From Natrialbaceae archaeon AArc-T1-2 (GTDB lineage Archaea > Halobacteriota > Halobacteria > Halobacteriales > Natrialbaceae), in assembly GCF_030273315.1 (NCBI RefSeq), contig NZ_CP127174.1, positions 2,294,001-2,358,000 on the forward strand: a stretch of 64,000 nt of DNA. The letters run 5' to 3'. Numbering within the stretch: the stretch's first letter is position 1; every line of letters begins with the position of its first letter. The position numbers and the translations under genes are program-made. This document shows positions 1 through 64,000 of the stretch, piece after piece. The notes under the pieces were generated by a model that saw nothing but the letters and a program-made list of their open reading frames with translations, was not told the DNA's origin and searched no databases.

Positions 1-325
1 CGACGTCATGTTCCCGCATAGCTTCGAGGATGTTGTACGTGATCTTCGTGTTGAATTCGAATTGTTTGCGCGGCTGATCTGAATTGACTGCCTTCGATGC
101 GGCCAGGTGGAAGACGACGTCGAATCCCGACGAGAGGACATCCGACACAACAGTTTGATCACGGAGATCACCCCGGACCAGAGTCGCGTCGTCGGAAACC
201 CAGTTCGCCTGTCCAGACGAGCAGTCATCGACGACAGTGACCTCGTTCGATTTGACCAGCCGTTCAACGAGGTGTGAGCCGACGAACCCCGCCCCACCGG
301 TTACAAGTATGCGTTTATGTTTCAT
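1..325 (-). CDS. NAD-dependent epimerase/dehydratase, 3' end cut by window
   Basis: My translation of the minus strand from ATG at 325 gives about 108 residues of an extended short-chain dehydrogenase: MKHKRILVTGGAGFVGSHL (glycine-rich NAD-binding loop), VVDD at the end of the second strand (acidic residue for NAD ribose) and VFHLAA around residue 75. This is the start of the UDP-glucose 4-epimerase/dehydratase family, which interconverts or modifies nucleotide sugars in the cytoplasm. The catalytic YxxxK lies beyond the window edge. It sits divergently from a glycosyltransferase at the start of a glycan locus, so it probably makes a sugar donor for surface polysaccharide or N-glycan. The exact substrate cannot be told. 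Confidence 0.85.
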   Translation of the reverse strand, partial: MKHKRILVTGGAGFVGSHLVERLVKSNEVTVVDDCSSGQANWVSDDATLVRGDLRDQTVVSDVLSSGFDVVFHLAASKAVNSDQPRKQFEFNTKITYNILEAMREHDV

Positions 326-432
326 ACGATCTTTCTCACCACTACGATAGCAAAGCGAACTATTGCGATTGAGAAAACAGTTATTATATCCCCGGAGTCA
401 AATCGGTAACCCAGAGTGGAGAGAACGAAGCC

Positions 433-1608
433 GTGAACGTATTGTACTATCTCGACTGGTTTCCCAAGCTCTCGCAGAGTTTTGTCCTCAACGAGATCCA
501 CTACCTCGTCCAGAATGGACACAACGTCGCCGTATTCTCGCTAAACGAACCCGACACAGACGTCGAACACGACGAGTTGAACGACATTGATATCGAGGTT
601 GTGTACGCTGACGAACCGTCGGTAACGTCCGTTCCCAAGACGCTCTCCCGGAGCATCGTCGACGATCGTGTCTCGTACGAACCGTTCTTTCGCCGTCCGC
701 GGCGACGGTTCGGAACTCGATATCTCACGAAGCAGTGTCTGGACTTCATCGAGACACTTCCGTACGACATCGATCACGTCCACTCGCACTTCGCTCGGTG
801 GAACAAGATTCCTGCCGCACTGGTTGCCGACGCCGGCGGCGCAACCTCGAGTCTTACGACGCACGCGTACGACCTTTACGCCTCGCCGGACGAGGAGGCA
901 TTGAAGTTCACGTGTGACGCGTTCGACTCAGTTTTCACGATCTCTGAATACAACAAACAATTTATTGACGCTGAAATTGATCCAGACGCCACTGTCGAAG
1001 TCGTCCGAATGGGAATTCGAACCGAAAAGTTCCAGCCGACAGAGACGCCGGACGAACCCCGACTCCTGACAATCGCACGGTTCGTGGAAAAGAAGGGAAT
1101 CGAGTACGCGCTCTACGCGGTCGCCGCCGTCGTTGATGACTACCCGGAACTAGACTACCGAATCATCGGCTCGGGTCCTCGAAAGCAGCGATACCAGGAG
1201 ATTATCGCGGAAGAGGGAATTGAGGACAACGTGACATTTCTCGGCTCGGTGAGTGATGACCAGTTAATCGACGAGCTTGACCGGGCAAAGGCATTTCTCC
1301 TCCCTTGTATCGTTGCCAAGGACGGTGACCGAGATGGGATCCCGGTTGTGCTTATGGAAGCAATGGCTATGAAGACACCCCCGATCACGACGAACGTTTC
1401 AGGAATTCCTGAACTAGTTAGTGACTCTGAAAATGGCTTCCTTGTTAATCCGAGAGATACTCATGCTATATCTTCGAAGATTTATACTGTACTACGTGGG
1501 GATGAAGAAATAAATAAAATCAGACGGAAGTCTAGAAAAACTATAGAAGAAACATACGACATCTATACCAAGGAAAAAGATCTTGGAAGATTATTTATGG
1601 CTACTTAA
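433..1608 (+). CDS. Glycosyltransferase family 4 protein
   Basis: The protein has 391 residues and a GTG start. It has the GT-B fold layout: an N-terminal acceptor domain (MNVLYYLDWFPKLSQSFVLNEI; HVHSHFA near 115) and a C-terminal nucleotide-sugar domain starting near 200 (LLTIARFVEKKGIEYAL). The donor-binding stretch DGIPVVLMEAMAMKTPP ends the E-x7-E region of GT4 retaining transferases. It probably transfers a sugar to a lipid-linked glycan on the cytoplasmic face. A TATA-like TTATTATATCC lies near 381-391. Base composition falls from GC-rich at the 5' end to clearly AT-rich in the last 200 bases, while the reading frame and fold continue, so the 3' end may have been exchanged. Donor and acceptor are unknown. 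Confidence 0.88.
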   Translation: MNVLYYLDWFPKLSQSFVLNEIHYLVQNGHNVAVFSLNEPDTDVEHDELNDIDIEVVYADEPSVTSVPKTLSRSIVDDRVSYEPFFRRPRRRFGTRYLTKQCLDFIETLPYDIDHVHSHFARWNKIPAALVADAGGATSSLTTHAYDLYASPDEEALKFTCDAFDSVFTISEYNKQFIDAEIDPDATVEVVRMGIRTEKFQPTETPDEPRLLTIARFVEKKGIEYALYAVAAVVDDYPELDYRIIGSGPRKQRYQEIIAEEGIEDNVTFLGSVSDDQLIDELDRAKAFLLPCIVAKDGDRDGIPVVLMEAMAMKTPPITTNVSGIPELVSDSENGFLVNPRDTHAISSKIYTVLRGDEEINKIRRKSRKTIEETYDIYTKEKDLGRLFMAT

Positions 1609-1651
1609 CTGACGCCAACAATCATGTAAAACACATAGTTTCGAATTATAA

Positions 1652-2905
1652 TCACGTCAATTCATTCAAGTACGAAGTGTTCTCTTTGGAAAGATTTGCA
1701 AGTTCCTTTGATCGGGGGCCCACATGATTGAAATCCGATTTGTCACAAATGTATTTCTCTGAAAGATCGATGATCGAATCAAGGTCATCTTTAATTTTGA
1801 ATGGGTCGAATATGTCTATATCTAGGTTTAATAATTCCAAAACACCTTCTATCTTATGCGTATTTGCACGGAACGGTATTATCGGAACTCCCCCTTTGGC
1901 TGCGAATATAGTTGGGTGATATCTTCCACCGATATACACAGAAGCGTTCGACACGAGCGAAATTGTATGTGGGATTGATGTATTCAAACCAACTATATCT
2001 ATACCTAACTGTTCCGCAACCGGTGTCAGTAACTCTTCGTCTGACTCTGCAGATACCACTAATAGGATATTTGGAACGACTTTCTGAAGCCGTTTACACA
2101 GATGAATGTATGATTCAACATCATATCTGGATTTAGTTGGATATATAGAGTTGCCAGCTACACATATGTACTGGCGTCTAGGATCAAAGCACTGGCTTGA
2201 ATATGGTCGAATATTCACTTTGTCTGATTGTATGTCTTCATATAATTCCTCTTCACCAACTTGTTTATCATAATAGAAACCTGGATCAGCACTGACTCGA
2301 TAGTTAGAACATAGTTCTTTGTGTTTTTTAGCCGACACTGGCTCTCTAAACACAACGCCATCCAACATCGGATAGATATTCTCGACCATATGATAAAGAT
2401 CATTATCAGTGATATCTAGTGTATGGTTTGTCATAATACATTTGGTATTCAAATACTTTTTTGCTAAATAAGCAATAAAGAATAGCCCCCTAGTACATCG
2501 GTCATGGCTGGAATATGTCAATCCTTCTCCATTTATGACGACAACATCTGCTGATCGAATATTTTCTACTTCTTTTTGGAATAAATCCTCTTCAATTACC
2601 ATATTTGCATATTTGCCGAACTTTTCATAGGACCGAGGTATAATATCACCGATTGTATTAAAAGATCGATAAGCAGATACTGGATCTCGGTTCATTAAAT
2701 TAGCGATTGTGTCAATAATTTGGCGTCCTGAATATCTTATTGTTCGATTATTAATCCTCTTGTTAGGAATACGTAAACTCCTTTTATATGATGTTTCTAC
2801 TATATTCCCACCTTCTTTCCTAATAAGTGTTCGGAGAGCCCTAGTGGTTGCTTGTGATCCCCAATTCAGCCCACTAGAAGTGTCGTTCACAAAGTATATA
2901 TCCAT
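1652..2905 (-). CDS. Polysaccharide pyruvyl transferase family protein
   Basis: The protein has 417 residues. MDIYFVNDTSSGLNWGSQATTRAL at the start, VVVINGEGLTYSS near 118 and the late VYIGGRYHPTIFAAKGGVPIIPF segment match the polysaccharide pyruvyl transferase family, which puts ketal-linked pyruvate on exopolysaccharide sugars or otherwise modifies glycans. No signal peptide or membrane segment is seen, so it is cytoplasmic. The whole gene is strikingly AT-rich compared with most of the window, with codons such as ATA, TTA and AGA that are rare in its neighbours. I infer recent transfer from a lower-GC source. It is transcribed towards the glycosyltransferase at 433. Family is fairly sure; the specific reaction is not. 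Confidence 0.85.
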   Translation of the reverse strand: MDIYFVNDTSSGLNWGSQATTRALRTLIRKEGGNIVETSYKRSLRIPNKRINNRTIRYSGRQIIDTIANLMNRDPVSAYRSFNTIGDIIPRSYEKFGKYANMVIEEDLFQKEVENIRSADVVVINGEGLTYSSHDRCTRGLFFIAYLAKKYLNTKCIMTNHTLDITDNDLYHMVENIYPMLDGVVFREPVSAKKHKELCSNYRVSADPGFYYDKQVGEEELYEDIQSDKVNIRPYSSQCFDPRRQYICVAGNSIYPTKSRYDVESYIHLCKRLQKVVPNILLVVSAESDEELLTPVAEQLGIDIVGLNTSIPHTISLVSNASVYIGGRYHPTIFAAKGGVPIIPFRANTHKIEGVLELLNLDIDIFDPFKIKDDLDSIIDLSEKYICDKSDFNHVGPRSKELANLSKENTSYLNELT

Positions 2906-2963
2906 GGTTGTACCTGTATCTTTCTGTTACGGAAAATTGTTTCGGTAAATTCGGAATGCGAAT

Positions 2964-4097
2964 TCATAACCTGATATTGTAATCGGAAAGATTAACAACA
3001 TACGTAATCGCTGCGGCCTGGAAAACAGAGTTCGTGGTTCCAGCCGATAGAAGGTTCGACATCACATCAAACTTCTCCTGAAAGTCTCGCTCAAGCCACT
3101 GCTGTACTCGCTTAGTATCCGCATCACATAAAACCTGAAGCGCAAGGGCAATGTCTATTCCTGGTGTCATAGCACCATAATGCCCATCGTACTCGGCTAC
3201 CTGTGAAGTAGTATCTGTTGCACAGATTTCTTCAATGGGTAGTTCTGTATCTAGATCCGACCATAATCCCATCACAGCCAGATTCAACTTGAGTTGTGCT
3301 AACCCGAGTAGATTCACGGGATGATAGCCAATTTCCTTTTGCTTTCTACTAGGTGAGTATGAATAGAGCCGGGAGAGTACATCATTAGCCAATAAACGCC
3401 AGTGACGCGGTTCCTGAAGCACTGTTCGAACTATTCGACCGAATGGGGGTCGAATATAATGCTTGATAATTCCATCATCATGGAGACATATGTTGGACTC
3501 AAGTTGAGCAGTAAACTTAGTGACCGTGTTTTCGACCTCTTCATGCTCCTCCGCAAGGTGAGATGCCGCACCAGCAAACAGAATCTGATGGTTTAACGTT
3601 CGATCGAATGATAACACCGAACCGTCGATTTCGACCCGTTCCCAGAGGCCGAGGCCCTCGTCGAAAGGGTGGAGCAAAACCACGTCTTTTGCCGTCTCGA
3701 GTAATTCCGGCCGGCCGAGTGTCGGTCCAGCGTGCGCTAATCCACGGACTGGAGCTGCCTGTCCGACCAAGCCATCGCAGTGATCTTTTCCCTCGACCGT
3801 TCTCGAGTGAAACGTATACCCATACGGCCGTGCTTCGTCGCTGAGCAAATAGTCGGCCGCGTCGTTGGCCGCCTCGGCGAACACCTCGTCGCCGGTGATC
3901 TCGTACACCTTCGACAGCGTCGTCAGCCAGTGTGAGGTCGTCCGCACGGGCGTCTCCGGCTCGTCGTAGACCCCGTTTCGCCCCGGTGGAAACGACCCGT
4001 CCTCGCGCTGGAGCTCGAGCGCCGCCCGCGCGCTCCGTTCCAGCAGCTCGTGGAGCGTGATCGTCTCCCCCTCCGTATCCGAATCGGGCTCTGACAT
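2964..4097 (-). CDS. Hypothetical glycan-locus protein, all-alpha toroid-like
   Basis: The protein has 377 residues from MSEPDSDTEGETITLHELLE. Earlier in-frame starts would run into the neighbouring ParB-like pseudogene and encode low-quality sequence. Repeated amphipathic helices with aromatic and glycine turns (QREDGSFPPGRNGVYDEPE; TTSHWLTTLSKVYEITGDE; GLVGQAAPVRGLAHAG; YDGHYGAMTPGIDIALALQV) resemble the alpha/alpha-toroid folds of glycoside-active enzymes and uronyl epimerases, but no catalytic motif is certain. The 5' half is GC-rich. The 3' half, below about 3620, is AT-rich like the next gene, so the composition boundary lies inside the reading frame. Context suggests a role in glycan processing; this is inference. 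Confidence 0.7.
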   Translation of the reverse strand: MSEPDSDTEGETITLHELLERSARAALELQREDGSFPPGRNGVYDEPETPVRTTSHWLTTLSKVYEITGDEVFAEAANDAADYLLSDEARPYGYTFHSRTVEGKDHCDGLVGQAAPVRGLAHAGPTLGRPELLETAKDVVLLHPFDEGLGLWERVEIDGSVLSFDRTLNHQILFAGAASHLAEEHEEVENTVTKFTAQLESNICLHDDGIIKHYIRPPFGRIVRTVLQEPRHWRLLANDVLSRLYSYSPSRKQKEIGYHPVNLLGLAQLKLNLAVMGLWSDLDTELPIEEICATDTTSQVAEYDGHYGAMTPGIDIALALQVLCDADTKRVQQWLERDFQEKFDVMSNLLSAGTTNSVFQAAAITYVVNLSDYNIRL

Positions 4098-4189
4098 CCG
4101 TCGTGGTAATAGACTCGAGGCGACGCCGATATAAGTTCCTCGGGACCGACTTTGAGGCCATCCCTGAGCCCAGACCCCGCGGCCTCGAG

Positions 4190-4948
4190 TCACCCGCGGT
4201 CGACGTACTCCCGGTGACGAACGACGACCAGCACGGGAATCTCCTTGACGCCACACACCTTGGCGATGAACAGCCGGTGTTGTCCGTCGACCAGCAGGGG
4301 TTCGCCGTCACGTCCTCGATCGATCATCACCTCGTCGAGTGTGTACTTGTACGTCCGCGGGTAGTATCCCATTGGGTCGTTCGGTTGTGAATCGAAGACC
4401 TCTCGTTTGCTCTTGTATCCGTCTGTTTCGATTCGCTCGCACAACTCGTCGAGCTGTTCGCAACGCTCCCAGAGGTCCTCTTCGCTTCGAACGACCGCCC
4501 GCCACGTCTCGTCGTGTCCATCTTGGCGGAGTCGCTCGAGTGATTTCTCGACGTACTCCGTCTCTTTCCACGGAACGTCGCGCTCGAAGTGGCCTTCGAT
4601 CGCCTGGTAAAGCAGTTCGTCGGCAATACGGTGTTCTGGTGACTTCGACTCGAGATCTCAGTCTCCGCCGACGATCCGGCCGACATCCTTCCATCGACTG
4701 CGGTTGGTTCGTTCGTGGCGAGCGGATCGATATCGAATGTCGGCCGGATCTACGTACTCGATCTCGTAGGGTTCCGGAACCGTCTCGTATCGGTGCCCAT
4801 TGACGAACGAGCGGATTCGTAGCCACGCACGGGAGCCGAACACCCGTTCCGAACACTGATACGAGATCTGGTCCGCGGCTCTGAACAGTAGTTCTCGCGG
4901 GCCGCGTTCGGAATACACTTCTTTGGCGCGTTCGAACGGACTGGTCAC
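4190..4948 (-). pseudogene. ParB-like-motif family protein, broken by one in-frame TGA
   Basis: Starting at 4948, the frame gives MTSPFERAKEVYSERGPREL and runs to VGRIVGGD, then meets TGA at 4660-4658. It then continues in the same frame without further stops to LLVDGQHRLFIAKVCGVKEIPV and a stop at 4190. The two intact relatives at 5034 and 7214 have tryptophan (TGG) exactly after the matching GGD or DGE, so one base change, TGG to TGA, explains the break. The C-terminus is also shorter than in the relatives, ending soon after the RH pair. Either half could still be translated (an ATG at 4444 opens the second), but I read it as a very recent pseudogene or a sequencing error. Confidence 0.75.
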
Positions 4949-5033
4949 ACGATAGTAGAGTCACGGATAGGAGTTCAAATCTGTACTGATTCCGATTTGT
5001 GAACGAACGGAGGCGTCAGCGACGATTACGACG

Positions 5034-5888
5034 ATGAAAGGACTCACTCGCAGGGCACGACGGGTTTACCGCGAGGAAGGGCTTGTTCCGACAGTCGAGA
5101 AAACGGCTCGTTTCGTTCCCCGATATGCTCGACACGTACTCGGGGAGAACGGAATGTACGGAAGCCCACGATATCGATGGCTGCTGATTTGGTGGAACTC
5201 CCGTCCCTACTCCGCCGTCGCCGACCCCTTCAAAATCGTCCGCGTCGATCCGACCGAGATCACCCACGTCACCGGTCGAGGACCGAACCCGGGCCGATTC
5301 CAGTGGCAGGATCTCGGAAACGTCCAGGGAGGTGACTGGGACCAAAGCGACGAACGCGTCGAAGACCTGCCTGTCGTCCAGGCACTCCGGCAGCGCTTCG
5401 AGGACGGTACGGACTGGGAGGACATCGAGTTCATCCAGCACGTCCTCGAGCAAGCCGAGCGCGGACACGTCATCTGGCGAGGCTGTGCGAACGAGGACGA
5501 CGTGTGGGAGGCGTGTGCTCGAGTCGACCGCCTCTACGAGCGCATCCGAGACCAGGGATACCGAAGCAAGCAGGAACTCGTCCAGCAGGAGGGACTGTCC
5601 CCAGACAAGTACGCCGATGGCGACCGGTTCAACTGCTACGACGAGGTCGTCGTCGACGTCGGTCGCGACGGTCAGTTTCTCTTCGTCGACGGACGGCACC
5701 GGCTCGCGATCGCGAAGATTCTCGAGCTCGAGGAGATACCAGTTCGAATCTCGGCTCGACACGAGCAGTGGCAGCAAATACGGGAAACAGTCGCCGAAAC
5801 GCCGCGGTCCGAACTCTCTGGAGAGGTCGAACAGCATCTCGACCATCCCGACTTGGAAAATCTTCTCGAGAGAGAGTGTTCCAGCTGA
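5034..5888 (+). CDS. Hypothetical protein with ParB/Srx-like C-terminal motif
   Basis: The protein has 284 residues. The N-terminal 60 residues are basic and aromatic. A PFKIVRVDPTEI segment follows near 65, then GGDWDQ near 100, and the C-terminal third carries VVVDVGRDGQFLFVDGRHRL followed by AIAKILELEEIPVRISARH. The G-x-HRL-x-IAK pattern is the signature of ParB N-terminal/sulfiredoxin-like domains, which bind or hydrolyse nucleotides. Two relatives flank it (4190 pseudogene, 7214). All three lie among glycosyltransferase, pyruvyltransferase and flippase genes, so a role in glycan assembly or its control is plausible but unproven. The divergent neighbour upstream is the broken copy. I do not know a characterised member. 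Confidence 0.75.
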   Translation: MKGLTRRARRVYREEGLVPTVEKTARFVPRYARHVLGENGMYGSPRYRWLLIWWNSRPYSAVADPFKIVRVDPTEITHVTGRGPNPGRFQWQDLGNVQGGDWDQSDERVEDLPVVQALRQRFEDGTDWEDIEFIQHVLEQAERGHVIWRGCANEDDVWEACARVDRLYERIRDQGYRSKQELVQQEGLSPDKYADGDRFNCYDEVVVDVGRDGQFLFVDGRHRLAIAKILELEEIPVRISARHEQWQQIRETVAETPRSELSGEVEQHLDHPDLENLLERECSS

Positions 5889-5897
5889 CGACGTATA

Positions 5898-7058
5898 TCA
5901 CGTCTCGAGTACGTTCTCGAGCGTTCGCTCGAGATGACCGATGTCGACGACGATATCGGTCGAGTCGGGCTGGCACTGAATCGGTTGGTAGTCGACACCC
6001 ACGGTGTCGGCCAGCCGTTCGTACGGGTCTTTGACCTTTGACCCGAACAGTTCGAACACGGTTGCGTCGTCACAGTAGATCAGGTCGGTCAGTCCGGCCC
6101 CATGTGCACCGACGACGGCGTCGGCCTCGTGGAACAGTTGGACGTTCTGTGCGACGCTCTGGTTCTCGAGGACGTAAGGCTCGAAGTCATACCGTGAAAG
6201 TGCGTCAACAACCTCCTGCTCGTTGACGACCTGCCGTTCGATCGCGTTCGAACGGGAAATGTAGACGTTACTCCCGGTGTCGATCGAGTCCGTATCCGGA
6301 TCGGCGTTCTCGAGAATCGTTTCACGGATCCAGCGGTAGTCCGCCGTGGTCTGTTCCGGAAAGGACGGCACGATGACGTTCGACCCTCGGTATACCGTAC
6401 TCGTCGCCCGTTCGATTTTCCGTTCCGGGACTCCGAGCAGCTCGAGCGTTTCGTCGACGTAGGCTGGGGCGTCCGACCAGACGATATACGTTACTTCGTC
6501 GTTCGTCTGTTCCTCGTATGCTCGGGCGTATCGAATCCGCGGCAGTGTCTCTATCGTCCAGTGATAGTAATTGATATAGCGGTAGGAAAGTGGACAGATC
6601 GTATCCAGCGTTCTCGCTCGCTCCTCGAGTGCATCCGTGTTCCCGGTGACGACGTTTCTGGCCAGGTCGACACCATCGACGAATCCGTGTCGGACGAGTG
6701 ATTTGATCACGCCGTTTTTGTCATCGTCAGCAGGCCCGACTGACTCGTCGACAGGATTCCCCGCGTTGGTCAACACAAGTCCAGTTGTCGGAAAAACGTA
6801 TCCCTGATTGATGTTCGCAGCAAAGGGGGTCGACACAGTGTTCGCCCCATCGAGATGAGCCACAACGCTTGCCCGCTCGAGTAATTCCTGACGGGAGACT
6901 GACCGGAGATCCCCCTGTTTGAATAGACGACGAAACACGGGTGGAGCAAGGACGCTTCTCGATACCAGTTCGAACGACGCTTTGACAGCACTAGCACCTC
7001 CTTCTTGATCTATTTTCCGCCTAAATTTCCGATACGAAAAGTCTCTCGGGGCCCACAT
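5898..7058 (-). CDS. Glycosyltransferase family 61 (DUF563-type) protein
   Basis: The protein has 386 residues. The central and C-terminal parts carry YRYINYYHWTIETLPRIRYA (the family's typical H-W before the first helix), VIVPSFPEQ, SNVYISRSNAIERQV and ADAVVGAHGAGLTDLIYCDD, the GAHGAGLTN-like motif of GT61/capsular polysaccharide transferases. The N-terminal 90 residues are basic and have no signal peptide. It likely adds a sugar to a cytoplasmic glycan precursor. A TACTTAAGAG box on the minus strand (7083-7092) lies about 25-35 bases ahead of the ATG at 7058, suggesting a nearly leaderless message. It converges with the ParB-like gene at 5034, with only 9 bases between them. Confidence 0.85.
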   Translation of the reverse strand: MWAPRDFSYRKFRRKIDQEGGASAVKASFELVSRSVLAPPVFRRLFKQGDLRSVSRQELLERASVVAHLDGANTVSTPFAANINQGYVFPTTGLVLTNAGNPVDESVGPADDDKNGVIKSLVRHGFVDGVDLARNVVTGNTDALEERARTLDTICPLSYRYINYYHWTIETLPRIRYARAYEEQTNDEVTYIVWSDAPAYVDETLELLGVPERKIERATSTVYRGSNVIVPSFPEQTTADYRWIRETILENADPDTDSIDTGSNVYISRSNAIERQVVNEQEVVDALSRYDFEPYVLENQSVAQNVQLFHEADAVVGAHGAGLTDLIYCDDATVFELFGSKVKDPYERLADTVGVDYQPIQCQPDSTDIVVDIGHLERTLENVLET

Positions 7059-7213
7059 CTAGTCGAGACTTCCGTTCGTGGCTCTTAAGTACACAGGTTT
7101 CTCAACAGTAGCTGATCCAAAATATGATCGAAACGTGTTTTACCGTACAAAATTCATAAAGTATCATTACCAGAGTTCCACGTAAGTCAATGTGAGAAGT
7201 GGTGGTGAATCAC

Positions 7214-8032
7214 ATGAAGAGAAATTCTGGGTTTCTATGTCTGGCAAAGCGTTCGTTGACGACGCTCCGCAATCAGGGCATAGATCGGCTTCTTTTATAC
7301 GGAATACGGTATCTGAGCTGGAAGTTTCAATTTCATCGTCTTGTTCGATCGTTACCGCATCCAATAGCAACGACGATCTACCTGCTTATAAGAGGGGTAG
7401 CACGCCGCGCTTTTCGGATTCTTAATCTAATTTTCCAACACAAATATACCGATGCTGACCCGTACAAATTGATATTCGTCGATCCATCGGCAATCGAATT
7501 TACAAGTGGTGCTTCGAGACGACGTGGATGGGTTGTTGACGGAGAATGGGATGAAGGTGGAACTCCGTTTATGCACCGGACCTGTCCCAAAGCGATTGAA
7601 CAACGCTTTGTTGAGGGTGTTGAGTGGGGTGAGACAGATCTCTCCGATAAATACGACAGGTCGAAATTTGAAGAACGGACTTCCGAAATCGAACAACTCT
7701 ACAAGCAAATCCGTGATGATGAATACAAGTCACAGCGTCAGTTACTCGACAAGAACTCAGACGTGGCTTGGAGTGGACTCAATGACGCGATGCACCCACT
7801 AGCCAACGAAATAGCCGTCGATATCGGTCGAGATGGAGAACTATTATGGAATATGTGTGGTCAACATCGACTCGCTATTGCAAAGGTCCTCGATATTGAC
7901 CGAATTCCTGTACAAGTCTTCCGTCGACATGCGGACTGGCAGGCAGTACGGGACCGCGCACGCCGAGGTGAGGACATCCCCGAAGAGCTTCGTGATCACC
8001 CGGACTTGACGGACGTTCTCGGGAGTCAGTAG
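7214..8032 (+). CDS. Hypothetical protein with ParB/Srx-like C-terminal motif, third copy
   Basis: The protein has 272 residues from the ATG at 7214; a GTG at 7199 is also possible, but the ATG gives MKRN, matching the start of the 5034 relative. The long N-terminal region is rich in R, L and F, with possible membrane-associated helices (PIATTIYLLIRG near 50). Then come PYKLIFVDPSAIEF, the conserved tryptophan in VDGEWDEGG, and the motif IAVDIGRDGELLWNMCGQHR followed by LAIAKVLDIDRIPVQVFRRH and a DHPDLTDVLG tail also seen in the 5034 protein (DHPDLENLLE). GC content is visibly lower than in neighbours, so this copy may have a different history. Function is unknown; it sits just upstream of the flippase. 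Confidence 0.72.
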   Translation: MKRNSGFLCLAKRSLTTLRNQGIDRLLLYGIRYLSWKFQFHRLVRSLPHPIATTIYLLIRGVARRAFRILNLIFQHKYTDADPYKLIFVDPSAIEFTSGASRRRGWVVDGEWDEGGTPFMHRTCPKAIEQRFVEGVEWGETDLSDKYDRSKFEERTSEIEQLYKQIRDDEYKSQRQLLDKNSDVAWSGLNDAMHPLANEIAVDIGRDGELLWNMCGQHRLAIAKVLDIDRIPVQVFRRHADWQAVRDRARRGEDIPEELRDHPDLTDVLGSQ

Positions 8033-8052
8033 CTCCCTCGGGAGTGATAATA

Positions 8053-8061
8053 CCCTTAACC
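8053..8061 (+). promoter_or_regulatory. Candidate TATA/BRE box for the flippase gene
   Basis: CCCTTAACC lies 29-37 bases before the ATG at 8090, the spacing expected for a leaderless or very short-leader haloarchaeal message. Just before it, CTCCCTCGGGAG (8034-8045) can form a small hairpin that may end the upstream gene. Confidence 0.45.
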
Positions 8062-8089
8062 CACCACTCCAAAGCTTCCCAGTATCCGT

Positions 8090-9529
8090 ATGCGCCTCGG
8101 TCAAACCTCCGTCATCTACCTCGTCTCAAAAATCGTTGCCTCCCTTCTTGGGTTTCTTGCCACCATCTACTTCACTCGAACCCTCGGTGAGGAGATCTAC
8201 GGCTTCTACGCGATCACGCTCGCGCTCGTCTCGTGGCTGGGGATCGTCAAGAGCGTTGGCTTCGGGCAGGCGATCGTCAAGCGGATGAGCGAGGACGAGC
8301 AACCCGACGCCTACCTCGCGGCTGGAACGACGGTCAAGGCCGTGCTCACGGGAGTCGTGGCGGTCGGCGTCCTCGTGTTTCGCGAGCAGGTGAACGCCTA
8401 CGTCGGCCAGCCCGTCGCCGAGTTCGTCGTCCTGTTGCTCGTCGTCTCGATTTTCAGCGGCCTGGTCAACTCCGCGCTTAAAGGGAGTCACCGGGTCCAC
8501 GTCTACGCTCCACTGAGCACGGTCAAACAGGGTGCACGAAGCATCGCCATGGTCGCGCTCGTCTTCGTCGGCTGGGAACTGTCCGGGATGCTTCTCGGCC
8601 ACGCCGTCGGGACTGCCGTGATCGCCGCAATCGGTCTCGCTATCGTGCGGCCGACGATTACGATCCCCCGATGGCGACACGTCCGCGAGTTGTTCGACTT
8701 CGCGAAGTTCTCCTGGCTCGGGAGTATGCGCAAGAAAACTTTCAGCGACATGGACATCGTCGTCCTCGGTGTGTTCGTCCCGGCAGGCCTCACCGGGATC
8801 TACGCGGTTGCGTACACGCTCGCGAAGTTCCTCGACATCTTCGGCAGCGCAATCCAGACGACGCTGTTTCCCGAACTAAGCAAGCGATCCGCCGCCGGCG
8901 ACGCCGAGATGGTCCGGACGCTAACGACCGACGCGATCACCTACGCCGGATTGTTCCTGATCCCCGGCATCGTCGGTGCGACGATCCTCGGCGATCGCCT
9001 GATGCTCATTTACGGGGACGGCTTCGAGATCGGCGAGCAGGTGCTTCCCATCCTGCTCGTGGGCATCCTCGCGTACTCGTACAACAAACAGCTGCTCAAC
9101 ACCCTCAACGGGATCGACAGGCCGGATCTCGCTTTCCGGGCGAACGCCATCTTCATCGCCGCGAACCTCGTGCTCAACGTCGCGTTCGTCTACGCCATCG
9201 GCTGGCTCGGTGCCGCGATCGCGACGGCGTTGTCGGCCGGAATCGGGCTCGTCTTCGGCTTCTATTACGCGCGCGAACTCGTGCAGTTCACTGTCCCTTA
9301 CGCCGAAATCGCCCGCCAGTGGCTCGCCGCCGGGTTCATGGGTGCGATCGTCTACGGTGCCCGCGAACTCGGCGAGACCCACTGGATCGCGACCTACAAC
9401 GAGGTCTTCGTTGTGGCCCTGGTCGGTCTCGGGGCCGTAGTCTACTTCCTCGCGTTGCTCGCCATCTCGAGGACGTTCCGAACCACGGTCTCGAGAAATC
9501 TCCCCTTCGACGTGCCCTTCGCGCAGTAG
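8090..9529 (+). CDS. Oligosaccharide flippase family protein (Wzx/AglR-like)
   Basis: The protein has 479 residues and about 14 hydrophobic segments, starting MRLGQTSVIYLVSKIVASLL followed by GFLATIYFTRTLGEEIYGFY. That opening is typical of polysaccharide-export flippases of the MATE-like MOP superfamily. A conserved internal stretch FDFAKFSWLGSMRKKTFSDM begins the second half (near 200). It should move a lipid-linked glycan across the cytoplasmic membrane, as AglR is thought to do for dolichol-linked sugars in haloarchaea. It closes the glycan locus and has its own promoter-like box. Which glycan it moves, N-glycan or exopolysaccharide, is not decidable from sequence. Confidence 0.88.
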   Translation: MRLGQTSVIYLVSKIVASLLGFLATIYFTRTLGEEIYGFYAITLALVSWLGIVKSVGFGQAIVKRMSEDEQPDAYLAAGTTVKAVLTGVVAVGVLVFREQVNAYVGQPVAEFVVLLLVVSIFSGLVNSALKGSHRVHVYAPLSTVKQGARSIAMVALVFVGWELSGMLLGHAVGTAVIAAIGLAIVRPTITIPRWRHVRELFDFAKFSWLGSMRKKTFSDMDIVVLGVFVPAGLTGIYAVAYTLAKFLDIFGSAIQTTLFPELSKRSAAGDAEMVRTLTTDAITYAGLFLIPGIVGATILGDRLMLIYGDGFEIGEQVLPILLVGILAYSYNKQLLNTLNGIDRPDLAFRANAIFIAANLVLNVAFVYAIGWLGAAIATALSAGIGLVFGFYYARELVQFTVPYAEIARQWLAAGFMGAIVYGARELGETHWIATYNEVFVVALVGLGAVVYFLALLAISRTFRTTVSRNLPFDVPFAQ

Positions 9530-9531
9530 GC

Positions 9532-9702
9532 TTACCAGACCTGTGCGGCGGGCGTTCCACAATTGTCACAGACGACGGCGTCGTTTCCGTCGAACATCAT
9601 CTGATTGAGCGAACCGTCCGAACAGAATGCACAGTCACTGTGTTCGAGATACTCGAGAAGTGGTGCACGAGGAACCGTCGGTTCCGGCAGGCAAGCGGTC
9701 AC
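9532..9702 (-). CDS. Small zinc-finger microprotein, 56 residues
   Basis: Reading the minus strand from GTG at 9702 gives an ORF of 56 residues ending CAFCSDGSLNQMMFDGNDAV then VCDNCGTPAAQVW. The two CxxC pairs about 20 residues apart form a classic four-cysteine zinc knuckle. No ATG is available in frame, and GTG is the first plausible start downstream of a TATA-like box at 9732-9738. Haloarchaea carry many such tiny zinc proteins, a few linked to motility or biofilm control. The gene converges with the flippase, leaving only 2 bases between stop codons. Confidence 0.6.
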   Translation of the reverse strand: MTACLPEPTVPRAPLLEYLEHSDCAFCSDGSLNQMMFDGNDAVVCDNCGTPAAQVW

Positions 9703-9731
9703 GTGTGTTGGTCGGTGGTACGAGCAAGTCC

Positions 9732-9738
9732 TATATAA
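9732..9738 (-). promoter_or_regulatory. Candidate TATA box for the zinc microprotein
   Basis: The minus strand reads TTATATA here, 30-36 bases before the proposed GTG start at 9702, consistent with a short leader. Confidence 0.45.
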
Positions 9739-9825
9739 TTTCTGTCATCTCGAAACGCACCCTCTCGTGGTCTCACGCTAGCCATCCACCGTTCTCCAGA
9801 CGTCAGCTCGAGCTCGATCCAAGTC

Positions 9826-10185
9826 TCACACGTCCGGACTCCCCGAACTGGTAGCGTCTCGTCTTGACTGGTCCGAGCGGCGACTCGAGGCCGTCTCCCC
9901 GTCGAACAGAAGCGGCTCGGACAGCGCTCGAAGCGTCGTCCCGCCACTCAGCTCGTAGCCCGGGCAGAAGTTCGTCAGGAAGCTGCGATAGTACGCCGTC
10001 GTCGACAGCTCGACCCGCTCCGACGAGACCGACTCGAGTCTGACCGTGCGACCGTTCGTTCGATCCTCCCGGCGAAACAGTCTCCGTAGCTCGTCGGCGT
10101 CGGACTCGTAGAGTGCGGCGAGTTCGTCGGGGGCGCTGTAGTGGGCCGCCGTGGGTATGTCGCTCGAGTGGTCGTCGGTGGTCAT
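9826..10185 (-). CDS. Hypothetical acidic protein
   Basis: The protein has 119 residues from MTTDDHSSDIPTAAHYSAPD. An upstream in-frame ATG at 10287 would add a stretch of unconvincing composition. The sequence is helical in the first half (DELAALYESDADELRRLFRR), has a central VELSTTAYYRSFLTNFCPGY, and ends in a serine/arginine-rich tail. I see no domain, signal peptide or membrane segment. It stands between the zinc microprotein and the toxin-antitoxin block, both accessory-type neighbours. I cannot assign a function. Confidence 0.5.
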   Translation of the reverse strand: MTTDDHSSDIPTAAHYSAPDELAALYESDADELRRLFRREDRTNGRTVRLESVSSERVELSTTAYYRSFLTNFCPGYELSGGTTLRALSEPLLFDGETASSRRSDQSRRDATSSGSPDV

Positions 10186-10323
10186 CACGACGGACAGGGT
10201 TCGACGGAACGTCTGGAGACGACAGGTGTCCATGGAAAACCCACCAGTTTCGTCGACGGTCCTCGTCGATCGGTAGTGTGGCTGCACACTAGGCTTTTGG
10301 AGCCGGGGAACCTACCGGTTGAT

Positions 10324-10575
10324 ATGAGTAGCGAACGGATCGACGCCGAAAGTAAAGTTTCAGGAAATCAAGCGAACATACCCGCCCGAATTCGACGTGA
10401 ACTTGGAATCGACGACGGCGACCAACTTCAGTGGCAACTCGAAGATGATGGGAGTCTTCGTGTCCAAGTTGTCCGACAACAAACGGGGACATTCGCCGAT
10501 TTCGATGGCTACGACGGCGAAGAGACGACGGATGTGACTACCGAACACGACGCATGGGGCGTCGACGACACGTGA
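10324..10575 (+). CDS. AbrB/SpoVT-type antitoxin
   Basis: The protein has 83 residues. MSSERIDAESKVSGNQANIP followed by ARIRRELGIDDGDQLQWQLE is the swapped-hairpin AbrB/MazE DNA-binding domain, and an acidic tail (GEETTDVTTEHDAWGVDDT) probably wraps the partner toxin. The stop codon is directly followed by the ATG of a PIN-domain gene, the usual antitoxin-toxin order. Such antitoxins block the toxin and repress their own promoter. The ATG at 10324 was chosen because the AbrB fold begins there; longer in-frame extensions to the left are not AbrB-like. Confidence 0.85.
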   Translation: MSSERIDAESKVSGNQANIPARIRRELGIDDGDQLQWQLEDDGSLRVQVVRQQTGTFADFDGYDGEETTDVTTEHDAWGVDDT

Positions 10576-11010
10576 ATGCCACGCGCACTACTCGATACGT
10601 CCGTTCTCTTTGCAGCAGCATACCGGCGGGACACTGCTCACGATGCTGCGCTCCCAATTCTCCAGGGAGTTGATGATGGATTGCTCCCAGAAGCTGTCGT
10701 CCTCGATTACGTTCTTGCAGAGACACTCAATGGTCTGACGACCCATGCCGGCCATGATGCGTCTGTTGATTTCCTCGATCGGATCGAGGAGAATACACAC
10801 TTCCACATCGAGTCACTCACTGCCGACGCTCTCGCAACTGGAAAGGCCTTGTTCAGACAGCACGAACCGTTCTCGTTCGTCGACGCGTGCATCGTTGCGT
10901 ATATGCAGACCGAAGGGCTCGGCTACCTCTACGCATTTGACGGTGACTTCGATGCGGCCGAGGACGTATACCGGCTCAACACAGCCACAAATCCGTACGA
11001 TCCAGATTGA
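10576..11010 (+). CDS. PIN-domain ribonuclease toxin (VapC-like)
   Basis: The protein has 144 residues. MPRALLDTSVLFAAA carries the first PIN aspartate (D7). AETLNGL near 49 supplies the central glutamate, and SFVDACIVAYMQTEGLGYLY then AFDGDFDA supply the late acidic residues. PIN toxins cut RNA, often tRNA or rRNA, and are held in check by the partner encoded immediately upstream (10324). There are no bases between the two genes, so they are surely co-transcribed. The length is usual for the family and all expected acidic residues are present, so it is probably active. Confidence 0.85.
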   Translation: MPRALLDTSVLFAAAYRRDTAHDAALPILQGVDDGLLPEAVVLDYVLAETLNGLTTHAGHDASVDFLDRIEENTHFHIESLTADALATGKALFRQHEPFSFVDACIVAYMQTEGLGYLYAFDGDFDAAEDVYRLNTATNPYDPD

Positions 11011-11035
11011 AACCGAGATTATACCGGATACCAAT

Positions 11036-11080
11036 TATGATACTTTAGAGTATGATACTTCAGAGTATGATCATCCAAAG
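11036..11080. repeat. Three imperfect 15-base tandem repeats
   Basis: TATGATACTTTAGAG, TATGATACTTCAGAG and TATGATCATCCAAAG lie head to tail, followed by a partial unit TACTATAATCG. They stand between the PIN toxin and the ATPase gene, 31 bases before the ATPase start. The repeats are AT-rich and could act as operator or promoter sequence. They are also open in the ATPase frame (YDTLE/YDTSE/YDHPK), but no start codon precedes them in that frame. Confidence 0.8.
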
Positions 11081-11110
11081 TACTATAATCGTGATTTCCG
11101 TACTGAGTCT

Positions 11111-12496
11111 ATGGCCAAATTCGTTAATCGAACGGAGGAGCTTCGTCGACTCCACGAACTCTATGAGTCCGACGAGCCAGAGCTTGCAGTAATATTTGGC
11201 CGGCGGCGTCTCGGCAAGACAGAACTCGTCAAGCAATCGCTCACAGAATATGACGAGGCGATAATTTACCAGGCAAAGCAGAAAACGAGCGCGTTACAAC
11301 TCCAGCAGTTCATCGAGGTCGCAGCAGACACGTATCCTGGAATTACCCGGATCCGCGAAGACTGGGAAGCTGTTCTCGGCTATCTCGCTGACCAGGATTC
11401 GATCGTCGTCCTCGACGAATTCCCGTATCTCGTCGAACAAGACGAGAGTCTCCCGTCAGTACTACAGGCGATGTTCGACCACGAACTCGAGGGGTCCCAG
11501 GCAACCATCGTCCTCGTCGGCTCTTCGATTAGCATGATGGAGGAGGCTGCCTTACTCGGGAATAGCCCACTGTACGGCCGGTCGTCTTTGAAACTGGATA
11601 TCAGACAACTCCCGTTTGACGCTGCAGTGGAGTTTTTCTCCGATAGCTACGCTCCAGAAGATCACGTTTTCACGTGGGGTGTCTTTGGCGGTGTCCCGTA
11701 CTACCTCGAAGACGTATCACCGGACGCGAGCCTGGGAGAAAACATCCATCGGACAATCCTCTCACGACACGGATCCCTGCACAACGAACCTGACTACGTC
11801 CTCCGGATGGAACTCACCGAACCGACGCGGTACTTCTCGATACTCGAGGCGATTGCCGGCGGGAAGACGAGCCGAAACGAGATCGCCGGTGCGACCGGAA
11901 TCGATTACAATCAACTGTCGAAATATCTGAACCGCCTCGAGCGGCTTCGGCTGATCGACCAGCACGTACCGATTACCGAGCGGAAAGAACGAACCAAGCG
12001 AAGCAAGTATCGAATTCGCGATCACTTCTTCCGGTTCTGGTTCCACTTCGTCTATGGAACTGGGGACAGGTACGACGAACTCGGCACAGAGGCCTATGAG
12101 GTGCTTATTGAGCCCGAACTCGCTGACTTCGTAAGTCCGGCGTTCGAAGAGCTGTGTTGTGCTGCCCTGCGAACGCTCTATCCCGAGTATACGATTACGG
12201 ATACAGGGAAGTGGTGGTACCAAGACCACGAAATCGACGTCGTTGGACTGACAAACAGCGAGACGCTGCTCGTCGGTGAATGTAAATTCCAGGAGTCGCC
12301 GCTGAACTACGAGGCGTTCTCGAAGCTGCAAGACCACGTCGAGGAACTACGATGGACTCCACCAGCGGGCGGAAGCCGAGACCACGAGTATGCGCTGTTT
12401 TCACGGAGCGGTTTCACTTCATCTATCAAAGAGGCAGCCACCCAACGAGATGACCTGCGTCTATTTACTGTCGATGACGTCGTCAAAGCGCTGTGA
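11111..12496 (+). CDS. Archaeal ATPase with DUF234-type nuclease-like tail
   Basis: The protein has 461 residues. MAKFVNRTEELRRLHELYES is the usual opening of archaeal DEXX-box ATPases. Walker A is FGRRRLGKTELV (near 33), Walker B is SIVVLDEFPYL (near 98), and a winged-helix region follows (TSRNEIAGATGIDYNQLSKY). The C-terminal part has HEIDVVGL then LLVGECKF, a D...ExK pattern like PD-(D/E)xK nucleases in the DUF234 region. Such proteins are common in archaea next to mobile or defence genes, and their role is mostly unknown. ATG 11111 is used because the fold starts there. Its neighbours are the AbrB/PIN pair and a run of 15-base repeats. Confidence 0.85.
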   Translation: MAKFVNRTEELRRLHELYESDEPELAVIFGRRRLGKTELVKQSLTEYDEAIIYQAKQKTSALQLQQFIEVAADTYPGITRIREDWEAVLGYLADQDSIVVLDEFPYLVEQDESLPSVLQAMFDHELEGSQATIVLVGSSISMMEEAALLGNSPLYGRSSLKLDIRQLPFDAAVEFFSDSYAPEDHVFTWGVFGGVPYYLEDVSPDASLGENIHRTILSRHGSLHNEPDYVLRMELTEPTRYFSILEAIAGGKTSRNEIAGATGIDYNQLSKYLNRLERLRLIDQHVPITERKERTKRSKYRIRDHFFRFWFHFVYGTGDRYDELGTEAYEVLIEPELADFVSPAFEELCCAALRTLYPEYTITDTGKWWYQDHEIDVVGLTNSETLLVGECKFQESPLNYEAFSKLQDHVEELRWTPPAGGSRDHEYALFSRSGFTSSIKEAATQRDDLRLFTVDDVVKAL

Positions 12497-12666
12497 AAGG
12501 ACCCTTACGAATCGAATTCACGAGTTTGGCGAACTTCTACCGGTTGGTGATAATACGTCGGGAACTCTTCGTGGACAAGCAGCAAACATCGCTCGTTCGC
12601 ATCCCACACCTCCGATACATATCTCAAAAGATACGAATTAGACGAGAACGGTTTCGACGACCACCA

Positions 12667-13518
12667 CTACTCGCCGTCTCTCCACTCCTCGAGAAACTCC
12701 CGCGTTAACGCAGAGACTTCAGACCGAAACGTCCCCATCTCGAGTGACCCCTCACCGTCGTACAACTGCTTGTGCTCTTCACGGACGATGTCCTCGAGGA
12801 CACGTTCATACAGCGTCTCGAAGGTCACGGGCTGGCCACGGTCCTCGAGTGTCGCTGCGACCGTCTCGAACCGCCGTCGCGTCGCGTACGTCGCCGCTAG
12901 CTCTTCGGCCGACGCATCCACGGGAGTGGTCTCGTCGACGTCCTGGAAGTCAGGATGGAGCAACTTCGCGCGATCGCCCTGTTTGTTCCGAATCACCACT
13001 CCCTTGGCAGGCCCGTTGTACCACGCAGAGTCCGGAATCGTGTACGAGTCCGGATCGAAATCCCGCGTGTGGAGTTCCCGTTCGACGGCGTTTACGGCCT
13101 CGAGGCCGATCCCCTCGAAGATCCCTTCGACGGCATCCGGTGGGCGGAACGCGCCCACCTCGGCCGACCAGACATCGAAGCCCAGAAACGACGGCGTGCG
13201 CTCCCAGTCGTACTCGATCGTGTGACGATGCATGGCCTCGCCGAAGAAGACGACGTCCTCCACGTCGTCGACGGCACTGCGGAGCGCGTCGCGCTCGAGG
13301 TTCTCCTGGACGTGGCGGACGGCATGCTGGTATGGCTCCGGGACGTCGTCGGGATCATCGTAGACGCGGCTTCGATCGCCGAAGCGAATCAGCCCCGACT
13401 CCTGAAGCTGGAAACGAAAGTTCGCCCCGTCGACTTTCTCGAGGAGCCACAGGTGGCCCGAGTCGAAGAGTCGGTCGGGAGCGTTTTCGACGCGTGGAAT
13501 CGATGGATATGCTTTCAT
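12667..13518 (-). CDS. RNA ligase family protein
   Basis: The protein has 283 residues. Motif I is EKVDGANFRF (lysine near residue 28, the AMP-accepting lysine in KxDGxN), preceded by MKAYPSIPRV. GDRSRVYDD follows, then DVVFFGEAMH (motif III-like), SFLGFDVW (motif IIIa-like) and GPAKGVVIRNKQGDRAKLLH (motifs IV-V). This is the nucleotidyltransferase fold of Rnl2-type RNA ligases. It would seal or circularise RNA in the cytoplasm using ATP or another nucleotide; the substrate is unknown. The C-terminal 80 residues are helical. It converges with the ATPase gene and lies downstream of the zinc-finger gene at 13605 on the same strand. Confidence 0.83.
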   Translation of the reverse strand: MKAYPSIPRVENAPDRLFDSGHLWLLEKVDGANFRFQLQESGLIRFGDRSRVYDDPDDVPEPYQHAVRHVQENLERDALRSAVDDVEDVVFFGEAMHRHTIEYDWERTPSFLGFDVWSAEVGAFRPPDAVEGIFEGIGLEAVNAVERELHTRDFDPDSYTIPDSAWYNGPAKGVVIRNKQGDRAKLLHPDFQDVDETTPVDASAEELAATYATRRRFETVAATLEDRGQPVTFETLYERVLEDIVREEHKQLYDGEGSLEMGTFRSEVSALTREFLEEWRDGE

Positions 13519-13604
13519 TCGTGGTAGGAATCGCTCGAGCGGCGAATAGACCCGGACTCGAGTTTCGTACGACGTTGCTCTCCAAAAGCATCAAAGCAGT
13601 GCTA

Positions 13605-14581
13605 TCACCACCGGAGCTCGAGGTCCTCGAGCGTCCAGTCCTCGGGCAGCCGTTCGTCGTAGCCGATTTCGGTGATCGCTTCCCGGAGCTGGTTCTCGGT
13701 TGACTCCTCGAGCGAGAGGGTGAAGTGACGGTCGAATTCGGCGTCGACGTCCCAGCCACGCGGGAACACGCTCCAGTTGGGTATTCCTTCGAGATGTGCG
13801 AGTCGATCGAGCACGAATCCGACGTCGTCGGCGCGCCGGATGACTTCGGCGTAAAGCGGCGCTGCAGCTTCCTGGTCGGTGTGGAGTGCCCTGAACGTGG
13901 CCGCCCCTGCCCAGATGTCGTCGTCTTCGACGGCCTCGAGAACGGTCTCCTCCAGCGAGTACTCGGGATGACCGATCGCCCAGCCGACGTGCTGGGACTC
14001 TTCCCAGGCGATTTCGAACGAGCCGTCGTCGAACGTCGGGATCGATCCGAGGTAGGTCAGGGCCGCGACGGGAATTGCGTCGACGCCCTCGGTGAGACGA
14101 GCGCGGATCACGCTCCGGGCGACGACGTTGGCGACGACCGCGGTCGCGTCCGAGAGCGTCCCGTCCTCGCGGTGGTCGTAGGCTTCGGCGACCTCGAGCA
14201 GGAACGGCCAGCCATCTTCCCGGGCGACGGCGTCGATGGACTCGACAACTGGTTCGTAGTACGTCCAGAAGACGGCGCGGTAGGACTCCCCGCCGTCGTC
14301 GCGTTCCAGCGCGGCCTCGAGTTCGCGCTCGTATCGAGCCAGTGCCGTGACGGCGGCGGCCGGATCGGGCGATCGTGTTCGCTCGAGGGCCTCCTCGAAC
14401 TCGTCGTCGACGACGCGTGCGGCCATCCGCTCGCGTTCCCGGCGACGCGATCGGCCGCGATCTTCGAGCCAGTCGTTGCCGATCGACTCTTCGTCGGCGG
14501 CGTCATCGCCGGGACAGTCGTGCAGTCGGAGGCTGCTCAACGTCTCGAAACGCTGCCGCAGTCGTCACACTCGTGAGCCAT
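13605..14581 (-). CDS. Hypothetical zinc-finger protein, apparent N-terminal frameshift
   Basis: The main frame (13605 to about 14540) encodes about 310 residues starting LSSLRLHDCPGDDAADEESI. Just upstream, another frame opens with ATG at 14581: MAHECDDCGSV. Adding one base to the AAA run at 14548-14550 joins them into MAHECDDCGSVFETLSSLRL then HDCPGD, a proper C-x2-C...H-x-C zinc finger. I therefore extend the gene to 14581 and read a one-base deletion (real or sequencing). Without it, translation would have to begin at a TTG or CTG codon near 14540-14560 with half a finger. The rest is acidic and helical with no recognised domain. Function is unknown. Confidence 0.6.
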
Positions 14582-14749
14582 ACGGCTACTGGGTTCGATG
14601 GGAAAATCAAGGTCGGGGAACGGAGAGCGGACGACGGCGTCTCGAGTGCGATCGGCGTGTGACCTGTGCCGAGAGCGTCGTTCCCCTGCAGGCTGGTCGA
14701 CACCACAAATCTTCAAGGTTATATCGCCGCGGCCGAAACGACGGGTGTA

Positions 14750-15577
14750 ATGACCGACGAGGCGACGGCGTTCGTTCCCGGGCACATCACGGGGTTTTTC
14801 AGTGCTCACCACGCCGACGACCCGACGAAAGCCGGCTCTCGAGGGGCCGGACTCACGCTCACGGACGGGGTAACGGTGACGGTGCGACCGGCAGAGAAAA
14901 GCGAACTACTGCTCGAGGGCGAGCCGATCGACGTCGAGCCGGTGTGGACGGTACTGGAGACCCTCGAGGTCCGGGCACGGGTAGCCGTCGAGTCGGAGCT
15001 GCCACTCGGGGCAGGCTTTGGCGTCTCTGGGGCGATGGCGCTTGGAACGGCGCTGGCGGCGAATCGCGTCTTCGACCGGAAGCTCTCGGCGAACGAACTG
15101 GTGACGATCGCCCACGGCGCGGAGGTGAAGGCGGGAACGGGACTCGGCGACGTCGTCGCACAGGCCCACGGCGGGGTGCCGATTCGTCTCGAGCCGGGCG
15201 GTCCACAGCACAACGCTCTCGATGCGGTCCCGGCGCGAGCGCGCGTCGAGTACGTCTCCTTCGGCGAGCTCTCGACGGCCGACGTGCTCTCGGGTGACAC
15301 CGACCAGCTGACGGCGGCGGGACGACAGGCGCTGTCGCGGATCGTCGAGGAGCCGACGCTGCCGTCGTTCATCTACGCCTCGCGGCGGTTCGCTCGGGAG
15401 GCAGAGCTGTTGACCCCGCGCGTTCGCGAGGCGCTCGAGGACGTCGCCGCGGTCGACGGTCACGCGTCGATGGCGATGCTCGGCGAGACGGTCTTCGCGC
15501 TCGGGATGGGGCTGTCGGATGCGGGCTACGAGCCGTCGGTGTGTGCGACTCATCCGGCTGGCGCGACGCTGAAGTGA
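14750..15577 (+). CDS. Pantoate kinase (archaeal CoA pathway)
   Basis: The protein has 275 residues of the GHMP kinase superfamily. MTDEATAFVPGHITGFFSAH is the typical opening and ELPLGAGFGVSGAMALGTAL (near 86) is the ATP-binding glycine/serine motif. KAGTGLGDVVAQAHGGVPIR and a late glycine-rich part complete the fold. The enzyme phosphorylates pantoate to 4-phosphopantoate, the first archaeal-specific step toward coenzyme A. Its partner, 4-phosphopantoate-beta-alanine ligase, is encoded 3.2 kb downstream on the same strand. ATG 14750 is chosen because upstream in-frame sequence is not family-like. Confidence 0.88.
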   Translation: MTDEATAFVPGHITGFFSAHHADDPTKAGSRGAGLTLTDGVTVTVRPAEKSELLLEGEPIDVEPVWTVLETLEVRARVAVESELPLGAGFGVSGAMALGTALAANRVFDRKLSANELVTIAHGAEVKAGTGLGDVVAQAHGGVPIRLEPGGPQHNALDAVPARARVEYVSFGELSTADVLSGDTDQLTAAGRQALSRIVEEPTLPSFIYASRRFAREAELLTPRVREALEDVAAVDGHASMAMLGETVFALGMGLSDAGYEPSVCATHPAGATLK

Positions 15578-15591
15578 GCCGACGGCCGTCG
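15578..15591. terminator. Candidate hairpin after pantoate kinase
   Basis: CCGACGGCCGTCGG is a perfect 14-base palindrome beginning right after the TGA at 15575-15577 and followed by a G run. It may help end transcription or stabilise the 3' end. Confidence 0.4.
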
Positions 15592-15910
15592 GGGGGGAGC
15601 CGGGGCGGATTGAAGTAGCTACCGGCACATTTTTCAGTTGACATACTGCAACCGACGAGTCCGAGACCGCACCCTGATACGAGAGATCCTGCCCAAGAGA
15701 ACGCTCGAGGCCACGACCGGAAAACCCGGAAAGGCGCGCTCGGTCGCTCGATCGCCGCCGATCACGGCCGGTGCAGTCCGATCGGATGGTGTGTCATCGA
15801 GGGTAATGACGTGACTCCAAGCAGGAATAGATAGATTCGATACAAATATTAGTTTATATTTGGCCAGAAGCTTATTATCCGTCGTTCTAGTTATCGGTTC
15901 GGGTTAGGGA
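15592..15910. other. Gene-free stretch with promoter of the YegP-repeat gene
   Basis: No convincing gene is seen. The last 80 bases turn AT-rich. GCTTATTATCC at 15870-15880 lies 31-41 bases before the ATG at 15911 and is the likeliest TATA box; a second AT-rich stretch, AGTTTATATTTGG (about 15851-15863), lies further upstream. Confidence 0.5.
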
Positions 15911-18742
15911 ATGTCAGGACTTTCGGACGCTCACGACAAGCTGTTTCGGTTGTACGAACACTACGTCGGCGAGCCCGACTCCGCGAAAGACGTCTACGGC
16001 TACTGGCTGTTCATCGTCGGCTACGTCGTCGGAGCGGCGGGCGTGTTCACGTTCGTCGTCGGCTACGCCGCCGAGGTCGATTCGTTCTTTCACATCAGGG
16101 TCTCCGCCGTCACGGCAGCGGCAGGGCTGTCGATCGGACTGTTCGGGATCGTCCTCATGTTGCCGGTACGTCGACGCGGCATCCAGGCGGGCGTCGTCGG
16201 CCTCCTCGTCGCGCTCGTCGGCGTCGGCTCGTTCGGCGTCGTCTATCCCAGCGACTGGCGAGGCCACGGCGCGGACTACAGCGTGGAGGTGATCATGATC
16301 TACACGACCGGTCTCGTGATCATCGCGGGCGTCACCGCGCTCGTGCCCGTCGTGACCGGCCGAAAGGGGATGTTCGTCGAGGAAGAAGGCGTCACGGACG
16401 ATCCGCCGATCCTCACGGGCGACGCCCTCGAGGGCGCCCAGTTCGCGGTCTTTCGTGACGAGAACGGCGACTGGGTCTGGCACGTGCTCCACCTCGAGGC
16501 GCTTGCCCGAAGCGAAGAGCGCGCGATAAACAGGCCGGCGGCCGAGTCGGACATCGACGACGTCAGATCGAAGATCGGAAGCGCCGGTTTGATGGAGATC
16601 ACGACGTCGGCGTTTCGGCTGTACGAAGACGAGACCGGTCGCTGGCGGTGGCTGCTCATGCGAGAGGACGGCAGCGTCGTCGCCGACGCCACACGCGAGT
16701 TCGACGACCGCGACGGCGTCGAGGAGTCGGTGAGCTTTCTCAAGGATCGCGGCCCCGAAGCCGACGTCGTCGACATCGACGGTGCCGCGTTCAACTACTA
16801 CGAGGACGACGGCGAGTGGCGCTGGCGGCTGCTCGACGACGACCGATCGGTGCTCGCGACCGACGAGTCCGGCTATCGAACCCAGGCCGGGGCCGAAGAC
16901 GCCGCGTCCGCGTTCGCCGATCAGTTCGACGAGGCCCGGCTGCTCACCATCTCACACCTCGGCGTCGAACTCCGCGAACGCGGGGAGGGCTGGCACTGGC
17001 GGTTCGTCGACGAACGGGACGACGTCGTCGCCGAGAGCACCGTCACCTTCGAGACGCGTCGGGACGCCGAGGACGCCACCGAGGCGTTGCTGTCCGCTCT
17101 CGGGTCGGCGTCGGTCACGGTCGCCGGCGAGCCGACGTTCGAGCTGTACGAACGCGGCGAGAACTGGCGCTGGCGGCTCGTCGACGCCGGCGAACAGGTG
17201 GTTGCCCGATCCCCGTCCGACCTCGAGTCCGACCGCCACGGTGAACGCCAGATCGACCGGTTCGGCTCGAGCGCCGCCGACGCGGACGTCGTCGAGATCG
17301 ACGGTGCGGAGTACGAGGTGTACCCGGAGATGGGCGAGAAGAGCCGCGCGAGCGGGGATGAAGACGACGAGGGCGACACGCAATGGCGCTGGCGGCTGGT
17401 GACGGACGGTCGCGACGTCGTCGCCGACAGCACGACCCCCCACGCCGATCCGGCGGACGCCCGGGACGCGATCGACCGGATGCGACGCCAGGCGAGCGAG
17501 GCGGACCTCATCGAGTTCGAAAACGCCGCGTTCCAGGTCTACGAGGCCGACGACGGCGAGTGGCGCTGGCGGCTCATCGACGAGGACGGCACCGTCCTCG
17601 CCGACAGCGGCGAGGAACACACCTCGCGAGACGAAGCCGCCCAGGCGATGATGACGCTGAAAGAACAGGCCCCCGACGCCGAACTGCTCGAGATCGATAC
17701 GGCCGCCTTCGAGCTGTTCAGAGACGAGGACGACCGCTGGGGGTGGCGGCTCATCGACGAGGGCGGCAAGCTGGTCGCCGAGGACCCGACCACGCACCCG
17801 ACCCGCGGGGCCGCAAAGCAGGCGATGGACCGGCTGGTCGACCACCTCGAGGCGGACGTGCGAACGATGGAGCGTGCGATCTTCCAGCTCGAAAGCGACG
17901 AAGAAGGCTGGCACTGGCGGTTCGTCCTTCCCACCAACGACACCGTCGCGAGAGGCGAGGGCACGCACCCGACGCGGGACGAACTCCTCGAGAGCCTCGG
18001 TCGCGTCCGCGAGACGGCCGAAAACGGGAGTCGGCACACGATCGGCGACGTGACCGTCCAGCTCTACGGCGACGACGAGTGGCGCTGGCGGCTGCTCGAA
18101 CGCGATCGGTCCGTCGTCGCGGAGTCGGCCGACGCCTACGCCGGCCGGGACGTCACCCTCGACGCCGTCGAACGAGTCACGCGCCACGCCGCGGACGCCC
18201 CAATCTTCACCATCGAGACGGCAGCCATCCGGCTCTCCGATCGCGACGGCTGGGCGTGGGAACTGATCGAAGCCGACCGCGAGACCCTCGGCGTCTGTGG
18301 CGAAACGTACGCCGGCCGCGAGGCTGCAGTCGACGAGATCGATCGAATCCGCCGACTCGCACCCGCAGCCGGCCGGGTCGAGTTCGACGTGGCGTCGTTC
18401 GAGTTGTACGAGAGCGACGACGGGTGGCGCTGGCGGCTCATCGACGCGAACGGGACGACGGTCGCGACGGGCGTCGAACGCTACGCGACGGGCGAGAAGC
18501 TCAGAGACGACCTCGAGAACGTTCGGGAGTTGATCGACCACGCGAGCATCCTCGAGATCGACGGTGCTGCCTTCGAGTTACACGCCACGGACGACGACGG
18601 CTGGATCTGGAAACTGGTGGACGAACACGGCGCGACGATGGCCGAGAGCACCCGGGTATACGAGACCCGGACGGACGCACGGGAAGCGATGAACGACGTC
18701 AAGTCTCACGCACCCGACGGCTGGATCACGTTTACCGAGTGA
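15911..18742 (+). CDS. Membrane protein with 13 tandem YegP-like (DUF1508) repeats
   Basis: The protein has 943 residues. The N-terminal 165 residues hold four hydrophobic segments (WLFIVGYVVGAAGVFTFVVG; AAAGLSIGLFGIVLML; GVVGLLVALVGVGSFGVV; VIMIYTTGLVIIAGVTALVP). From about 175 onward a unit of roughly 57 residues repeats 13 times. Each is built like FELYEDDGEWRWRLIDEDG followed by VVADS and a short helix ending in a DAxxLEID-like linker. The WRWRL core matches the YegP/UPF0339 small-domain family, normally one or two copies per protein. The first and tenth units are most divergent, and the fifth has an acidic insertion. The repeats should sit in the cytoplasm or outside according to topology, which I cannot fix. 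It is flanked by the two CoA enzymes. Function is unknown. Confidence 0.82.
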   Translation: MSGLSDAHDKLFRLYEHYVGEPDSAKDVYGYWLFIVGYVVGAAGVFTFVVGYAAEVDSFFHIRVSAVTAAAGLSIGLFGIVLMLPVRRRGIQAGVVGLLVALVGVGSFGVVYPSDWRGHGADYSVEVIMIYTTGLVIIAGVTALVPVVTGRKGMFVEEEGVTDDPPILTGDALEGAQFAVFRDENGDWVWHVLHLEALARSEERAINRPAAESDIDDVRSKIGSAGLMEITTSAFRLYEDETGRWRWLLMREDGSVVADATREFDDRDGVEESVSFLKDRGPEADVVDIDGAAFNYYEDDGEWRWRLLDDDRSVLATDESGYRTQAGAEDAASAFADQFDEARLLTISHLGVELRERGEGWHWRFVDERDDVVAESTVTFETRRDAEDATEALLSALGSASVTVAGEPTFELYERGENWRWRLVDAGEQVVARSPSDLESDRHGERQIDRFGSSAADADVVEIDGAEYEVYPEMGEKSRASGDEDDEGDTQWRWRLVTDGRDVVADSTTPHADPADARDAIDRMRRQASEADLIEFENAAFQVYEADDGEWRWRLIDEDGTVLADSGEEHTSRDEAAQAMMTLKEQAPDAELLEIDTAAFELFRDEDDRWGWRLIDEGGKLVAEDPTTHPTRGAAKQAMDRLVDHLEADVRTMERAIFQLESDEEGWHWRFVLPTNDTVARGEGTHPTRDELLESLGRVRETAENGSRHTIGDVTVQLYGDDEWRWRLLERDRSVVAESADAYAGRDVTLDAVERVTRHAADAPIFTIETAAIRLSDRDGWAWELIEADRETLGVCGETYAGREAAVDEIDRIRRLAPAAGRVEFDVASFELYESDDGWRWRLIDANGTTVATGVERYATGEKLRDDLENVRELIDHASILEIDGAAFELHATDDDGWIWKLVDEHGATMAESTRVYETRTDAREAMNDVKSHAPDGWITFTE

Positions 18743-18816
18743 CCGCCGTCGGCTCCCGTCGGGGGGTCACTCGAGCGAATCACGAGGTTTTTCCTCGGCC
18801 ACACGGACGATGACTC

Positions 18817-19608
18817 ATGAGCGACCACGAGACCGCCCCGCCAGAGGTCGACCACGAGGACGAGATTCCGGCGGATCATCCCCGGTACACCGACCTGCTC
18901 ACCCGCCACCGGATCGAGGCTGGCGTCGAGAAGGGGATCACCCACCTCCAGGGGATGCACGCCGAGGGACGGGGCAGCGCGTTCGATTACCTGCTCGGCG
19001 AACAGACGCTCCCGACGGCCGATGAGGCGGAACGGGCGGCAGCCGCCCACCTGCTGTTAGCGGACCATCCCGTCCTCTCGATCAACGGCAACGTCGCGGC
19101 GCTCGTCCCCGGGGAGATCGTCATCCTCGCCGAGACCGTTGAGGCCGACCTCGAGATCAACCTCTTCAACCGAACGCCCGAACGGATCGAGGCGATCGCC
19201 GACCACCTCCGCGAGCACGGTGCCGACGCCGGGGAGATCAAGGGCCTCGAGGCGGACGCCCGACTCCCGAACCTCGAGCACGAACGCGCGAAAGTCGACG
19301 CCGACGGCATCTACGCAGCCGACGTCGTGATGGTGCCACTCGAGGACGGCGATCGCGCGGAGGCGCTCGACGAACTGGGCAAAACCGAGATCGTCATCGA
19401 CCTCAACCCACTCTCGCGCTCGCCCCAGGTCGCCGACGTACCGATCGTCGACAACATCGTCCGGGCGGTGCCGAACGTCACCGACCACGCTCGCGAGCTG
19501 GCCGACGCCGATCCGGCCGACCTCGAGGCCGTCGTCGAGTCGTTCGACCCCGACGACGCGCTCGCGGAGGCAGAAGAACGGATCCGACGCGGTGCGGTCG
19601 ACGACTGA
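18817..19608 (+). CDS. 4-phosphopantoate-beta-alanine ligase (phosphopantothenate synthetase)
   Basis: The protein has 263 residues. IPADHPRYTDLLTRHRIEAG then VEKGITHLQGMHAEGRGSAF is the conserved start of the archaeal phosphopantothenate synthetase family. LLLADHPVLSINGNVAALVP, INLFNRTPERIEAIADHLRE and a late IVDNIVRAVPNVTDHAREL follow. It joins 4-phosphopantoate with beta-alanine using ATP, the second archaeal-specific step of CoA synthesis, after pantoate kinase (14750). Same orientation and closeness suggest coordinated expression despite the membrane protein between them. The 3' end reads TGATACGG, the same eight bases that begin the palindromic repeats elsewhere in the window, but no full repeat follows. 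Confidence 0.9.
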   Translation: MSDHETAPPEVDHEDEIPADHPRYTDLLTRHRIEAGVEKGITHLQGMHAEGRGSAFDYLLGEQTLPTADEAERAAAAHLLLADHPVLSINGNVAALVPGEIVILAETVEADLEINLFNRTPERIEAIADHLREHGADAGEIKGLEADARLPNLEHERAKVDADGIYAADVVMVPLEDGDRAEALDELGKTEIVIDLNPLSRSPQVADVPIVDNIVRAVPNVTDHARELADADPADLEAVVESFDPDDALAEAEERIRRGAVDD

Positions 19609-19622
19609 TACGGGGAACCCGG

Positions 19623-20777
19623 TCAGGGCTCGGACTCGAGCAGATCGACCTGTGCGAGGGCGGTCTCCAGTCGGGTCCACGTCTCGCGGTCGTGCCACCC
19701 CCAGCCGTGTTTTCTGACCGCCTCCGTCGAGCCGAACCTCGCGACCGCACGGTCGAAGACGCGTTCGATCCACGCCGCGGCGGCGTCCGTTCGCGCCGCG
19801 ACGCACTCGATGGCGTCGGCCGGCGACTGGGTGGCGACGGTCCAGCCTTCGACCGTTCCGCCGACGATCGCCCGGAGGAGCCGACGGCGGTTCGGTACCG
19901 CGTCCTCGCGCGTGACGAGCGCCGGGCCGTAGACCGGGAACCGGTCGGCGACGTGGACGACGTCGACGGTCGCGCCCGCCTCTTCGAGCCGGAGCGGATC
20001 GAAGAACATGCCCGTGACGGCGTCGACCGACTCCGATTCGAGCGCCGCGAGTTCCTCGCCCGCCAGGTCGACGCACTCGACGTCCTCGAGAACGCCCGCC
20101 TGCGTGAGAAAGAGCCGACCGAGCAGGCTGGTCTCCGAGGCGGCCGGCATGCCGACGCGACGACCCTCGAGTTGACCGACGCGCTCGAACGCGTCGCCGA
20201 ACGTCTCCCGCGTCGTGTAGCTCCCGGCCGTCATCGCAGCATAAATCGGGAGCTGGAGACCGTTTGGCTGCCAGTTGAGCCCGATCGTGACGTCGACAGT
20301 GGAGTCGTCGGAATCGCCATCGTCGACTCCCAGATCGTCGACTTCTCGCTCGTCGCCCTCGCGTCCGTTTTCGCTGTCGTCTGCATCGCCACAGAGCCGC
20401 CGTCCCTGGGCGAGTAATCGCTCGGCGTGTCCGTCGTGGACCCGGCGGACCACCTCCTGCCGGTCTCCCGATTCCGACGCGTGCCAGGCGGTGGGCGGCC
20501 GGCCGGGCGTCTCGGTCCGGACGGTCGTCTCGACCACCAGATTTCTCTCGTCCAGGGTGTCGAGCGCGTCCCCGACCCGACTCCGGTTGAGCCCCGTCCC
20601 GATCTGGACGACCGTCTCAGTCGGCGGATCGGCGTCCGGATACTGTTCCGAACGCAAGACCAGGAACGCCAGCACCCGGGCGGGCTCGTCGCCGAGTCCC
20701 GCGGCGAGGCGATCGACGAACGGCCGATCGGCCTCGGACAGCACCGGGGAACTCCCTGGTATCCATAGGAAAGCCAC
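19623..20777 (-). CDS. HTH domain fused to THI5/NMT1-like ligand-binding domain
   Basis: The protein has about 384 residues from GTG at 20777 (MAFLWIPGSSPVLSEADRPF); sequence further upstream in frame looks non-coding. Residues about 20-115 form a winged helix (RVLAFLVLRSEQYPDADPPT; VQIGTGLNRSRVGDALDTLDE). After an acidic linker of about 45 residues comes VTIGLNWQPNGLQLPIYAAM and GRRVGMPAASETSLLGRLFL, then ECVDLAGEELAALESESVDAVTG, the pattern of THI5/NMT1 substrate-binding proteins for thiamine-precursor-like molecules. There is no signal peptide, so it should be cytoplasmic, a ligand-sensing transcription regulator. The ligand is unknown. It converges with the phosphopantothenate synthetase gene. 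Confidence 0.7.
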   Translation of the reverse strand: MAFLWIPGSSPVLSEADRPFVDRLAAGLGDEPARVLAFLVLRSEQYPDADPPTETVVQIGTGLNRSRVGDALDTLDERNLVVETTVRTETPGRPPTAWHASESGDRQEVVRRVHDGHAERLLAQGRRLCGDADDSENGREGDEREVDDLGVDDGDSDDSTVDVTIGLNWQPNGLQLPIYAAMTAGSYTTRETFGDAFERVGQLEGRRVGMPAASETSLLGRLFLTQAGVLEDVECVDLAGEELAALESESVDAVTGMFFDPLRLEEAGATVDVVHVADRFPVYGPALVTREDAVPNRRRLLRAIVGGTVEGWTVATQSPADAIECVAARTDAAAAWIERVFDRAVARFGSTEAVRKHGWGWHDRETWTRLETALAQVDLLESEP

Positions 20778-20928
20778 GTCGTGATCGATAAAAAGCGTGG
20801 GGTGATACTGTCGGACGGAAGTACGTGAACGAAAGAGACGGATATCCAGACTGTCGACGAAACAGAGGGCGCGAAGAACGGGACCGCTGTCCCGTGATGA
20901 GCGCCCGGACACTGAAAAACCGCGGTCA

Positions 20929-20971
20929 ATACTGGCGGGCGAAAATCTCACAGATTTTCGCCCGACAGTAT
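20929..20971. terminator. Long near-perfect hairpin after the APC-USP gene
   Basis: Arms of 20 bases (ATACTGGCGGGCGAAAATCT and, on the other strand, ATACTGTCGGGCGAAAATCT) are separated by three bases, with only one mismatch. The element lies 13 bases beyond the APC transporter stop on the minus strand, before the HTH-THI5 gene. A terminator, or an RNA-stabilising 3' end, is the simplest reading. Confidence 0.7.
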
Positions 20972-20984
20972 GAGATGAGCAGGA

Positions 20985-23273
20985 CTACTCGCGTCGGAAC
21001 AGCCGTTCCCAGAGCGTCCGCTCGGTCGGTCGCTCGGTCAGCAACACCGAACAGTCGACCTCGTCGACGACGTCGAACACGAGTGAACGCTTGACGAGTC
21101 GTGAGAGCAGCCCGCGTTCGGTCGCCCCGATCACGACCAGCGTCCGGTCGTCGGCTTCGCGGGCGATCGCTCCCTCGACGTCGCCGGTGGTGTCCACGGT
21201 CAGGTCGGCGTCGGCGAGGTCGTGGTCGTCGGCCCACTCCGCGAGGAACGTCTCGCCGGCCGCCTGCTCGTGCTCGTCGTCGACGACGTGGAGCAGGCGG
21301 ACGTCGGCGCCGACCGCCGACTGCAGCGACCGGACGACCTCCGCGCCCAGATCCGAGTCCGGACCGCCGGCGGTCGGCAACAGGATGCGGGAGGCGTCGA
21401 AGTCCCGGTCTCGCAAGACGAGGAAATCACAGGGCAAGTCCATCGCGAGCTCGTCGAGCGGGCGCTCGGCACGTCCCGCGCTCCACGGTCGGTCCTCGCC
21501 CCAGCCCATCACGACGGTGTCGGCGTCGTACCGACGGGCGGCGTCGAAGACCTCCTCGAAGGAGCGATGCGAGAGGATCGTGGTGGTCTCGATCTCGACG
21601 CCACGATCTGTGACGCGTTCGCGTGCCTGCTCGAGGAGCCGTTCGGATTCGGCGTCGATGGCTCCGGCGGCCTTGGCCCGCTCGAGGGCGGTCTGGTCGG
21701 GGACCTCGACGATGTGGACGGCGTGGACCACGCCGTCGCGTTCGTCCGCGAGCGTGCTCGCGACGTCGATCAACGCCCCCTCAGTGCGGGGGTTCGCGAC
21801 CGGGACCATGATCCGGTCGGGGCCGCCCTGCTCCGGGCTGGCGACCTCGACGGCCGAGACGGCGGCGTCGGGCATCGCTTCGGTGCGCTCTAAGACGTAC
21901 CGGCTCAAGACGCCCGAATCGGTCGTGGTCTGACGGCCGTATAGCCCGTACCAGAGCAACGAGCCGACGACGAACGCGAAGCTCAACAGGATGACGTGTG
22001 GCTCCATGAACGCGATCAACCCGATCGACAGGGTCGCCCCGAGGATCGGCGTGATCGGATACAGCGGCACCCGGAAGTCGGGATCGTACTCGGGCACGTC
22101 GGCCTCTCTGAAGACGATCAACGCGGCGTTCATCAGCGCGTAGACGATCAGGTGGAGGATGCTCGCGGCCGTCGCCAGCACCTCGAGATCCTGTCCCAGA
22201 GCGACGATGAAGGCGATGATGAGTCCGCCGGTGAGTGCGATCGACCGATACGGCGTTGCGAAGCTGGGGTGGATCTCGTTGAGCCAGTCGGTGACGATTC
22301 GATCCCGACCCATCGCGAAGTTGATCCGGGCCGACGAGAGGATCGAGGCGTTCGCGCTCGAGGCCGTTGCGAGCAACGCCGCAAAGGAGATGGCACCAAC
22401 GCCGATCACCTCGAGGACGGGCAGTCCGGCGAACGTACGCTCGGCGACCTGGGAGACGGGCGTCTCGTCGTCGAGGATGTCCCAGGGAACGATTCCGACC
22501 ATCAACCCGACGAGGATGGCGTAGATGACCGTGACGATGGCGACGCTGCCGATCACGGCGAGCGGCAAGTTCCGCCCAGGGTTTTTCAGCTCCTCTGCGA
22601 CGGTGGCGATCTTTGCGTAACCCAGAAAGGAGACGAACACGAGCGCCGTCGCGGGAAGAACGGCGCCGTAGCCGTCTTCCGTGGGAGCGAAACCGTCGGT
22701 AGTCAGCGTCCCCCAGTCGAAGTGCAACAGTCCCGACGCGGCGAAGACGGTGAGGATACCGAGTAACAGCAACACGATGACGGTCTGGATGCCGCCGGTC
22801 TCTTTGGCGCCGATGTAATTGACTCCGACGAAGATGACGCCGGCAATCAACGCCCCGAGTTGAATGTCCGTCACCACGAACAGCCAGAGTTCGAGCGTCG
22901 GGAGTGCGAAGGCCGTCCCCTCGAGCATACCGACGAGGTAGCCACCGAAGCCGATGCAGTAGAACGCGGATGCGAAAGCCAGTCCCATCCAGTCGCCGAG
23001 TCCGGAGATCGAGCCGAACGCCGGCCCGAGCGCGCGGTTGATGTAGTAGTAGCCGCCGCCGGCTTTCGGCATCGCGGTCCCGAGTTCGCTGACCGCCAAG
23101 GCGTTGATCATGGCGATCAGCCCACCGATGAGAAACGAGACGACGACGATCGGTCCCGCCTCCTGGGCCGCGACGCCCGGCAACACGAAGATACCCGCGC
23201 CGATCATCGTCCCGATACCGATCGTCAACGCCGAGAGCAGTCCGAGGTCTTTCGCGAGTTCCTCCTCGCTCAT
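20985..23273 (-). CDS. APC-family amino acid transporter with two C-terminal UspA domains
   Basis: The protein has 762 residues. The first 440 residues have about 12 hydrophobic segments. The opening LLSALTIGIGTMIGAGIFVL followed by PGVAAQEAG is the APC superfamily's unwound first helix, which binds the amine/carboxylate of the substrate. Two universal-stress-protein domains follow: about 475-610 (DRIMVPVANPRTEGALIDVA) and about 620-755 (SRILLPTAGGPDSDLGAEVV; ending LVVIGATERGLLSRLVKRS). This fusion is common in haloarchaea and probably couples uptake to nucleotide or stress sensing. It is a cytoplasmic-membrane importer of an undetermined amino acid. It stands alone, with a long upstream gap and the 20-base-arm hairpin after its stop. 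Confidence 0.88.
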   Translation of the reverse strand: MSEEELAKDLGLLSALTIGIGTMIGAGIFVLPGVAAQEAGPIVVVSFLIGGLIAMINALAVSELGTAMPKAGGGYYYINRALGPAFGSISGLGDWMGLAFASAFYCIGFGGYLVGMLEGTAFALPTLELWLFVVTDIQLGALIAGVIFVGVNYIGAKETGGIQTVIVLLLLGILTVFAASGLLHFDWGTLTTDGFAPTEDGYGAVLPATALVFVSFLGYAKIATVAEELKNPGRNLPLAVIGSVAIVTVIYAILVGLMVGIVPWDILDDETPVSQVAERTFAGLPVLEVIGVGAISFAALLATASSANASILSSARINFAMGRDRIVTDWLNEIHPSFATPYRSIALTGGLIIAFIVALGQDLEVLATAASILHLIVYALMNAALIVFREADVPEYDPDFRVPLYPITPILGATLSIGLIAFMEPHVILLSFAFVVGSLLWYGLYGRQTTTDSGVLSRYVLERTEAMPDAAVSAVEVASPEQGGPDRIMVPVANPRTEGALIDVASTLADERDGVVHAVHIVEVPDQTALERAKAAGAIDAESERLLEQARERVTDRGVEIETTTILSHRSFEEVFDAARRYDADTVVMGWGEDRPWSAGRAERPLDELAMDLPCDFLVLRDRDFDASRILLPTAGGPDSDLGAEVVRSLQSAVGADVRLLHVVDDEHEQAAGETFLAEWADDHDLADADLTVDTTGDVEGAIAREADDRTLVVIGATERGLLSRLVKRSLVFDVVDEVDCSVLLTERPTERTLWERLFRRE

Positions 23274-23615
23274 CGACGCTCACCTCGCCACGGCGTCGGA
23301 CAGCCGCTTGGGAGAGTCCACCTCGAGCGTCCGCGATCGATACGCGTCGTCGGTGGATGATGATATCGGACAGTCATACGAATCCGAACGGTCTCGATCG
23401 AACGGTGTCGTCGAACGCGACCGTTGCCACTCGAGCGACGATTGGAGCCGGTTTCATAGCCGAATCGTTCTGTCCAGCGGTCTTAATAGTTCTGAGATAG
23501 CTCCGCCCGACCGTCGTTTTACGGGCCATTTTTCCGAGAAGGTGTGAACGGACGTCCAACCCAGTGGCAGAACTCACAGACATTGTAAATATAATGGTCT
23601 TGGTGCTGGTGCGAG
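23274..23615. other. Gene-free stretch between APC gene and pcm
   Basis: I see no convincing gene. A short minus-strand frame beginning MARKTTVGRSYLRTIKTAG (start near 23530) has no family features. AT-rich boxes occur at about 23481-23488 (CTTAATAG) and 23585-23594 (GTAAATATAA), the first of which may belong to the APC gene. Confidence 0.4.
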
Positions 23616-24278
23616 CTACCCCCGCATCCGGACGAACCGGACCGCGCCGTGGTCGGTTCGCTCGAGCGTCCCGTCCTCGCGTTTGCGGGCGTGGACGAGC
23701 GTCTGCTGAACCCTCCCGACCGGCGCGAGCAGTCGCCCGCCGGTCCGGACCTGGTCGACGACGGGGTCGGGGAGGTCGGCCGTCGCACAGGTGACGTAGG
23801 CGGCGTCGTAGGGTGCGTGTTCGGCCCACCCCTCGCGACCGTCTCCGATCCGCACCGAGACGTCCTCGTATCCGAGCTCCGCGAGCCGGTCGCGTGCCCC
23901 CTCGGCGAGTTCCTCGCCGTACTCGACGGTGTAGACGTGGTCCGGACCGACGAGTTCGGCCGTCACCGCGGCGTGGTAGCCACAGCCGGTGCCGACCTCG
24001 AGGACGTCCTCGCCGGGCTCGAGCGCGAGCAGCTCGGCCATGACGGCGACCATGTGCGGCGCGCTGATCGTCTGGCCGTCGCCGATCGGCAGCGGCCGAT
24101 CCGCGTAGGCGCTATCTCGGCGCTCGTCGGGGACGAACGCGTGTCGTGGGACGGCGGCCATCGCCTCGAGCACGCGCTCGTCGTCGACGCGCCGCTCGAG
24201 GCCGGCGACCAGCCGCTCGCGGGCGCGCTCGAGGTCGACCTCGGGGTCGGGGTCGGGTCCGGGTCCGGGAACGGGCAT
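23616..24278 (-). CDS. pcm: Protein-L-isoaspartate O-methyltransferase
   Basis: The protein has 220 residues from MPVPGPGPDPDPEVDLERAR. The enzyme methylates isoaspartyl residues in damaged proteins with S-adenosylmethionine, starting their repair. RHAFVPDERRDSAYADRPLP then IGDGQTISAPHMVAVMAELL is the substrate-binding region typical of PIMT. DVLEVGTGCGYHAAVTAELV (near 95) is the SAM-binding motif, and YDAAYVTCATADLPDPVVDQ then VRTGGRLLAPVG completes the fold. The proline/glycine-rich N-terminal run is unusual but acceptable for a haloarchaeal PIMT. A longer start at 24362 would overlap the next gene and is not needed. It follows the zinc protein gene at 24286 with 7 bases between them, so the two probably share a message. 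Confidence 0.9.
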   Translation of the reverse strand: MPVPGPGPDPDPEVDLERARERLVAGLERRVDDERVLEAMAAVPRHAFVPDERRDSAYADRPLPIGDGQTISAPHMVAVMAELLALEPGEDVLEVGTGCGYHAAVTAELVGPDHVYTVEYGEELAEGARDRLAELGYEDVSVRIGDGREGWAEHAPYDAAYVTCATADLPDPVVDQVRTGGRLLAPVGRVQQTLVHARKREDGTLERTDHGAVRFVRMRG

Positions 24279-24285
24279 GGGACCA

Positions 24286-24936
24286 CTACCAGGCGGACCA
24301 GGCGGAGGTCTGCTGGTCGTAGGCGTAGACCCGTTTCGCGTCCTTCGCGAGGACGGCGTCACCCTCGAGTTCGTACCGGTCGCGATCGTAACCGGCCGCG
24401 TCGTCGCGGACGACGACGGCGTCGATCTCGAACTCGTCGTCGCCGAACGCCTCGACCGATCCGACCTCGAACTCGTCGTCGCCGGGGACGTACACCGTCG
24501 TGCTCCGGCTGTCCTCTCGCGAGCCGTCCTGTGGGTGGATCGTCACGTTGACGCCGACGTTGTCGACCTCGCGGCTCCAGACGGTGACGACGTCGTCTGC
24601 GGTGGCCTCCTCGACGCGTTTCTCGTCGCCGACCTGGACGCTCGTCACTCGAACGGTCGCGAGCATCTCCTCGGTCTCGACGATGAACTCGTCGCCGACC
24701 GCGATCGTCTCGCCTTCGGGCGTCGTCACGTTCGCGGTCACGGACTCCCCGTCCTGGGAGATGACGACGTCGACGGTCACCTCGCGTTCGGGTTCGGGCT
24801 GTACCTTGTGGACGTGGCCACACTCGCTACAGCGGACCGTCACCGCGCCGCCGGTCGAGAGAACCTCGTGGACCGTCTCGAGCTCCGGCGAACAGGCCGG
24901 ACAGGGCGTCGGAATGCGGTCCTGTGTCTCGTTCAT
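24286..24936 (-). CDS. HVO_0476-type zinc-finger protein
   Basis: The protein has 216 residues. The N-terminus holds a four-cysteine zinc ribbon, CPACSPELE then VRCSECGHVHKV (near 12-42). The remaining 170 residues are beta-rich with repeated acidic loops (VDVVISQDGESVTANVTTPE; VYVPGDDEFEVGSVEAFGDD). It matches the conserved haloarchaeal family I know as HVO_0476, usually found beside pcm as here. Its role is not established; zinc ribbon plus beta barrels suggest nucleic acid or protein binding. It is upstream of pcm on the same strand with only 7 bases between. Confidence 0.8.
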   Translation of the reverse strand: MNETQDRIPTPCPACSPELETVHEVLSTGGAVTVRCSECGHVHKVQPEPEREVTVDVVISQDGESVTANVTTPEGETIAVGDEFIVETEEMLATVRVTSVQVGDEKRVEEATADDVVTVWSREVDNVGVNVTIHPQDGSREDSRSTTVYVPGDDEFEVGSVEAFGDDEFEIDAVVVRDDAAGYDRDRYELEGDAVLAKDAKRVYAYDQQTSAWSAW

Positions 24937-24993
24937 ACCGTCTCGTACACGCCGTGACCGTAAAAGACGATTGGACCGCTCCGGCCACCGCTG

Positions 24994-25848
24994 TCACTCG
25001 ATGTCGCGTTCGCCCGTCGCCATCGTGATCTCGCCGTCTGCCCGAATCGTCCCGTCGACCTCGGCACCGGGCCCGAGCTCGAGGTCGACGGCAGAGACGT
25101 CGCCGAGGACGCGGGCTCCCTCGGCGACGGTGACCGATCCGTCGCGGGTCGTCACGTCGCCGTGGATTCTGGTTTCGGAACCGATGGCGACGTCGCCGCG
25201 GGCTCGCAGGCTACCGAAGATGTTACAGCCCGCACCAACGTCGACCGTCTCGGCGCGGACGTTCCCGTAGAGCCGACAGTCGTCGCCGATCGTCGCCGGC
25301 GTCGAGACGCGCCAGGCGTCGTCGCTGACCGTCGCGTTCCGAGGGATCACGAGCGGGTCGACGTCGTCGTCTGCGTCGTCCTCGAGTAGCTCCGAGACGA
25401 GCTGTCGGGCGGTGTCTTCGTCGCCGACCAGAAGCAGGTGTTTCAGGTAGACGAACAGAAAGACGATCGTCGGCATCGGGTTGCGGATGACGATCCAGCC
25501 GTTTGCCTCGAATCCCTCCTCGACCTCGACGTCGTCGCCGATGTCCAAATCGCCGGCGACTTTCAACTCGCCGCCGACGTGGACCCGTTCGCCGATGTAG
25601 GCATCCTCGCCGACGAGAACGTTCCCGTCGGCTTCACACCACATGTCGAGCCGGCAGTCGCCGTCTGCCTCGATGTCGCCCGCGAAGCGCGCTCCTTCTC
25701 CCGCGATCACGTTTCGCCCGCGAACGCCGAAGTCGACGCTCGAGCGCGCGCCGACGAGGACGTCCCCGTCGGTCACGAGATCGCGCTCCTGGGCTTCGGT
25801 GCCCGACGGAACGACGAGTTCGGTGAACGGATCCCTGCTGAACGCCAC
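24994..25848 (-). CDS. Bactofilin-like polymer-forming cytoskeletal protein
   Basis: The protein has 284 residues from GTG at 25848 (MAFSRDPFTELVVPSGTEAQ). Most of the sequence is short beta-helix rungs with V/I-x-G-x patterns (GARFAGDIEADGDCRLDMWC; RVHVGGELKVAGDLDIGDD; DCRLYGNVRAETVDVGAGC; GSVTVAEGARVLGDVSAVDL), broken by one hydrophobic helical insert near 130-165 (MPTIVFLFVYLKHLLLVGDE). This is the right-handed beta-helix of bactofilin/polymer-forming proteins, which build cytoplasmic or membrane-attached filaments. The start is supported by a TTTATTA box 25-31 bases upstream. The helical insert could anchor it to the membrane. Confidence 0.75.
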   Translation of the reverse strand: MAFSRDPFTELVVPSGTEAQERDLVTDGDVLVGARSSVDFGVRGRNVIAGEGARFAGDIEADGDCRLDMWCEADGNVLVGEDAYIGERVHVGGELKVAGDLDIGDDVEVEEGFEANGWIVIRNPMPTIVFLFVYLKHLLLVGDEDTARQLVSELLEDDADDDVDPLVIPRNATVSDDAWRVSTPATIGDDCRLYGNVRAETVDVGAGCNIFGSLRARGDVAIGSETRIHGDVTTRDGSVTVAEGARVLGDVSAVDLELGPGAEVDGTIRADGEITMATGERDIE

Positions 25849-25872
25849 ACTCCAATCGATGCGACGCGGCCG

Positions 25873-25879
25873 TAATAAA
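25873..25879 (-). promoter_or_regulatory. Candidate TATA box for the bactofilin-like gene
   Basis: The minus strand reads TTTATTA 25-31 bases before the GTG at 25848. This spacing fits a leaderless message and decides the start codon over longer in-frame choices. Confidence 0.6.
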
Positions 25880-25964
25880 CCCCGCGCGACGTCTGACGGA
25901 CGGCAGACGGCGACCGACGATCGCATCCGCCCCCCTTTTGACCCCCCACCGTCTAGAACTCGCC

Positions 25965-26162
25965 ATGACTACGCTCGCGTTCGACGAGGACGGCGTCGAC
26001 GTCGTCTACGAAGGAACCGAGTTCCGCCTCGAGCGAGATCTCGTCGAGGAAGCGATCGACAAACCCTACTACGAGGTAACCGACCACGAGGTGTTGAAGA
26101 TGGTCGCCGAACAGCCGAACCTGAAAGGCGAGCCGCGACGGATCGGAGATATTCTCGACTGA
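25965..26162 (+). CDS. Small conserved haloarchaeal protein
   Basis: The protein has 65 residues: MTTLAFDEDGVDVVYEGTEF onward, ending HEVLKMVAEQPNLKGEPRRI then GDILD. It looks like a compact alpha/beta domain with a charged C-terminal helix, and the even codon bias suggests a real gene. I recall similar single-domain proteins of unknown function in many haloarchaea (DUF5800-like), but I am not certain of the family name. It lies divergent from the bactofilin-like gene, sharing a 116-base intergenic region, and upstream of the aldehyde dehydrogenase. Confidence 0.65.
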   Translation: MTTLAFDEDGVDVVYEGTEFRLERDLVEEAIDKPYYEVTDHEVLKMVAEQPNLKGEPRRIGDILD

Positions 26163-26265
26163 GCGCTCGCCCCGGTCGCCGTCGGCCGGCGAACCGCCCT
26201 CCCGGCGCGTTCGCCGATCGAACCGTTGCCAAAGCTACAGGTGACTCGAGGTCGACCTCGAACGT

Positions 26266-27852
26266 ATGTCACACGTGTCGGTGCCTCCGATTCTCGACGA
26301 GACCCGTCTGTCGTCCGGTCGCCTCGAGAACCTTTCTGCCCGCGTCGAGACGACCGGCGGTCGCGAGTCGATCTCCGTCTGTGCCCCCGCGACGGACGAC
26401 GAGATCGGTACGATCCCGGCCTGCACCGCGACCGACGTCGAGGTCGCCGCCTCCCGTGCCCGGTCCGCCCAGTCCGCGTGGGCGGAGACGCCGGTCGAGC
26501 AGCGGGCGTCGATTCTCCGGCGGTTCGGCGACCTGGTCTCCGAGCGTCGGGAGGCGTTGCTCGACCTCGTGCAACTCGAGACGGGCAAGTCGCGTCGCCA
26601 CGCCGTCGAGGAGGTGCTGGACGTGTCACTTACCTGTTCGTACTACGCCGCGTACGGTCCCGACGCGATCGCCGAGGAGGGCCGCCGCGGCGCGATCCCA
26701 CTCGCCGCCGACGCCCGTGTCAGCTACGATCCCGTCGGCGTCGTCGGGATCATCTCGCCGTGGAACTACCCGCTGACGCTTTCGATGACCGACGCCATCC
26801 CCGCCTTGCTCGCGGGCAACGCCGTCGTTTGCAAACCCGACGAGAAGACGCCCTACGTCGCACTCGCGCTCGCGGAACTGCTCGAGGCGGCCGGGCTCCC
26901 CCCGGACGTCTTCCAGATCGTCACCGGCGACGGCCCGACGATCGGCCCGGCGTTGATCGACCGGGTCGACTACGTCGCCTTCACCGGCAGCACCGAGACG
27001 GGCCGGGCCGTCGCCGAGCAGGCCGGCCAGAACCTGATCGACTGCTCGCTCGAACTCGGCGGGAAGAACCCAATGCTCGTGCTGGCCGACGCCGACGTCG
27101 AGACCGCCGCCCGCGGGGCCGTCCAGGGCGCGTTCACGAACGCGGGCCAGCTCTGTCTCGCGCCCGAACGGATCTACGTCGACGACGCCCGGTACGACGC
27201 GTTCCTCGACGCCTTCGTCGGCGCAACCCGGGGGCTCACGCTCGGCCTCGCGTTCGAGTACGGCCCGGACGTCGGCTCGCTGATCGACGGCGACCACACG
27301 GAACGCGTCGCCGCAGCCGTCGAGGCGGCCGTCGACGACGGCGCGTCGGTCGTCTCGGGCGGTCGCCGTCGTCCCGACGTCGGCCCGTTCTGTTACGAGC
27401 CGACGATCCTGACGGAGGTCGACCCCGACTCGCAAATCGCTTGCGAGGAGACGTTCGGCCCGGTCGTCTCGGTGACCCCCGTCTCGGGGACCGACGAGGC
27501 GATCGAGCGGGCGAACGACTCGCCGTACGGGCTGAACGCGAGCGTCTGGACCCGGGATCGAGAGCGCGGCCGCGAGGTCGCCCGCGAGATCGACTGTGGC
27601 ACCGTCTGTGTCAACGACGCCTACATGGCCGGCTGGGCGGCCGTCGACGCCCCGATGGGTGGCGTCGGCGACTCGGGGCTCGGCCGCCGGCACGGTCCCG
27701 AGGGGATCCGCCGCTACGTCGAGGCACAGACGATCGCAACGTCGCGGATCGGTCCGCTCGAGCCACCTTCCGGGGTGCCGACGCGCTGGTTCGTCCGCGC
27801 CCTGTCGGGACTGACCGCGCTGCAGCGACGGCTCCTGCGGTGGTCGCGGTGA
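26266..27852 (+). CDS. Aldehyde dehydrogenase family protein
   Basis: The protein has 528 residues. Conserved blocks in order: GIISPWNYPLTLSMTDAIPA then LLAGNAVVCKPDEKTP (near 165-195, NAD(P) binding), FTGSTETGRAVA, LELGGKNPMLVLADADVE (general-base glutamate) and FTNAGQLCLAPERIYV (catalytic cysteine), ending with SPYGLNASVWTRDRERG. It oxidises an aldehyde to an acid with NAD(P). The family resembles succinate-semialdehyde-type dehydrogenases, but the substrate is not clear. The last bases overlap the start of an NAD(P)-dependent reductase (27849), so the two enzymes are translated together and may act on the same aldehyde or acyl group. Confidence 0.88.
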   Translation: MSHVSVPPILDETRLSSGRLENLSARVETTGGRESISVCAPATDDEIGTIPACTATDVEVAASRARSAQSAWAETPVEQRASILRRFGDLVSERREALLDLVQLETGKSRRHAVEEVLDVSLTCSYYAAYGPDAIAEEGRRGAIPLAADARVSYDPVGVVGIISPWNYPLTLSMTDAIPALLAGNAVVCKPDEKTPYVALALAELLEAAGLPPDVFQIVTGDGPTIGPALIDRVDYVAFTGSTETGRAVAEQAGQNLIDCSLELGGKNPMLVLADADVETAARGAVQGAFTNAGQLCLAPERIYVDDARYDAFLDAFVGATRGLTLGLAFEYGPDVGSLIDGDHTERVAAAVEAAVDDGASVVSGGRRRPDVGPFCYEPTILTEVDPDSQIACEETFGPVVSVTPVSGTDEAIERANDSPYGLNASVWTRDRERGREVAREIDCGTVCVNDAYMAGWAAVDAPMGGVGDSGLGRRHGPEGIRRYVEAQTIATSRIGPLEPPSGVPTRWFVRALSGLTALQRRLLRWSR

Positions 27853-28931
27853 CCGATCCCGAAATCGTGCTGACGGGCTTTCCCGGCTTCCTCGGCTCGG
27901 CGCTGCTCGAGCGCCTGCTCGCCCGCGGCGACGGCCCCGTCGCCTGTCTCGTCCAGCCCGCCTATCGCGAAGTCGCCGAGCGACGGGCGGCCCGGATCGT
28001 CGAGGACGTCGGGGCCACGGGAGAGGCCATCCGGCTGTACGAGGGCGACATCACCGAGCCCGACCTGGGGCTCGACGGCCTCGCCGACCTCGCGTCCGTC
28101 ACGGAGCTGTACCACCTCGCGGCGGTCTACGACCTCGGCGTCGACGCCGACCTCGCCGAGATAGTCAACGTCCAGGGGACCGACCACGTGCTCGACGTCG
28201 CCGAGGAGCTGGACGTCGACCGGTTCCAGTACGTCAGCACGTGCTACGTCAGCGGCCGCTACGACGGCGTCTTCACCGCCGATCACCTCCGGGAGGGCCA
28301 GTCGTTCAACAACCACTACGAACGCACGAAGTACCTCGCCGAGGTCGCCGTCCAGGAACGGATGGCCGCGGGGCTTCCCGCGACGATCTACCGACCGGCG
28401 ATCGTCGTTGGCGACAGCGAGACCGGCGAGACCGACAAGTACGACGGCCCGTACTACCTGCTTCGACTGCTGCTATCCCAGCCGACACGGCTCTCGGTGA
28501 CGTTCGCGCTTCCGGGCTCGAGCGAGGCCGAACTCAACGTCGTCCCACGGGACTTCGTCGTCGACGCCATCGCGCACCTGAGTGGGCGCGCGGACACGGT
28601 CGGCGAGGTCTTCCAGCTCTGCGATCCCGCACCCCTCACCGTTCCCCGGTTCGTCGACGCACTCGCCGAGGCGGCCGGCCACCGGACGATCACCGTGCCG
28701 ACGACGCGGACACTCGCCGAACCCGTGATGGCCGCACTCGAGGCCCGCGAGGTTCTCCTCGAGCCCGAGACGCTCGCGTACCTCGATCACCCGACGCGAT
28801 ACGCCTGTCCAAACACGCGGCGGGCACTCGCCGGGACCGGCATCGCGTGTCCACCGTTTTCGTCCTACGTCGACGACCTGGTCGCGTTCGTCCAGGATAA
28901 CCCCGACGTGGATGACGAGGCGATGGCCTGA
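27849..28931 (+). CDS. SDR-family reductase, thioester-reductase/fatty-acyl-reductase-like
   Basis: The protein has 360 residues from GTG 27849 (MTDPEIVLTGFPGFLGSALL); a GTG at 27840 would add three residues. The TGFPGFLGS loop binds NADP. NVQGTDHVLDVAEELDVDRF and YVSTCYVSGRY follow, and NHYERTKYLAEVAV holds the YxxxK catalytic pair. The layout matches extended SDRs of the NAD-binding-4/thioester-reductase type, which reduce acyl-thioesters or aldehydes. The start overlaps the stop of the aldehyde dehydrogenase by four bases (GTGA), indicating translational coupling. Together the two suggest interconversion of an acid, aldehyde and perhaps alcohol. Substrate is unknown. Confidence 0.82.
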   Translation: MTDPEIVLTGFPGFLGSALLERLLARGDGPVACLVQPAYREVAERRAARIVEDVGATGEAIRLYEGDITEPDLGLDGLADLASVTELYHLAAVYDLGVDADLAEIVNVQGTDHVLDVAEELDVDRFQYVSTCYVSGRYDGVFTADHLREGQSFNNHYERTKYLAEVAVQERMAAGLPATIYRPAIVVGDSETGETDKYDGPYYLLRLLLSQPTRLSVTFALPGSSEAELNVVPRDFVVDAIAHLSGRADTVGEVFQLCDPAPLTVPRFVDALAEAAGHRTITVPTTRTLAEPVMAALEAREVLLEPETLAYLDHPTRYACPNTRRALAGTGIACPPFSSYVDDLVAFVQDNPDVDDEAMA

Positions 28932-28934
28932 GAG

Positions 28935-29732
28935 TTACCAGTCACCACGCGCTCGTCGAGTCTCTCGAACCGGATTCCGTTCGCGTTCGCACTCGAGGTC
29001 GTCCGCCGGGACGGCTGCAGTCACGACGCCCTGGCGCTCGTCGGCTTCGGCACGGACCGTCCCGTCGGGGCCGGCGACCAGGCTGTGGCCGGCGTGGTCA
29101 CGGCCCTGCTGGTCACCCGTGTGGTTCGACGCGACGACGTAACAGGGGCCGTCGCGGGCGCGAGTCCGCGAGAAGAGCCGCCAGTCCGCGAGAAACGACG
29201 TCCGCCAGGCGGCAGTCACCGCGAGAACGTCACAGCCACGGCGTGCGTACTCGAGTGCGGCCTCCGGGAAGTTGAGGTCGTAACAACAGAGGAGTCCGAT
29301 CGTTCCGGCCGACGTCTCGACCGTCACCGGCCCCTCGCCGGCGTCGAACACGTCCCGCTCGTCGCCCCAGGCGTACTGCTTGCGGTAGACGCCCTCGAGA
29401 CCGTCCGGCGAGACCACCGCCGTCGCGTTGTAGACGGCGTCGCCGACTCGCTCGGGCAGTCCGAGGACGAGCGTCGTGTCGACCTCGCGGGCGAGCGAGA
29501 CGGCTCGATCCGTCAGCGGACCCGGGATCGGCTCGGCGAGGTCGGCGACGACCTCGAGGTCGTAGCCGGTGAGCGACAGCTCCGGGAAGACCGCGAGGGC
29601 GACCCCCGCCTCGAGGTCGCCGGCGAGGTCCCGGACGGCCGCGAGGTTCGCGTCGACATCGCCGATCGTCGGTTCGAACTGGCAGGCGGCGACGTGGGCG
29701 GTCCTCGTCTCGGTCCCGGAATCGTCGGTCAT
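28935..29732 (-). CDS. Carbon-nitrogen hydrolase (nitrilase superfamily)
   Basis: The protein has 265 residues. All three catalytic residues of the nitrilase fold are visible: glutamate in AVFPELSLTGYDLE (near 50), lysine in GVYRKQYAWGDE (near 117) and cysteine in GLLCCYDLNFPEAALEYARR (near 149). Such enzymes hydrolyse C-N bonds of amides, N-carbamoyl compounds or nitriles in the cytoplasm. The length is usual. The stop lies 3 bases from the stop of the SDR gene, so the two are convergent. The FAD/FeS oxidoreductase gene begins 120 bases beyond its start in the opposite direction, sharing a promoter region. The exact substrate is unknown. Confidence 0.88.
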   Translation of the reverse strand: MTDDSGTETRTAHVAACQFEPTIGDVDANLAAVRDLAGDLEAGVALAVFPELSLTGYDLEVVADLAEPIPGPLTDRAVSLAREVDTTLVLGLPERVGDAVYNATAVVSPDGLEGVYRKQYAWGDERDVFDAGEGPVTVETSAGTIGLLCCYDLNFPEAALEYARRGCDVLAVTAAWRTSFLADWRLFSRTRARDGPCYVVASNHTGDQQGRDHAGHSLVAGPDGTVRAEADERQGVVTAAVPADDLECERERNPVRETRRARGDW

Positions 29733-29852
29733 GTCTCGAGATGTCGGCCGACGCGCCTTGACGGTTCCGCCGGACTCGTTCCGGGCTTTATCAAGGCTGG
29801 TCTATGTGTGACTCGAGGGTTAACGGACTCGCGTGCGAACGGACGCCTACGA

Positions 29853-32714
29853 ATGGCCACGAACACGGACCCCACGTCGGACCCACTCGCCGGCCTTGCG
29901 GGCGAGGTCGACTTCGGCGAGCCGGCGCGGACGCTGTACGCGACCGACGCCAGCATCTACGAGGTGAAACCGGCGGGCGTCGTCGCCCCCGCCGACCGCG
30001 AGGACGTCCGCCGGGTCGTCGCCTACGCACGCGACCACGGCGTCAGCATCACGCCCCGCGGGGCGGGCAGCAGTTTGACGGGCAACGCCGTCGGCGAGGG
30101 GATCGTCCTCGACTGCGAACGTCACATGGACGACGTCCTCGCCGTCGACCCCGAGGGAAAGACCGCAACGGTCCAGCCGGGCGTCGTCCTCGAGGACCTC
30201 AACGACCGTCTCGCCGAACACGACCGCTACTTCCCGCCCGACCCGAGCACGTCGAGCACCTGCACGATCGGCGGGATGGTCGCAAACGACGCGGCGGGCG
30301 CACACTCCGTTCGCCACGGCACGACCCGGGACAACGTCCGGAGCCTCGAGTGCGTCCTCGCCGACGGGACGGTCACGACGCTCGAACGGGTCGAGGGCGA
30401 GGCTCTCGAGCGGGCCTGCGAACGCGACGATCGGGCCGGTGAACTCCACCGAACAGTTCGAGCAGTCGCCCGGGACCACGCCGACGAGATCGACGCCCGC
30501 TACCCCGGCCTCGAGCGCAACTCCAGCGGCTACGACCTCGCGGGCAGCGCCGCCGCGGACGGCTCCTGGCTCGACCTCTCGAGGCTCGTCGTCGGCAGCG
30601 AGGGAACCCTCGGGGTGATCACGGAGGTCACGCTCGAGCTGACCGAACGCCCCGAGCGCCGGGCCGCCGCGCTGGTCTTCTACGAGGACGTGATCGCGGC
30701 CGCGGCGGCGGTCGAGTCGACGCTGTCGGCCGACCCGAGCGCGGTCGAACTCGTCGACGCGGACGTGCTCGGCTACGCCCGTGATGCGTGGGGGTTCGAC
30801 CTCGTCCCGGAGACGGCGGGGGCGGCACTGCTCGTCGAGGTCGAGGGCGACGCCGACGCGATCGACGAACGGCTCGAGGAAGCGATCACGGCGGCGCGGA
30901 CGGACGCAACGGTCGACCTCGAGCGGGCGGTCGACGACGACGCCCGGGAGGGGCTCTGGACGATCCGGAAAGCGTCGAACCCCTTGCTCAACCGCCGGCC
31001 GGGCGACGAACAGGCCCTCTCGTTCGTCGAGGACGCCGCGGTCCCGCCAGCACGGCTGCCCGAGTACCTCGAGCGCGTCGCAGACATCCTCCGCGACCAC
31101 GACCTCGAGGCGAGCGTCTTCGGCCACGCCGGCCAGGGCGTCTTGCACGTCAAGCCGTTCCTGAACCTCAAGTCCGAACGCGACCGCGAGCGCCTCCGGG
31201 CCGTCAGCGAGGCGATCCACGAGGTCGTCCTCGACCTCGGCGGCTGTGTCAGCGGCGAACACGGCGACGGCCGGCTCCGCTCGGCCTACCTCGAGGAGAT
31301 GTACGGCGAGACGCTGTACGGGGCGTTCCAGCGGGTCAAGCGGGCGGCCGATCCGGACGACGTCTTCAACCCGGCGAAGGTCGTCCCCGACTCGGAGGGG
31401 CGGCTGGCGGCCGTCGACGACGACCTCCGGTTCGAGGGCTACGATCCGGAACGGCTCGAGACCGCGCTCTCGTTCGAGGACGAGGGCGGCTTCGGGTCGC
31501 TCGTCGAGCAGTGCAACGGCTGTTCGAACTGTCGGACGACCGGCGACGGCGTGATGTGTCCGTCCTACCGCGGGCTCGAGGCGGAGGTGACGAGCACCCG
31601 CGGCCGGGCGAACGCCCTCCGGGCGGCACTCGACGGCCGCCTCGGCGAGGACGCGATCACGAGCGACTGGTTCCAGGCGGAGGTGCTCGACCTCTGTCTC
31701 GGCTGCAAGGCCTGCGAGACGGAGTGTCCGACCGGCGTCGACTTAGCGAAGCTCAAGACCGAGGCGAAACACCGCAAACACCAGGCTGACGGCACGCCGC
31801 TTCGCTCGCGGCTGTTCGCGAACGTCCGGACGCTCAACCGCCTCGGCAGCGCGCTGGCTCCCGTGGCGAACCGTCTCGCCTCGTTCGGTCCCGGACGGGC
31901 CGCCCTCGAGCGGACCCTCGGAATCGACCGTCGTCGCTCGCTCCCCGAATTCGCCGCGGAGTCGTTCCTCGAGTGGGTCGAGCGCCACGACGCCCACCCG
32001 CGGGCCGGCGACCGTGGCCGGGTCGTCCTCGTGCCGGACTGTTACATGGCCTACAACCACCCCGAGGTCGGCCGGGCCGCCGTCTCCCTTCTCGAGCGCT
32101 GTGGCTACGCCGTCGCGGTCCCCGACGTGGCCTGCTGTGGCCGGCCGGCGCTCTCCCAGGGGATGGTCGAGCACGCCCGCGCGGACGCCGCCGAGAACGC
32201 CGCGACGCTTTCGCCCTACGCCGACGACGACGTCCCGATCCTCTCGGGCGAACCCTCCTGTGTCAGCGCCTTCCGGGAGTACGGCGACCTGCTCGAGGAC
32301 CCTGGCGGGGTGCCCGACGCCGCCGCGACCGTCGCCAGTTTCCTGCTCGCGGAGATTCGGGCGGGCGAACTCGAGCTTCCCGTCCCGGGCCGACCCGACG
32401 ACCACGTCGCCGTCCACACCCACTGTCACGCGACGGCGAAGGGGTTCGACGAGGCCGCGCCGGCGCTGCTCCGTGCGGCCGGTTACGAGGTCGACGTCGT
32501 CGAGGCCACCTGCTGTGGGATGGCCGGAGCGTTCGGCTACGAGGCCGACCACTACGATCTCTCGCGGTCGCTCGGTGAGGACCTCGCGTCGAAGATCACG
32601 GCCCTCGGGCCCGACGTCGTGGCGACGACCGGCGCGTCCTGCAGTCAGCAACTCGCCGACCTCGGTCGAGAGACGGTCCATCCGCTGGTGTTGCTCGCGG
32701 AGGTGCTCGAATGA
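29853..32714 (+). CDS. FAD-linked oxidase fused to Fe-S and CCG domains (D-lactate/glycolate dehydrogenase type)
   Basis: The protein has 953 residues from ATG 29853 (MATNTDPTSDPLAGLAGEVD). The N-terminal FAD-binding domain shows ITPRGAGSSLTGNAVGEG (near 70) and PDPSTSSTCTIGGMVANDAAG, followed by an FAD-linked oxidase C-terminal domain to about 520. Two ferredoxin-like cysteine clusters follow: CNGCSNCRTTGDGVMCPSY and CLGCKACETECPTGVDLAKL. Two CCG motifs close it: DVACCGRPALSQG and EATCCGMAGAFGYEADHYDL. This GlcDF/DLD-type fusion oxidises a 2-hydroxy acid and passes electrons through FeS centres, probably to the quinone pool. The stop overlaps the next ATG (ATGA), so it is co-translated with the DUF6282-like gene. 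Confidence 0.9.
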   Translation: MATNTDPTSDPLAGLAGEVDFGEPARTLYATDASIYEVKPAGVVAPADREDVRRVVAYARDHGVSITPRGAGSSLTGNAVGEGIVLDCERHMDDVLAVDPEGKTATVQPGVVLEDLNDRLAEHDRYFPPDPSTSSTCTIGGMVANDAAGAHSVRHGTTRDNVRSLECVLADGTVTTLERVEGEALERACERDDRAGELHRTVRAVARDHADEIDARYPGLERNSSGYDLAGSAAADGSWLDLSRLVVGSEGTLGVITEVTLELTERPERRAAALVFYEDVIAAAAAVESTLSADPSAVELVDADVLGYARDAWGFDLVPETAGAALLVEVEGDADAIDERLEEAITAARTDATVDLERAVDDDAREGLWTIRKASNPLLNRRPGDEQALSFVEDAAVPPARLPEYLERVADILRDHDLEASVFGHAGQGVLHVKPFLNLKSERDRERLRAVSEAIHEVVLDLGGCVSGEHGDGRLRSAYLEEMYGETLYGAFQRVKRAADPDDVFNPAKVVPDSEGRLAAVDDDLRFEGYDPERLETALSFEDEGGFGSLVEQCNGCSNCRTTGDGVMCPSYRGLEAEVTSTRGRANALRAALDGRLGEDAITSDWFQAEVLDLCLGCKACETECPTGVDLAKLKTEAKHRKHQADGTPLRSRLFANVRTLNRLGSALAPVANRLASFGPGRAALERTLGIDRRRSLPEFAAESFLEWVERHDAHPRAGDRGRVVLVPDCYMAYNHPEVGRAAVSLLERCGYAVAVPDVACCGRPALSQGMVEHARADAAENAATLSPYADDDVPILSGEPSCVSAFREYGDLLEDPGGVPDAAATVASFLLAEIRAGELELPVPGRPDDHVAVHTHCHATAKGFDEAAPALLRAAGYEVDVVEATCCGMAGAFGYEADHYDLSRSLGEDLASKITALGPDVVATTGASCSQQLADLGRETVHPLVLLAEVLE

Positions 32715-33586
32715 CCGCCGACGGAGCGGGAACCCGCGACTGGCTCGAGGACGCAATCGACGTCCACGTCCACACCGCCCCCGACCTGGTCGAGCGCGCC
32801 CAGGACGACCTCGCACTCGCTCGCGACGCGCTCGCGGCCGGGATGGACGGCGTCGTCGTCAAGAGCCACGTCCTGCCGACGGCCGACCGCGTGGCCGCGG
32901 TCAACCGGGCCGTCGGCGAGGACGTTCTCGCCGGCGGCATCGCGCTCAACGGCACGGTCGGCGGCATCAATCCCGATGCGGTCGAGACGGCGCTGGAACT
33001 GGGCGCGGCGATCGTCTGGCTGCCGACGCTGTGGGCGGCGAATCACGCCTCGCGGGCGCGTGCCGCCGGCGAGACCCACTTCGTCGGCCAGCGGGTGCCG
33101 AGCGCGGACGAGGAACTGGTCGTCGCCCGCGACGGCGAGGTCGTCCCCGAAATGCGAGCCGTGATCGACCTCGTCGCCGAGTACGACGCCGTGGTGGCGA
33201 CCGGCCACGTCTCGCCGGCCGAGATCGAGGCCGTCGTCGACGCCTGTGTGGACGCGGGCGCGACGCCGATGATCAACCACCCGTTCTTCCGGGTGACCGA
33301 CCTCTCGATCGACCGGCAGGCCGACCTCGCCGACAGCGGGGCCGTGATGGAGTACTGTGCCTACGCGATCGAGAGCACACCGGGACACACCGTCGAGCGC
33401 GTCGCCGAGGCGATAGAGCGGCTCGGCCCCGACAGCTGTGTGCTGGCGACCGACTACGGCCAGGCCGACAATCCGGCGGTTCCCGGACTCGCGTCCTTCG
33501 GCCAGGCCGTCTACGAGGGGGGCGTTCCCGAGTCGACGGTCCGGACGTGTCTCACGGAGACGCCGTCGGAACTGCTCGAGCGCTGA
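32711..33586 (+). CDS. DUF6282-type metal-dependent hydrolase-like protein
   Basis: The protein has 291 residues. The start AIDVHVHTAPDLVERAQDDL has the HxH of TIM-barrel amidohydrolases. VVVKSHVLPTADRVAAV, VVATGHVSPAEIEAVVDACV, PMINHPFFRVTDLSIDR and CVLATDYGQADNPAVPGL supply further histidines and an aspartate for metal binding. It should hydrolyse or rearrange a small metabolite; I recall the family as DUF6282, without a known reaction. The ATGA overlap with the flavo-FeS gene argues that it processes the same pathway's substrate or product. A second amidohydrolase-like gene follows 70 bases later. Confidence 0.78.
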   Translation: MTADGAGTRDWLEDAIDVHVHTAPDLVERAQDDLALARDALAAGMDGVVVKSHVLPTADRVAAVNRAVGEDVLAGGIALNGTVGGINPDAVETALELGAAIVWLPTLWAANHASRARAAGETHFVGQRVPSADEELVVARDGEVVPEMRAVIDLVAEYDAVVATGHVSPAEIEAVVDACVDAGATPMINHPFFRVTDLSIDRQADLADSGAVMEYCAYAIESTPGHTVERVAEAIERLGPDSCVLATDYGQADNPAVPGLASFGQAVYEGGVPESTVRTCLTETPSELLER

Positions 33587-33656
33587 TTCGGCCCCTCACT
33601 TATACCCTACAACATGTCTCTGTGAACGCTCATGCCCAGGTTTGCTCTACGACAGG

Positions 33657-34478
33657 ATGGAAATGACGGACTATCCGGTCGTCAATGGACACCACCACAT
33701 TGGCAACGACAACGCTGAACAGGATCGGACCTTCGAGTGGTCCGAGAGTGTCGAGTCGGTGATCGAGGCGATGGACGAGAACGGCGTGGACGCGACCATC
33801 CTCCAGCCACTCGGCGGCGAGAACGACCGCTCCGTGACCGAGGTCCACGACCAGATCTACGAGGCCTCCCAGGAGTACGAGGGGCGCATCTTCGGTACCG
33901 CCGCAGTCAACCCCCACCTCGGCACCGACTTCGTCCACGACGAGATCACGCGCTGTGTGCAGGAACTGGACTTCAAGTTCGTGAAACTGCACACGCTCGC
34001 GTGGGGCGTCGACCCGACCTCGGACATCGCCTACGACGTCTTCGACGCCTGCGAAGAGAACGACGTTCCCGTGATGGTCCACACCGGCCCCCACGGGATG
34101 CCGTTCTCGGTCCCCGGGATGTACATGCCCGTCGCCGAGGACTACCCCGACCTGCCGATCATCTTCGCGCACATGGGCGGCGCTTACACGCTCACCCAAG
34201 AGGCGATCTTCATGGCCGAACGCTACGACAACATCTACCTCGACACCACGCTCGTGCTCAACATGTACCTCAAGCGCGCGATGGAAGCCGTCGGTGCTGA
34301 TCGGCTCCTGATGGCGGCCGAACACTCCTCGAACATCCCCGTCGCGCTCACGAAAGTCGACTGCATCGGCGCGAGCGAGGAACAGAAAGCGAAGATCCTC
34401 GGCGGCAACGCCATCGACCTCTACGACCTCGACGTCGAGAAACAGTCCTTCGAGGAACAGGTTCCCGCCGACGACTGA
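33657..34478 (+). CDS. Amidohydrolase family protein
   Basis: The protein has 273 residues from MEMTDYPVVNGHHHIGNDNA; a start two codons later is equally possible. HHH near residue 11, VKLHTLAWGVDPTSDIAYDV, VPVMVHTGPHGMPFSVPGMY, LPIIFAHMGGAYTLTQEAIF and the late LLMAAEHSSNIPVALTKVD give the histidine/aspartate set of the ACMSD/amidohydrolase-2 fold. A TTATACCC box lies near 33600, about 55 bases ahead. Its stop codon's last A is also the first base of a palindromic repeat. It may act with the preceding hydrolase-like protein in a catabolic route; this is inference. Confidence 0.82.
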   Translation: MEMTDYPVVNGHHHIGNDNAEQDRTFEWSESVESVIEAMDENGVDATILQPLGGENDRSVTEVHDQIYEASQEYEGRIFGTAAVNPHLGTDFVHDEITRCVQELDFKFVKLHTLAWGVDPTSDIAYDVFDACEENDVPVMVHTGPHGMPFSVPGMYMPVAEDYPDLPIIFAHMGGAYTLTQEAIFMAERYDNIYLDTTLVLNMYLKRAMEAVGADRLLMAAEHSSNIPVALTKVDCIGASEEQKAKILGGNAIDLYDLDVEKQSFEEQVPADD

Positions 34479-34559
34479 TACTGACTGCTGTACGTCATTT
34501 CCGGCGCGACCGCGACCCGTCCGGCGGTCGCACCGGGACATCGGTACCGCATTCCGTAT
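34478..34559 (+). repeat. Palindromic 3'-end repeat, copy A
   Basis: This is an 82-base element starting ATACTGACTGCTGTACGTCA and ending ATTCCGTAT. Its core stem is GCGACCGC/GCGGTCGC around a short loop. It begins on the last base of the upstream stop codon. Compared with copies B and C, the stem bases change in pairs (A-T to G-C), so base-pairing is preserved. Confidence 0.75.
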
Positions 34560-34651
34560 GAGCGCCCGACCCTCGTTTTCCGGCCGTGAACGGCCACAGC
34601 AACACCGCTTTGAGCCCCCTCGAGTGTCTCGCGACGGTCGCCTATACACGT

Positions 34652-36137
34652 TCAGTACTTCCGGTCTTCGGGGGCCAGGTCGAGGTCGTCGTAAAACTCC
34701 TCGTCGATGCGGTCGCGGTCGGCGAGCCACCGGTCGAACGTCGAGGGGTCTTCCGGATAGGCCTCGTACTGCCGGTCGTACGCGGCGACGTAGTCCCGCG
34801 TTTTCCTGACGGCGCGGATGGCGTCGTACAGCTCCCCGACGCTCACGCCGAGCGTCTCGAACGTGTCCGTACGATACGCCGCGACGAAATTCGTGAGGAC
34901 GCCGGTGCCCACGAGAATCTTGCTCGTGAGGCTGTCCACCTCCGTCGAGGTGCCGACGATCTCCCGGAGTTCCTGTTCGGGAAGCAACGCGGCGAGCGCC
35001 CGGAGCAGGTTCACCTCGAGAGAACTCGCGGCGACGTTGTAGGCGTCCCACGAGGCGAGTTTCGCGGCCTCGCCGTGCTCGCGGTAGAGCCAGCGGTTGT
35101 GCTCCCAGAGTCCCGCCTCGGAGACGTCGCCGTCTGCGACAGCCTCGGCGGCGGCGCGTCCGGCGGAGTAGCCGGAGTAGGCCGCCCCGCGGATACCTTT
35201 GCCCGTGATCGGATGTGTCGTCCCCGCCGCGCCGCCGGCGGCCAGGTAGCCGGGTGCGACCATCGAATCCAGGGGGCGACGGAGCGCGATTGCCGACCCG
35301 AGCTTGTTCTTTTTGCCGAACCTCTCTGTGACGGTCGCGCCCTGGTACTCCGGTCGGTTCTCGATGTCCCGACGCACGCGGTCGGCGAGCGGGATCGGCT
35401 CCTTGTTCATCTGAAAGCCCAGGCCGACGTTGATCACCGTCGGCGTTCGCGGGAAGTACCAGATGTAGCCCATCTCCTCGAGGGGTTTCCCGACGATGGC
35501 GTTGTGGTACTCGACCGGCTCCTCGGTCTCGATAATCTCGCGGTAGGCCGACCCGAAGTGGGTGTAGTGGGGCACCTCGAACGTCGGCTCGCCGGGCGTC
35601 TCGAGGTCCTCGAAGTCGACCATCTCCTGCAGGATCGACTGTGCGCCCGCGGCGTCGATCACCACGTCACACTCGTAGCTAACCGGCTCGCCGTCTCGAA
35701 CCGCGTCGACGCCGGTGACGCGACCGTCCTGGCGTACCTCGGTGACCACCGTGTCGAAGTGCTGGTCCACGCCGCAGTCGGCGGCCTGCTCGAGCAGGCG
35801 CTGGCCGAACTCGTAGCGGTCGACGACGTTGCTGCCCGTCTCGTAGGGCAGTACTTTCCGCACGCCGACGTCCTCGTCCCAGAACTCGATCTGATCGATG
35901 TTGTTGTCGACGAGGACGGACTCGTCGCGTGCGACCGCGTCCATGTCGATCGGTCCCGGGTAGTTGTTCGGATCTCGCGGGCTCTTGATCGCGTCGCCAC
36001 AGGCGATGAACCCGCCCTGTTCGCGTGGTTTGCGCTCCAGTTGGACCACGTCGAGCCCGTCGGCCGCTGCCGTCGCCGCCGCAAAGCAGCCCGCTACCCC
36101 GCCCCCGACGACGACGACATCCTGGTTGTCCGCCATT
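34652..36137 (-). CDS. Geranylgeranyl reductase family (digeranylgeranylglycerophospholipid reductase)
   Basis: The protein has 494 residues. MADNQDVVVVGGGVAGCFAA is the FAD Rossmann loop, and PREQGGFIACGDAIKSPRDP carries the cysteine near 47 typical of the family. GYIWYFPRTPTVINVGLGF then PGYLAAGGAAGTTHPITGKG is the family's substrate/FAD region. The enzyme saturates the isoprenoid chains of archaeal membrane lipids. Haloarchaea often have several paralogs, so this one could act on another isoprenoid such as menaquinone or a carotenoid. The start at 36137 is chosen because the glycine loop begins there. It diverges from the HTH_10 regulator at 36249, with 111 bases between. Confidence 0.85.
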
Positions 36138-36248
36138 GGGTACTGTTCCTGCGTTCGGAGATGGGGAACGTAACTCTTGCTTTCGTGGTACAGCGAGCGG
36201 GGCGGCAACTGCAGGCTACTTGTACCCGTGTGAAAGAGTTACGATCAT

Positions 36249-36947
36249 ATGCTCACCGCGGAACTGTGCGTTCGCTACGAGGGGGACTGGACGGCCGAAC
36301 TCGTGAAATACGACGTGTTCGGTGAGTTTCTCGCGTCGACGTTTCGCAACCGGGAGTACATCGGGATCATGGCGCTCGAGACCCGGGACCTCGAGGCGAC
36401 GCTCGAGATCATCCGCGAGCACCACATGGTCGAGTCCGTCGAGGTCGTCGAACGGTACTCGCCAAACGCCAGCGGGAAGATGGCAGCGACGCTTTTCATC
36501 GAGGGCCGTCTCAGCGAATTCACTCCCTTGCAGACGCTGCTGTACGAGGGATATCTCCCGATCGGGCCAACGGCGCTCGAGGACGGACGGGAGTGTTTCG
36601 ACCTCCTGCTTGCAGACCGCGAAGAGCTCTCACAGGCGGTCGAGTTGCTCGAGGAGTTCGGGCCGGTCTCGATCGAACGCATCTCGCGGGACTTCAGCCG
36701 ACAGGTGATGCCGAGTGCGGCGGGCTGGCAGGAGCTGCTCGCTTCCGTTCCGTCGCGCCAGCGGGAGGTGTTGAACACCGCGTACGAACGTGGCTACTAC
36801 GAAATTCCACGGGAGACGACCCTCGAAGAGATCGCAGACGACGTTGGCATCACCAAGACGACGGCCTCGAATCACCTCCGGAAGGCCGAGCGACGGGTCA
36901 TCGAATTTCTCGTCACGTACCTCAACCTCGCGGCTGCGGGGGAGTGA
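36249..36947 (+). CDS. HTH_10 (Bat-type) transcription regulator
   Basis: The protein has 232 residues. The C-terminus has the haloarchaeal HTH_10 signature: LLASVPSRQREVLNTAYERG then YYEIPRETTLEEIADDVGIT then KTTASNHLRKAERRVIEFL (about 160-225). The N-terminal 150 residues form a sensor-like region with ACT-like patterns (LETRDLEATLEIIREHHMVE; LLADREELSQAVELLEEFGP). Such proteins activate or repress redox, light or lipid genes. Divergence from the geranylgeranyl reductase gene, and a USP gene 57 bases downstream, make both plausible targets. Length is normal and the domain intact. Confidence 0.85.
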   Translation: MLTAELCVRYEGDWTAELVKYDVFGEFLASTFRNREYIGIMALETRDLEATLEIIREHHMVESVEVVERYSPNASGKMAATLFIEGRLSEFTPLQTLLYEGYLPIGPTALEDGRECFDLLLADREELSQAVELLEEFGPVSIERISRDFSRQVMPSAAGWQELLASVPSRQREVLNTAYERGYYEIPRETTLEEIADDVGITKTTASNHLRKAERRVIEFLVTYLNLAAAGE

Positions 36948-37004
36948 AAAACACGCCACATGTACTCCCGTACAGCTACCACGGAGCAATCCCGATACTC
37001 GAGT

Positions 37005-37457
37005 ATGGATACGTTTCTCGTTCCGGTGACGAGCCATCCCGGCTGGGCGCGTGACGTCGCGACCGCCGCGACGGAGATCGAATCGCCCGAAGACGCGGAA
37101 GGGATCGTCGCCCACGTCTTCGAGGACGGCGAGGTCGAGTCGACGCGGTCGAATCTGGAGTTACCAGCCGACGAGACGGCCACGCTCGACGAACTCGCTG
37201 CCCGAAAGTCGGGCGTCTCCACGACGGTCGCCGAACTCGAGGATGCAGGTATCGACGCTCGCGTCCGCGGCGTTCGGGCCGGTGACGAACCGGGCGATGC
37301 GATCGTTTCGGCCGCGGAGCGAGCGGGCGTAGACCGGATCTACCTCTACAGTCGAAAGCGCAGCCCGGCAGGGAAAGCGGTGTTCGGGAGTACGGTACAG
37401 CGCGTGCTCCTCTCGGCGTCGTGTCCCGTCGTCGTGCTCCCGTACGGGGCACGCTGA
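37005..37457 (+). CDS. Universal stress protein (UspA family)
   Basis: The protein has 150 residues from ATG 37005 (MDTFLVPVTSHPGWARDVAT). The first strand VPVTSHP and the C-terminal GVDRIYLYSRKRSPAGKAVF then GSTVQRVLLSASCPVVVLPY match UspA, whose G-x9-G(S/T) segment binds ATP; the residues here are K-x-A-V-F-G-S-T. The cytoplasmic role is probably stress sensing through nucleotide binding. The longer frame from 36960 adds only an unlikely lead. It follows the HTH_10 gene on the same strand. Confidence 0.85.
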   Translation: MDTFLVPVTSHPGWARDVATAATEIESPEDAEGIVAHVFEDGEVESTRSNLELPADETATLDELAARKSGVSTTVAELEDAGIDARVRGVRAGDEPGDAIVSAAERAGVDRIYLYSRKRSPAGKAVFGSTVQRVLLSASCPVVVLPYGAR

Positions 37458-37575
37458 CGTATATACTCCGGGACTCGTTGGTGTCATCGCTTACAGACGT
37501 CCCGCTCGAGGTCGTCGGTACGATGGAGCGACGCACGTCCCGACCCGACGGGAACGCCGTGGCCGGGAGCGCAAT

Positions 37576-37582
37576 AGGAGGA
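37576..37582 (+). promoter_or_regulatory. Strong Shine-Dalgarno-like site before the iron alcohol dehydrogenase
   Basis: AGGAGGA ends 11 bases before the ATG at 37594 and is complementary to the 16S 3' end. Such a clear site is rare in this window, where most starts look leaderless. A TATA-like GTATATAC at about 37460-37468 is far enough upstream to give a true leader. Confidence 0.6.
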
Positions 37583-37593
37583 CACGCCTAACC

Positions 37594-38727
37594 ATGCAGG
37601 AGTTCGTCCCGCCGCCACGGACGTACGCGGGTCCGGGATCCCGGTCGGCGCTCTCACGCGTCGTCGACGACGGGAACGTCCACGTCGTCACCGACGAGGG
37701 CGTCGTCGACGCCGGCGTTCTCGAGGCCGTACTCGATCACCTCCCCGCCGAGCCGACGGTCCACGCTACGGTGTCGGAAAACCCCGACCGGGAGACCGTC
37801 GCGGCACTCGCCGCTCGAGTCGGGGACGCAGACCTCGTCGTCGGCGTCGGGGGCGGAAGCCCGATGGACGCCACGAAAGCCGCGTGTACGCTGCCTGCCT
37901 TCCACGCCGACGTCGCGAGCGACCTCGCGATCACCGCGGAAACGCCACTCGCACATCCCGACCGTGCGGTGCCGTTCGTCCTCGTACCGACGACGGCTGG
38001 TACGGGGACGGAGACCGGCTACTGGGCGGTTATCTCCGATCACGACCGAAGCGAGAAAGTCAGCGTCGGTCACCCGGCGATGCTCGCCGAGGCCGCCGTC
38101 CTCGACCCCGAACTCACGACGTCGTTGCCACCGACTCTGACGGCCGGGACGGGATTCGACGTAATCACACACGCGGTCGAGTCGCTCGTCGCCGACGGGG
38201 CGACGGCGTTGACGATCCCGTACAGCCGTCAGGCGTACGCCCTCGCCGCGTCGTCGCTTCGAACGGCGACGACAGACGGCGAGAACCTCGAGACACGGGA
38301 ACGGCTGCTCGAGGCCAGCTATCTCGCCGGCGTGGCGATGAACAACGCGGGCCTCGGAGCCGTCCACGCGATCAGCCACGCGATCAGCGGTCGGTACGAC
38401 CTTCCACACGGACACACGAACGCCCGCCTGCTTCCCGCCGTCGTCCGTCACAACGGCGAGCGCTCGCCGCAGGCACGCGAGCGATACGCCACCCTCGTCG
38501 AGACGACAGAGCCCGCTCACGAGGCCGTCGCCGCTCGACTGACGCGGCTGCGACGCGACGTCGGACTGGACGAGGACCCGCCCGGAACGCCCGACGCCTG
38601 GGCGCTCGAGGCGGTCGCCGACTCGGCCATCGAGAATGTCAACATGGACACGAATCCGGCGTCGTATACCGAATCCGACGTCGTCGACAGCTGTCGACGT
38701 GCGTTCGACACAGGTCGGCATAACTGA
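37594..38727 (+). CDS. Iron-containing alcohol dehydrogenase
   Basis: The protein has 377 residues. LVVGVGGGSPMDATKAACTL (near 80-100) is the NAD(P)-binding stretch, VLVPTTAGTGTETGYWAVIS follows, and metal ligands sit in GTGFDVITHAVESLVAD and HAISHAISGRYDLPHGHTNA (the HxxxH and HGH pattern). The enzyme interconverts an alcohol and an aldehyde or ketone in the cytoplasm. All expected metal residues are present and the length is normal. A strong Shine-Dalgarno site precedes it, so it has a leader, and it is probably its own transcription unit. Substrate is unknown; the aldehyde dehydrogenase at 26266 is too far away to link safely. Confidence 0.88.
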   Translation: MQEFVPPPRTYAGPGSRSALSRVVDDGNVHVVTDEGVVDAGVLEAVLDHLPAEPTVHATVSENPDRETVAALAARVGDADLVVGVGGGSPMDATKAACTLPAFHADVASDLAITAETPLAHPDRAVPFVLVPTTAGTGTETGYWAVISDHDRSEKVSVGHPAMLAEAAVLDPELTTSLPPTLTAGTGFDVITHAVESLVADGATALTIPYSRQAYALAASSLRTATTDGENLETRERLLEASYLAGVAMNNAGLGAVHAISHAISGRYDLPHGHTNARLLPAVVRHNGERSPQARERYATLVETTEPAHEAVAARLTRLRRDVGLDEDPPGTPDAWALEAVADSAIENVNMDTNPASYTESDVVDSCRRAFDTGRHN

Positions 38728-38840
38728 CAGTTCGCTTCGCCAATCGGAAGATTCGAAAAACCTACAGCTTAAACCGTTATAAACCCTGCTACTAGTTGGA
38801 GCTAGTCGTTAATGTCGCACTCTCCGACCAACACTCTGTG

Positions 38841-39803
38841 ATGACGGGACACACGTCACGACGGACCTTACTGAAGACGACCGGTGCTGCCATCGGGACG
38901 GCGGGTCTCACCGGCCTCGCCGGCTGTACCGGTATGCTCGGCGGTGGTGACGTCGCCATCGGCTCGAAAGACTTCACGGAACAGCACGTCCTCGGACAGC
39001 TCGCTATCGAGGCTATCGAGGCCAACACCGATCTCGGGGTCGCCGACGAAACGGGTCTCGGCGGGACGATTCCCAACTTCGAGGCACTCGATGCGGGGGA
39101 GATCGACCTCTACTGGGAGTACACGGGGACGATGTGGCTCGCGATTCCGCCGGAGCAAGACGGTATCATCGAAGATCCCGACGAACTCTACGAGGAGGCC
39201 AGCGAGATCATGGACGAACAACACGACGTCGCCGTCCTCGAGAAGGCACCGCTTAACAACACCTACCAGATCCTCGCCACTTCGGAGTGGCACGACGAAC
39301 ACGGCGTCGAAACGTTGAGCGAGTTCGCCGAGTTCGCAGACGACGGCGACGTCGAGGACACGGATCTCGTGCTCGGCCCCGAGTTCCAGGAACGGGAGGA
39401 CGACGGCTGGCCCGGACTCATCGAGCACTACGACTTCTCCGAGGCGGCGATCGAAACGCTCGATGACAACACGGAGACCGTCAACGAAGACGTCGTCTAC
39501 GCGGCTATCGGGGAGGAAGACCAGGGCGACATCGGCATGGGCTTTGCGACCGACCCCCGGATTCCCCTGTACGACCTCCAGATACTGGAAGACGACGAGA
39601 GTTTCTTCCCCACGTACAACGCTGCACCGATGGTCCGAAACGACACGCTCGATGACCACCCCGAGATCGCCGATGCCCTCGAGGAAATTCCGCCACTGCT
39701 TGACAACGACACGATCTCGGAGCTGAACATGGAAGTCGCCGAGGAGGGTCGCAGTGCCAGTGCCGTCGCGACGGAGTTCCTCGACGAACACGATCTCATC
39801 TGA
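38841..39803 (+). CDS. Betaine/osmoprotectant ABC transporter substrate-binding lipoprotein
   Basis: The protein has 320 residues from ATG 38841. The N-terminus TSRRTLLKTTGAAIGTAG then LTGLAGCTGM is a Tat signal with a lipobox (cysteine near 32), so it is exported folded and lipid-anchored. The mature part begins VAIGSKDFTEQHVLGQLAIE followed by AIEANTDLGVADETGLGG and EIDLYWEYTGTMWLAI, the OpuAC/ProX/YehZ pattern for quaternary-amine solutes. It heads a four-gene operon with permease, ATPase and permease. A TTATAAACCC box lies near 38776-38785. In a salt-loving cell it probably feeds compatible-solute uptake. Confidence 0.9.
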   Translation: MTGHTSRRTLLKTTGAAIGTAGLTGLAGCTGMLGGGDVAIGSKDFTEQHVLGQLAIEAIEANTDLGVADETGLGGTIPNFEALDAGEIDLYWEYTGTMWLAIPPEQDGIIEDPDELYEEASEIMDEQHDVAVLEKAPLNNTYQILATSEWHDEHGVETLSEFAEFADDGDVEDTDLVLGPEFQEREDDGWPGLIEHYDFSEAAIETLDDNTETVNEDVVYAAIGEEDQGDIGMGFATDPRIPLYDLQILEDDESFFPTYNAAPMVRNDTLDDHPEIADALEEIPPLLDNDTISELNMEVAEEGRSASAVATEFLDEHDLI

Positions 39804-39805
39804 CG

Positions 39806-40545
39806 ATGACCCTCTCGATCGGCACTGCCGCGACGACGAACGCCCTGCTGGCTGACGTCTTCCGTCTGGTCGCATACGTCGACTTCGCGACGGGCCACGC
39901 CGACCAGCTGGTGTTTCGGACCCTCGAGCACGTCGAGATCATCGCCTTCGCGATCGCGCTTGCGGTCCCGATCGGCGTCGGGCTGGGCTTTCTGATCACG
40001 TTCGACGAGCGACTCGCGACGGTCGTCATCTGGCTCGCCGGCATCATGATGACGATCCCAAGCCTCGCCCTGTTCGGACTGTTGATCCCCTACTTCGGCA
40101 TCGGTGCACCGTCTGTTATCGTCGCGCTCATCCTGTACAGCCAGCTTCCGGTCATCCGGAACACCTACGTCGGGCTGAACGACGTCGATCCGGCGGCGCT
40201 CGAGGCCGGCAGGGCGATGGGGATGACGAAACTGCAGCTACTCCTGAAAGTCCAGCTGCCGTCGGCGCTGCCGGTCATCATGGCTGGCGTCAGAAACGCC
40301 GTCGTCATCCTCATCGGCATCGCGGCGATCGGCGCGTTCATCGGTGCCGGGGGACTCGGCCAGTTCCTCTTCGACGGCGTCGGGTGGAACAACCAGGAGA
40401 TGCTCGTCGTCTCGACGCTCGTCCTGGCCCTACTCGCGCTGGTCGTCGACTACGCCTTCGGCGTCAGCGAACAGCTGTTCCGACTCAACAACGGCGAACG
40501 GATCGAGCCCTCGGCCGGGACACGACTCCTCCAGCGGGTGATAGC

Positions 40546-40549
<4 letters not shown>
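39806..40549 (+). CDS. ABC transporter permease (osmoprotectant type)
   Basis: The protein has 247 residues. Five to six hydrophobic segments flank the permease EAA-like loop VDPAALEAGRAMGMTKLQLL then LKVQLPSALPVI (near 135-165), which docks on the ATPase. IAAIGAFIGAGGLGQFLFDG follows, typical of OpuAB/OpuCB permeases. It forms part of the membrane channel for a betaine-like solute. The start lies 2 bases after the stop of the binding-protein gene, and its stop overlaps the ATPase start, so the operon is tightly packed. A second, similar permease is encoded after the ATPase. Confidence 0.9.
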
Positions 40550-41546
<997 letters not shown>

Positions 41547-41550
<4 letters not shown>

Positions 41551-42215
41551 GCGAGCTCCTCGAGGGAATCCGGTTTCTCGTCGAGAACAGCGACGAGGCG
41601 ATGGTCCAGTTTTGGGAACACCTCGTGTTGGTCGCCGTCTCGGAGTTTGCTGCACTCGCAGTCGCGATCCCGGCGGCGATACTGGCCGTCCGCAACGACC
41701 GGGCCAGATCGATCGTCCTCGGTTTCGGAAACGCCGCCCAGACGATCCCGACGATTGCGATTCTCTTTCTCGCGTTCCCGTTGATCGGGCTCGGCTTCTG
41801 GCCGTCGATCGTGGGGCTGTGGGCCTACGCTATCCTGCCGATCATCGTCAACACGATCAAGGGGATCGAGAACGTCGACGAGGGGACCGTCGAGGCCGCC
41901 CGCGGGATGGGGATGACCGACTGGGAGATCCTCCGGTCGATACAGCTCCCGCTCGCACTACCGGTTATCTTCGCCGGCATACGGACGAGCATCGTCCTCG
42001 TCATCGGCACCGCCTATCTGGCCGTGTTCATCGGCGGCGGTGGCCTCGGTTACTGGGTCGTCGCCGGCATCCAGGGCTACAACGTGCCGATGATCATCGC
42101 CGGCGCGCTCCCCGGTGCCTTTCTCGCGATCGGGGCCGACCTGCTGCTTGCCAGAATCGAACGCTACATCGGCGGCGAAGGCGGCGTCGGCGACCTCACG
42201 CCGGACGCGGCCTGA
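41547..42215 (+). CDS. ABC transporter permease, second osmoprotectant permease
   Basis: The protein has 222 residues from GTG 41547 (MSELLEGIRFLVENSDEAMV). The docking loop is VDEGTVEAARGMGMTDWEIL then RSIQLPLALPVIFAGIRTS, close to the first permease at 39806. Hydrophobic segments and GTAYLAVFIGGGGLGYWVVA match the same family. Two related permeases around one ATPase is the OpuC/OsmU arrangement, forming a heterodimeric channel. The stop codon's A is the first base of palindromic repeat B, so the operon's 3' end is marked by that element. Confidence 0.9.
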
Positions 42216-42295
42216 TACGGACCGTTGTACGTCTGTACCGGCGCAACCGCGACCGTTCTGCGGTTGCACCGGTCAATCGTTACAGCAATCCGTAT
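42215..42295 (+). repeat. Palindromic 3'-end repeat, copy B
   Basis: This 81-base element begins ATACGGACCGTTGTACGTCT on the last base of the permease stop codon and ends AGCAATCCGTAT. The 35-base centre (42238-42272) is a near-perfect palindrome around loop GACCGTTCT. It is the exact reverse complement of the centre of copy C, while the flanks of B and C match in the same direction with one difference each side. Confidence 0.85.
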
Positions 42296-42425
42296 GAGCC
42301 GTCTCCCCCTCCAGAGGCACCCGTTTCGTCGGCCCGACGGGGCGATTCCTCGTTCGCTCGAGATCGTCACGCTGCCGGGCCAGACGAACGCGAGGTTTTT
42401 TCGCCCGCCACCGATAGCACCGGAC

Positions 42426-43418
42426 ATGGATCTCACCCATCGTCCCCGGCGGCTTCGCCAGGATCGCATCCGCGAGCTCGTCACCGAGACGAGTCTCGAG
42501 CCGACGGACTTCATCGCACCCGTCTTCGTCGACGCGACGGCAGACGAGCGTCTCGAGATCGAGTCGATGCCCGGCCACGAACGGGTACCACTCGAGGAAA
42601 GCGTCGCCCGCGTCGAGGAGGTGCTCGAGACGGGCGTCGAGGCCGTCATGCTCTTTGGCATCCCGGCGTCGAAAGACGCCGAGGGAACCCGGGCGTGGGC
42701 CGACGACGGCGTGATCCAGGAGGCGACCCGCCGGATCACTGCCGCAACCGACGCCTACGTGGTCACCGACGTCTGTCTCTGTGAGTACACCGACCACGGC
42801 CACTGTGGAACCCTCGAGGCGAGCCTCCGTGAGGACCCGGGCTGTGCTACTCACACCGTCGACAACGACGCGACGCTGTCGAGCCTCGAGCGAATCGCCG
42901 TTTCCCACGCCGAGGCAGGCGCGGACATGGTCGCACCCAGCGGGATGATGGACGGGATGGTCGGGACGATCCGGGGCGCGCTCGATCGCGAGGGATTCGA
43001 GAACGTGCCCGTGATGAGTTACGCGGCGAAATACGAGAGCGCGTTCTACGGCCCGTTCCGGGACGCCGCCGACGGCGCGCCCGCCTTCGGCGACCGGCGA
43101 CACTACCAGATGGATCCCGCGAACGCCCGCGAGGCGCTCCGGGAGGTCCGCCTCGACGTCGAGCAGGGTGCGGACGTGTTAATGGTCAAGCCCGCGCTGC
43201 CGTATCTCGACATCGTCGCCTCGCTCCGGCGGGAGTTCGATCACCCCATCGCCGCCTACAACGTCTCCGGTGAGTACGCCATGCTCTACGCCGCCGCCGA
43301 GAAGGGCTGGCTCGACGCAGAGGAGACAGCCCTCGAGTCGCTGCTGTCGATCAAACGCGCTGGCGCGGACCTGATTCTCACCTACTTCGCCGAGGAGGTC
43401 GCCGAGCGACTGTCCTGA
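42426..43418 (+). CDS. hemB: Delta-aminolevulinic acid dehydratase (porphobilinogen synthase)
   Basis: The protein has 330 residues from ATG 42426 (MDLTHRPRRLRQDRIRELVT). It condenses two 5-aminolevulinates to porphobilinogen in haem, sirohaem and cobalamin synthesis. Zinc cysteines sit in VVTDVCLCEYTDHGHCGTLE (near 115-135), and the active-site lysines are in VPVMSYAAKYESAFYGPFRD (near 199) and ADVLMVKPALPYLDIV (near 253). ADMVAPSGMMDGMVGTIRGA is also diagnostic. Length is normal and all key residues are present. It stands after the repeat that closes the ABC operon and before the phosphoribosyltransferase gene on the same strand. Confidence 0.93.
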   Translation: MDLTHRPRRLRQDRIRELVTETSLEPTDFIAPVFVDATADERLEIESMPGHERVPLEESVARVEEVLETGVEAVMLFGIPASKDAEGTRAWADDGVIQEATRRITAATDAYVVTDVCLCEYTDHGHCGTLEASLREDPGCATHTVDNDATLSSLERIAVSHAEAGADMVAPSGMMDGMVGTIRGALDREGFENVPVMSYAAKYESAFYGPFRDAADGAPAFGDRRHYQMDPANAREALREVRLDVEQGADVLMVKPALPYLDIVASLRREFDHPIAAYNVSGEYAMLYAAAEKGWLDAEETALESLLSIKRAGADLILTYFAEEVAERLS

Positions 43419-43470
43419 CCTGCGCCGCCGGAACACCCTTGCCGGTTCCGGTCGTGGGTCTCACACGAGC

Positions 43471-44028
43471 ATGGACGATACCCTCCGACCGCTCGCGCGC
43501 TCGCTCCGAGAGGCACCCGTCGTCGATCGGGACGGCTACGAGTACTTCGTCCACGGCGTCACCGATGGGGTCCCGCCGATCGAACCCGACGTACTCCGGG
43601 CGGTCGCCGACGGCATCCGCGAGCGGGTCGACATGGACGCGATCGACACCATCGTCGCACCGGAGGCGATGGGTATCCACCACGCGACGGCGCTGTCGCT
43701 TGCGACCGACACGCCGTTCGTCGTCGTGCGCAAACGCTCCTACGGCTTCGAGGACGAGGTTGCCGTCCACCAGGAAACGAGTTACGGCGAGAGCGAACTC
43801 CACCTCAACGGCGTCGAAGCCGGCGATCGGGTGTTGCTCGTCGATGACGTCTTCTCTTCCGGCGGAACGATCCGGGCCGTCTACGCCGCCCTCGAGGAGG
43901 CCGACGCCGAACTGGTCGACGTCGTCGTCGTCCTCCGCCGGACCGACACCGACCCGCCAGAGCTGCCGGTCACGGTGACGAGCCTGCTCGAGGTTCGCAT
44001 CGAAGAGGGCGCGGTCGTCGTCGAATGA
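43471..44028 (+). CDS. Hypoxanthine/adenine-type phosphoribosyltransferase
   Basis: The protein has 185 residues. The PRPP-binding motif is VLLVDDVFSSGGTIRAVYAA (near 120), with an upstream flexible region TPFVVVRKRSYGFEDEVAV and DTIVAPEAMGIHHATALSLA. The family (haloarchaeal HGPRTase-like/Apt) recycles purine bases to nucleotides with PRPP in the cytoplasm. Length and motif are intact. Which base it uses cannot be read from sequence. It follows hemB by 52 bases, and repeat C follows its stop codon. The convergent DUF192 gene lies on the other side of that repeat. Confidence 0.85.
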   Translation: MDDTLRPLARSLREAPVVDRDGYEYFVHGVTDGVPPIEPDVLRAVADGIRERVDMDAIDTIVAPEAMGIHHATALSLATDTPFVVVRKRSYGFEDEVAVHQETSYGESELHLNGVEAGDRVLLVDDVFSSGGTIRAVYAALEEADAELVDVVVVLRRTDTDPPELPVTVTSLLEVRIEEGAVVVE

Positions 44029-44031
44029 GTC

Positions 44032-44112
44032 ATACGGACCGTTGTAAGTCTGTACCGGTGCAACCGCAGAACGGTCGCGGTTGCGCCGGTAAATCGTTAC
44101 AGCAATCCGTAT
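44032..44112 (+). repeat. Palindromic 3'-end repeat, copy C (centre inverted versus B)
   Basis: This 81-base element has flanks nearly identical to copy B in the same direction (ATACGGACCGTTGTAAGTCT at the left, AATCGTTACAGCAATCCGTAT at the right, one change each). The central 35 bases (44055-44089) are instead the exact reverse complement of B's centre, with loop AGAACGGTC. The element separates two convergent genes, and its end overlaps the stop codon region of the DUF192 gene. Confidence 0.85.
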
Positions 44113-44513
44113 CAGGTCTCGAGGACGAGCCGATCCCCGACGCCGACGTCCGCAGCCGCGTCGGCGGGAAGTTCGACGAGCAGATCGGCCTCCGCGCGGG
44201 CGAACCCGAGCCAGGGACGGAGCCGTTCGACCCGGCGGACGGTGTCGTCGACGACCCAGACGACGTCGATGGGGAAGGGGACGAACAGCATGTGGACGTA
44301 TCGGATCTTCGCCCGGTCGAACCGGAACGCGAGCGCGTAGTCGTCGGGAATCGATCGGCGGAACGTCAGCCCCCGGAGCTGGCTGGGGATCGAGTCGGCG
44401 GTGTCGACGTCGGTCGCCAGCACCTCGGCGTCGCCGTCCGGATCCGTAACCACTCGCACGACCTCGAGTCGGCAGGCCGGGGCGAAAAAGCTCCCGACTC
44501 GAGCGATCTGCAT
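44112..44513 (-). CDS. DUF192 domain protein
   Basis: The protein has 133 residues from ATG 44513 (MQIARVGSFFAPACRLEVVR). Residues 35-130 match DUF192: SQLRGLTFRRSIPDDYALAF then IRYVHMLFVPFPIDVVWVVD, and LPADAAADVGVGDRLVLET at the end. This is a small beta-barrel family of unknown biochemical role, sometimes extracytoplasmic. No signal peptide is visible. Start choice is uncertain because several in-frame GTG codons exist. Its stop codon falls at the edge of repeat C, convergent with the phosphoribosyltransferase. Confidence 0.8.
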   Translation of the reverse strand: MQIARVGSFFAPACRLEVVRVVTDPDGDAEVLATDVDTADSIPSQLRGLTFRRSIPDDYALAFRFDRAKIRYVHMLFVPFPIDVVWVVDDTVRRVERLRPWLGFARAEADLLVELPADAAADVGVGDRLVLET

Positions 44514-44556
44514 AGGAAGGGAGCAACAGCATTGCTGCTGGAAGCCAACCAGAACC

Positions 44557-45099
44557 ATGAGAATTGCACACATAGCAGCTCTGGAAGATTTCGGCACACG
44601 GTCACTCGCGGTCCACGGAATCATGGTCCTCGCGTTTGCAAACGCCGTGTTGGTGGGGCTGTTCGTCCAGGGACAGCTCGGCCTCGTCTCGTTCGTTGCA
44701 CTGCTCAGCTTCACTGCCGGGCTGTGGGTTGCACACTCGATTCACTCGCTTGGCACCGCCGTCGCTGGCGACGAGTACGCGGGCGTCCTGAACGAGCTGT
44801 TCGAGACCGAAAACGACGAACCCGGTGACGGACTCGATGTCGGTCGTTTCGGTCGCCTGCTCACGCTCATCGCGGCCGTGACCGCGGTGTCGCTTCTGAC
44901 CTCGGCGCAGGCCCTGCCGGGGGCGGTCCTCTCGATCGCCGTCGTGGCCGTCGGCGCGATCGCGGTCGTGACCGCCATCATCGGGTTCCTGATCGCGGTC
45001 GGCGCGTCCTACGACGCGACAGAGAAACGTCGGATCGCCGAACTGGACCGGAGCACGGACGCAGTCGACGTCGACACACAGACTGCAAGCGACCGATAA
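44557..45099 (+). CDS. Hypothetical membrane protein, four segments
   Basis: The protein has 180 residues from ATG 44557 (MRIAHIAALEDFGTRSLAVH). Four hydrophobic segments are visible: GIMVLAFANAVLVGLFVQ, LGLVSFVALLSFTAGLWVAH, LLTLIAAVTAVSLLTSAQ and AVLSIAVVAVGAIAVVTAII then GFLIAVGAS. The loop between segments two and three is acidic and the C-terminal tail charged. No known family is recognised. It diverges from the DUF192 gene with 43 bases between the start codons. The transposase and vapBC remnants lie just downstream. Function is unknown. Confidence 0.6.
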   Translation: MRIAHIAALEDFGTRSLAVHGIMVLAFANAVLVGLFVQGQLGLVSFVALLSFTAGLWVAHSIHSLGTAVAGDEYAGVLNELFETENDEPGDGLDVGRFGRLLTLIAAVTAVSLLTSAQALPGAVLSIAVVAVGAIAVVTAIIGFLIAVGASYDATEKRRIAELDRSTDAVDVDTQTASDR

Positions 45100-45191
45100 G
45101 GAGACGGCGACTGCTCGGGTCACGCACGCCCGCCGACACGTTAAAACGAATTACTCCATACAAAGCTTGAACCAACTATAACAAAGTTATC

Positions 45192-45455
45192 GCTAGTGTT
45201 CTATTACGCGGGAAACACGATGTCGACGACGCCGTGTTTCTCGTCAATGGAGATAAGTCACTGAACCATGCTTGTCAACGACATGGCCTCGATTTCAGAT
45301 ACGAACGACATGGAAATCGGAACAGTGTCGAACGTGTTTTTCGTGAAATAAAACGTCGGATTTCATCCTTCTCAAACTGCTTTAGCAACGCCTACGCAGA
45401 AACTGCTGATCAGTGGCTTAGACCGTTCGCCTTCGCATGGAATCAGCTTATCTGA
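45192..45455 (+). pseudogene. IS6-family-like transposase, C-terminal remnant
   Basis: The open frame encodes about 87 residues, including LLRGKHDVDDAVFLVNGDKS, YERHGNRNSVERVFREIKRR (the late catalytic E region of the DDE core) and ETADQWLRPFAFAWNQLI at the end. This is the C-terminal end of haloarchaeal IS6/ISH14-type transposases, which are about 210 residues when complete. The N-terminal helix-turn-helix and first two catalytic aspartates are missing, so the gene is dead. No matching terminal inverted repeats were found nearby. It is next to broken vapBC genes. Confidence 0.75.
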
Positions 45456-45482
45456 ACACGATGATATATCCGGACATACTGC

Positions 45483-45536
45483 AAGGAGTTCACTGAGGCA
45501 CGTGACGCCTTTGAGCACGGGGGTTCGGAGAGGTGA
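45483..45536 (+). pseudogene. vapB antitoxin 3' fragment
   Basis: KEFTEARDAFEHGGSER then stop is the usual C-terminal tail of haloarchaeal VapB antitoxins, ending in a GTGA overlap with the following PIN gene. Its N-terminal DNA-binding part has been lost, apparently displaced by the transposase remnant. Confidence 0.5.
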
Positions 45537-45690
45537 TCGTCGACTCGTCGTACCTGTTCGATCTGGTGACGAACGATCCGGATGCATTCGCCAAGGAAAC
45601 CGAACTTGTCGAACGTGGGGAAATACAGTGGCTTACCCACCCCGATCGTCGCCGAGGCCGATCTCAGCGCCCTTGCTCGAACAGATTTCG
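45533..45690 (+). pseudogene. VapC (PIN-domain) toxin fragment, frameshifted
   Basis: MIVDSSYLFDLVTNDPDAFA then KETELVERGEIQWL is the start of a PIN toxin. The frame then shifts: LPTPIVAEADLSALA, the family's continuation with the second acidic residue, is found in the overlapping +1 frame near 45640. After that, similarity ends. The toxin cannot be functional. It overlaps the vapB fragment by four bases, as in intact vapBC pairs. Confidence 0.65.
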
Positions 45691-45751
45691 ACGGCAAACT
45701 CAATTATTTCGGCAGAACACCGTCGGGAAACTGTTTCAGGACAACCCAGTG

Positions 45752-45943
45752 TGGATTAATCGGTCCCACGAAACCTGTAACGCCAGTCAGGCCAGCACCG
45801 AGCGCTGGCTGATGGACTTCATCCACGACGACGATCATCACCGGAGTCACCAAGCACTCGCCAATCAGCCATCGGCGAAAGAAATATGTATTCGGTTCGA
45901 CACTAATCGAAGTGATATTTTACAGTACCTTATTGTTCAATAG
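45752..45943 (+). pseudogene. Integrase/transposase C-terminal fragment
   Basis: The open frame here encodes VWINRSHETCNASQASTERW then LMDFIHDDDHHRSHQALANQ and PSAKEI. The H-H-R-S-H-x-A-L-x-x-x-P-P-like ending is the usual C-terminus of rve/IS481- or IS3-type transposases. Only about 60 residues remain and no start codon or catalytic domain precedes it. It adds a second mobile-element family to this small remnant block. Confidence 0.5.
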
Positions 45944-45971
45944 ATACAAATGTACGGTTGATCCAATAACG

Positions 45972-46379
45972 ATGACTACCCGCAGAGCGTTCCTTGGAAC
46001 CTGGAGCATCGTCGGTATTACTGCCCTGGCAGGGTGCCTCGAGGACGACCCGACGGAGTATCACATCACGATCGAAGCCGATGGTGAAGTACTCCACGAC
46101 GACGAGAGCAGCGTTCCCGACGACGAGTACGAAGCCTATCACTTCGAGCTGGACGAACCGGCGACTATCGAACTGTCGACCGACGTTCACGAAGGGGAGG
46201 CCATCAACGTGCCGACGATGACGCAGACCCAATACGAGGAGGAGTTTGTCTCGTGGAACGAACCGACCCTGCACGAGCCGGGTAGCGAGATGGAAATCGA
46301 AGAGCAAGCGAACATCTCGTATGATCTCGATGCCGGCGAGTGGACGGTCGTTGTCTCGCGACGGCCCGGAAGCTGCTGA
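45972..46379 (+). CDS. Hypothetical secreted lipoprotein
   Basis: The protein has 135 residues. MTTRRAFLGTWSIVGITALA then GCLEDD is a Tat-type signal (RRAFLG) with a lipobox cysteine at residue 22, so the mature protein is anchored outside the membrane. The remainder is acidic and beta-rich (YHITIEADGEVLHDDESSVP; FELDEPATIELSTDVHEGEA). No family is recognised. An AT-rich upstream region and the ATG at 45972 fit a normal promoter. Repeat D follows 142 bases after its stop. Confidence 0.65.
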   Translation: MTTRRAFLGTWSIVGITALAGCLEDDPTEYHITIEADGEVLHDDESSVPDDEYEAYHFELDEPATIELSTDVHEGEAINVPTMTQTQYEEEFVSWNEPTLHEPGSEMEIEEQANISYDLDAGEWTVVVSRRPGSC

Positions 46380-46520
46380 CTGCAGTACTGTGGTTCGCGT
46401 CGGTCAGTCCGAGCGGAGACCAGCAGGCGAGTCGGTCGGTACCCGTCGTTTGCCGTGACTGTCCGATCTCCCTGCGTGCGGTACTGATGGCACTGGCAAG
46501 TATCTGTGGTAACAGTGGCG

Positions 46521-46599
46521 ATACGGACAGCTGTACGTCAGTGCCAGCGAAACCACGCCCATCTGTGGTTTCGCCGATAAATCGTTACAGCAGACCGTA
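46521..46599 (+). repeat. Palindromic 3'-end repeat, copy D
   Basis: This is a 79-base copy starting ATACGGACAGCTGTACGTCA and ending GCAGACCGTAG. Its stem is CGAAACCAC/GTGGTTTCG around GCCCATCT. Relative to copies B and C, several stem bases on both arms have changed together, keeping the pairs. It lies between two convergent genes. Confidence 0.7.
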
Positions 46600-46617
46600 G
46601 AGCGGTCGCCCGGAGTG

Positions 46618-47025
46618 CTATGCGTCCGCACTCCAGTTCCGGAGCAAGCCGATGATGAAAATAAAGGATACGATCACGGTGAATGCCGTTGTGACCGTCT
46701 GAAAGATGGCCGTACTCGTATCGGCACGAAGGGTGATCAGCACGAACCCGTTAAATGGCGGCGCCCATTGACCGATGACTGCCAGGATTGAGAATTCCAG
46801 TTGCCTGCTCGTGAAGGCTTTATCGAGGAAGATCGAATAAAAGAGCACGAGTAAGCTCCACATACCGAGGTGGACGTGGGCGTTGGTATACATTAGCCGT
46901 CCGATGACGTCCGTATTGACGATGCCCGCCGGGTTCAGCTCGAGCATCAGCGTGTATCCGATGACCATTGTCACGGCGATTCCAAGGAAGCCCGACACTT
47001 CCAGGAGGTATTTTGGGTTTGTCAT
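46618..47025 (-). CDS. Hypothetical membrane protein
   Basis: The protein has 135 residues from ATG 47025 (MTNPKYLLEVSGFLGIAVTM). Four hydrophobic segments are visible: LGIAVTMVIGYTLML, LGMWSLLVLFYSIFL, FSILAVIGQWAPPFNGFVLI and TTAFTVIVSFIFIIGLL. NAHVHLGMWSLL carries two histidines, which could bind haem or metal, but no family is recognised. Composition is somewhat lower in GC than flanking genes. It converges with the lipoprotein gene across repeat D. Confidence 0.55.
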   Translation of the reverse strand: MTNPKYLLEVSGFLGIAVTMVIGYTLMLELNPAGIVNTDVIGRLMYTNAHVHLGMWSLLVLFYSIFLDKAFTSRQLEFSILAVIGQWAPPFNGFVLITLRADTSTAIFQTVTTAFTVIVSFIFIIGLLRNWSADA

Positions 47026-47348
47026 GCGTTGGCAATGAATACAATACACACAAGTGATATAATGATGATGGTTGGTTTCTATCCCATATTAGTAAATTTA
47101 ATATATAGCATTGTTCAATCATCACAATTTTCTACAACTGTGTAGGAGGCAATTGTTAATGAAGTTATATCCAATGCCGACAATCGTAGCGAAAATTTCG
47201 ACGAGTATGACGCCGCTTGCTCCGGACGCAAATCTTCGATTTTCGTGACTCGAAATTCCACGGCGTTCACACCGGGGGGTGTCAACGGAGTGGGGTGGCC
47301 GTACACAGCGCAGGATTCAACCCATCTCCCGTCCAACCCGCGCGTAGA
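47026..47348. other. Gene-free stretch
   Basis: No gene is seen. The left part (47040-47180) is AT-rich and may hold the promoter of the membrane protein on the minus strand. The right part contains the small hairpin ACACCGGGGGGTGT (47268-47281), close to a G-rich tract, without a clear role. Confidence 0.4.
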
Positions 47349-47903
47349 ATGGAGAAAACGCCGCGTGGAACCGCAGTCGGCGTCGACGACCCCTACGCGT
47401 TCGCCGGACGCTGTGATCACCTCACGAGCGAGGGACGGTGTCGGTACGCCTCCGACCACGCCGAGCACGACCCCGCGTTCGCCCGGGAGCGAGCCGACGC
47501 CGACTACAGGTGTCTCGCCGTCGATCGCGAGCCCGATGCCGAAGGGACGGTCGGTGACGACGACCCCTGCTGGGCCGACTGCCCACACTTTCGCTCACGC
47601 ACCCGCGACCGGGAGTGTCGCCGCTGTGGCCTCGCGGAGAAACGGATGGCCCACGGCGACGAGCGACCGCTGCTCGAGGAACATCACCTCTCGTACGCGA
47701 GCGACGGCGAAACCGTCTCACACTCTCACGAGATCACGATCTATCTCTGTCGGTGGTGTCACGCGAAGGTCCACGACTCGTGGGCCCGGATCACCGACGA
47801 CGTCGCGCCCGATCCCGAGGCGGTCGCCACGCTCGAGGAGCGTCGCGGTCGCGAACTGGACGAACTCGGCTTCGAGTCGGCGGCGGATCGCGACGGGGAC
47901 TAG
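47349..47903 (+). CDS. Conserved haloarchaeal zinc/HNH-like protein
   Basis: The protein has 184 residues. Cysteine/histidine clusters are visible: GRCDHLTSEGRCRYASDH, CWADCPHFRSRTRDRECRRC then GLAEKR, and LLEEHHLSYASDGETVSHSH then EITIYLCRWCHAKVHDSWAR. The last segment (HH...CxxCHxxVH) looks like an HNH/zinc-binding core, as in HNH nucleases, but no catalytic set is certain. I recall very similar proteins conserved across haloarchaea without a known role. The gene is convergent with the HdrD-like gene, their ends overlapping by four bases. Confidence 0.7.
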   Translation: MEKTPRGTAVGVDDPYAFAGRCDHLTSEGRCRYASDHAEHDPAFARERADADYRCLAVDREPDAEGTVGDDDPCWADCPHFRSRTRDRECRRCGLAEKRMAHGDERPLLEEHHLSYASDGETVSHSHEITIYLCRWCHAKVHDSWARITDDVAPDPEAVATLEERRGRELDELGFESAADRDGD

Positions 47904-50083
47904 TCGGCAGCCGCCTCGACTGCGTTCCGCTCGCGTGCGTCGATCGCCTCGACGATCAGTTCGGCGACGTCGACGATCTCGATCTCGTCTTCGAAGTCGC
48001 CGGTCTTGCGCCCGTCCTCGTACATCGTCATACACATCGGACAGGCGACGACGAACTTCTCGATCGCGGAGCCGGCGTCGGTGTCCTCGAGTGCCTCCCG
48101 CAGGCGTTCCTCGCTCGGTTTCGGCTCTTCCTCGAAGTCCATCCAGAGACCGCCACCGCCGCCGCCACAGCAGAACGAATCGGCATGGGACCGTGGCATC
48201 TCGTGGAGGTCGGCACCCGTGGCCCGGATGAGCTCCCGTGGAGCCTCGTACTCGTCGTTGTACCGACCCAGGTGACAGGGGTCGTGGTAGGTGACGGTGT
48301 ACTCGAGTTCGTCGCCGTCTAACTCGAGGCTGCCCTCGGCGACGAGTTCTTCGACGGCCTGACTCCAGTGGTAGACCTCGATCTCGCCGTCTGCGTTCCA
48401 GTACTCGTCGTACTCGAACGGCATCATCGGGTCGTCAGCGAACTCCTCGAAGTCGACCTCTGGATACTCGTTTTTGAACGTGTTGTAGGAGTGAGGGTCC
48501 GTACAGACGATCTTCTCGAACTCACAATCCTCGAAGGACTCGACGTGATGGCCCGCGAGCTCGACGTAGAGGAACTCCTCGCCGACCCGGCGGATGTCGT
48601 TGCCGTCGTACTTCTCGTCCTCGAAGAGGATGCCAAAGGAGACGTCGGCCGCCTCGAGGATTCGTGCAAGCGAGCGGGCGACCTGCTTGTTGCGCTCGTC
48701 GTAGCTCGGGTAGTCGCCGACGTACCAGAGGTACTCGACCTCCTCCTCGCGGGCGTCGGTGAGGTCGAACTCGAGGTCGTCGGCCCAGTCCGCACGCGAC
48801 CGGGGCGAGTCGCCGAAGGTGTTGCCGTTTTGCATGACGTTCTGGAAGACGTCTTGCATGCTGGGAGCGACGTCGCCCTGATCTGCCATCTGGCGGTTGA
48901 GTCGGGTGAACGAGTTGAGGTGTTCGATCTCGACCGGACAGGCGTCCATGCAGGCCATACAGGCCATACAGGACTCCATCGTCTCGGTGTCGATGACACC
49001 GCCGCCGTCGGCGACGATGGGAACCTCCTCGCCACCGGCGTCACGTTCCTCGCGGTAGGCTTTCAGATCGAGGATGACGTCACGCGGATCGAGCGGCCGG
49101 TCGGAGGCCTTCGCGGGACAGACCGACGAACAGCGACCGCACTTGGTACAGGCGTCCTGGTCGAGCAGTTCCTTCCAGGTGAAGTCGTCGATCGATTCGG
49201 CGTTCGTGGCGTCTAAGTCGGCTGGCACGCCGGGCAGTCGCGCCCCTGCTTTCTCATCGCGCGTGACGACGTTCGCGAACGACGAGAGCATGTGAAACGG
49301 TTTGGCGTAGGGGATCCACGCGATGAAAAAGAACGCGAGAATCGAGTGCGACCACCAGGAGAGCCAGTGGAGGTTCTCGGCGGTGAGCAGCCCCGCAGAC
49401 AGTCCCAGGCCCGCCTCTCCGGCCACGGGGAGTCCGATCGCATCGAAGACCATCGCCAGCCCGTAGCCGACGAAACTGACGACCTCGTGGTCGGGCATGC
49501 CGGTCGCGTAGATACGCAGTCCCTCGAGGACGAAGCCACCGACGCCGAGCAGAAACAGCGTCCAGATGAAGATATCGTCCTCGCGGGAGGTGTGTCTCCC
49601 CCACAGCCGCCCGTTGCGTACCCAGTACCGACGGTACATGGCCATCCCGATCCCGACGACGAACAGCAGTCCCATCGCGTCGACCATGAACTGGTAGGCG
49701 AGATAGAAATCACCCTCCCAGAACGTCATATTGAGAACCATCTCGGTGGCGTACTGCTCGAACCCGATGATCGCCGTCGCGATCAAAAGCGTCAGAAAGC
49801 CCCAGAGGATGAAGGCGTGCATCACCCCGCCGTAGAGGTCGCGGTTGAACTGCTTCTCGTTCGAGAGCGCGATCGTCGCCGCCGTACGGACCCGGGATCC
49901 GAGGTCGTCGAGTCGATCGAACCACTCTTCCTCGCCCGCTGTGTATCGTGCGAACCGCCGATATACGCCGTACAGAAATACGAGGATGGTCACAGCTGCG
50001 AGATAGTAAAAGACCGCCGTACCGGTGCTGGTGATGCCCCAGTAGGTTTCTCTCGTCACCTCCGTCTGGGCTACGCCGAACAT
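47900..50083 (-). CDS. Membrane-anchored heterodisulfide-reductase-like Fe-S oxidoreductase
   Basis: The protein has 727 residues. The first 290 residues hold six hydrophobic segments like NarI/HdrE cytochrome b subunits, with histidines suited to haem (DLYGGVMHAFILWGFLT; HWLSWWSHSILAFFFIAWIP). Then come two 4Fe-4S clusters, CTKCGRCSSVCPAKASDRPL and CMACMACMDACPVEIEHL, followed by two CCG-type domains (DPCHLGRYNDEYEAPREL with FCCGGGGGGLWMD near 650). This HdrDE-type fusion moves electrons between quinone and thiol or disulfide-like partners at the membrane. It is widespread in aerobic haloarchaea, where the partner is not known. No gap or frameshift is seen. Confidence 0.88.
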   Translation of the reverse strand: MFGVAQTEVTRETYWGITSTGTAVFYYLAAVTILVFLYGVYRRFARYTAGEEEWFDRLDDLGSRVRTAATIALSNEKQFNRDLYGGVMHAFILWGFLTLLIATAIIGFEQYATEMVLNMTFWEGDFYLAYQFMVDAMGLLFVVGIGMAMYRRYWVRNGRLWGRHTSREDDIFIWTLFLLGVGGFVLEGLRIYATGMPDHEVVSFVGYGLAMVFDAIGLPVAGEAGLGLSAGLLTAENLHWLSWWSHSILAFFFIAWIPYAKPFHMLSSFANVVTRDEKAGARLPGVPADLDATNAESIDDFTWKELLDQDACTKCGRCSSVCPAKASDRPLDPRDVILDLKAYREERDAGGEEVPIVADGGGVIDTETMESCMACMACMDACPVEIEHLNSFTRLNRQMADQGDVAPSMQDVFQNVMQNGNTFGDSPRSRADWADDLEFDLTDAREEEVEYLWYVGDYPSYDERNKQVARSLARILEAADVSFGILFEDEKYDGNDIRRVGEEFLYVELAGHHVESFEDCEFEKIVCTDPHSYNTFKNEYPEVDFEEFADDPMMPFEYDEYWNADGEIEVYHWSQAVEELVAEGSLELDGDELEYTVTYHDPCHLGRYNDEYEAPRELIRATGADLHEMPRSHADSFCCGGGGGGLWMDFEEEPKPSEERLREALEDTDAGSAIEKFVVACPMCMTMYEDGRKTGDFEDEIEIVDVAELIVEAIDARERNAVEAAAD

Positions 50084-50260
50084 GTACTACAACCGGAAGA
50101 GAAGTAACTTAATTCTTGTTACACTCTTTCACACATATCACGCCTTCTTCCGGCAATTATTCCCACAGGTAGAATATATCGCGTTCTGTCATAGGTCGCG
50201 ACCGACAGTTTCTTCCATCGAATACCGCGTGGTTTTGCCCGACGTCATCTGGCAACAGGC

Positions 50261-50267
50261 TTATATA
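50261..50267 (+). promoter_or_regulatory. TATA box of the Cmi4-like gene
   Basis: TTATATA lies 25-31 bases before the ATG at 50292, the classic spacing for a leaderless haloarchaeal transcript, and it fixes the start codon. Confidence 0.65.
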
Positions 50268-50291
50268 GCCACCCGTCACCAGTGTCCAGTC

Positions 50292-50879
50292 ATGAACGAG
50301 AAAACCGAAGAGCTTCGGAACATCTTCACAAGCGTCACCGACGAAGAGACAGTCACCGAATCCCAGGAGGACACGCGCGGCTCGCTCGAGCAGGACGAAC
50401 GGACCGTCGAAGAGCGACTCGAAGGGCTCGTCGCCCGAATGCGCGACCGCTACGAGTTCGAGACGCCGCTTTCGGATGCGGAACTCGTCATCCTCGCAAA
50501 GCGGTTCTACGAGGACGACACCGACGAGGCGATCGCCGACGAACTCGGCGTCGACGAGGAGGACGTCTTCGAGGGACGACTCGCCGTACACCTCGTCCGC
50601 GACGACGATGCCGACGAGGTAGACCTCGCCGCGATCCGAAGCCGGGAGGAAGACGATGCGACGCTCGCAGCCGAGTACGGCGTCGACGAAGGTCAGATCC
50701 GTCGTTACCGCCGCGTCGCCGCCGCCGTGGACGAATCGCGGGCGGCGAACGACCGCTACCGCGACGAGTTCGACGCCATTCTGGCCGACGCCGACCTCTC
50801 CAAGCGGATGGCCAAAGACGTTCGCGAGGACGGCCTCGAGGACGCCACCGAGGGGATGGAGACCGACGTCGAGTTCTGA
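50292..50879 (+). CDS. Conditioned-medium-induced protein 4-like
   Basis: The protein has 195 residues, very acidic and mostly helical: MNEKTEELRNIFTSVTDEET, EERLEGLVARMRDRYEFETP and EAIADELGVDEEDVFEGRLA, with two helix-turn-helix-like parts (the second is DATLAAEYGVDEGQIRRYRR). I recall this as the haloarchaeal family named conditioned medium-induced protein 4, whose role is not known. The repeated HTH-like parts could mean DNA binding. The start is fixed by a clear TATA box 25-31 bases ahead. The Cas4-like gene follows 36 bases downstream on the same strand. Confidence 0.78.
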   Translation: MNEKTEELRNIFTSVTDEETVTESQEDTRGSLEQDERTVEERLEGLVARMRDRYEFETPLSDAELVILAKRFYEDDTDEAIADELGVDEEDVFEGRLAVHLVRDDDADEVDLAAIRSREEDDATLAAEYGVDEGQIRRYRRVAAAVDESRAANDRYRDEFDAILADADLSKRMAKDVREDGLEDATEGMETDVEF

Positions 50880-50915
50880 CGTGGCTTTTTACGGGATGAA
50901 CCGGCGAGACGCCCC

Positions 50916-51590
50916 GTGTCGTTCGTCTCGTTCAGCGATCTACGCACAGCGGCGTACTGTCCACGAAAACTGTACTACCGCCGGCGCGACGACGATCGTG
51001 AGCCACCCGAGGAGGTCGAGCGCGTTCGCGATCTCGCCTACCGATACGACGACGTACTCGAGGCGAGCAACGCCGCGCTTTCGGCCGAACCGATCGCCGT
51101 TTCGCCTGCGAGCTACCGCGATCGCCTCGAGCGAACCCGGACGCGTCTCGAGCGGACCGGCCGCTGGGAGTCGATTCGCGACCCCGTCGCCCGGGACCGG
51201 CTGGTGACGGGCCGTCACTGTCGGGGAATCGTCCACAAGGTGCTCGCCGATCCACTCGAGCCGTCTGTGGTCTCGCCTGGTCGGCCACCAGAACGTGGCG
51301 TCTGGGAGCCCCACACCGTCCAGGCCGTCGCGGCCGCGAAAGCACTCGCCTGGGAACACGAGACGGCTGTCGAGACCGCCGTCCTCGAGTATCCGGCCTA
51401 CGGCGTGATCCGTCGGATCGAGCTCACGACCCGTCGAAAGGCGCTGTACCGACGGACGCTCCGGACAGTCAGAGCACTCGACGGACCACCTGCCCGCGTG
51501 AGAAATCGATCGAAGTGTGAGTCCTGTGCGTACGCCAGCGACTGTGGCGTCACCACGCGGACGTTACGCTCGTTGCTCGGACTCGAGTAA
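50916..51590 (+). CDS. Cas4/Dna2-like protein lacking the expected nuclease residues
   Basis: The protein has 224 residues from GTG 50916; CTTTTTACG at 50884-50892 gives leaderless spacing. MSFVSFSDLRTAAYCPRKLY is the Cas4-type N-terminal with the first cluster cysteine, and the C-terminus CESCAYASDCG gives the other three for a 4Fe-4S cluster. Between them, GRHCRGIVHKVLADP stands where active Cas4 has G-x-x-D, and PSVVSPGRPPERGVWEPHTV stands where ExK and the following Q/Y motif should be. The metal-binding aspartate and E-x-K appear absent, so a structural or binding role is more likely. No cas genes or repeats are nearby. Confidence 0.75.
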   Translation: MSFVSFSDLRTAAYCPRKLYYRRRDDDREPPEEVERVRDLAYRYDDVLEASNAALSAEPIAVSPASYRDRLERTRTRLERTGRWESIRDPVARDRLVTGRHCRGIVHKVLADPLEPSVVSPGRPPERGVWEPHTVQAVAAAKALAWEHETAVETAVLEYPAYGVIRRIELTTRRKALYRRTLRTVRALDGPPARVRNRSKCESCAYASDCGVTTRTLRSLLGLE

Positions 51591-51599
51591 CCGTACTCG

Positions 51600-51944
51600 C
51601 TACTCGGCACCGAGCGTCTCGCCGAGTTCGCCCCGTTCCTCGAGTTCGACGAGGATGTCCGAACCGCCGACGAACTCGCCGTCGACGAACGTCTGGGGAA
51701 TCGTCTCCCAGCCGCTGTGTCGCTCGAGTGCGACCCGGTACTCCTCGAGCGAGTCGAGCACGTCGACCGTCTCGAACTCCTCGCGGTGGGCGGCGATCAA
51801 CCCGAGTGCGCGCTTGGAGTAGCCACACTGGGGCATGAGCTCGTTACCTTTCATGAAGAGGACGATCTCGTTCTCTTCGATCGCCTCGTCGACGAGCTCG
51901 TTGACGTCTTCCTGTTCGAGTCCAGGGTCGGGTGGGAAGTCCAT
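51600..51944 (-). CDS. Monothiol-type glutaredoxin family protein
   Basis: The protein has 114 residues from MDFPPDPGLEQEDVNELVDE. KGNELMPQCGYSKRALGLIA holds a single active-site cysteine in CGYS, close to the CGFS of monothiol glutaredoxins that carry Fe-S clusters. GWETIPQTFVDGEFVGGSDI is the typical substrate/cis-proline stretch followed by GGxDD-like residues. It probably helps iron-sulfur assembly or thiol redox control in the cytoplasm. Upstream in-frame starts only add non-conserved residues. It lies convergent with the Cas4-like gene, 9 bases apart. Confidence 0.87.
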   Translation of the reverse strand: MDFPPDPGLEQEDVNELVDEAIEENEIVLFMKGNELMPQCGYSKRALGLIAAHREEFETVDVLDSLEEYRVALERHSGWETIPQTFVDGEFVGGSDILVELEERGELGETLGAE

Positions 51945-52078
51945 GTGCGTGGGTTGGCAATGCGTCCGGATAGCCTTTGTGCCCTCGGAAGCGTCGAAGA
52001 CGGAGACGACACGGCAGGGAATCCGTCCGCAGTTCGGGGTGCGGAGGACTTTTACTGTCGTGTCACAACGCCTCAACC

Positions 52079-52609
52079 ATGGTCGAAGACGGACAGATCG
52101 CGACGGTGCGATACACCACTCGCTTGGTCGACGGGCCAGACGCAGGCGAGGTCGTCGACACGACAGACGTCGACGTCGCCAAAGAGAGCGGGATCTATCA
52201 CGACGAGGGGGATTACAAACCGCTCGAGTTTCGGGTCGGCGAGGGTAACGTCGTGCCCGCCCTCGAGGAGATCGTCAAGACGCTCGAGCGAGGCGAAACG
52301 GCGACCGAGATCGTCGAACCCGAGCGGGCATTCGGCGAACACGACGAGTCGAAGGTCGAGGAGTTCGACCGCGAGACGTTCGACGAACTCGCCGGCGGCG
52401 AGCCCGAACCCGATTCGATGGTCACGGTACGAGACGGCCGGTACGGCTGGGTGACGGCTGTCGATGCCGACCGCGTCGTCGTCGATTTCAACCACGAGCT
52501 AGCGGGGAAACGTCTCGAACTCGAGGTCGAGCTGCTCGACGTACACGGCAAGCCGGGCGAGGAATCGGGACGAAACTGGGAGAAAAAGTACGGCCGTCGA
52601 CAGGAGTAG
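52079..52609 (+). CDS. FKBP-type (SlyD-like) peptidyl-prolyl isomerase
   Basis: The protein has 176 residues from ATG 52079 (MVEDGQIATVRYTTRLVDGP). PLEFRVGEGNVVPALEEIVK and TLERGETATEIVEPERAFGE match the FKBP domain with the flap-insert typical of SlyD-type archaeal FKBPs. MVTVRDGRYGWVTAVDADRV then VVDFNHELAGKRLELEVEL closes the domain. It speeds proline isomerisation during protein folding and may chaperone. CTTTTACTG (about 52049-52057) sits 22-30 bases upstream, so the message is nearly leaderless. It diverges from the glutaredoxin gene. Confidence 0.88.
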   Translation: MVEDGQIATVRYTTRLVDGPDAGEVVDTTDVDVAKESGIYHDEGDYKPLEFRVGEGNVVPALEEIVKTLERGETATEIVEPERAFGEHDESKVEEFDRETFDELAGGEPEPDSMVTVRDGRYGWVTAVDADRVVVDFNHELAGKRLELEVELLDVHGKPGEESGRNWEKKYGRRQE

Positions 52610-52663
52610 CTGTCGGGGTACGACGATAAAAACACGGCTGTCGCGGAGTGGTCGTCGGGCGTT

Positions 52664-54127
52664 CTACTCGACGTCGACTTCGACGCGGTGGGGCCAGTAC
52701 GCGTTGTTTCCGTAGCCACCGGCCTCCCACGGGAAGGCGTCGTCTTCGACTGTCTCGAGTTCGTCGTCTTGGTGAGCGACGTCTCGCGGCTGGGAACGTC
52801 CCTGATCGTCGGTTGCGCGCGAGACGATCGTGTACTCGCCGTCGTCGTCCGGAGTCCACATGTACCGGAACTGGACCCACGATGCCGTGGTGTCGACGCC
52901 TGGCATCGCGGGACCGAAGAGTTCGGCAGTGTCCCACGTCTCGCCGCCGTCGGTCGACACTTCGACCTGTTCGATCTCGTTGTCGCCGGCCCACGCGACG
53001 CCAGTGATTTCGACCTGCCCGTCGGACGTTCGTGGGGTAACGGTGTCACCTTCGCCCGGATAGCCGATCACGGACTTCGCGAGCATGTCCCACGCGTACG
53101 CGAGTGGCTCGTCATCTGCTGCGGCGTTGTCCATCATCTGCCACGTGTCGAACACGTCCACTTCCTCGTGGTGTTCGGCGTCCTGACCGGCGACCTCGAA
53201 TCGGTAGGAGTTTTGCTGCCAGTTGTAGTATCGCTCCCACTCGTCGCCGTACATCATCGTGTCCATGACTTCCAGCTCGCCGAGCCACTTGATGCTGTTA
53301 CAGCCGTACCAGCCGGGGACGAGGAGTCGGACCGGGTGGCCGTGTTCGATGGTCAGGTCGTGTCCGTTCATCTGGTAGACGAGCAGACAGTCCTCCATCA
53401 CCTTCTGCATGGGGATCGACCGCGCGAACACCCGGTCGTCCTCGCTGGGGACCTCGTCACCGGCGGCCATCAGCCACATGTCGTCGCTGGTATCGGCACC
53501 GTACTCCTCGAGGACTTCGCTGACCGGAGTCCCCGTCCAGACCGCGTTACCGACCGCGCCGAACGCCCACGGGTTGCCACCGACCTGCGGTTCGAAGTAG
53601 GATCGGCCGTTACCCGTACACTGCATCGTGTGGGCGACCGACTCGGTGCTGTAGCCGTGTTTGATCTCCTCGACCGAGAGGTCGATCGTCTCGTCGGCAA
53701 GTCGGAGCTCGACCGTGTGGTCGTCTTCGTCGATGGCGGGCGAGAGATACCGGTTCCGCATGAAGTGCTCTTCTGCCGGTGTGACGAAGTTGATGTACGT
53801 CCCTCGCTCGGCGGCTTCCGCGTTTTCCGGATCGGCGGAGTGGACCTCGAGGCCGGGGTACTTGTTCTCGAGGTACTCCATCGTCCCCTGCTCTGGCTCG
53901 TCGTCGGTAGGCTCGGGATCGTCGCCGTCGTCGTCTGCGCCGGTGTCGTCTGCGCCGGTGTCGTCTGCACCGTTATCGCCGCCGGCACAGCCGGCGAGGG
54001 CGACGCCCGCGGAAACGCCTGCTGCCGCCATAAATCGACGCCGGTTCAGGAAGCGCTTCGCGTCGGACAGTTCGGTTTCTCGGCTCGATACGTCGGTCGT
54101 TTCGGTTGGTGAATCGTTGGTAGACAT
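52664..54127 (-). CDS. Sulfite-oxidase-type molybdopterin lipoprotein
   Basis: The protein has 487 residues. LNRRRFMAAAGVSAGVALAG then CAGGDN is a Tat signal with lipobox, so the enzyme folds with its cofactor inside and is then anchored outside. After an Asp-rich linker, HTMQCTGNGRSYFEPQVGG carries the molybdenum-coordinating cysteine, HGHPVRLLVPGWYGCNSIKW is the typical pterin-binding stretch, and a C-terminal Mo-co dimerisation domain follows (VEITGVAWAGDNEIEQVEVS). It likely oxidises sulfite or a related compound. The blue-copper halocyanin gene lies 23 bases upstream on the same strand, a natural electron acceptor. Confidence 0.88.
   Translation of the reverse strand: MSTNDSPTETTDVSSRETELSDAKRFLNRRRFMAAAGVSAGVALAGCAGGDNGADDTGADDTGADDDGDDPEPTDDEPEQGTMEYLENKYPGLEVHSADPENAEAAERGTYINFVTPAEEHFMRNRYLSPAIDEDDHTVELRLADETIDLSVEEIKHGYSTESVAHTMQCTGNGRSYFEPQVGGNPWAFGAVGNAVWTGTPVSEVLEEYGADTSDDMWLMAAGDEVPSEDDRVFARSIPMQKVMEDCLLVYQMNGHDLTIEHGHPVRLLVPGWYGCNSIKWLGELEVMDTMMYGDEWERYYNWQQNSYRFEVAGQDAEHHEEVDVFDTWQMMDNAAADDEPLAYAWDMLAKSVIGYPGEGDTVTPRTSDGQVEITGVAWAGDNEIEQVEVSTDGGETWDTAELFGPAMPGVDTTASWVQFRYMWTPDDDGEYTIVSRATDDQGRSQPRDVAHQDDELETVEDDAFPWEAGGYGNNAYWPHRVEVDVE
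53930..53974. repeat. 15-base tandem repeat inside the sulfite-oxidase linker
   Basis: GTCGTCTGCGCCGGT occurs twice, followed by GTCGTCTGCACCGTT. On the coding strand this spells three GADDT-like units in the acidic linker after the lipobox. Such linkers vary in length by slippage. Confidence 0.85.
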
Positions 54128-54150
54128 GTTGGTTTATCGTAAGGGGTTGT

Positions 54151-54660
54151 TCACTCTTCGACAATTATTGTGCCAATCATACTTCCGTCGTGGGGGGTGC
54201 ACACGTACGTGTATTCTCCCGGAACCTCGAACGTGTGTTCGAACTCTGTATCTGGGTCGTCCAGATCGAAGTGATCTTCCCCCTCGTAGGAGGCGAACGG
54301 CTCTGCACCGTCCGGGTTCTCGTTTACGTCCGATGCATCAGGATGGGACGACACGTTGTGGCCCGGTGCATCGAAGTACCACGTCACCGTTTCGCCGACC
54401 GAGATCGTGAGTTCCTCGGGCTCGAACGTCCAGTCGCCGTCTGGCGCGACGATGACTCGGTTCTCGTCGTCGCCGTTGCCGTCTTCCTCTCCCGAATCGT
54501 CGTTCGATTCCGAGTCGTCCCGACCATCGTCGGCCGCCTCGGTACCTTGGTTGTCGCCGTTCGATCCGTCGTCTCCCTCGAGACAACCTGCAAACCCGAC
54601 TGCTCCGGTTAGTCCGACATACTTCAAGTACCGTCTCCGGCTATGACCGTCGTCTGCCAT
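54151..54660 (-). CDS. Halocyanin (plastocyanin-like blue copper lipoprotein)
   Basis: The protein has 169 residues. SRRRYLKYVGLTGAVGFAGC is a Tat/lipobox start (cysteine near 26), followed by an acidic low-complexity linker to about 70. The cupredoxin domain shows APGHNVSSHPDASD (first copper histidine) and GEYTYVCTPHDGSMIGTIIV (copper Cys, His, Met in C-T-P-H-D-G-S-M). It carries electrons on the outside of the cell membrane. It lies directly upstream of the sulfite-oxidase-type gene, so the two probably share a message and act together, passing electrons from the molybdenum enzyme towards the terminal oxidase. That link is inferred. Confidence 0.9.
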   Translation of the reverse strand: MADDGHSRRRYLKYVGLTGAVGFAGCLEGDDGSNGDNQGTEAADDGRDDSESNDDSGEEDGNGDDENRVIVAPDGDWTFEPEELTISVGETVTWYFDAPGHNVSSHPDASDVNENPDGAEPFASYEGEDHFDLDDPDTEFEHTFEVPGEYTYVCTPHDGSMIGTIIVEE

Positions 54661-54859
54661 CCACGTTCACTTCAATATACAGAATTCATAATGGCACCGA
54701 AGTAGGCAATACTGTCCGATACTTCCCAACAATAATTGCAGATAGTTGGGTGTGTGAATGGTTTATTGACACGATGGGTGCGTCCCCGAACCGGTAGACG
54801 TCACGGCTGGCCTGTCTCTCGCAGTCGAGTCCGGAGCGCGACAGTGACGAACTCTCCCG

Positions 54860-55507
54860 CTACTCGTCTTTACCGACGCTTATGACCTGTAACAGCGAGT
54901 AGATGGGGACGCCCTCGAGTTCGTCGACGCCCTGTTTGTCGGCGAGGACGACACAGGCGAGCGGCTCACCGCCTCTGGCACGGATCGCTCCGATCGTCTC
55001 GCGCATCGTCGTACCGCTCGTGATAGTGTCGTCGACGATGTAACACTCCCGGTCGCGGATAGTCGCGAAGTTCCGGGAAAACGTGCCGCCATCCTGTTCG
55101 ACGTCGCCTTCTTCCTCCCACTGGTGTTTCGATGGGGTGTAGGTGGCGAGGTCGGTCTCGAGTTCACGGGCGACGAGGGTGGCGATCGGGCCGCCTGCCT
55201 TCTCGATGCCGACCGTGAGATCGACGTCCTCGCCGTGTTTCACCAGCAGGTCGGCCATCGCCTCCGCGATCGCGCTCATCCGCTTGCTGTCTCTGCCGAT
55301 CGCGGACCAGTCGACGTGGATGTCCTGGGGACCGCCGGCCACCGTCGTCGCCGGTGTGCTCGTTGCCTGTGTCGCCGTGTCGCTGCGCTCGACGAGCCAG
55401 CTCGCCGTTTCCCGGGAGACGTTCAACTCGTCTGCGATCTCGCCTTTCGAGAGCCCCCGATCCGCCAGCTCGGCCGCGCTCTCGATCAGGTCGTCGACGT
55501 TTTTCAT
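54860..55507 (-). CDS. gfcR: Transcription regulator GfcR (HTH plus PRTase-like domain)
   Basis: The protein has 215 residues. The N-terminal HTH is LADRGLSKGEIADELNVSRE then TASWLVERSD (about 14-42). The rest is a phosphoribosyltransferase fold: VDLTVGIEKAGGPIATLVAR and ECYIVDDTITSGTTMRETIG (PRPP loop). This is the haloarchaeal orotate-PRTase-like regulator GfcR, known to activate genes of sugar catabolism through the semi-phosphorylative Entner-Doudoroff route. Its ATG overlaps the stop of the glucose dehydrogenase gene (ATGA). A TTTTATA (plus strand; TATAAAA on the coding strand) 24-30 bases upstream gives it its own promoter as well. Confidence 0.88.
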   Translation of the reverse strand: MKNVDDLIESAAELADRGLSKGEIADELNVSRETASWLVERSDTATQATSTPATTVAGGPQDIHVDWSAIGRDSKRMSAIAEAMADLLVKHGEDVDLTVGIEKAGGPIATLVARELETDLATYTPSKHQWEEEGDVEQDGGTFSRNFATIRDRECYIVDDTITSGTTMRETIGAIRARGGEPLACVVLADKQGVDELEGVPIYSLLQVISVGKDE

Positions 55508-56571
55508 ATACGATCGAATTCGACCGCTGTTTTTATAGTCGTGTCGTCGTCCACAAACGCACGCTCGAACTCGTCGAGTCCGTAGACGCCTGTCACGAGA
55601 TCGTCCGCGATCCACGCCGGCAACGCCGCGAGCGTCTCGGCGGCCGACTCGAAGTGCTCACGACTCGAGTTGACGCTGCCGATCAGCGCCTTGTTGTGCA
55701 AGACGAGCTCCCGGTGAAGCCTGCCGCCGTCGATCTCGAACGTCCAGTCGTCGGGAACGCCGAGCAACGCGCCGATGCCGTTCGGGGCGAGCGCGTCGAT
55801 CGTCTCGAAGGCGTGTTTCGCATAGCCCGTCGTCTCGAAGACGACGTCTACCGGCTCGTATTCGGCGGGAATCTCGGGAATCGGCGTCTCCCGTGAGTCG
55901 ACGTAGGTCGCCCCCAGGCCTTCGATCAGGTCGATCGTGGGGTCGGGCCTGTCACGACGACCGAGACAGTAAGCGCGGTCGTACTCGAGTCGCTCCGTGA
56001 CGATCGAAAGTGTTAGAAGTCCGAGCGATCCGTTTCCCAGTACGAGCGCGGATTCGGGTCGCCAGTCGAACGCCGACCGCGAGGCGCGGGCGTGTTCGAG
56101 GGCCTTCGCCGTGATGCTGATCGGCTCGATCAGGAACCCGGCCGGCGCGAGCTCCTCGGGGATCGGAACGAGGAACCCGGCGGGGCTCGTGAAGAACTCG
56201 GCCATGAAGCCGTGGGCCCCGACGATGCCGCGTTCGACGTACTCGCCGTCGGGAGCCATGTCGGGCTGGCCGCGCTCGAAGTGGTCGGTCGGTCCGTTCG
56301 GCGGTCGTCGCACCGTCGGCACGACGACGGTTCCCTCCTCGAGGTCGGTGTCGTTCGCGTCGGCGACGACGCCGACGGCCTCGTGGCCGAGCACGAGCCG
56401 ATCCTCGCCCGCGGGGACGTCGCCGTGGTGGCCCGCGATGACCTCGTGGTCGGTGCCATCGACGCCGACGCGAAGCGTCCGCACGAGGGCCTCGCCGGGG
56501 CCCGGTTCGGGGACGGGCACTTCGAACAGCGCCGGCTCTCCCGCCCCGGGCTCGACTGCGATGGCGTCCAT
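55504..56571 (-). CDS. gdh: Glucose 1-dehydrogenase
   Basis: The protein has 355 residues of the zinc medium-chain dehydrogenase family. Metal ligands known for the Haloferax mediterranei enzyme are seen at the same places: D38 in RVGVDGTDHE, H63-E64 in RLVLGHEAVGVV and a glutamate at 149 in FLIEPISITAKALE. NADP binding is at ALVLGNGSLGLLTL (near 173). It oxidises glucose to gluconolactone, the first step of the haloarchaeal semi-phosphorylative Entner-Doudoroff pathway. The regulator GfcR is encoded right after it with a four-base overlap. The start at 56571 is close to the divergent cofH gene. Confidence 0.9.
   Translation of the reverse strand: MDAIAVEPGAGEPALFEVPVPEPGPGEALVRTLRVGVDGTDHEVIAGHHGDVPAGEDRLVLGHEAVGVVADANDTDLEEGTVVVPTVRRPPNGPTDHFERGQPDMAPDGEYVERGIVGAHGFMAEFFTSPAGFLVPIPEELAPAGFLIEPISITAKALEHARASRSAFDWRPESALVLGNGSLGLLTLSIVTERLEYDRAYCLGRRDRPDPTIDLIEGLGATYVDSRETPIPEIPAEYEPVDVVFETTGYAKHAFETIDALAPNGIGALLGVPDDWTFEIDGGRLHRELVLHNKALIGSVNSSREHFESAAETLAALPAWIADDLVTGVYGLDEFERAFVDDDTTIKTAVEFDRI
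55531..55537 (-). promoter_or_regulatory. TATA box of gfcR inside gdh
   Basis: The minus strand reads TATAAAA 24-30 bases ahead of the gfcR ATG, inside the 3' end of gdh. It would allow gfcR to be transcribed without gdh. Confidence 0.6.
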
Positions 56572-56743
56572 GCTCGATCTGACGGCGGCAACGGACTAAA
56601 GATTTACCTCGAGTCGAGTGACTTTTCTAAGATCGAGCGTGCGATCGGGTCGAAGAAGGTGTTCGATCGGACGAGACCGCGTCGCGGTCGAACCGACGAG
56701 CGATCCATCACGCTTTTGTCCCTGTGCTCGGTTCGTCTCCACG

Positions 56744-58114
56744 ATGGATCGATCGGTGACCGAGACGGACCTCGAGTTCGAGCACGTCCCTCGAACCGAC
56801 CAGTCGTTCGAGAACGCACTCGCGAAGGCCCGCGACGGCGAGCGGCTGACGGTCGCGGACGGGATCGAGCTGCTGACGACCGGGACCGACGTGGAGGGGA
56901 TCGATCGACGACGCAAAGAGCGGGTGCTCGAGGTCGCAGACCGGCGACGCCGGGAGGTCGTCGGCGAGGAGGTCACCTTCGTCGCGAACCTGAACAACAA
57001 CGTCACGACGGCCTGTAACGTCGGCTGTCTGTTCTGTAACTTCAAAGACGCCGCGTCCACCTTCGAGACCGACCACGAGGGGGCAACGGCCGGCTTCACG
57101 AAGACGCCCGCAGAGTCACGCGAGATCGTCAGCGACGCCGTCTCCCGTGGCATCTACGAGGTCTGTTCGGTCTCCGGGCTCCACCCGGCCTTCGCCCTCG
57201 ACGCCGAACACCGCGAGATTCTCGAGGCCCACGAGGACCCGACGGCGGTCAACTACAAGCCGCCGGCGGCCTACGAGACCGATCCCGGCACCTACGTCGA
57301 GCAGATCGAAGCGATGGACGTCGACGGCGTCCACGTCCACTCGATGACCCCCGAGGAGGCCTACCACGCCCGCCGGGGCACCGACTGGAGCTACGAGGAG
57401 GTCTACCGCCGCCTGAAAGCGGCGGGTCTCGATACGGTGCCGGGCACCGCCGCCGAGATCCTCGTCGACGAGGTCCGGGAGGTGATCTGTCCCGGCAAGA
57501 TCGGCTCCGACGAGTGGCTCGCGGCGATGGAAGCCGCCGCCGACGTCGGCCTGGGACTGACGGCGACGATCATGTACGGCCACGTCGAAAACGAGGCCCA
57601 CCGGGTGTTACACCTCGAGCGCGTCCGCGAGCTCCAGGAGCGAGTCGACGGCGCGATCACCGAGTTCGTCCCGCTGTCGTTCGTCCACGAGAACACCCCA
57701 CTGTACCGCCACGGCGTCGTCTCCGGCGGCGCGAGCCCCGACGAGGACGAACTGATGATCGCCGTCTCGCGGCTCTTTCTCGACAACGTCGAGCACATCC
57801 AGTCCTCCTGGGTCAAGTACGGCAACGAGGGCGGGCTGAAGATGTTGAACTGCGGGGCCGACGACTTCATGGGGACGATCCTCTCCGAGGAGATCACAAA
57901 GCGTGCGGGCGGGGAGTACGGCGAGTTCCGCTCGGTCGCCGACTACGTCGAGCTGATCAGCTCGATCGGGCGGGTGCCGGTCGAGCGCTCGACCGACTAC
58001 ACCGAACGCCGCGTGATCGACCCCGACGATCCGCCCTTCGGCCCACGGCTCGGCCCGCAGGCCGACGGCACGCCGCTGCTCGAGGACGAGAAGCGGGTGC
58101 CGGCGGACGACTGA
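56744..58114 (+). CDS. cofH: FO synthase subunit 2 (5-amino-6-ribitylaminouracil-L-tyrosine 4-hydroxyphenyl transferase)
   Basis: The protein has 456 residues from ATG 56744 (MDRSVTETDLEFEHVPRTDQ). The radical-SAM cluster is CNVGCLFCNF (CxxxCxxC near 86), preceded by NLNNNVTTA. EVCSVSGLHPAFALDAEHRE, VHVHSMTPEEAYHARRGTDW, PGTAAEILVDEVREVICPGK and TATIMYGHVENEAHRVLHLE are diagnostic for CofH. The enzyme uses SAM and tyrosine to make the FO chromophore of cofactor F420, together with CofG (not in this window). The stop codon's last A is the first base of palindromic repeat E. It diverges from gdh with 172 bases between. Confidence 0.92.
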   Translation: MDRSVTETDLEFEHVPRTDQSFENALAKARDGERLTVADGIELLTTGTDVEGIDRRRKERVLEVADRRRREVVGEEVTFVANLNNNVTTACNVGCLFCNFKDAASTFETDHEGATAGFTKTPAESREIVSDAVSRGIYEVCSVSGLHPAFALDAEHREILEAHEDPTAVNYKPPAAYETDPGTYVEQIEAMDVDGVHVHSMTPEEAYHARRGTDWSYEEVYRRLKAAGLDTVPGTAAEILVDEVREVICPGKIGSDEWLAAMEAAADVGLGLTATIMYGHVENEAHRVLHLERVRELQERVDGAITEFVPLSFVHENTPLYRHGVVSGGASPDEDELMIAVSRLFLDNVEHIQSSWVKYGNEGGLKMLNCGADDFMGTILSEEITKRAGGEYGEFRSVADYVELISSIGRVPVERSTDYTERRVIDPDDPPFGPRLGPQADGTPLLEDEKRVPADD

Positions 58115-58180
58115 TACGGATAGCTGTAACTGTGTATCGGGGCAACCGCCAGACGTGTCGCGGTTGCCAGGGTGCGTGAC
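58114..58180 (+). repeat. Palindromic 3'-end repeat, copy E (right side decayed)
   Basis: It begins ATACGGATAGCTGTAACTGT on the last base of the cofH stop and keeps the core stem GCAACCGC/GCGGTTGC with a ten-base loop. The right flank seen in other copies is replaced by unrelated sequence. It is the most degenerate copy. Confidence 0.65.
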
Positions 58181-58505
58181 ATAGAAGTGTTGGAATAGGA
58201 ATGGTTGCAGAAGGCAGTGCAAGACTTAGAGGATGAATTCACCGTTCGCTTCGCTCACGGTTCATTCGTCACATCGCAGAGAGACGCGCTGACGCGCGTC
58301 TCGGACCGCGGTCTATGCCGATAGAAACTGCGAGCGAAGCGAGCAGTTTGCGCCCTGTATCTTGCACGCGACACTTGACAAGACTCCGATAGGCATGGTG
58401 TGTGAGGGCTTCTATGACACGCTGCCGGACAGGACGGCAGCAGTCAGTGTGATCTCCCGGAGCCGAACCCACGATTTCAAATTCCGGCCGGCCCTAGAGC
58501 CGGCA
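58181..58505. other. Gene-free stretch with nested hairpins, possible mobile-element relic
   Basis: No gene is seen. Structures: GAGACGCGC/GCGCGTCTC with a four-base loop (58281-58302); AAACTGC/GCAGTTT (58325-58349); an 11-base inverted repeat TCGCTTCGCTC (58246-58256) versus GAGCGAAGCGA (58332-58342); and GTGCAAGA (58217-58224) versus TCTTGCAC (58360-58367). Nested inverted repeats without coding capacity resemble a MITE or a trimmed insertion-sequence end. The fen1 promoter must also lie at its right side. Confidence 0.5.
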
Positions 58506-59486
58506 ATGGGAAACGCAGCACTCCGGGAGATCGCCGTCATCGAGGAGGTATCCTTCGCCGACCTCGAGGGGTCGGTCGTCGCCGTCGACGCCCACAACTG
58601 GCTCTACCGGTACCTGACGACGACGGTCAAGTGGACGAACAGCGACGTCTACACGACCCCCGACGGGACCGAGGTCGCCAACCTCGTCGGCATCGTCCAG
58701 GGCCTGCCGAAGTTCTTCGAACACGACATCACGCCCGTGATGGTCTTCGACGGCGGCCCCTCCGAACTCAAGGCAGACGAGATCGAGTCCCGTCGCAAAC
58801 AGCGCGAGAGCTACGAGGAACAACTCGAGCGCGCCCGCGAGGAGGGCGACGCGGTCGCGATCGCCCGGCTGGAGTCACGCACCCAGCGCCTGACGCCGAC
58901 GATCCAGGAGACCAGCCGCGAACTGCTCTCCCTCCTCGACGTGCCGGTCGTCGAAGCCCCCGCGGAGGGCGAGGCCCAGGCCGCACACATGGCCCGCCGG
59001 GGTGACGCCGACTACGTCGGCACCGAGGACTACGACGCCCTGCTCTTTGGCGCACCCCAGACGTTGCGCCAGCTCACGAGCAAGGGCGATCCCGAACTGA
59101 TGGACCTCGAGGCGACGCTTGCGAAACACGAGCTCACGCTCGAGCAGTTGATCGACGCCGCCATTCTCATCGGGACGGACTTCAACGAGGGCGTCTCCGG
59201 GATCGGCCCCAAGACCGCGATCGCAGAGATCACCGAGCACGGCGACCTCTGGAGCGTCCTCGAGGCTCGCGGTGACAGCGTCGAGCACGGCGACCGGGTC
59301 CGCCAGCTGTTCCGCGAGCCGACCGTCACCGACGACTACGACGTCGCGACGAGCCTCGAGCCCGACCTCGAGGCCGCACGGGCCTACGTCACCGAGGAGT
59401 GGGCCGTCGATCCCGACGAGGTCGAACGTGGGTTCGAGCGCATCGAGGAGAGCGTGACACAGACGGGGCTGGATCGCTGGACGTGA
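58506..59486 (+). CDS. fen: Flap endonuclease 1
   Basis: The protein has 326 residues from [20 protein letters not shown]. Metal-binding acids appear in order: [60 protein letters not shown] then [15 protein letters not shown], and [20 protein letters not shown] (with the helix-hairpin-helix DNA-binding turn). The C-terminal QTGLDRWT is a plausible PCNA-interacting (PIP) motif. It trims 5' flaps from Okazaki fragments and in repair. It is convergent with rqcH. The N-terminus keeps Gly2, needed in FEN1 catalysis. Confidence 0.92.
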
Positions 59487-59552
59487 CGGCGGTGTCTCCG
59501 ACCGGGTCGCCGTCGCGTGTATCCGGTCGACGCCGCCCGGATGACGACGGCT

Positions 59553-61712
59553 TTACTCCTCGAGGATGCGACTCCCGCCGGGTGGCAGGAAGTGCTGGAT
59601 CAGGTCCGGACTGGCGACCGTGCGCACGAACGACTCGTCCTCGAACCGTTCGCGCAGCCGCCGGTAGATCCGCTTCGCGACGTCACCCTGTGCGAACCGG
59701 CCGGGTTCGACCTCGAGTGTCGTCACCGCCCGCTCCTCGATCGCCGACGGCGGACCGCCGATCACGCGGGTGTACGGTTCACACTGGATCCCGACGGCGA
59801 CGCCGACCGGCGTGTCGTCGAAGTAGGTGCGATCGCCACGGATCGCGAAGCCGCCCTTCTCTAAGTACTCGCCGCTTTCGGGCGTCTTCGTCACCTGGTC
59901 GGCGTCGACCATGTAGACGTCGCCGGCGAAGCGGCCGTCCTTCCAGACCGAGGAGTAGGAGACGGCGAACTGGGCGGCCTCCTCGAGACTCGCGTCGGGG
60001 ATGTCGACGTCGGGACTCGAGGCCTCGCTCGGGTCGGTCGCCTTGAGGACGGTGACGGGGCCGCCGTGGGCCTGGGTGTGAAAGACCCTGTCACCCGGCT
60101 CGAGGTACTTCTTGACCAGTTCTTCGTTCTGGTCGGCGTTTCGCCCGCCGATGACGAGGAAGTCGTCGCTCGTGTGGACCCACCGGAACCGCTCGTACCA
60201 CTCCTCGCTCTTCCGTACCGGTACGGAGGGCTCGGCGAGCCAATCGCGTTCCGGGTCGTCCTCGCCTCCCTCGTCGGCGTCGTCCTCGTCGTCGGCCTGT
60301 TCCCACTCCTCGCGGCGACGTTTGACCGCCTCGAGGTCCTCGCGGGTGTCCTCGATCGCCGCGAGTGCGCCCTCTTTCTTCTCGGCGACGCGTTTGGCCT
60401 CCGTGTAGAGCCTGTCGGCGTTTTTCTCGACGCCGTCGCTGGCGACGAGGTCGATGTGTTCGTCCTCGAGTGCGACCGTCACCGTCCCCTCGCGGCCGTC
60501 GACGTCGGCGACCGCCTCGGCGGCCGCGATGCCGCGTTCTTTCCCCTCCTCGAAGCGCTCCTCGATCTCGTCCCAGGGACGGTCCTGCTCGCGTGCCGTC
60601 TGGATCGTCGAGAGGATCTCGTCGACCAGCCCGTAGTTCGCGTACAGCGACTCGGCCTGCTCGCGTTTCCGTTCGGCCTCCTGCTCGAACCCCTCGATCG
60701 CACCCTGCTGTTGTTCGATGATCCGTTCGTGTTTCTCGATCTCGGCCTCGAAGTCCGGGCGCTGGTCGGTCGGCTCGGCTGGCTCCTCGTCTTCGAGTTC
60801 GAGCCGGTAGAAGTAGTCGTCGAGCGCCTCGAGGAAGCTGTCGTAGGGCTCGCTCGCGAGGTCGTCGTGCTCCTCGAGCGGGAACGGCGTGACGTCGACG
60901 ACGCGGTCGTCGCCGTCGCGTTCCTCGTCCGCGTCGTTCGCGTCGTCCGCGTCGTCCGCGCCGTCCGCGACGTAGAGCCGGGGATCGACGTGCCCGGTCC
61001 GGAGGTCGATCGCGAGCCGTTCGATCTCCCGGTAGAGCCGGTCGTAGACCTCCGAATCGGCGTCGTCGATGTCGAGCCCCTTCTCGACGCCGGCGCGGGT
61101 ACACAGCTCCTCGGCGTACAGCCCTCCGAAGTTGAGCTGGGTCGCGAGCGTCCGGACGACGTCGGTGTCCGACTCCTCCATCTCCCGGTCGAATGCCTCC
61201 CGGGAGACCGCAAGCGGGTTGATGCGGGATTCGGGGAACTCGTAGCGCGAGCCCGGCACCACGGTACGGGACTTCAGCCGGACTGTCTCGAGGCAGTCGA
61301 TCACCTCGTACTCGCCGTCCGTGACGGCGACGTTGCCCTGGCCGAACAGCTCGACGATGATCCGCGTGGTGCCGTCCTCGCGCTCGAAGACGAACTCGAG
61401 GATGCGGTCGAACTCGTACTGGGAGACGCCGGCGAAGTCCGCTCCCTGTAATCGGTTGCGAAGCATCATCGCGAACTGTGGCGGTCGTCCCGGCGCGTCG
61501 GGCACTCGTTCCTGGGCGACCGTGTGGGCGCGTTTGACGTCGCCGACCTCGATCAGTAGCTCGACCCGGCCCCGGTCGAAGTCACGCATCTTCAGCCGGA
61601 CGAGGTCGTCACCGTAGAGGTAGGCCTTGTCGACCTTCGCGCCCTCGTAGGCCCCGAGTTCCTCGACGAGGGCGGCGAGGTCGACGCTTGTAAGCTCCCG
61701 CTTTGGATCCAT
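59553..61712 (-). CDS. rqcH: Ribosome rescue protein RqcH (NEMF/Rqc2 homologue)
   Basis: The protein has 719 residues from ATG 61712 (MDPKRELTSVDLAALVEELG); three earlier codons contain another ATG. The NFACT-N domain has PPQFAMMLRNRLQGADFAGV then SQYEFDRILEFVF, including the DR pair needed for tRNA binding. A long coiled coil follows (about 325-490: EIEKHERIIEQQQGAIEGFE; EGALAAIEDTREDLEAVKRR), then NFACT-R (RWVHTSDDFLVIGGRNADQN). RqcH binds obstructed large ribosomal subunits and adds C-terminal tails to stalled peptides. The spacer near 250-275 is an Asp/Ala repeat (ADDADDANDADEE). It is the only quality-control gene seen here. Confidence 0.92.
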   Translation of the reverse strand: MDPKRELTSVDLAALVEELGAYEGAKVDKAYLYGDDLVRLKMRDFDRGRVELLIEVGDVKRAHTVAQERVPDAPGRPPQFAMMLRNRLQGADFAGVSQYEFDRILEFVFEREDGTTRIIVELFGQGNVAVTDGEYEVIDCLETVRLKSRTVVPGSRYEFPESRINPLAVSREAFDREMEESDTDVVRTLATQLNFGGLYAEELCTRAGVEKGLDIDDADSEVYDRLYREIERLAIDLRTGHVDPRLYVADGADDADDANDADEERDGDDRVVDVTPFPLEEHDDLASEPYDSFLEALDDYFYRLELEDEEPAEPTDQRPDFEAEIEKHERIIEQQQGAIEGFEQEAERKREQAESLYANYGLVDEILSTIQTAREQDRPWDEIEERFEEGKERGIAAAEAVADVDGREGTVTVALEDEHIDLVASDGVEKNADRLYTEAKRVAEKKEGALAAIEDTREDLEAVKRRREEWEQADDEDDADEGGEDDPERDWLAEPSVPVRKSEEWYERFRWVHTSDDFLVIGGRNADQNEELVKKYLEPGDRVFHTQAHGGPVTVLKATDPSEASSPDVDIPDASLEEAAQFAVSYSSVWKDGRFAGDVYMVDADQVTKTPESGEYLEKGGFAIRGDRTYFDDTPVGVAVGIQCEPYTRVIGGPPSAIEERAVTTLEVEPGRFAQGDVAKRIYRRLRERFEDESFVRTVASPDLIQHFLPPGGSRILEE

Positions 61713-61792
61713 ACAACACACTGTCCGGCCAGGTCAAAAAGACGTGTCGCTCCCGGCCGCAGCAACTGCTCGTAGCCGACGTCAGTTCGTAC

Positions 61793-62125
61793 TCACCACG
61801 CCGCGACGCGGTAGGGGCCGTCGATGGCGTCGAAGTCCTCGACGGCGTGGACGCCGGGGGCGGCCGCGAGCCGATCGCGGACTTCCCCGACGGTTGCGAG
61901 ACGCTCGTCGACGTGGAACGTCAGCCGACAGCCGACCGCGACCGCGAGCCCGTCCTCGCCTGCGTCGACCTCGCCGACGGTCTCGACGCCTGCGTACCGG
62001 ACGACGGGAACGGCCTCGAGGGCGTCCGTCACCCCCGCGGCGAGCTCGTCGCCTCGCTCGATCGGGACCTCGACGGTGACGGTCGCGTCGGCGATCACCT
62101 CGGTGACGGCGTCGGCGTCGGTCAT
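61793..62125 (-). CDS. Small conserved hypothetical protein
   Basis: The protein has 110 residues from ATG 62125 (MTDADAVTEVIADATVTVEV). Alternating strands and helices (VTVEVPIERGDELAAGVTDA; RLTFHVDERLATVGEVRDRL) suggest a two-layer alpha/beta fold, but I recognise no family or catalytic motif. The start is set after an arginine-rich, non-conserved extension that an earlier ATG (62185) would give. It lies upstream of rqcH on the same strand with 80 bases between, so joint transcription is possible. Function is unknown. Confidence 0.6.
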   Translation of the reverse strand: MTDADAVTEVIADATVTVEVPIERGDELAAGVTDALEAVPVVRYAGVETVGEVDAGEDGLAVAVGCRLTFHVDERLATVGEVRDRLAAAPGVHAVEDFDAIDGPYRVAAW

Positions 62126-62230
62126 GGTCGATCCTGAACGCGTCGTCGCTTGTCGATCGATTCGTTCATGATGGCCGTTCGTCGGCACACTTTGAAAAGA
62201 CTAATCGGCTCGAGCGCCCTGCACTGACCC

Positions 62231-62329
62231 ATGACCGACGCTGTCGAGGGTTGCCGGGCTGCGGTAAACCGCACCCTCACCCTCGATCCCGACCCCGATC
62301 GATCGGACGAGGTGGCTCGGCGACGATGA
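62231..62329 (+). CDS. Small ORF, 32 residues, coupled to next gene
   Basis: ATG 62231 opens MTDAVEGCRAAVNRTLTLDP then DPDRSDEVARRR, stopping at TGA 62327-62329, which overlaps the ATG of the following gene in the ATGA form usual for coupled genes here. Codon choice is normal for the genome. Its size makes it uncertain whether the product matters or whether its translation merely helps initiate the next gene. Confidence 0.45.
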   Translation: MTDAVEGCRAAVNRTLTLDPDPDRSDEVARRR

Positions 62330-62997
62330 GCGCGGACACGACCGACCCCGGTCCCGACGTCACCCGGGTGCCGTCGTTTTTCGACCGTCTCGAGGACGCC
62401 GGCGGTCTCGCGGTCGAGGGCGTCCTCGAGGCGCTAGCGCCCGAGGTCCAGATCGCTCACGAGGGACCCGTCGAACGGGCGGGCGTCGTCTTCCACTACC
62501 GGGGCGTCCGGGTTCCAGGCTACGACGCCACGTTCGTCCACGAGAGATCTGACGCCCGCGACGTCCCGGCGTTCAGCCTCGAGGTCGACACGATCGGACC
62601 CCGGAACACGTGGGCAGTGTTCGACGCGACACTCGGCTGGGACGTCTACCTCGTCCGGACCGCTGACGCGACGGTGCTCGCCTGGATGAGTGACGAGGAG
62701 TTCGAAGCCGAGGAGGCGGGGCGGTTCGACTCGAAACGCGAGGCGGTCGCCGCGGGACGGTTCTCTCTCGGGGTCTTCCTCCGGACGGGCGAGGAGTGGG
62801 CACAGCGACGCGAACTCATGGAACGGACCGAAACGCCGGCGCTCATCCAGCTCGAGGACGGGCGCACCCTCGTCCCCGAGACCCAAGGGGAGTTCTACGA
62901 GGAGGTCGACTCGACGGTCGTCGAGTTCCGCTTACACGGCGGCGGCGCGCCCGACTACCTCGGCGTGCTCGAACTCGAGATGACCGTCGAGGAGTAA
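62326..62997 (+). CDS. Conserved hypothetical protein
   Basis: The protein has 223 residues from MSADTTDPGPDVTRVPSFFD. The N-terminal half is VPSFFDRLEDAGGLAVEGVL then EALAPEVQIAHEGPVERAGV. The middle has VFDATLGWDVYLVRTADATV then LAWMSDEEFEAEEAGRFDSK, and a beta-rich C-terminus ends YLGVLELEMTVEE. I recognise no family. The ATGA overlap with the small ORF at 62231 decides the start. No membrane segment or signal is seen. The following 180 bases lead to the HTH regulator. Confidence 0.55.
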   Translation: MSADTTDPGPDVTRVPSFFDRLEDAGGLAVEGVLEALAPEVQIAHEGPVERAGVVFHYRGVRVPGYDATFVHERSDARDVPAFSLEVDTIGPRNTWAVFDATLGWDVYLVRTADATVLAWMSDEEFEAEEAGRFDSKREAVAAGRFSLGVFLRTGEEWAQRRELMERTETPALIQLEDGRTLVPETQGEFYEEVDSTVVEFRLHGGGAPDYLGVLELEMTVEE

Positions 62998-63093
62998 CGA
63001 CCTTGCGTTCCCAAGGCCGATGTTATTCGTCGCGGCTGTCCTCTCTGTCGGTTGTCCCCGTCACGGCAAGCCATCCCGGCTGGTGGCGGAACC

Positions 63094-63154
63094 GACATAT
63101 AGTCCGATGAGCATAACACCAAGGTAGGAGGCCGTACAATCGGACATATCGTCC
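63094..63154. promoter_or_regulatory. Two matching partial palindromes, candidate operators
   Basis: GACATATAGTCC (63094-63105) and GACATATCGTCC (63143-63154) lie 49 bases apart, each with inverted GAC...GTC arms. A further ATCGGAC occurs at 63139-63145 and 63156-63162 (reverse GTCCGAT at 63102-63108). They precede the HTH regulator gene at 63177 and could be its own binding sites. Confidence 0.5.
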
Positions 63155-63176
63155 CATCGGACGGTGATACACACAC

Positions 63177-63563
63177 ATGGTATTTCGCACACTCTGGACC
63201 CGTCTCTCGTCTCTCTGGCGGTCCGACACTACGGACGAGGAACCGCCGACAGACGAGCCCGACGCGATCGAAGAGAGCGAGACGGACGCGACGTTGAGCT
63301 ACGCCGAACAGGTCGAGTACGGCGTCGACGACCGCGACCTCTCGGACGAGGACAAGATCCTCCGCCTGCTCGTCAAACGCGGCGGGCGCGTCGACGAAAC
63401 GACGATCATCGAGCAAACCGGCTGGTCGGAAGACCACCTCGAGCGCGTTGTCGACACGATGGAAGCGGACGATCAGATCAGCGCGGTCACCGTCGGTCGA
63501 AAACGCGTCATCTGCCGTCGCGGCTTCGAACCCAAGGGATATCGCTCTCACCTCGGAGAGTAA
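63177..63563 (+). CDS. Winged-helix transcription regulator
   Basis: The protein has 128 residues. The N-terminal 15 residues are amphipathic (MVFRTLWTRLSSLWRS), followed by an acidic linker and a winged helix from about 55: LSDEDKILRLLVKRGGRVDE then TTIIEQTGWSEDHLERVVDT and MEADDQISAVTVGRKRVICR. The fold is MarR/IclR-like. The short amphipathic start might tie it to the membrane. Two matched palindromic sites lie within 90 bases upstream, suggesting autoregulation. Targets are unknown; it stands alone, with about 300 gene-free bases after it. Confidence 0.72.
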   Translation: MVFRTLWTRLSSLWRSDTTDEEPPTDEPDAIEESETDATLSYAEQVEYGVDDRDLSDEDKILRLLVKRGGRVDETTIIEQTGWSEDHLERVVDTMEADDQISAVTVGRKRVICRRGFEPKGYRSHLGE

Positions 63564-63863
63564 CGGATACTATCGACTCGAGCGCAGTCAGTGTTCGCCC
63601 GCCGCTGTGACCGCCGACGAATCGGACACCGACGGGTGTCACTCCGTGCCGACCGCTCTGTCGGGCACGCGAGACGGCGTTCCCGGAGAGTGAGCGGAAC
63701 CGCGTTCCGACGGGCCGGCGAGCTCGCTGCGGGCTCGACTTCGACGGCGTCGCAATCAGCGCGTCGTTCATCTCGATTTGACGTCCGTGACGACTTCGAT
63801 GATCCCGTCTTCGAGCCGTCGCACCGCCGAGAATCCTATACCGGTGCGGACCCACGCTCTCAC
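63564..63863. other. Gene-free stretch with a promoter at its end
   Basis: No gene is seen in these 300 bases. CCTATACC at 63835-63842 stands 22-29 bases before the next ATG and is the likely TATA box of the last gene. Confidence 0.5.
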
Positions 63864-64000
63864 ATGGTCGAGGTCACCTACTACTGTCCGTACTGTGGAG
63901 CCGTCACCGGCGTCGAGCGCGAGGGCTACCTCCGGGACAAGTGCGTCACCCGGGAACCACTCGCGGGCTGGGAGTACGCCGCCACGACGGACGACGTCGA
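63864..64000 (+). CDS. Zinc-ribbon-type hypothetical protein, cut by window end
   Basis: The first 45 residues are visible: MVEVTYYCPYCGAVTGVERE then GYLRDKCVTREPLAGWEYAA. The CPYC pair near residue 8, together with a later cysteine, suggests a zinc-ribbon start, and the rest is outside the window. The ATG at 63864 is supported by the CCTATACC box at leaderless distance. No function can be given. Confidence 0.6.
   Translation, partial: MVEVTYYCPYCGAVTGVEREGYLRDKCVTREPLAGWEYAATTDDV

Follow-up and report, generated by a model that had tools for sequence, protein, structure and literature searches.

Predicted ParB/sulfiredoxin-fold proteins of haloarchaeal surface-glycan loci as possible glycan kinases

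Introduction

SerK and SbnI, the characterized enzymes nearest to the family described here, phosphorylate free serine (PMC5120207). According to a passage of PMC9641203 that cites Verstraete 2018, the kinase activity of SbnI requires Asp58. WbdD of Escherichia coli O9a caps the O antigen with methylphosphate; its kinase, a relative of eukaryotic kinases, adopts another fold, and the kinase of the Klebsiella pneumoniae O7 system resembles AmiN. Terminators of the WbdD type have a coiled-coil ruler of chain length and go with export by an ABC transporter. Y16, H132, and H133 of WbdD are essential for phosphate methylation, and monosaccharide phosphates are not accepted by its methyltransferase (PMC3482155). 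Passages of a 2025 survey of the ParB-CTPase fold (PMC12704722) describe fusions of the ParB fold to SAM methyltransferases; ATP binding in vitro was seen for some of these fusions. They resemble the proteins studied here in fold and fusion partner but possibly represent a different family, and the domain analyses in these passages use PF02195, which has no match in the present family. The main-text passages of the survey describe no glycan role, with "polysaccharide" occurring 0 times and "glyco" once. No paper tying a ParB/sulfiredoxin (Srx) domain to glycan phosphorylation was found in the open-access literature.

Results and discussion

Gene organization of the locus

The window, the whole stretch of 64,000 nucleotides that was analyzed, contains three members of the family among glycan genes, as follows.

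433..1608, + strand: GT4 glycosyltransferase of the same locus (Pfam)
1652..2905, − strand: polysaccharide pyruvyltransferase (Pfam)
2964..4100, − strand: 377-aa protein with a weak GH88-like match
4190..4948, − strand: family copy 1, broken; GTG start at 4948, stop at 4190-4192
5034..5888, + strand: family copy 2, intact (284 aa), in which Asp219 belongs to a kinase-like DGRHR box
5898..7058, − strand: GT61 glycosyltransferase, between copies 2 and 3 (Pfam)
7214..8032, + strand: family copy 3, intact, 272 aa; GQHR box with Cys instead of Asp
8090..9529, + strand: Wzx-type flippase (Polysacc_synt; Pfam)

All three related proteins of the initial annotation were thus found, copy 1 being broken and copies 2 and 3 intact. 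Each of the motifs it had listed (VDP, GGDW/DGEW, GRDG, GxHRL, IPV, and RH) was found and is conserved across the family, and the pyruvyltransferase, GT61, and flippase neighbours that it had named were confirmed by Pfam, together with GT4.

Distribution of the family and linkage to glycan genes

The family was found in 109 of the 292 sampled genomes of the haloarchaeal class, often as several divergent copies. The triplicate occurrence that the initial annotation had considered unusual is less remarkable, since multi-copy genomes are common. No model in Pfam or NCBIfam covers the family, and none of 28 members matched the Pfam ParB domain PF02195 at E values up to 1. Scans were productive with the narrower alignment A2, the more diverse A1 being too divergent for this use. 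No relatives were found in annotated phages, and single-sequence scans (P0001) of viral contigs and genome contigs gave no matches.

A glycosyltransferase or flippase was present within 10 kb in 48 of 60 family loci, compared with 6 of 20 control windows (Fisher p = 8e-5). Under the same criterion, a second set gave 27 of 40 loci against the 6 of 20 control windows (Fisher p = 0.012). Such linkage was also seen in bacteria, and a minority of family loci lie outside glycan clusters. These results bear out the repeated linkage with glycosyltransferases for which a neighbourhood survey had been proposed; homologues do not lie mostly away from glycan genes. Copies with and without the Asp of the DGxHR box showed no difference in glycan linkage (p = 1.0). 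In addition, GT61s, a methyltransferase, and an ATP-grasp protein encoded in such loci carry the N-terminal helical module of the family.

Predicted fold and conserved residues

The AlphaFold model of copy 2 (284 aa; pLDDT 86.9, pTM 0.81) is composed of a ParB/Srx domain, an insertion, and an N-terminal helical region, and the helical insertion carries GDWD and W128. The best Foldseek and VIA matches were nearly all to Srx, ParB/Noc, SbnI, and SerK; they were weak, with no Foldseek E below 0.001 and Z at most 5.5 among the PDB fold matches. When the family profile was compared with the PDB, SbnI ranked first (E 0.06). On the strength of a confident model, the family is thus predicted to have a ParB/sulfiredoxin-type fold of the nucleotide-binding class, as had been proposed from its motifs; the model and these weak matches agree on this point, and structure prediction gave no confident match to a family of known unrelated role. 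The HTH DNA-binding and C-terminal dimerisation domains of ParB segregation proteins had no Pfam match in the family.

In the GxxR sequence (Box II phosphate motif), G220 is conserved in 75 of 77 members and R223 in 77 of 77. hhalign placed the DGxHR box on D58-G-V-H-R of SbnI. The Asp at this position is kept in 68 of 103 typed members, including copies 1 and 2 and excluding copy 3; a comparison of copies that share a locus revealed no consistent pairing of active and inactive forms. The family resembles SbnI and SerK in its predicted fold core and, in about two-thirds of members, has an Asp at the position aligned with Asp58 of SbnI, but differs in its large GDWD-containing insertion, its N-terminal helical module, and its location in glycan loci instead of Cys or siderophore pathways. 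The NCBIfam SerK model gave the family 11.2 bits against a cut-off of 380. At the catalytic Glu of SerK/SbnI (E30/E20), the family positions around 77 are variable, and the insertion makes the alignment unsure there. A candidate that may replace this Glu is D103 of GDWD. Sulfiredoxin has the same fold and GxHR box, but its catalytic Cys (GCHR) is present in 0 of 103 typed members, and on this ground a closer relationship to sulfiredoxin was rejected.

Fusion to WbdD-like methyltransferases

Four relatives (L102, L125, L128, and L163; three bacterial and one from a viral contig) are fused to a SAM methyltransferase, and all four have glycosyltransferase or flippase neighbours. In these fusions the ParB/Srx domain is N-terminal, in place of the WbdD-type kinase domain. 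For the L102 model, a Foldseek search with the methyltransferase part placed WbdD at ranks 1-5 (E 1.4e-8; next 3.7e-7). In VIA, WbdD was level with other methyltransferases; the methyltransferase filled the table, so that no match to the ParB/Srx half was among those listed. For a profile of the fused methyltransferase, the top PDB match was WbdD (E 1.6e-6), and the residues aligned to Y16, H132, and H133 are kept. A counterpart of WbdD R203 was tentatively placed where the VIA alignment ends. Single fused methyltransferase domains used as lone queries did not reach WbdD.

In the haloarchaeal locus L060, a separate methyltransferase gene ends two bases before the start codon of the family gene, and its profile also retrieved WbdD first (E 2.1e-6), with both His (H132, H133) kept. 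Among 100 haloarchaeal loci, a WbdD-like methyltransferase is directly adjacent in L060 only. A general methyltransferase neighbour in haloarchaea was therefore rejected; in L043 and L192 the gene lies further off. For two methyltransferases placed less close to family genes, WbdD was not first. The window's own family proteins contain no phosphate methyltransferase domain. Among the roles suggested by the initial annotation, that of a phosphate-handling enzyme is supported by the fusion to a WbdD-like phosphate methyltransferase, and those of a nucleotide-sugar enzyme and a regulator of glycan variation found no specific support.

Proposed function

The bacterial fusions to a WbdD-like phosphate methyltransferase suggest that the family attaches phosphate to cell-surface sugars. 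We consider the chances about even that the family comprises surface-glycan assembly enzymes on a ParB/Srx fold, most likely glycan kinases, with a methyltransferase step in bacteria; the kinase chemistry, acceptor, nucleotide, and product are parts that we infer. An NTP or NDP would bind at the GxHR box, the acceptor site would be shaped by the inserted helical lobe (GDWD, W128), and phosphate would be transferred to a hydroxyl of the glycan, which at that stage is probably still attached to its lipid carrier on the inner side of the membrane. The WbdD-like domain fused to the bacterial relatives would methylate that phosphate to give a methylphosphate cap or decoration. Most haloarchaea, including the window locus, have no methyltransferase, and their product would therefore be plain phosphate. 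Several divergent copies per genome may serve different acceptors. More tentatively, the family may be a new fold class of saccharide kinase that phosphorylates haloarchaeal surface glycans and that, when paired with a WbdD-like methyltransferase by fusion or in an operon, forms methylphosphate caps in at least one haloarchaeon as well as in bacteria, which would be a third independent kinase origin for the cap beside WbdD and O7. The lack of a conserved Glu counterpart at the aligned position and the absence of the Asp in about one-third of members count against a kinase.

The missing Asp would also suit an NTP-dependent switch or scaffold, in which a nucleotide-bound ParB-type domain controls or holds glycosyltransferases with no phosphate transfer. 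ParB/Noc use the fold as a switch, passages of PMC12704722 describe varied NTP binding, and the helical module common to GT61s, a methyltransferase, and an ATP-grasp protein is as expected for co-localised complexes. On the other hand, the search for HTH and dimerisation domains gave none, and the fusion to a phosphate-type methyltransferase speaks for a chemical reaction ahead of methylation. The GERR box is typical of ParB, whereas the box of the family is GxHR, as in Srx and SerK. A switch or scaffold is thus regarded as unlikely. A DNA-binding or regulatory ParB relative governing variation of the glycan locus is highly improbable: distant ParB-like PHROG matches and the mosaic, fast-changing locus are in its favour, but no DNA-binding domain and no ParB model in Pfam or NCBIfam was detected, and the fusion to a WbdD-like methyltransferase argues against it.

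We also think it rather unlikely that the family phosphorylates, instead of the glycan itself, a small precursor that feeds glycan assembly (free serine, a sugar, glycerol, or a polyprenol carrier). SerK and SbnI, to which the family has weak matches, do act on free serine (PMC5120207). However, the occurrence of several divergent copies in a locus and the patchy distribution (109/292 genomes) fit glycan decoration better, and monosaccharide phosphates are not substrates of the WbdD methyltransferase (PMC3482155).

If the family does consist of glycan kinases, a fold of chromosome segregation, redox repair, and serine metabolism would also have become a glycan-modifying kinase, spread over about one-third of sampled haloarchaeal genomes. 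Phosphate, sometimes methylphosphate, would be predicted on archaeal surface glycans, and many "hypothetical proteins" of glycan loci would gain names and an assay. The kinase-plus-methyltransferase cap would then have arisen repeatedly by the joining of unrelated kinases to a related methyltransferase.

Divergence of the gene copies

Copies 2 and 3 share 29% identity over 218 residues (E = 7e-27). When the genome was searched at the protein level, copy 1 was recovered at 35% identity (E = 3.7e-38), interrupted by a single TGA. This in-frame TGA (4658-4660) replaces the Trp of GGDW, a position occupied by Trp in 77 of 77 family members; read through as one protein, copy 1 is 66% identical to an intact copy of another genome. 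The nearest relatives of the three window copies are in different genomes. As judged from their sequences, the three are old, divergent lineages and not recent duplicates. An orthologue of copy 2 in genome G212 shows 82-84% protein identity, with dN/dS of about 0.21. The genome that contains the window has a fourth family copy outside it (G000:C1:1839801). In addition, the 377-aa protein (2964..4100) has a DNA match to the protein adjoining a copy-1 relative in locus L045.

Family copies in a mosaic glycan locus

The initial annotation placed three relatives of an uncharacterised ParB/sulfiredoxin (Srx)-type family, the first of them broken, amid glycan genes at 4190, 5034 and 7214. The mutual E-values of the three copies and the neighbours identified by Pfam (GT4, pyruvyltransferase, GT61 and flippase) bear this out. 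The window is part of a haloarchaeal chromosome.

Family members in the window
4190-4948, minus strand: copy 1, broken by a single in-frame TGA; related to copy 2 (E = 3.7e-38)
5034-5888, plus strand: copy 2, intact; related to copy 3 (E = 7e-27)
7214-8032, plus strand: copy 3, intact; related to copy 2 (E = 7e-27)

The TGA of copy 1 (4658-4660) falls exactly on the Trp codon of GGDW; every one of the 77 aligned members has Trp there. Stop-bearing family places are frequent across genomes (14 of about 150 listed), and a fourth copy was found in the same genome (G000:C1:1839801). The best relative of each copy was located in another genome (84% for copy 2, in L039; 66% for copy 1, in L045; 42% for copy 3, in L067). 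Therefore, copies 1-3 are not recent duplicates. Copy 2 showed a dN/dS of 0.21 against its orthologue and is thus under purifying selection.

Comparison with L039, the allelic locus in another genome, gave DNA identities of 96% for the GT4 gene, 90% for the stretch 2953-4338, 67% for the flippase gene and 86-96% for the flanking pieces of window positions 1-9500. The pyruvyltransferase, GT61 and copy 3 genes had no DNA match in L039. The glycan locus of the window is a mosaic. A 377-aa protein with weak GH88-like similarity is encoded at 2964-4100, and a DNA-similar gene in L045 again lies beside the copy 1 relative. Adjoining the glycan locus, side-by-side genes for MazE/PrlF-like antitoxin and PIN-domain proteins (10141-11010) are likely to form a toxin-antitoxin pair.

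Predicted fold and conserved core

The family occurs in 109 of 292 genomes of the class and 43 of 77 genera, at up to eight places per genome, and no Pfam model matches it. A structure model built from a 35-sequence alignment (mean pLDDT 86.9, pTM 0.81) had sulfiredoxin, ParB/Noc, SbnI and SerK as its top solved-structure matches, each of them weak (Foldseek E ≥0.07; VIA Z ≤5.5). At the sequence level, SbnI (E 0.06), SerK (E 0.15) and ParB-like phage families (best E 1.5e-4) were matched, and hhalign placed D219-G-x-H-R on D58-G-V-H-R of SbnI. Because the structure matches agree in kind and are joined by these sequence matches and the hhalign alignment, the ParB/Srx domain proposed in the initial annotation is supported; by predicted structure and GxxR, the family belongs to this fold superfamily.

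In the model, the first strand would be formed by VDPxxI, box I by the helix that precedes GY, and box II by DGxHR; residues ~90-150, with GDWD and W128, appear to be an insertion in the fold. The invariant core consists of G-x-W-D, W128, R211-x-G213, G220-x-[HN]-R223 and R242-H243; near the C-terminus, HPD or HPE follows RH in 69 of 77 members. Of 103 typed members, 68 have the box Asp; copies 1 and 2 are among them, copy 3 is not. The loss of this Asp in a third of the members suggests altered chemistry or non-catalytic copies. According to PMC9641203 (citing Verstraete 2018), the kinase activity of SbnI needs Glu20 and Asp58; a SbnI/SerK-type Glu was not found at the aligned place in the family alignment.

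Linkage to glycan genes

A survey of gene neighbourhoods, as the initial annotation had advised, was performed on 60 windows of 20 kb centred on members (one shortened by a contig end) and 20 controls from the same genomes, scored with profiles for clusters of neighbouring proteins whose identity came from Pfam. GT4 genes were present in 34/60 family windows vs 2/20 controls and flippase genes in 34/60 vs 4/20. Either a GT or a flippase gene was found in 48/60 vs 6/20 (p = 8e-5; median distance 1.4 kb) and, in a second set that includes some windows from genomes of the first, in 27/40 (p = 0.012), p-values to be read in light of the phylogenetic non-independence of the windows. The proposed glycan linkage held in both sets. 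Roughly one in four of the 100 loci lacks it, for example one in a hydrogenase-maturation region on a Natrarchaeobaculum plasmid.

In Haloferacaceae, a fixed order recurs: DUF1616, Gfo/Idh/MocA and the family member, then an epimerase and a flippase on the opposite strand; it is also found, as annotated, on a Halobaculum plasmid. The order DUF1616, YdjM-like, Gfo/Idh/MocA, family member is kept in L044, L046-L049, L056, L070, L071 and L168.

Association with WbdD-like methyltransferases

Proteins with the family domain followed by a SAM methyltransferase
L102: Nealsonbacteria MAG
L125: Nevskiales MAG
L163: proteobacterium
L128: IMG/VR contig

These four fusions adjoin GT4, GT25, flippase, sulfotransferase or Stealth genes. 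The box is also kept in longer proteins of L126 and L127, the latter with a weak methyltransferase match. Bacterial relatives are rare: the long fused form was found in 2 of 398 sampled proteobacterial genomes, one being the seed genome, and only in the seed genome among 287 genomes of the phylum of L102.

The idea of a kinase-methyltransferase like WbdD, which caps the E. coli O9a antigen with methylphosphate, predated the structural test. With the L102 fusion model (pLDDT 84), five WbdD entries occupied Foldseek ranks 1-5; in VIA, WbdD was second, tied with many methyltransferases, and therefore fold alone cannot decide for WbdD. A profile of the four fused methyltransferase domains retrieved WbdD first of all PDB sequences (E 1.6e-6) and set LYQPL and FHH on its Y16 and H132-H133; the single domains as lone queries did not reach it. 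Mutation of Y16, H132, H133 or R203 of WbdD abolishes phosphate methylation, and the authors of that study attribute the preference for phosphate to R203, H132 and H133; they also note that the FHH pair by itself is not unique to WbdD (PMC3482155). Provided that the VIA alignment has no gap towards its end, R440 of L102 (an Arg of the last hairpin, GR[KP]) would correspond to R203.

In haloarchaeal L060, a separate methyltransferase gene (8907-9593) ends two bases ahead of the family ATG at 9599. Its product as a single query had WbdD as first match (E 2.1e-6), with YHH on H132-H133. Two further methyltransferases, whose genes lie in family loci without directly adjoining the member, had other enzymes as first matches. 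From the fusions and the apparent operon of L060, it follows that a WbdD-like methyltransferase joins the family twice.

Proposed role

With high confidence, we regard the family members as ParB/Srx-fold proteins that take part in glycan assembly, either as enzymes or as other components. That they are kinases acting on the glycan has about an even chance. The substrate of a phosphate methyltransferase must already be phosphorylated, a step carried out in WbdD by the other domain; by analogy, the ParB/Srx domain would be the kinase that supplies the phosphate for the fused methyltransferase. Phosphate transfer by this fold is established for SerK, SbnI and sulfiredoxin (PMC5120207). A 2025 fold survey reports ATP binding by methyltransferase fusions (PMC12704722); the domain search described there used PF02195, a model without a match to the present family. 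On this best reading, the family is likened to the kinase half of WbdD; however, the kinase fold of WbdD differs from that of the family and the window proteins lack a methyltransferase, so they are not a WbdD. A ParB segregation protein and a sulfiredoxin were rejected as identities, as was SerK, by model score.

A shared N-terminal module

Family members start with a helical module of ~35 residues (RxARxIYxEEG...L...F). In glycan loci of haloarchaea, the same module also opens GT61s, a methyltransferase, a nitroreductase and a sugar-transfer ATP-grasp protein.

Sites of the module
L060: 8907-9593 and 12686-13837
L083: 10494-11795
L089: 4933-6270
L064: 13466-14815
L144: 11634-12758
Window: 5034
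Window: 5898-7058 (judged by eye)

The module might serve these proteins as a common signal for targeting to the membrane or to a complex.
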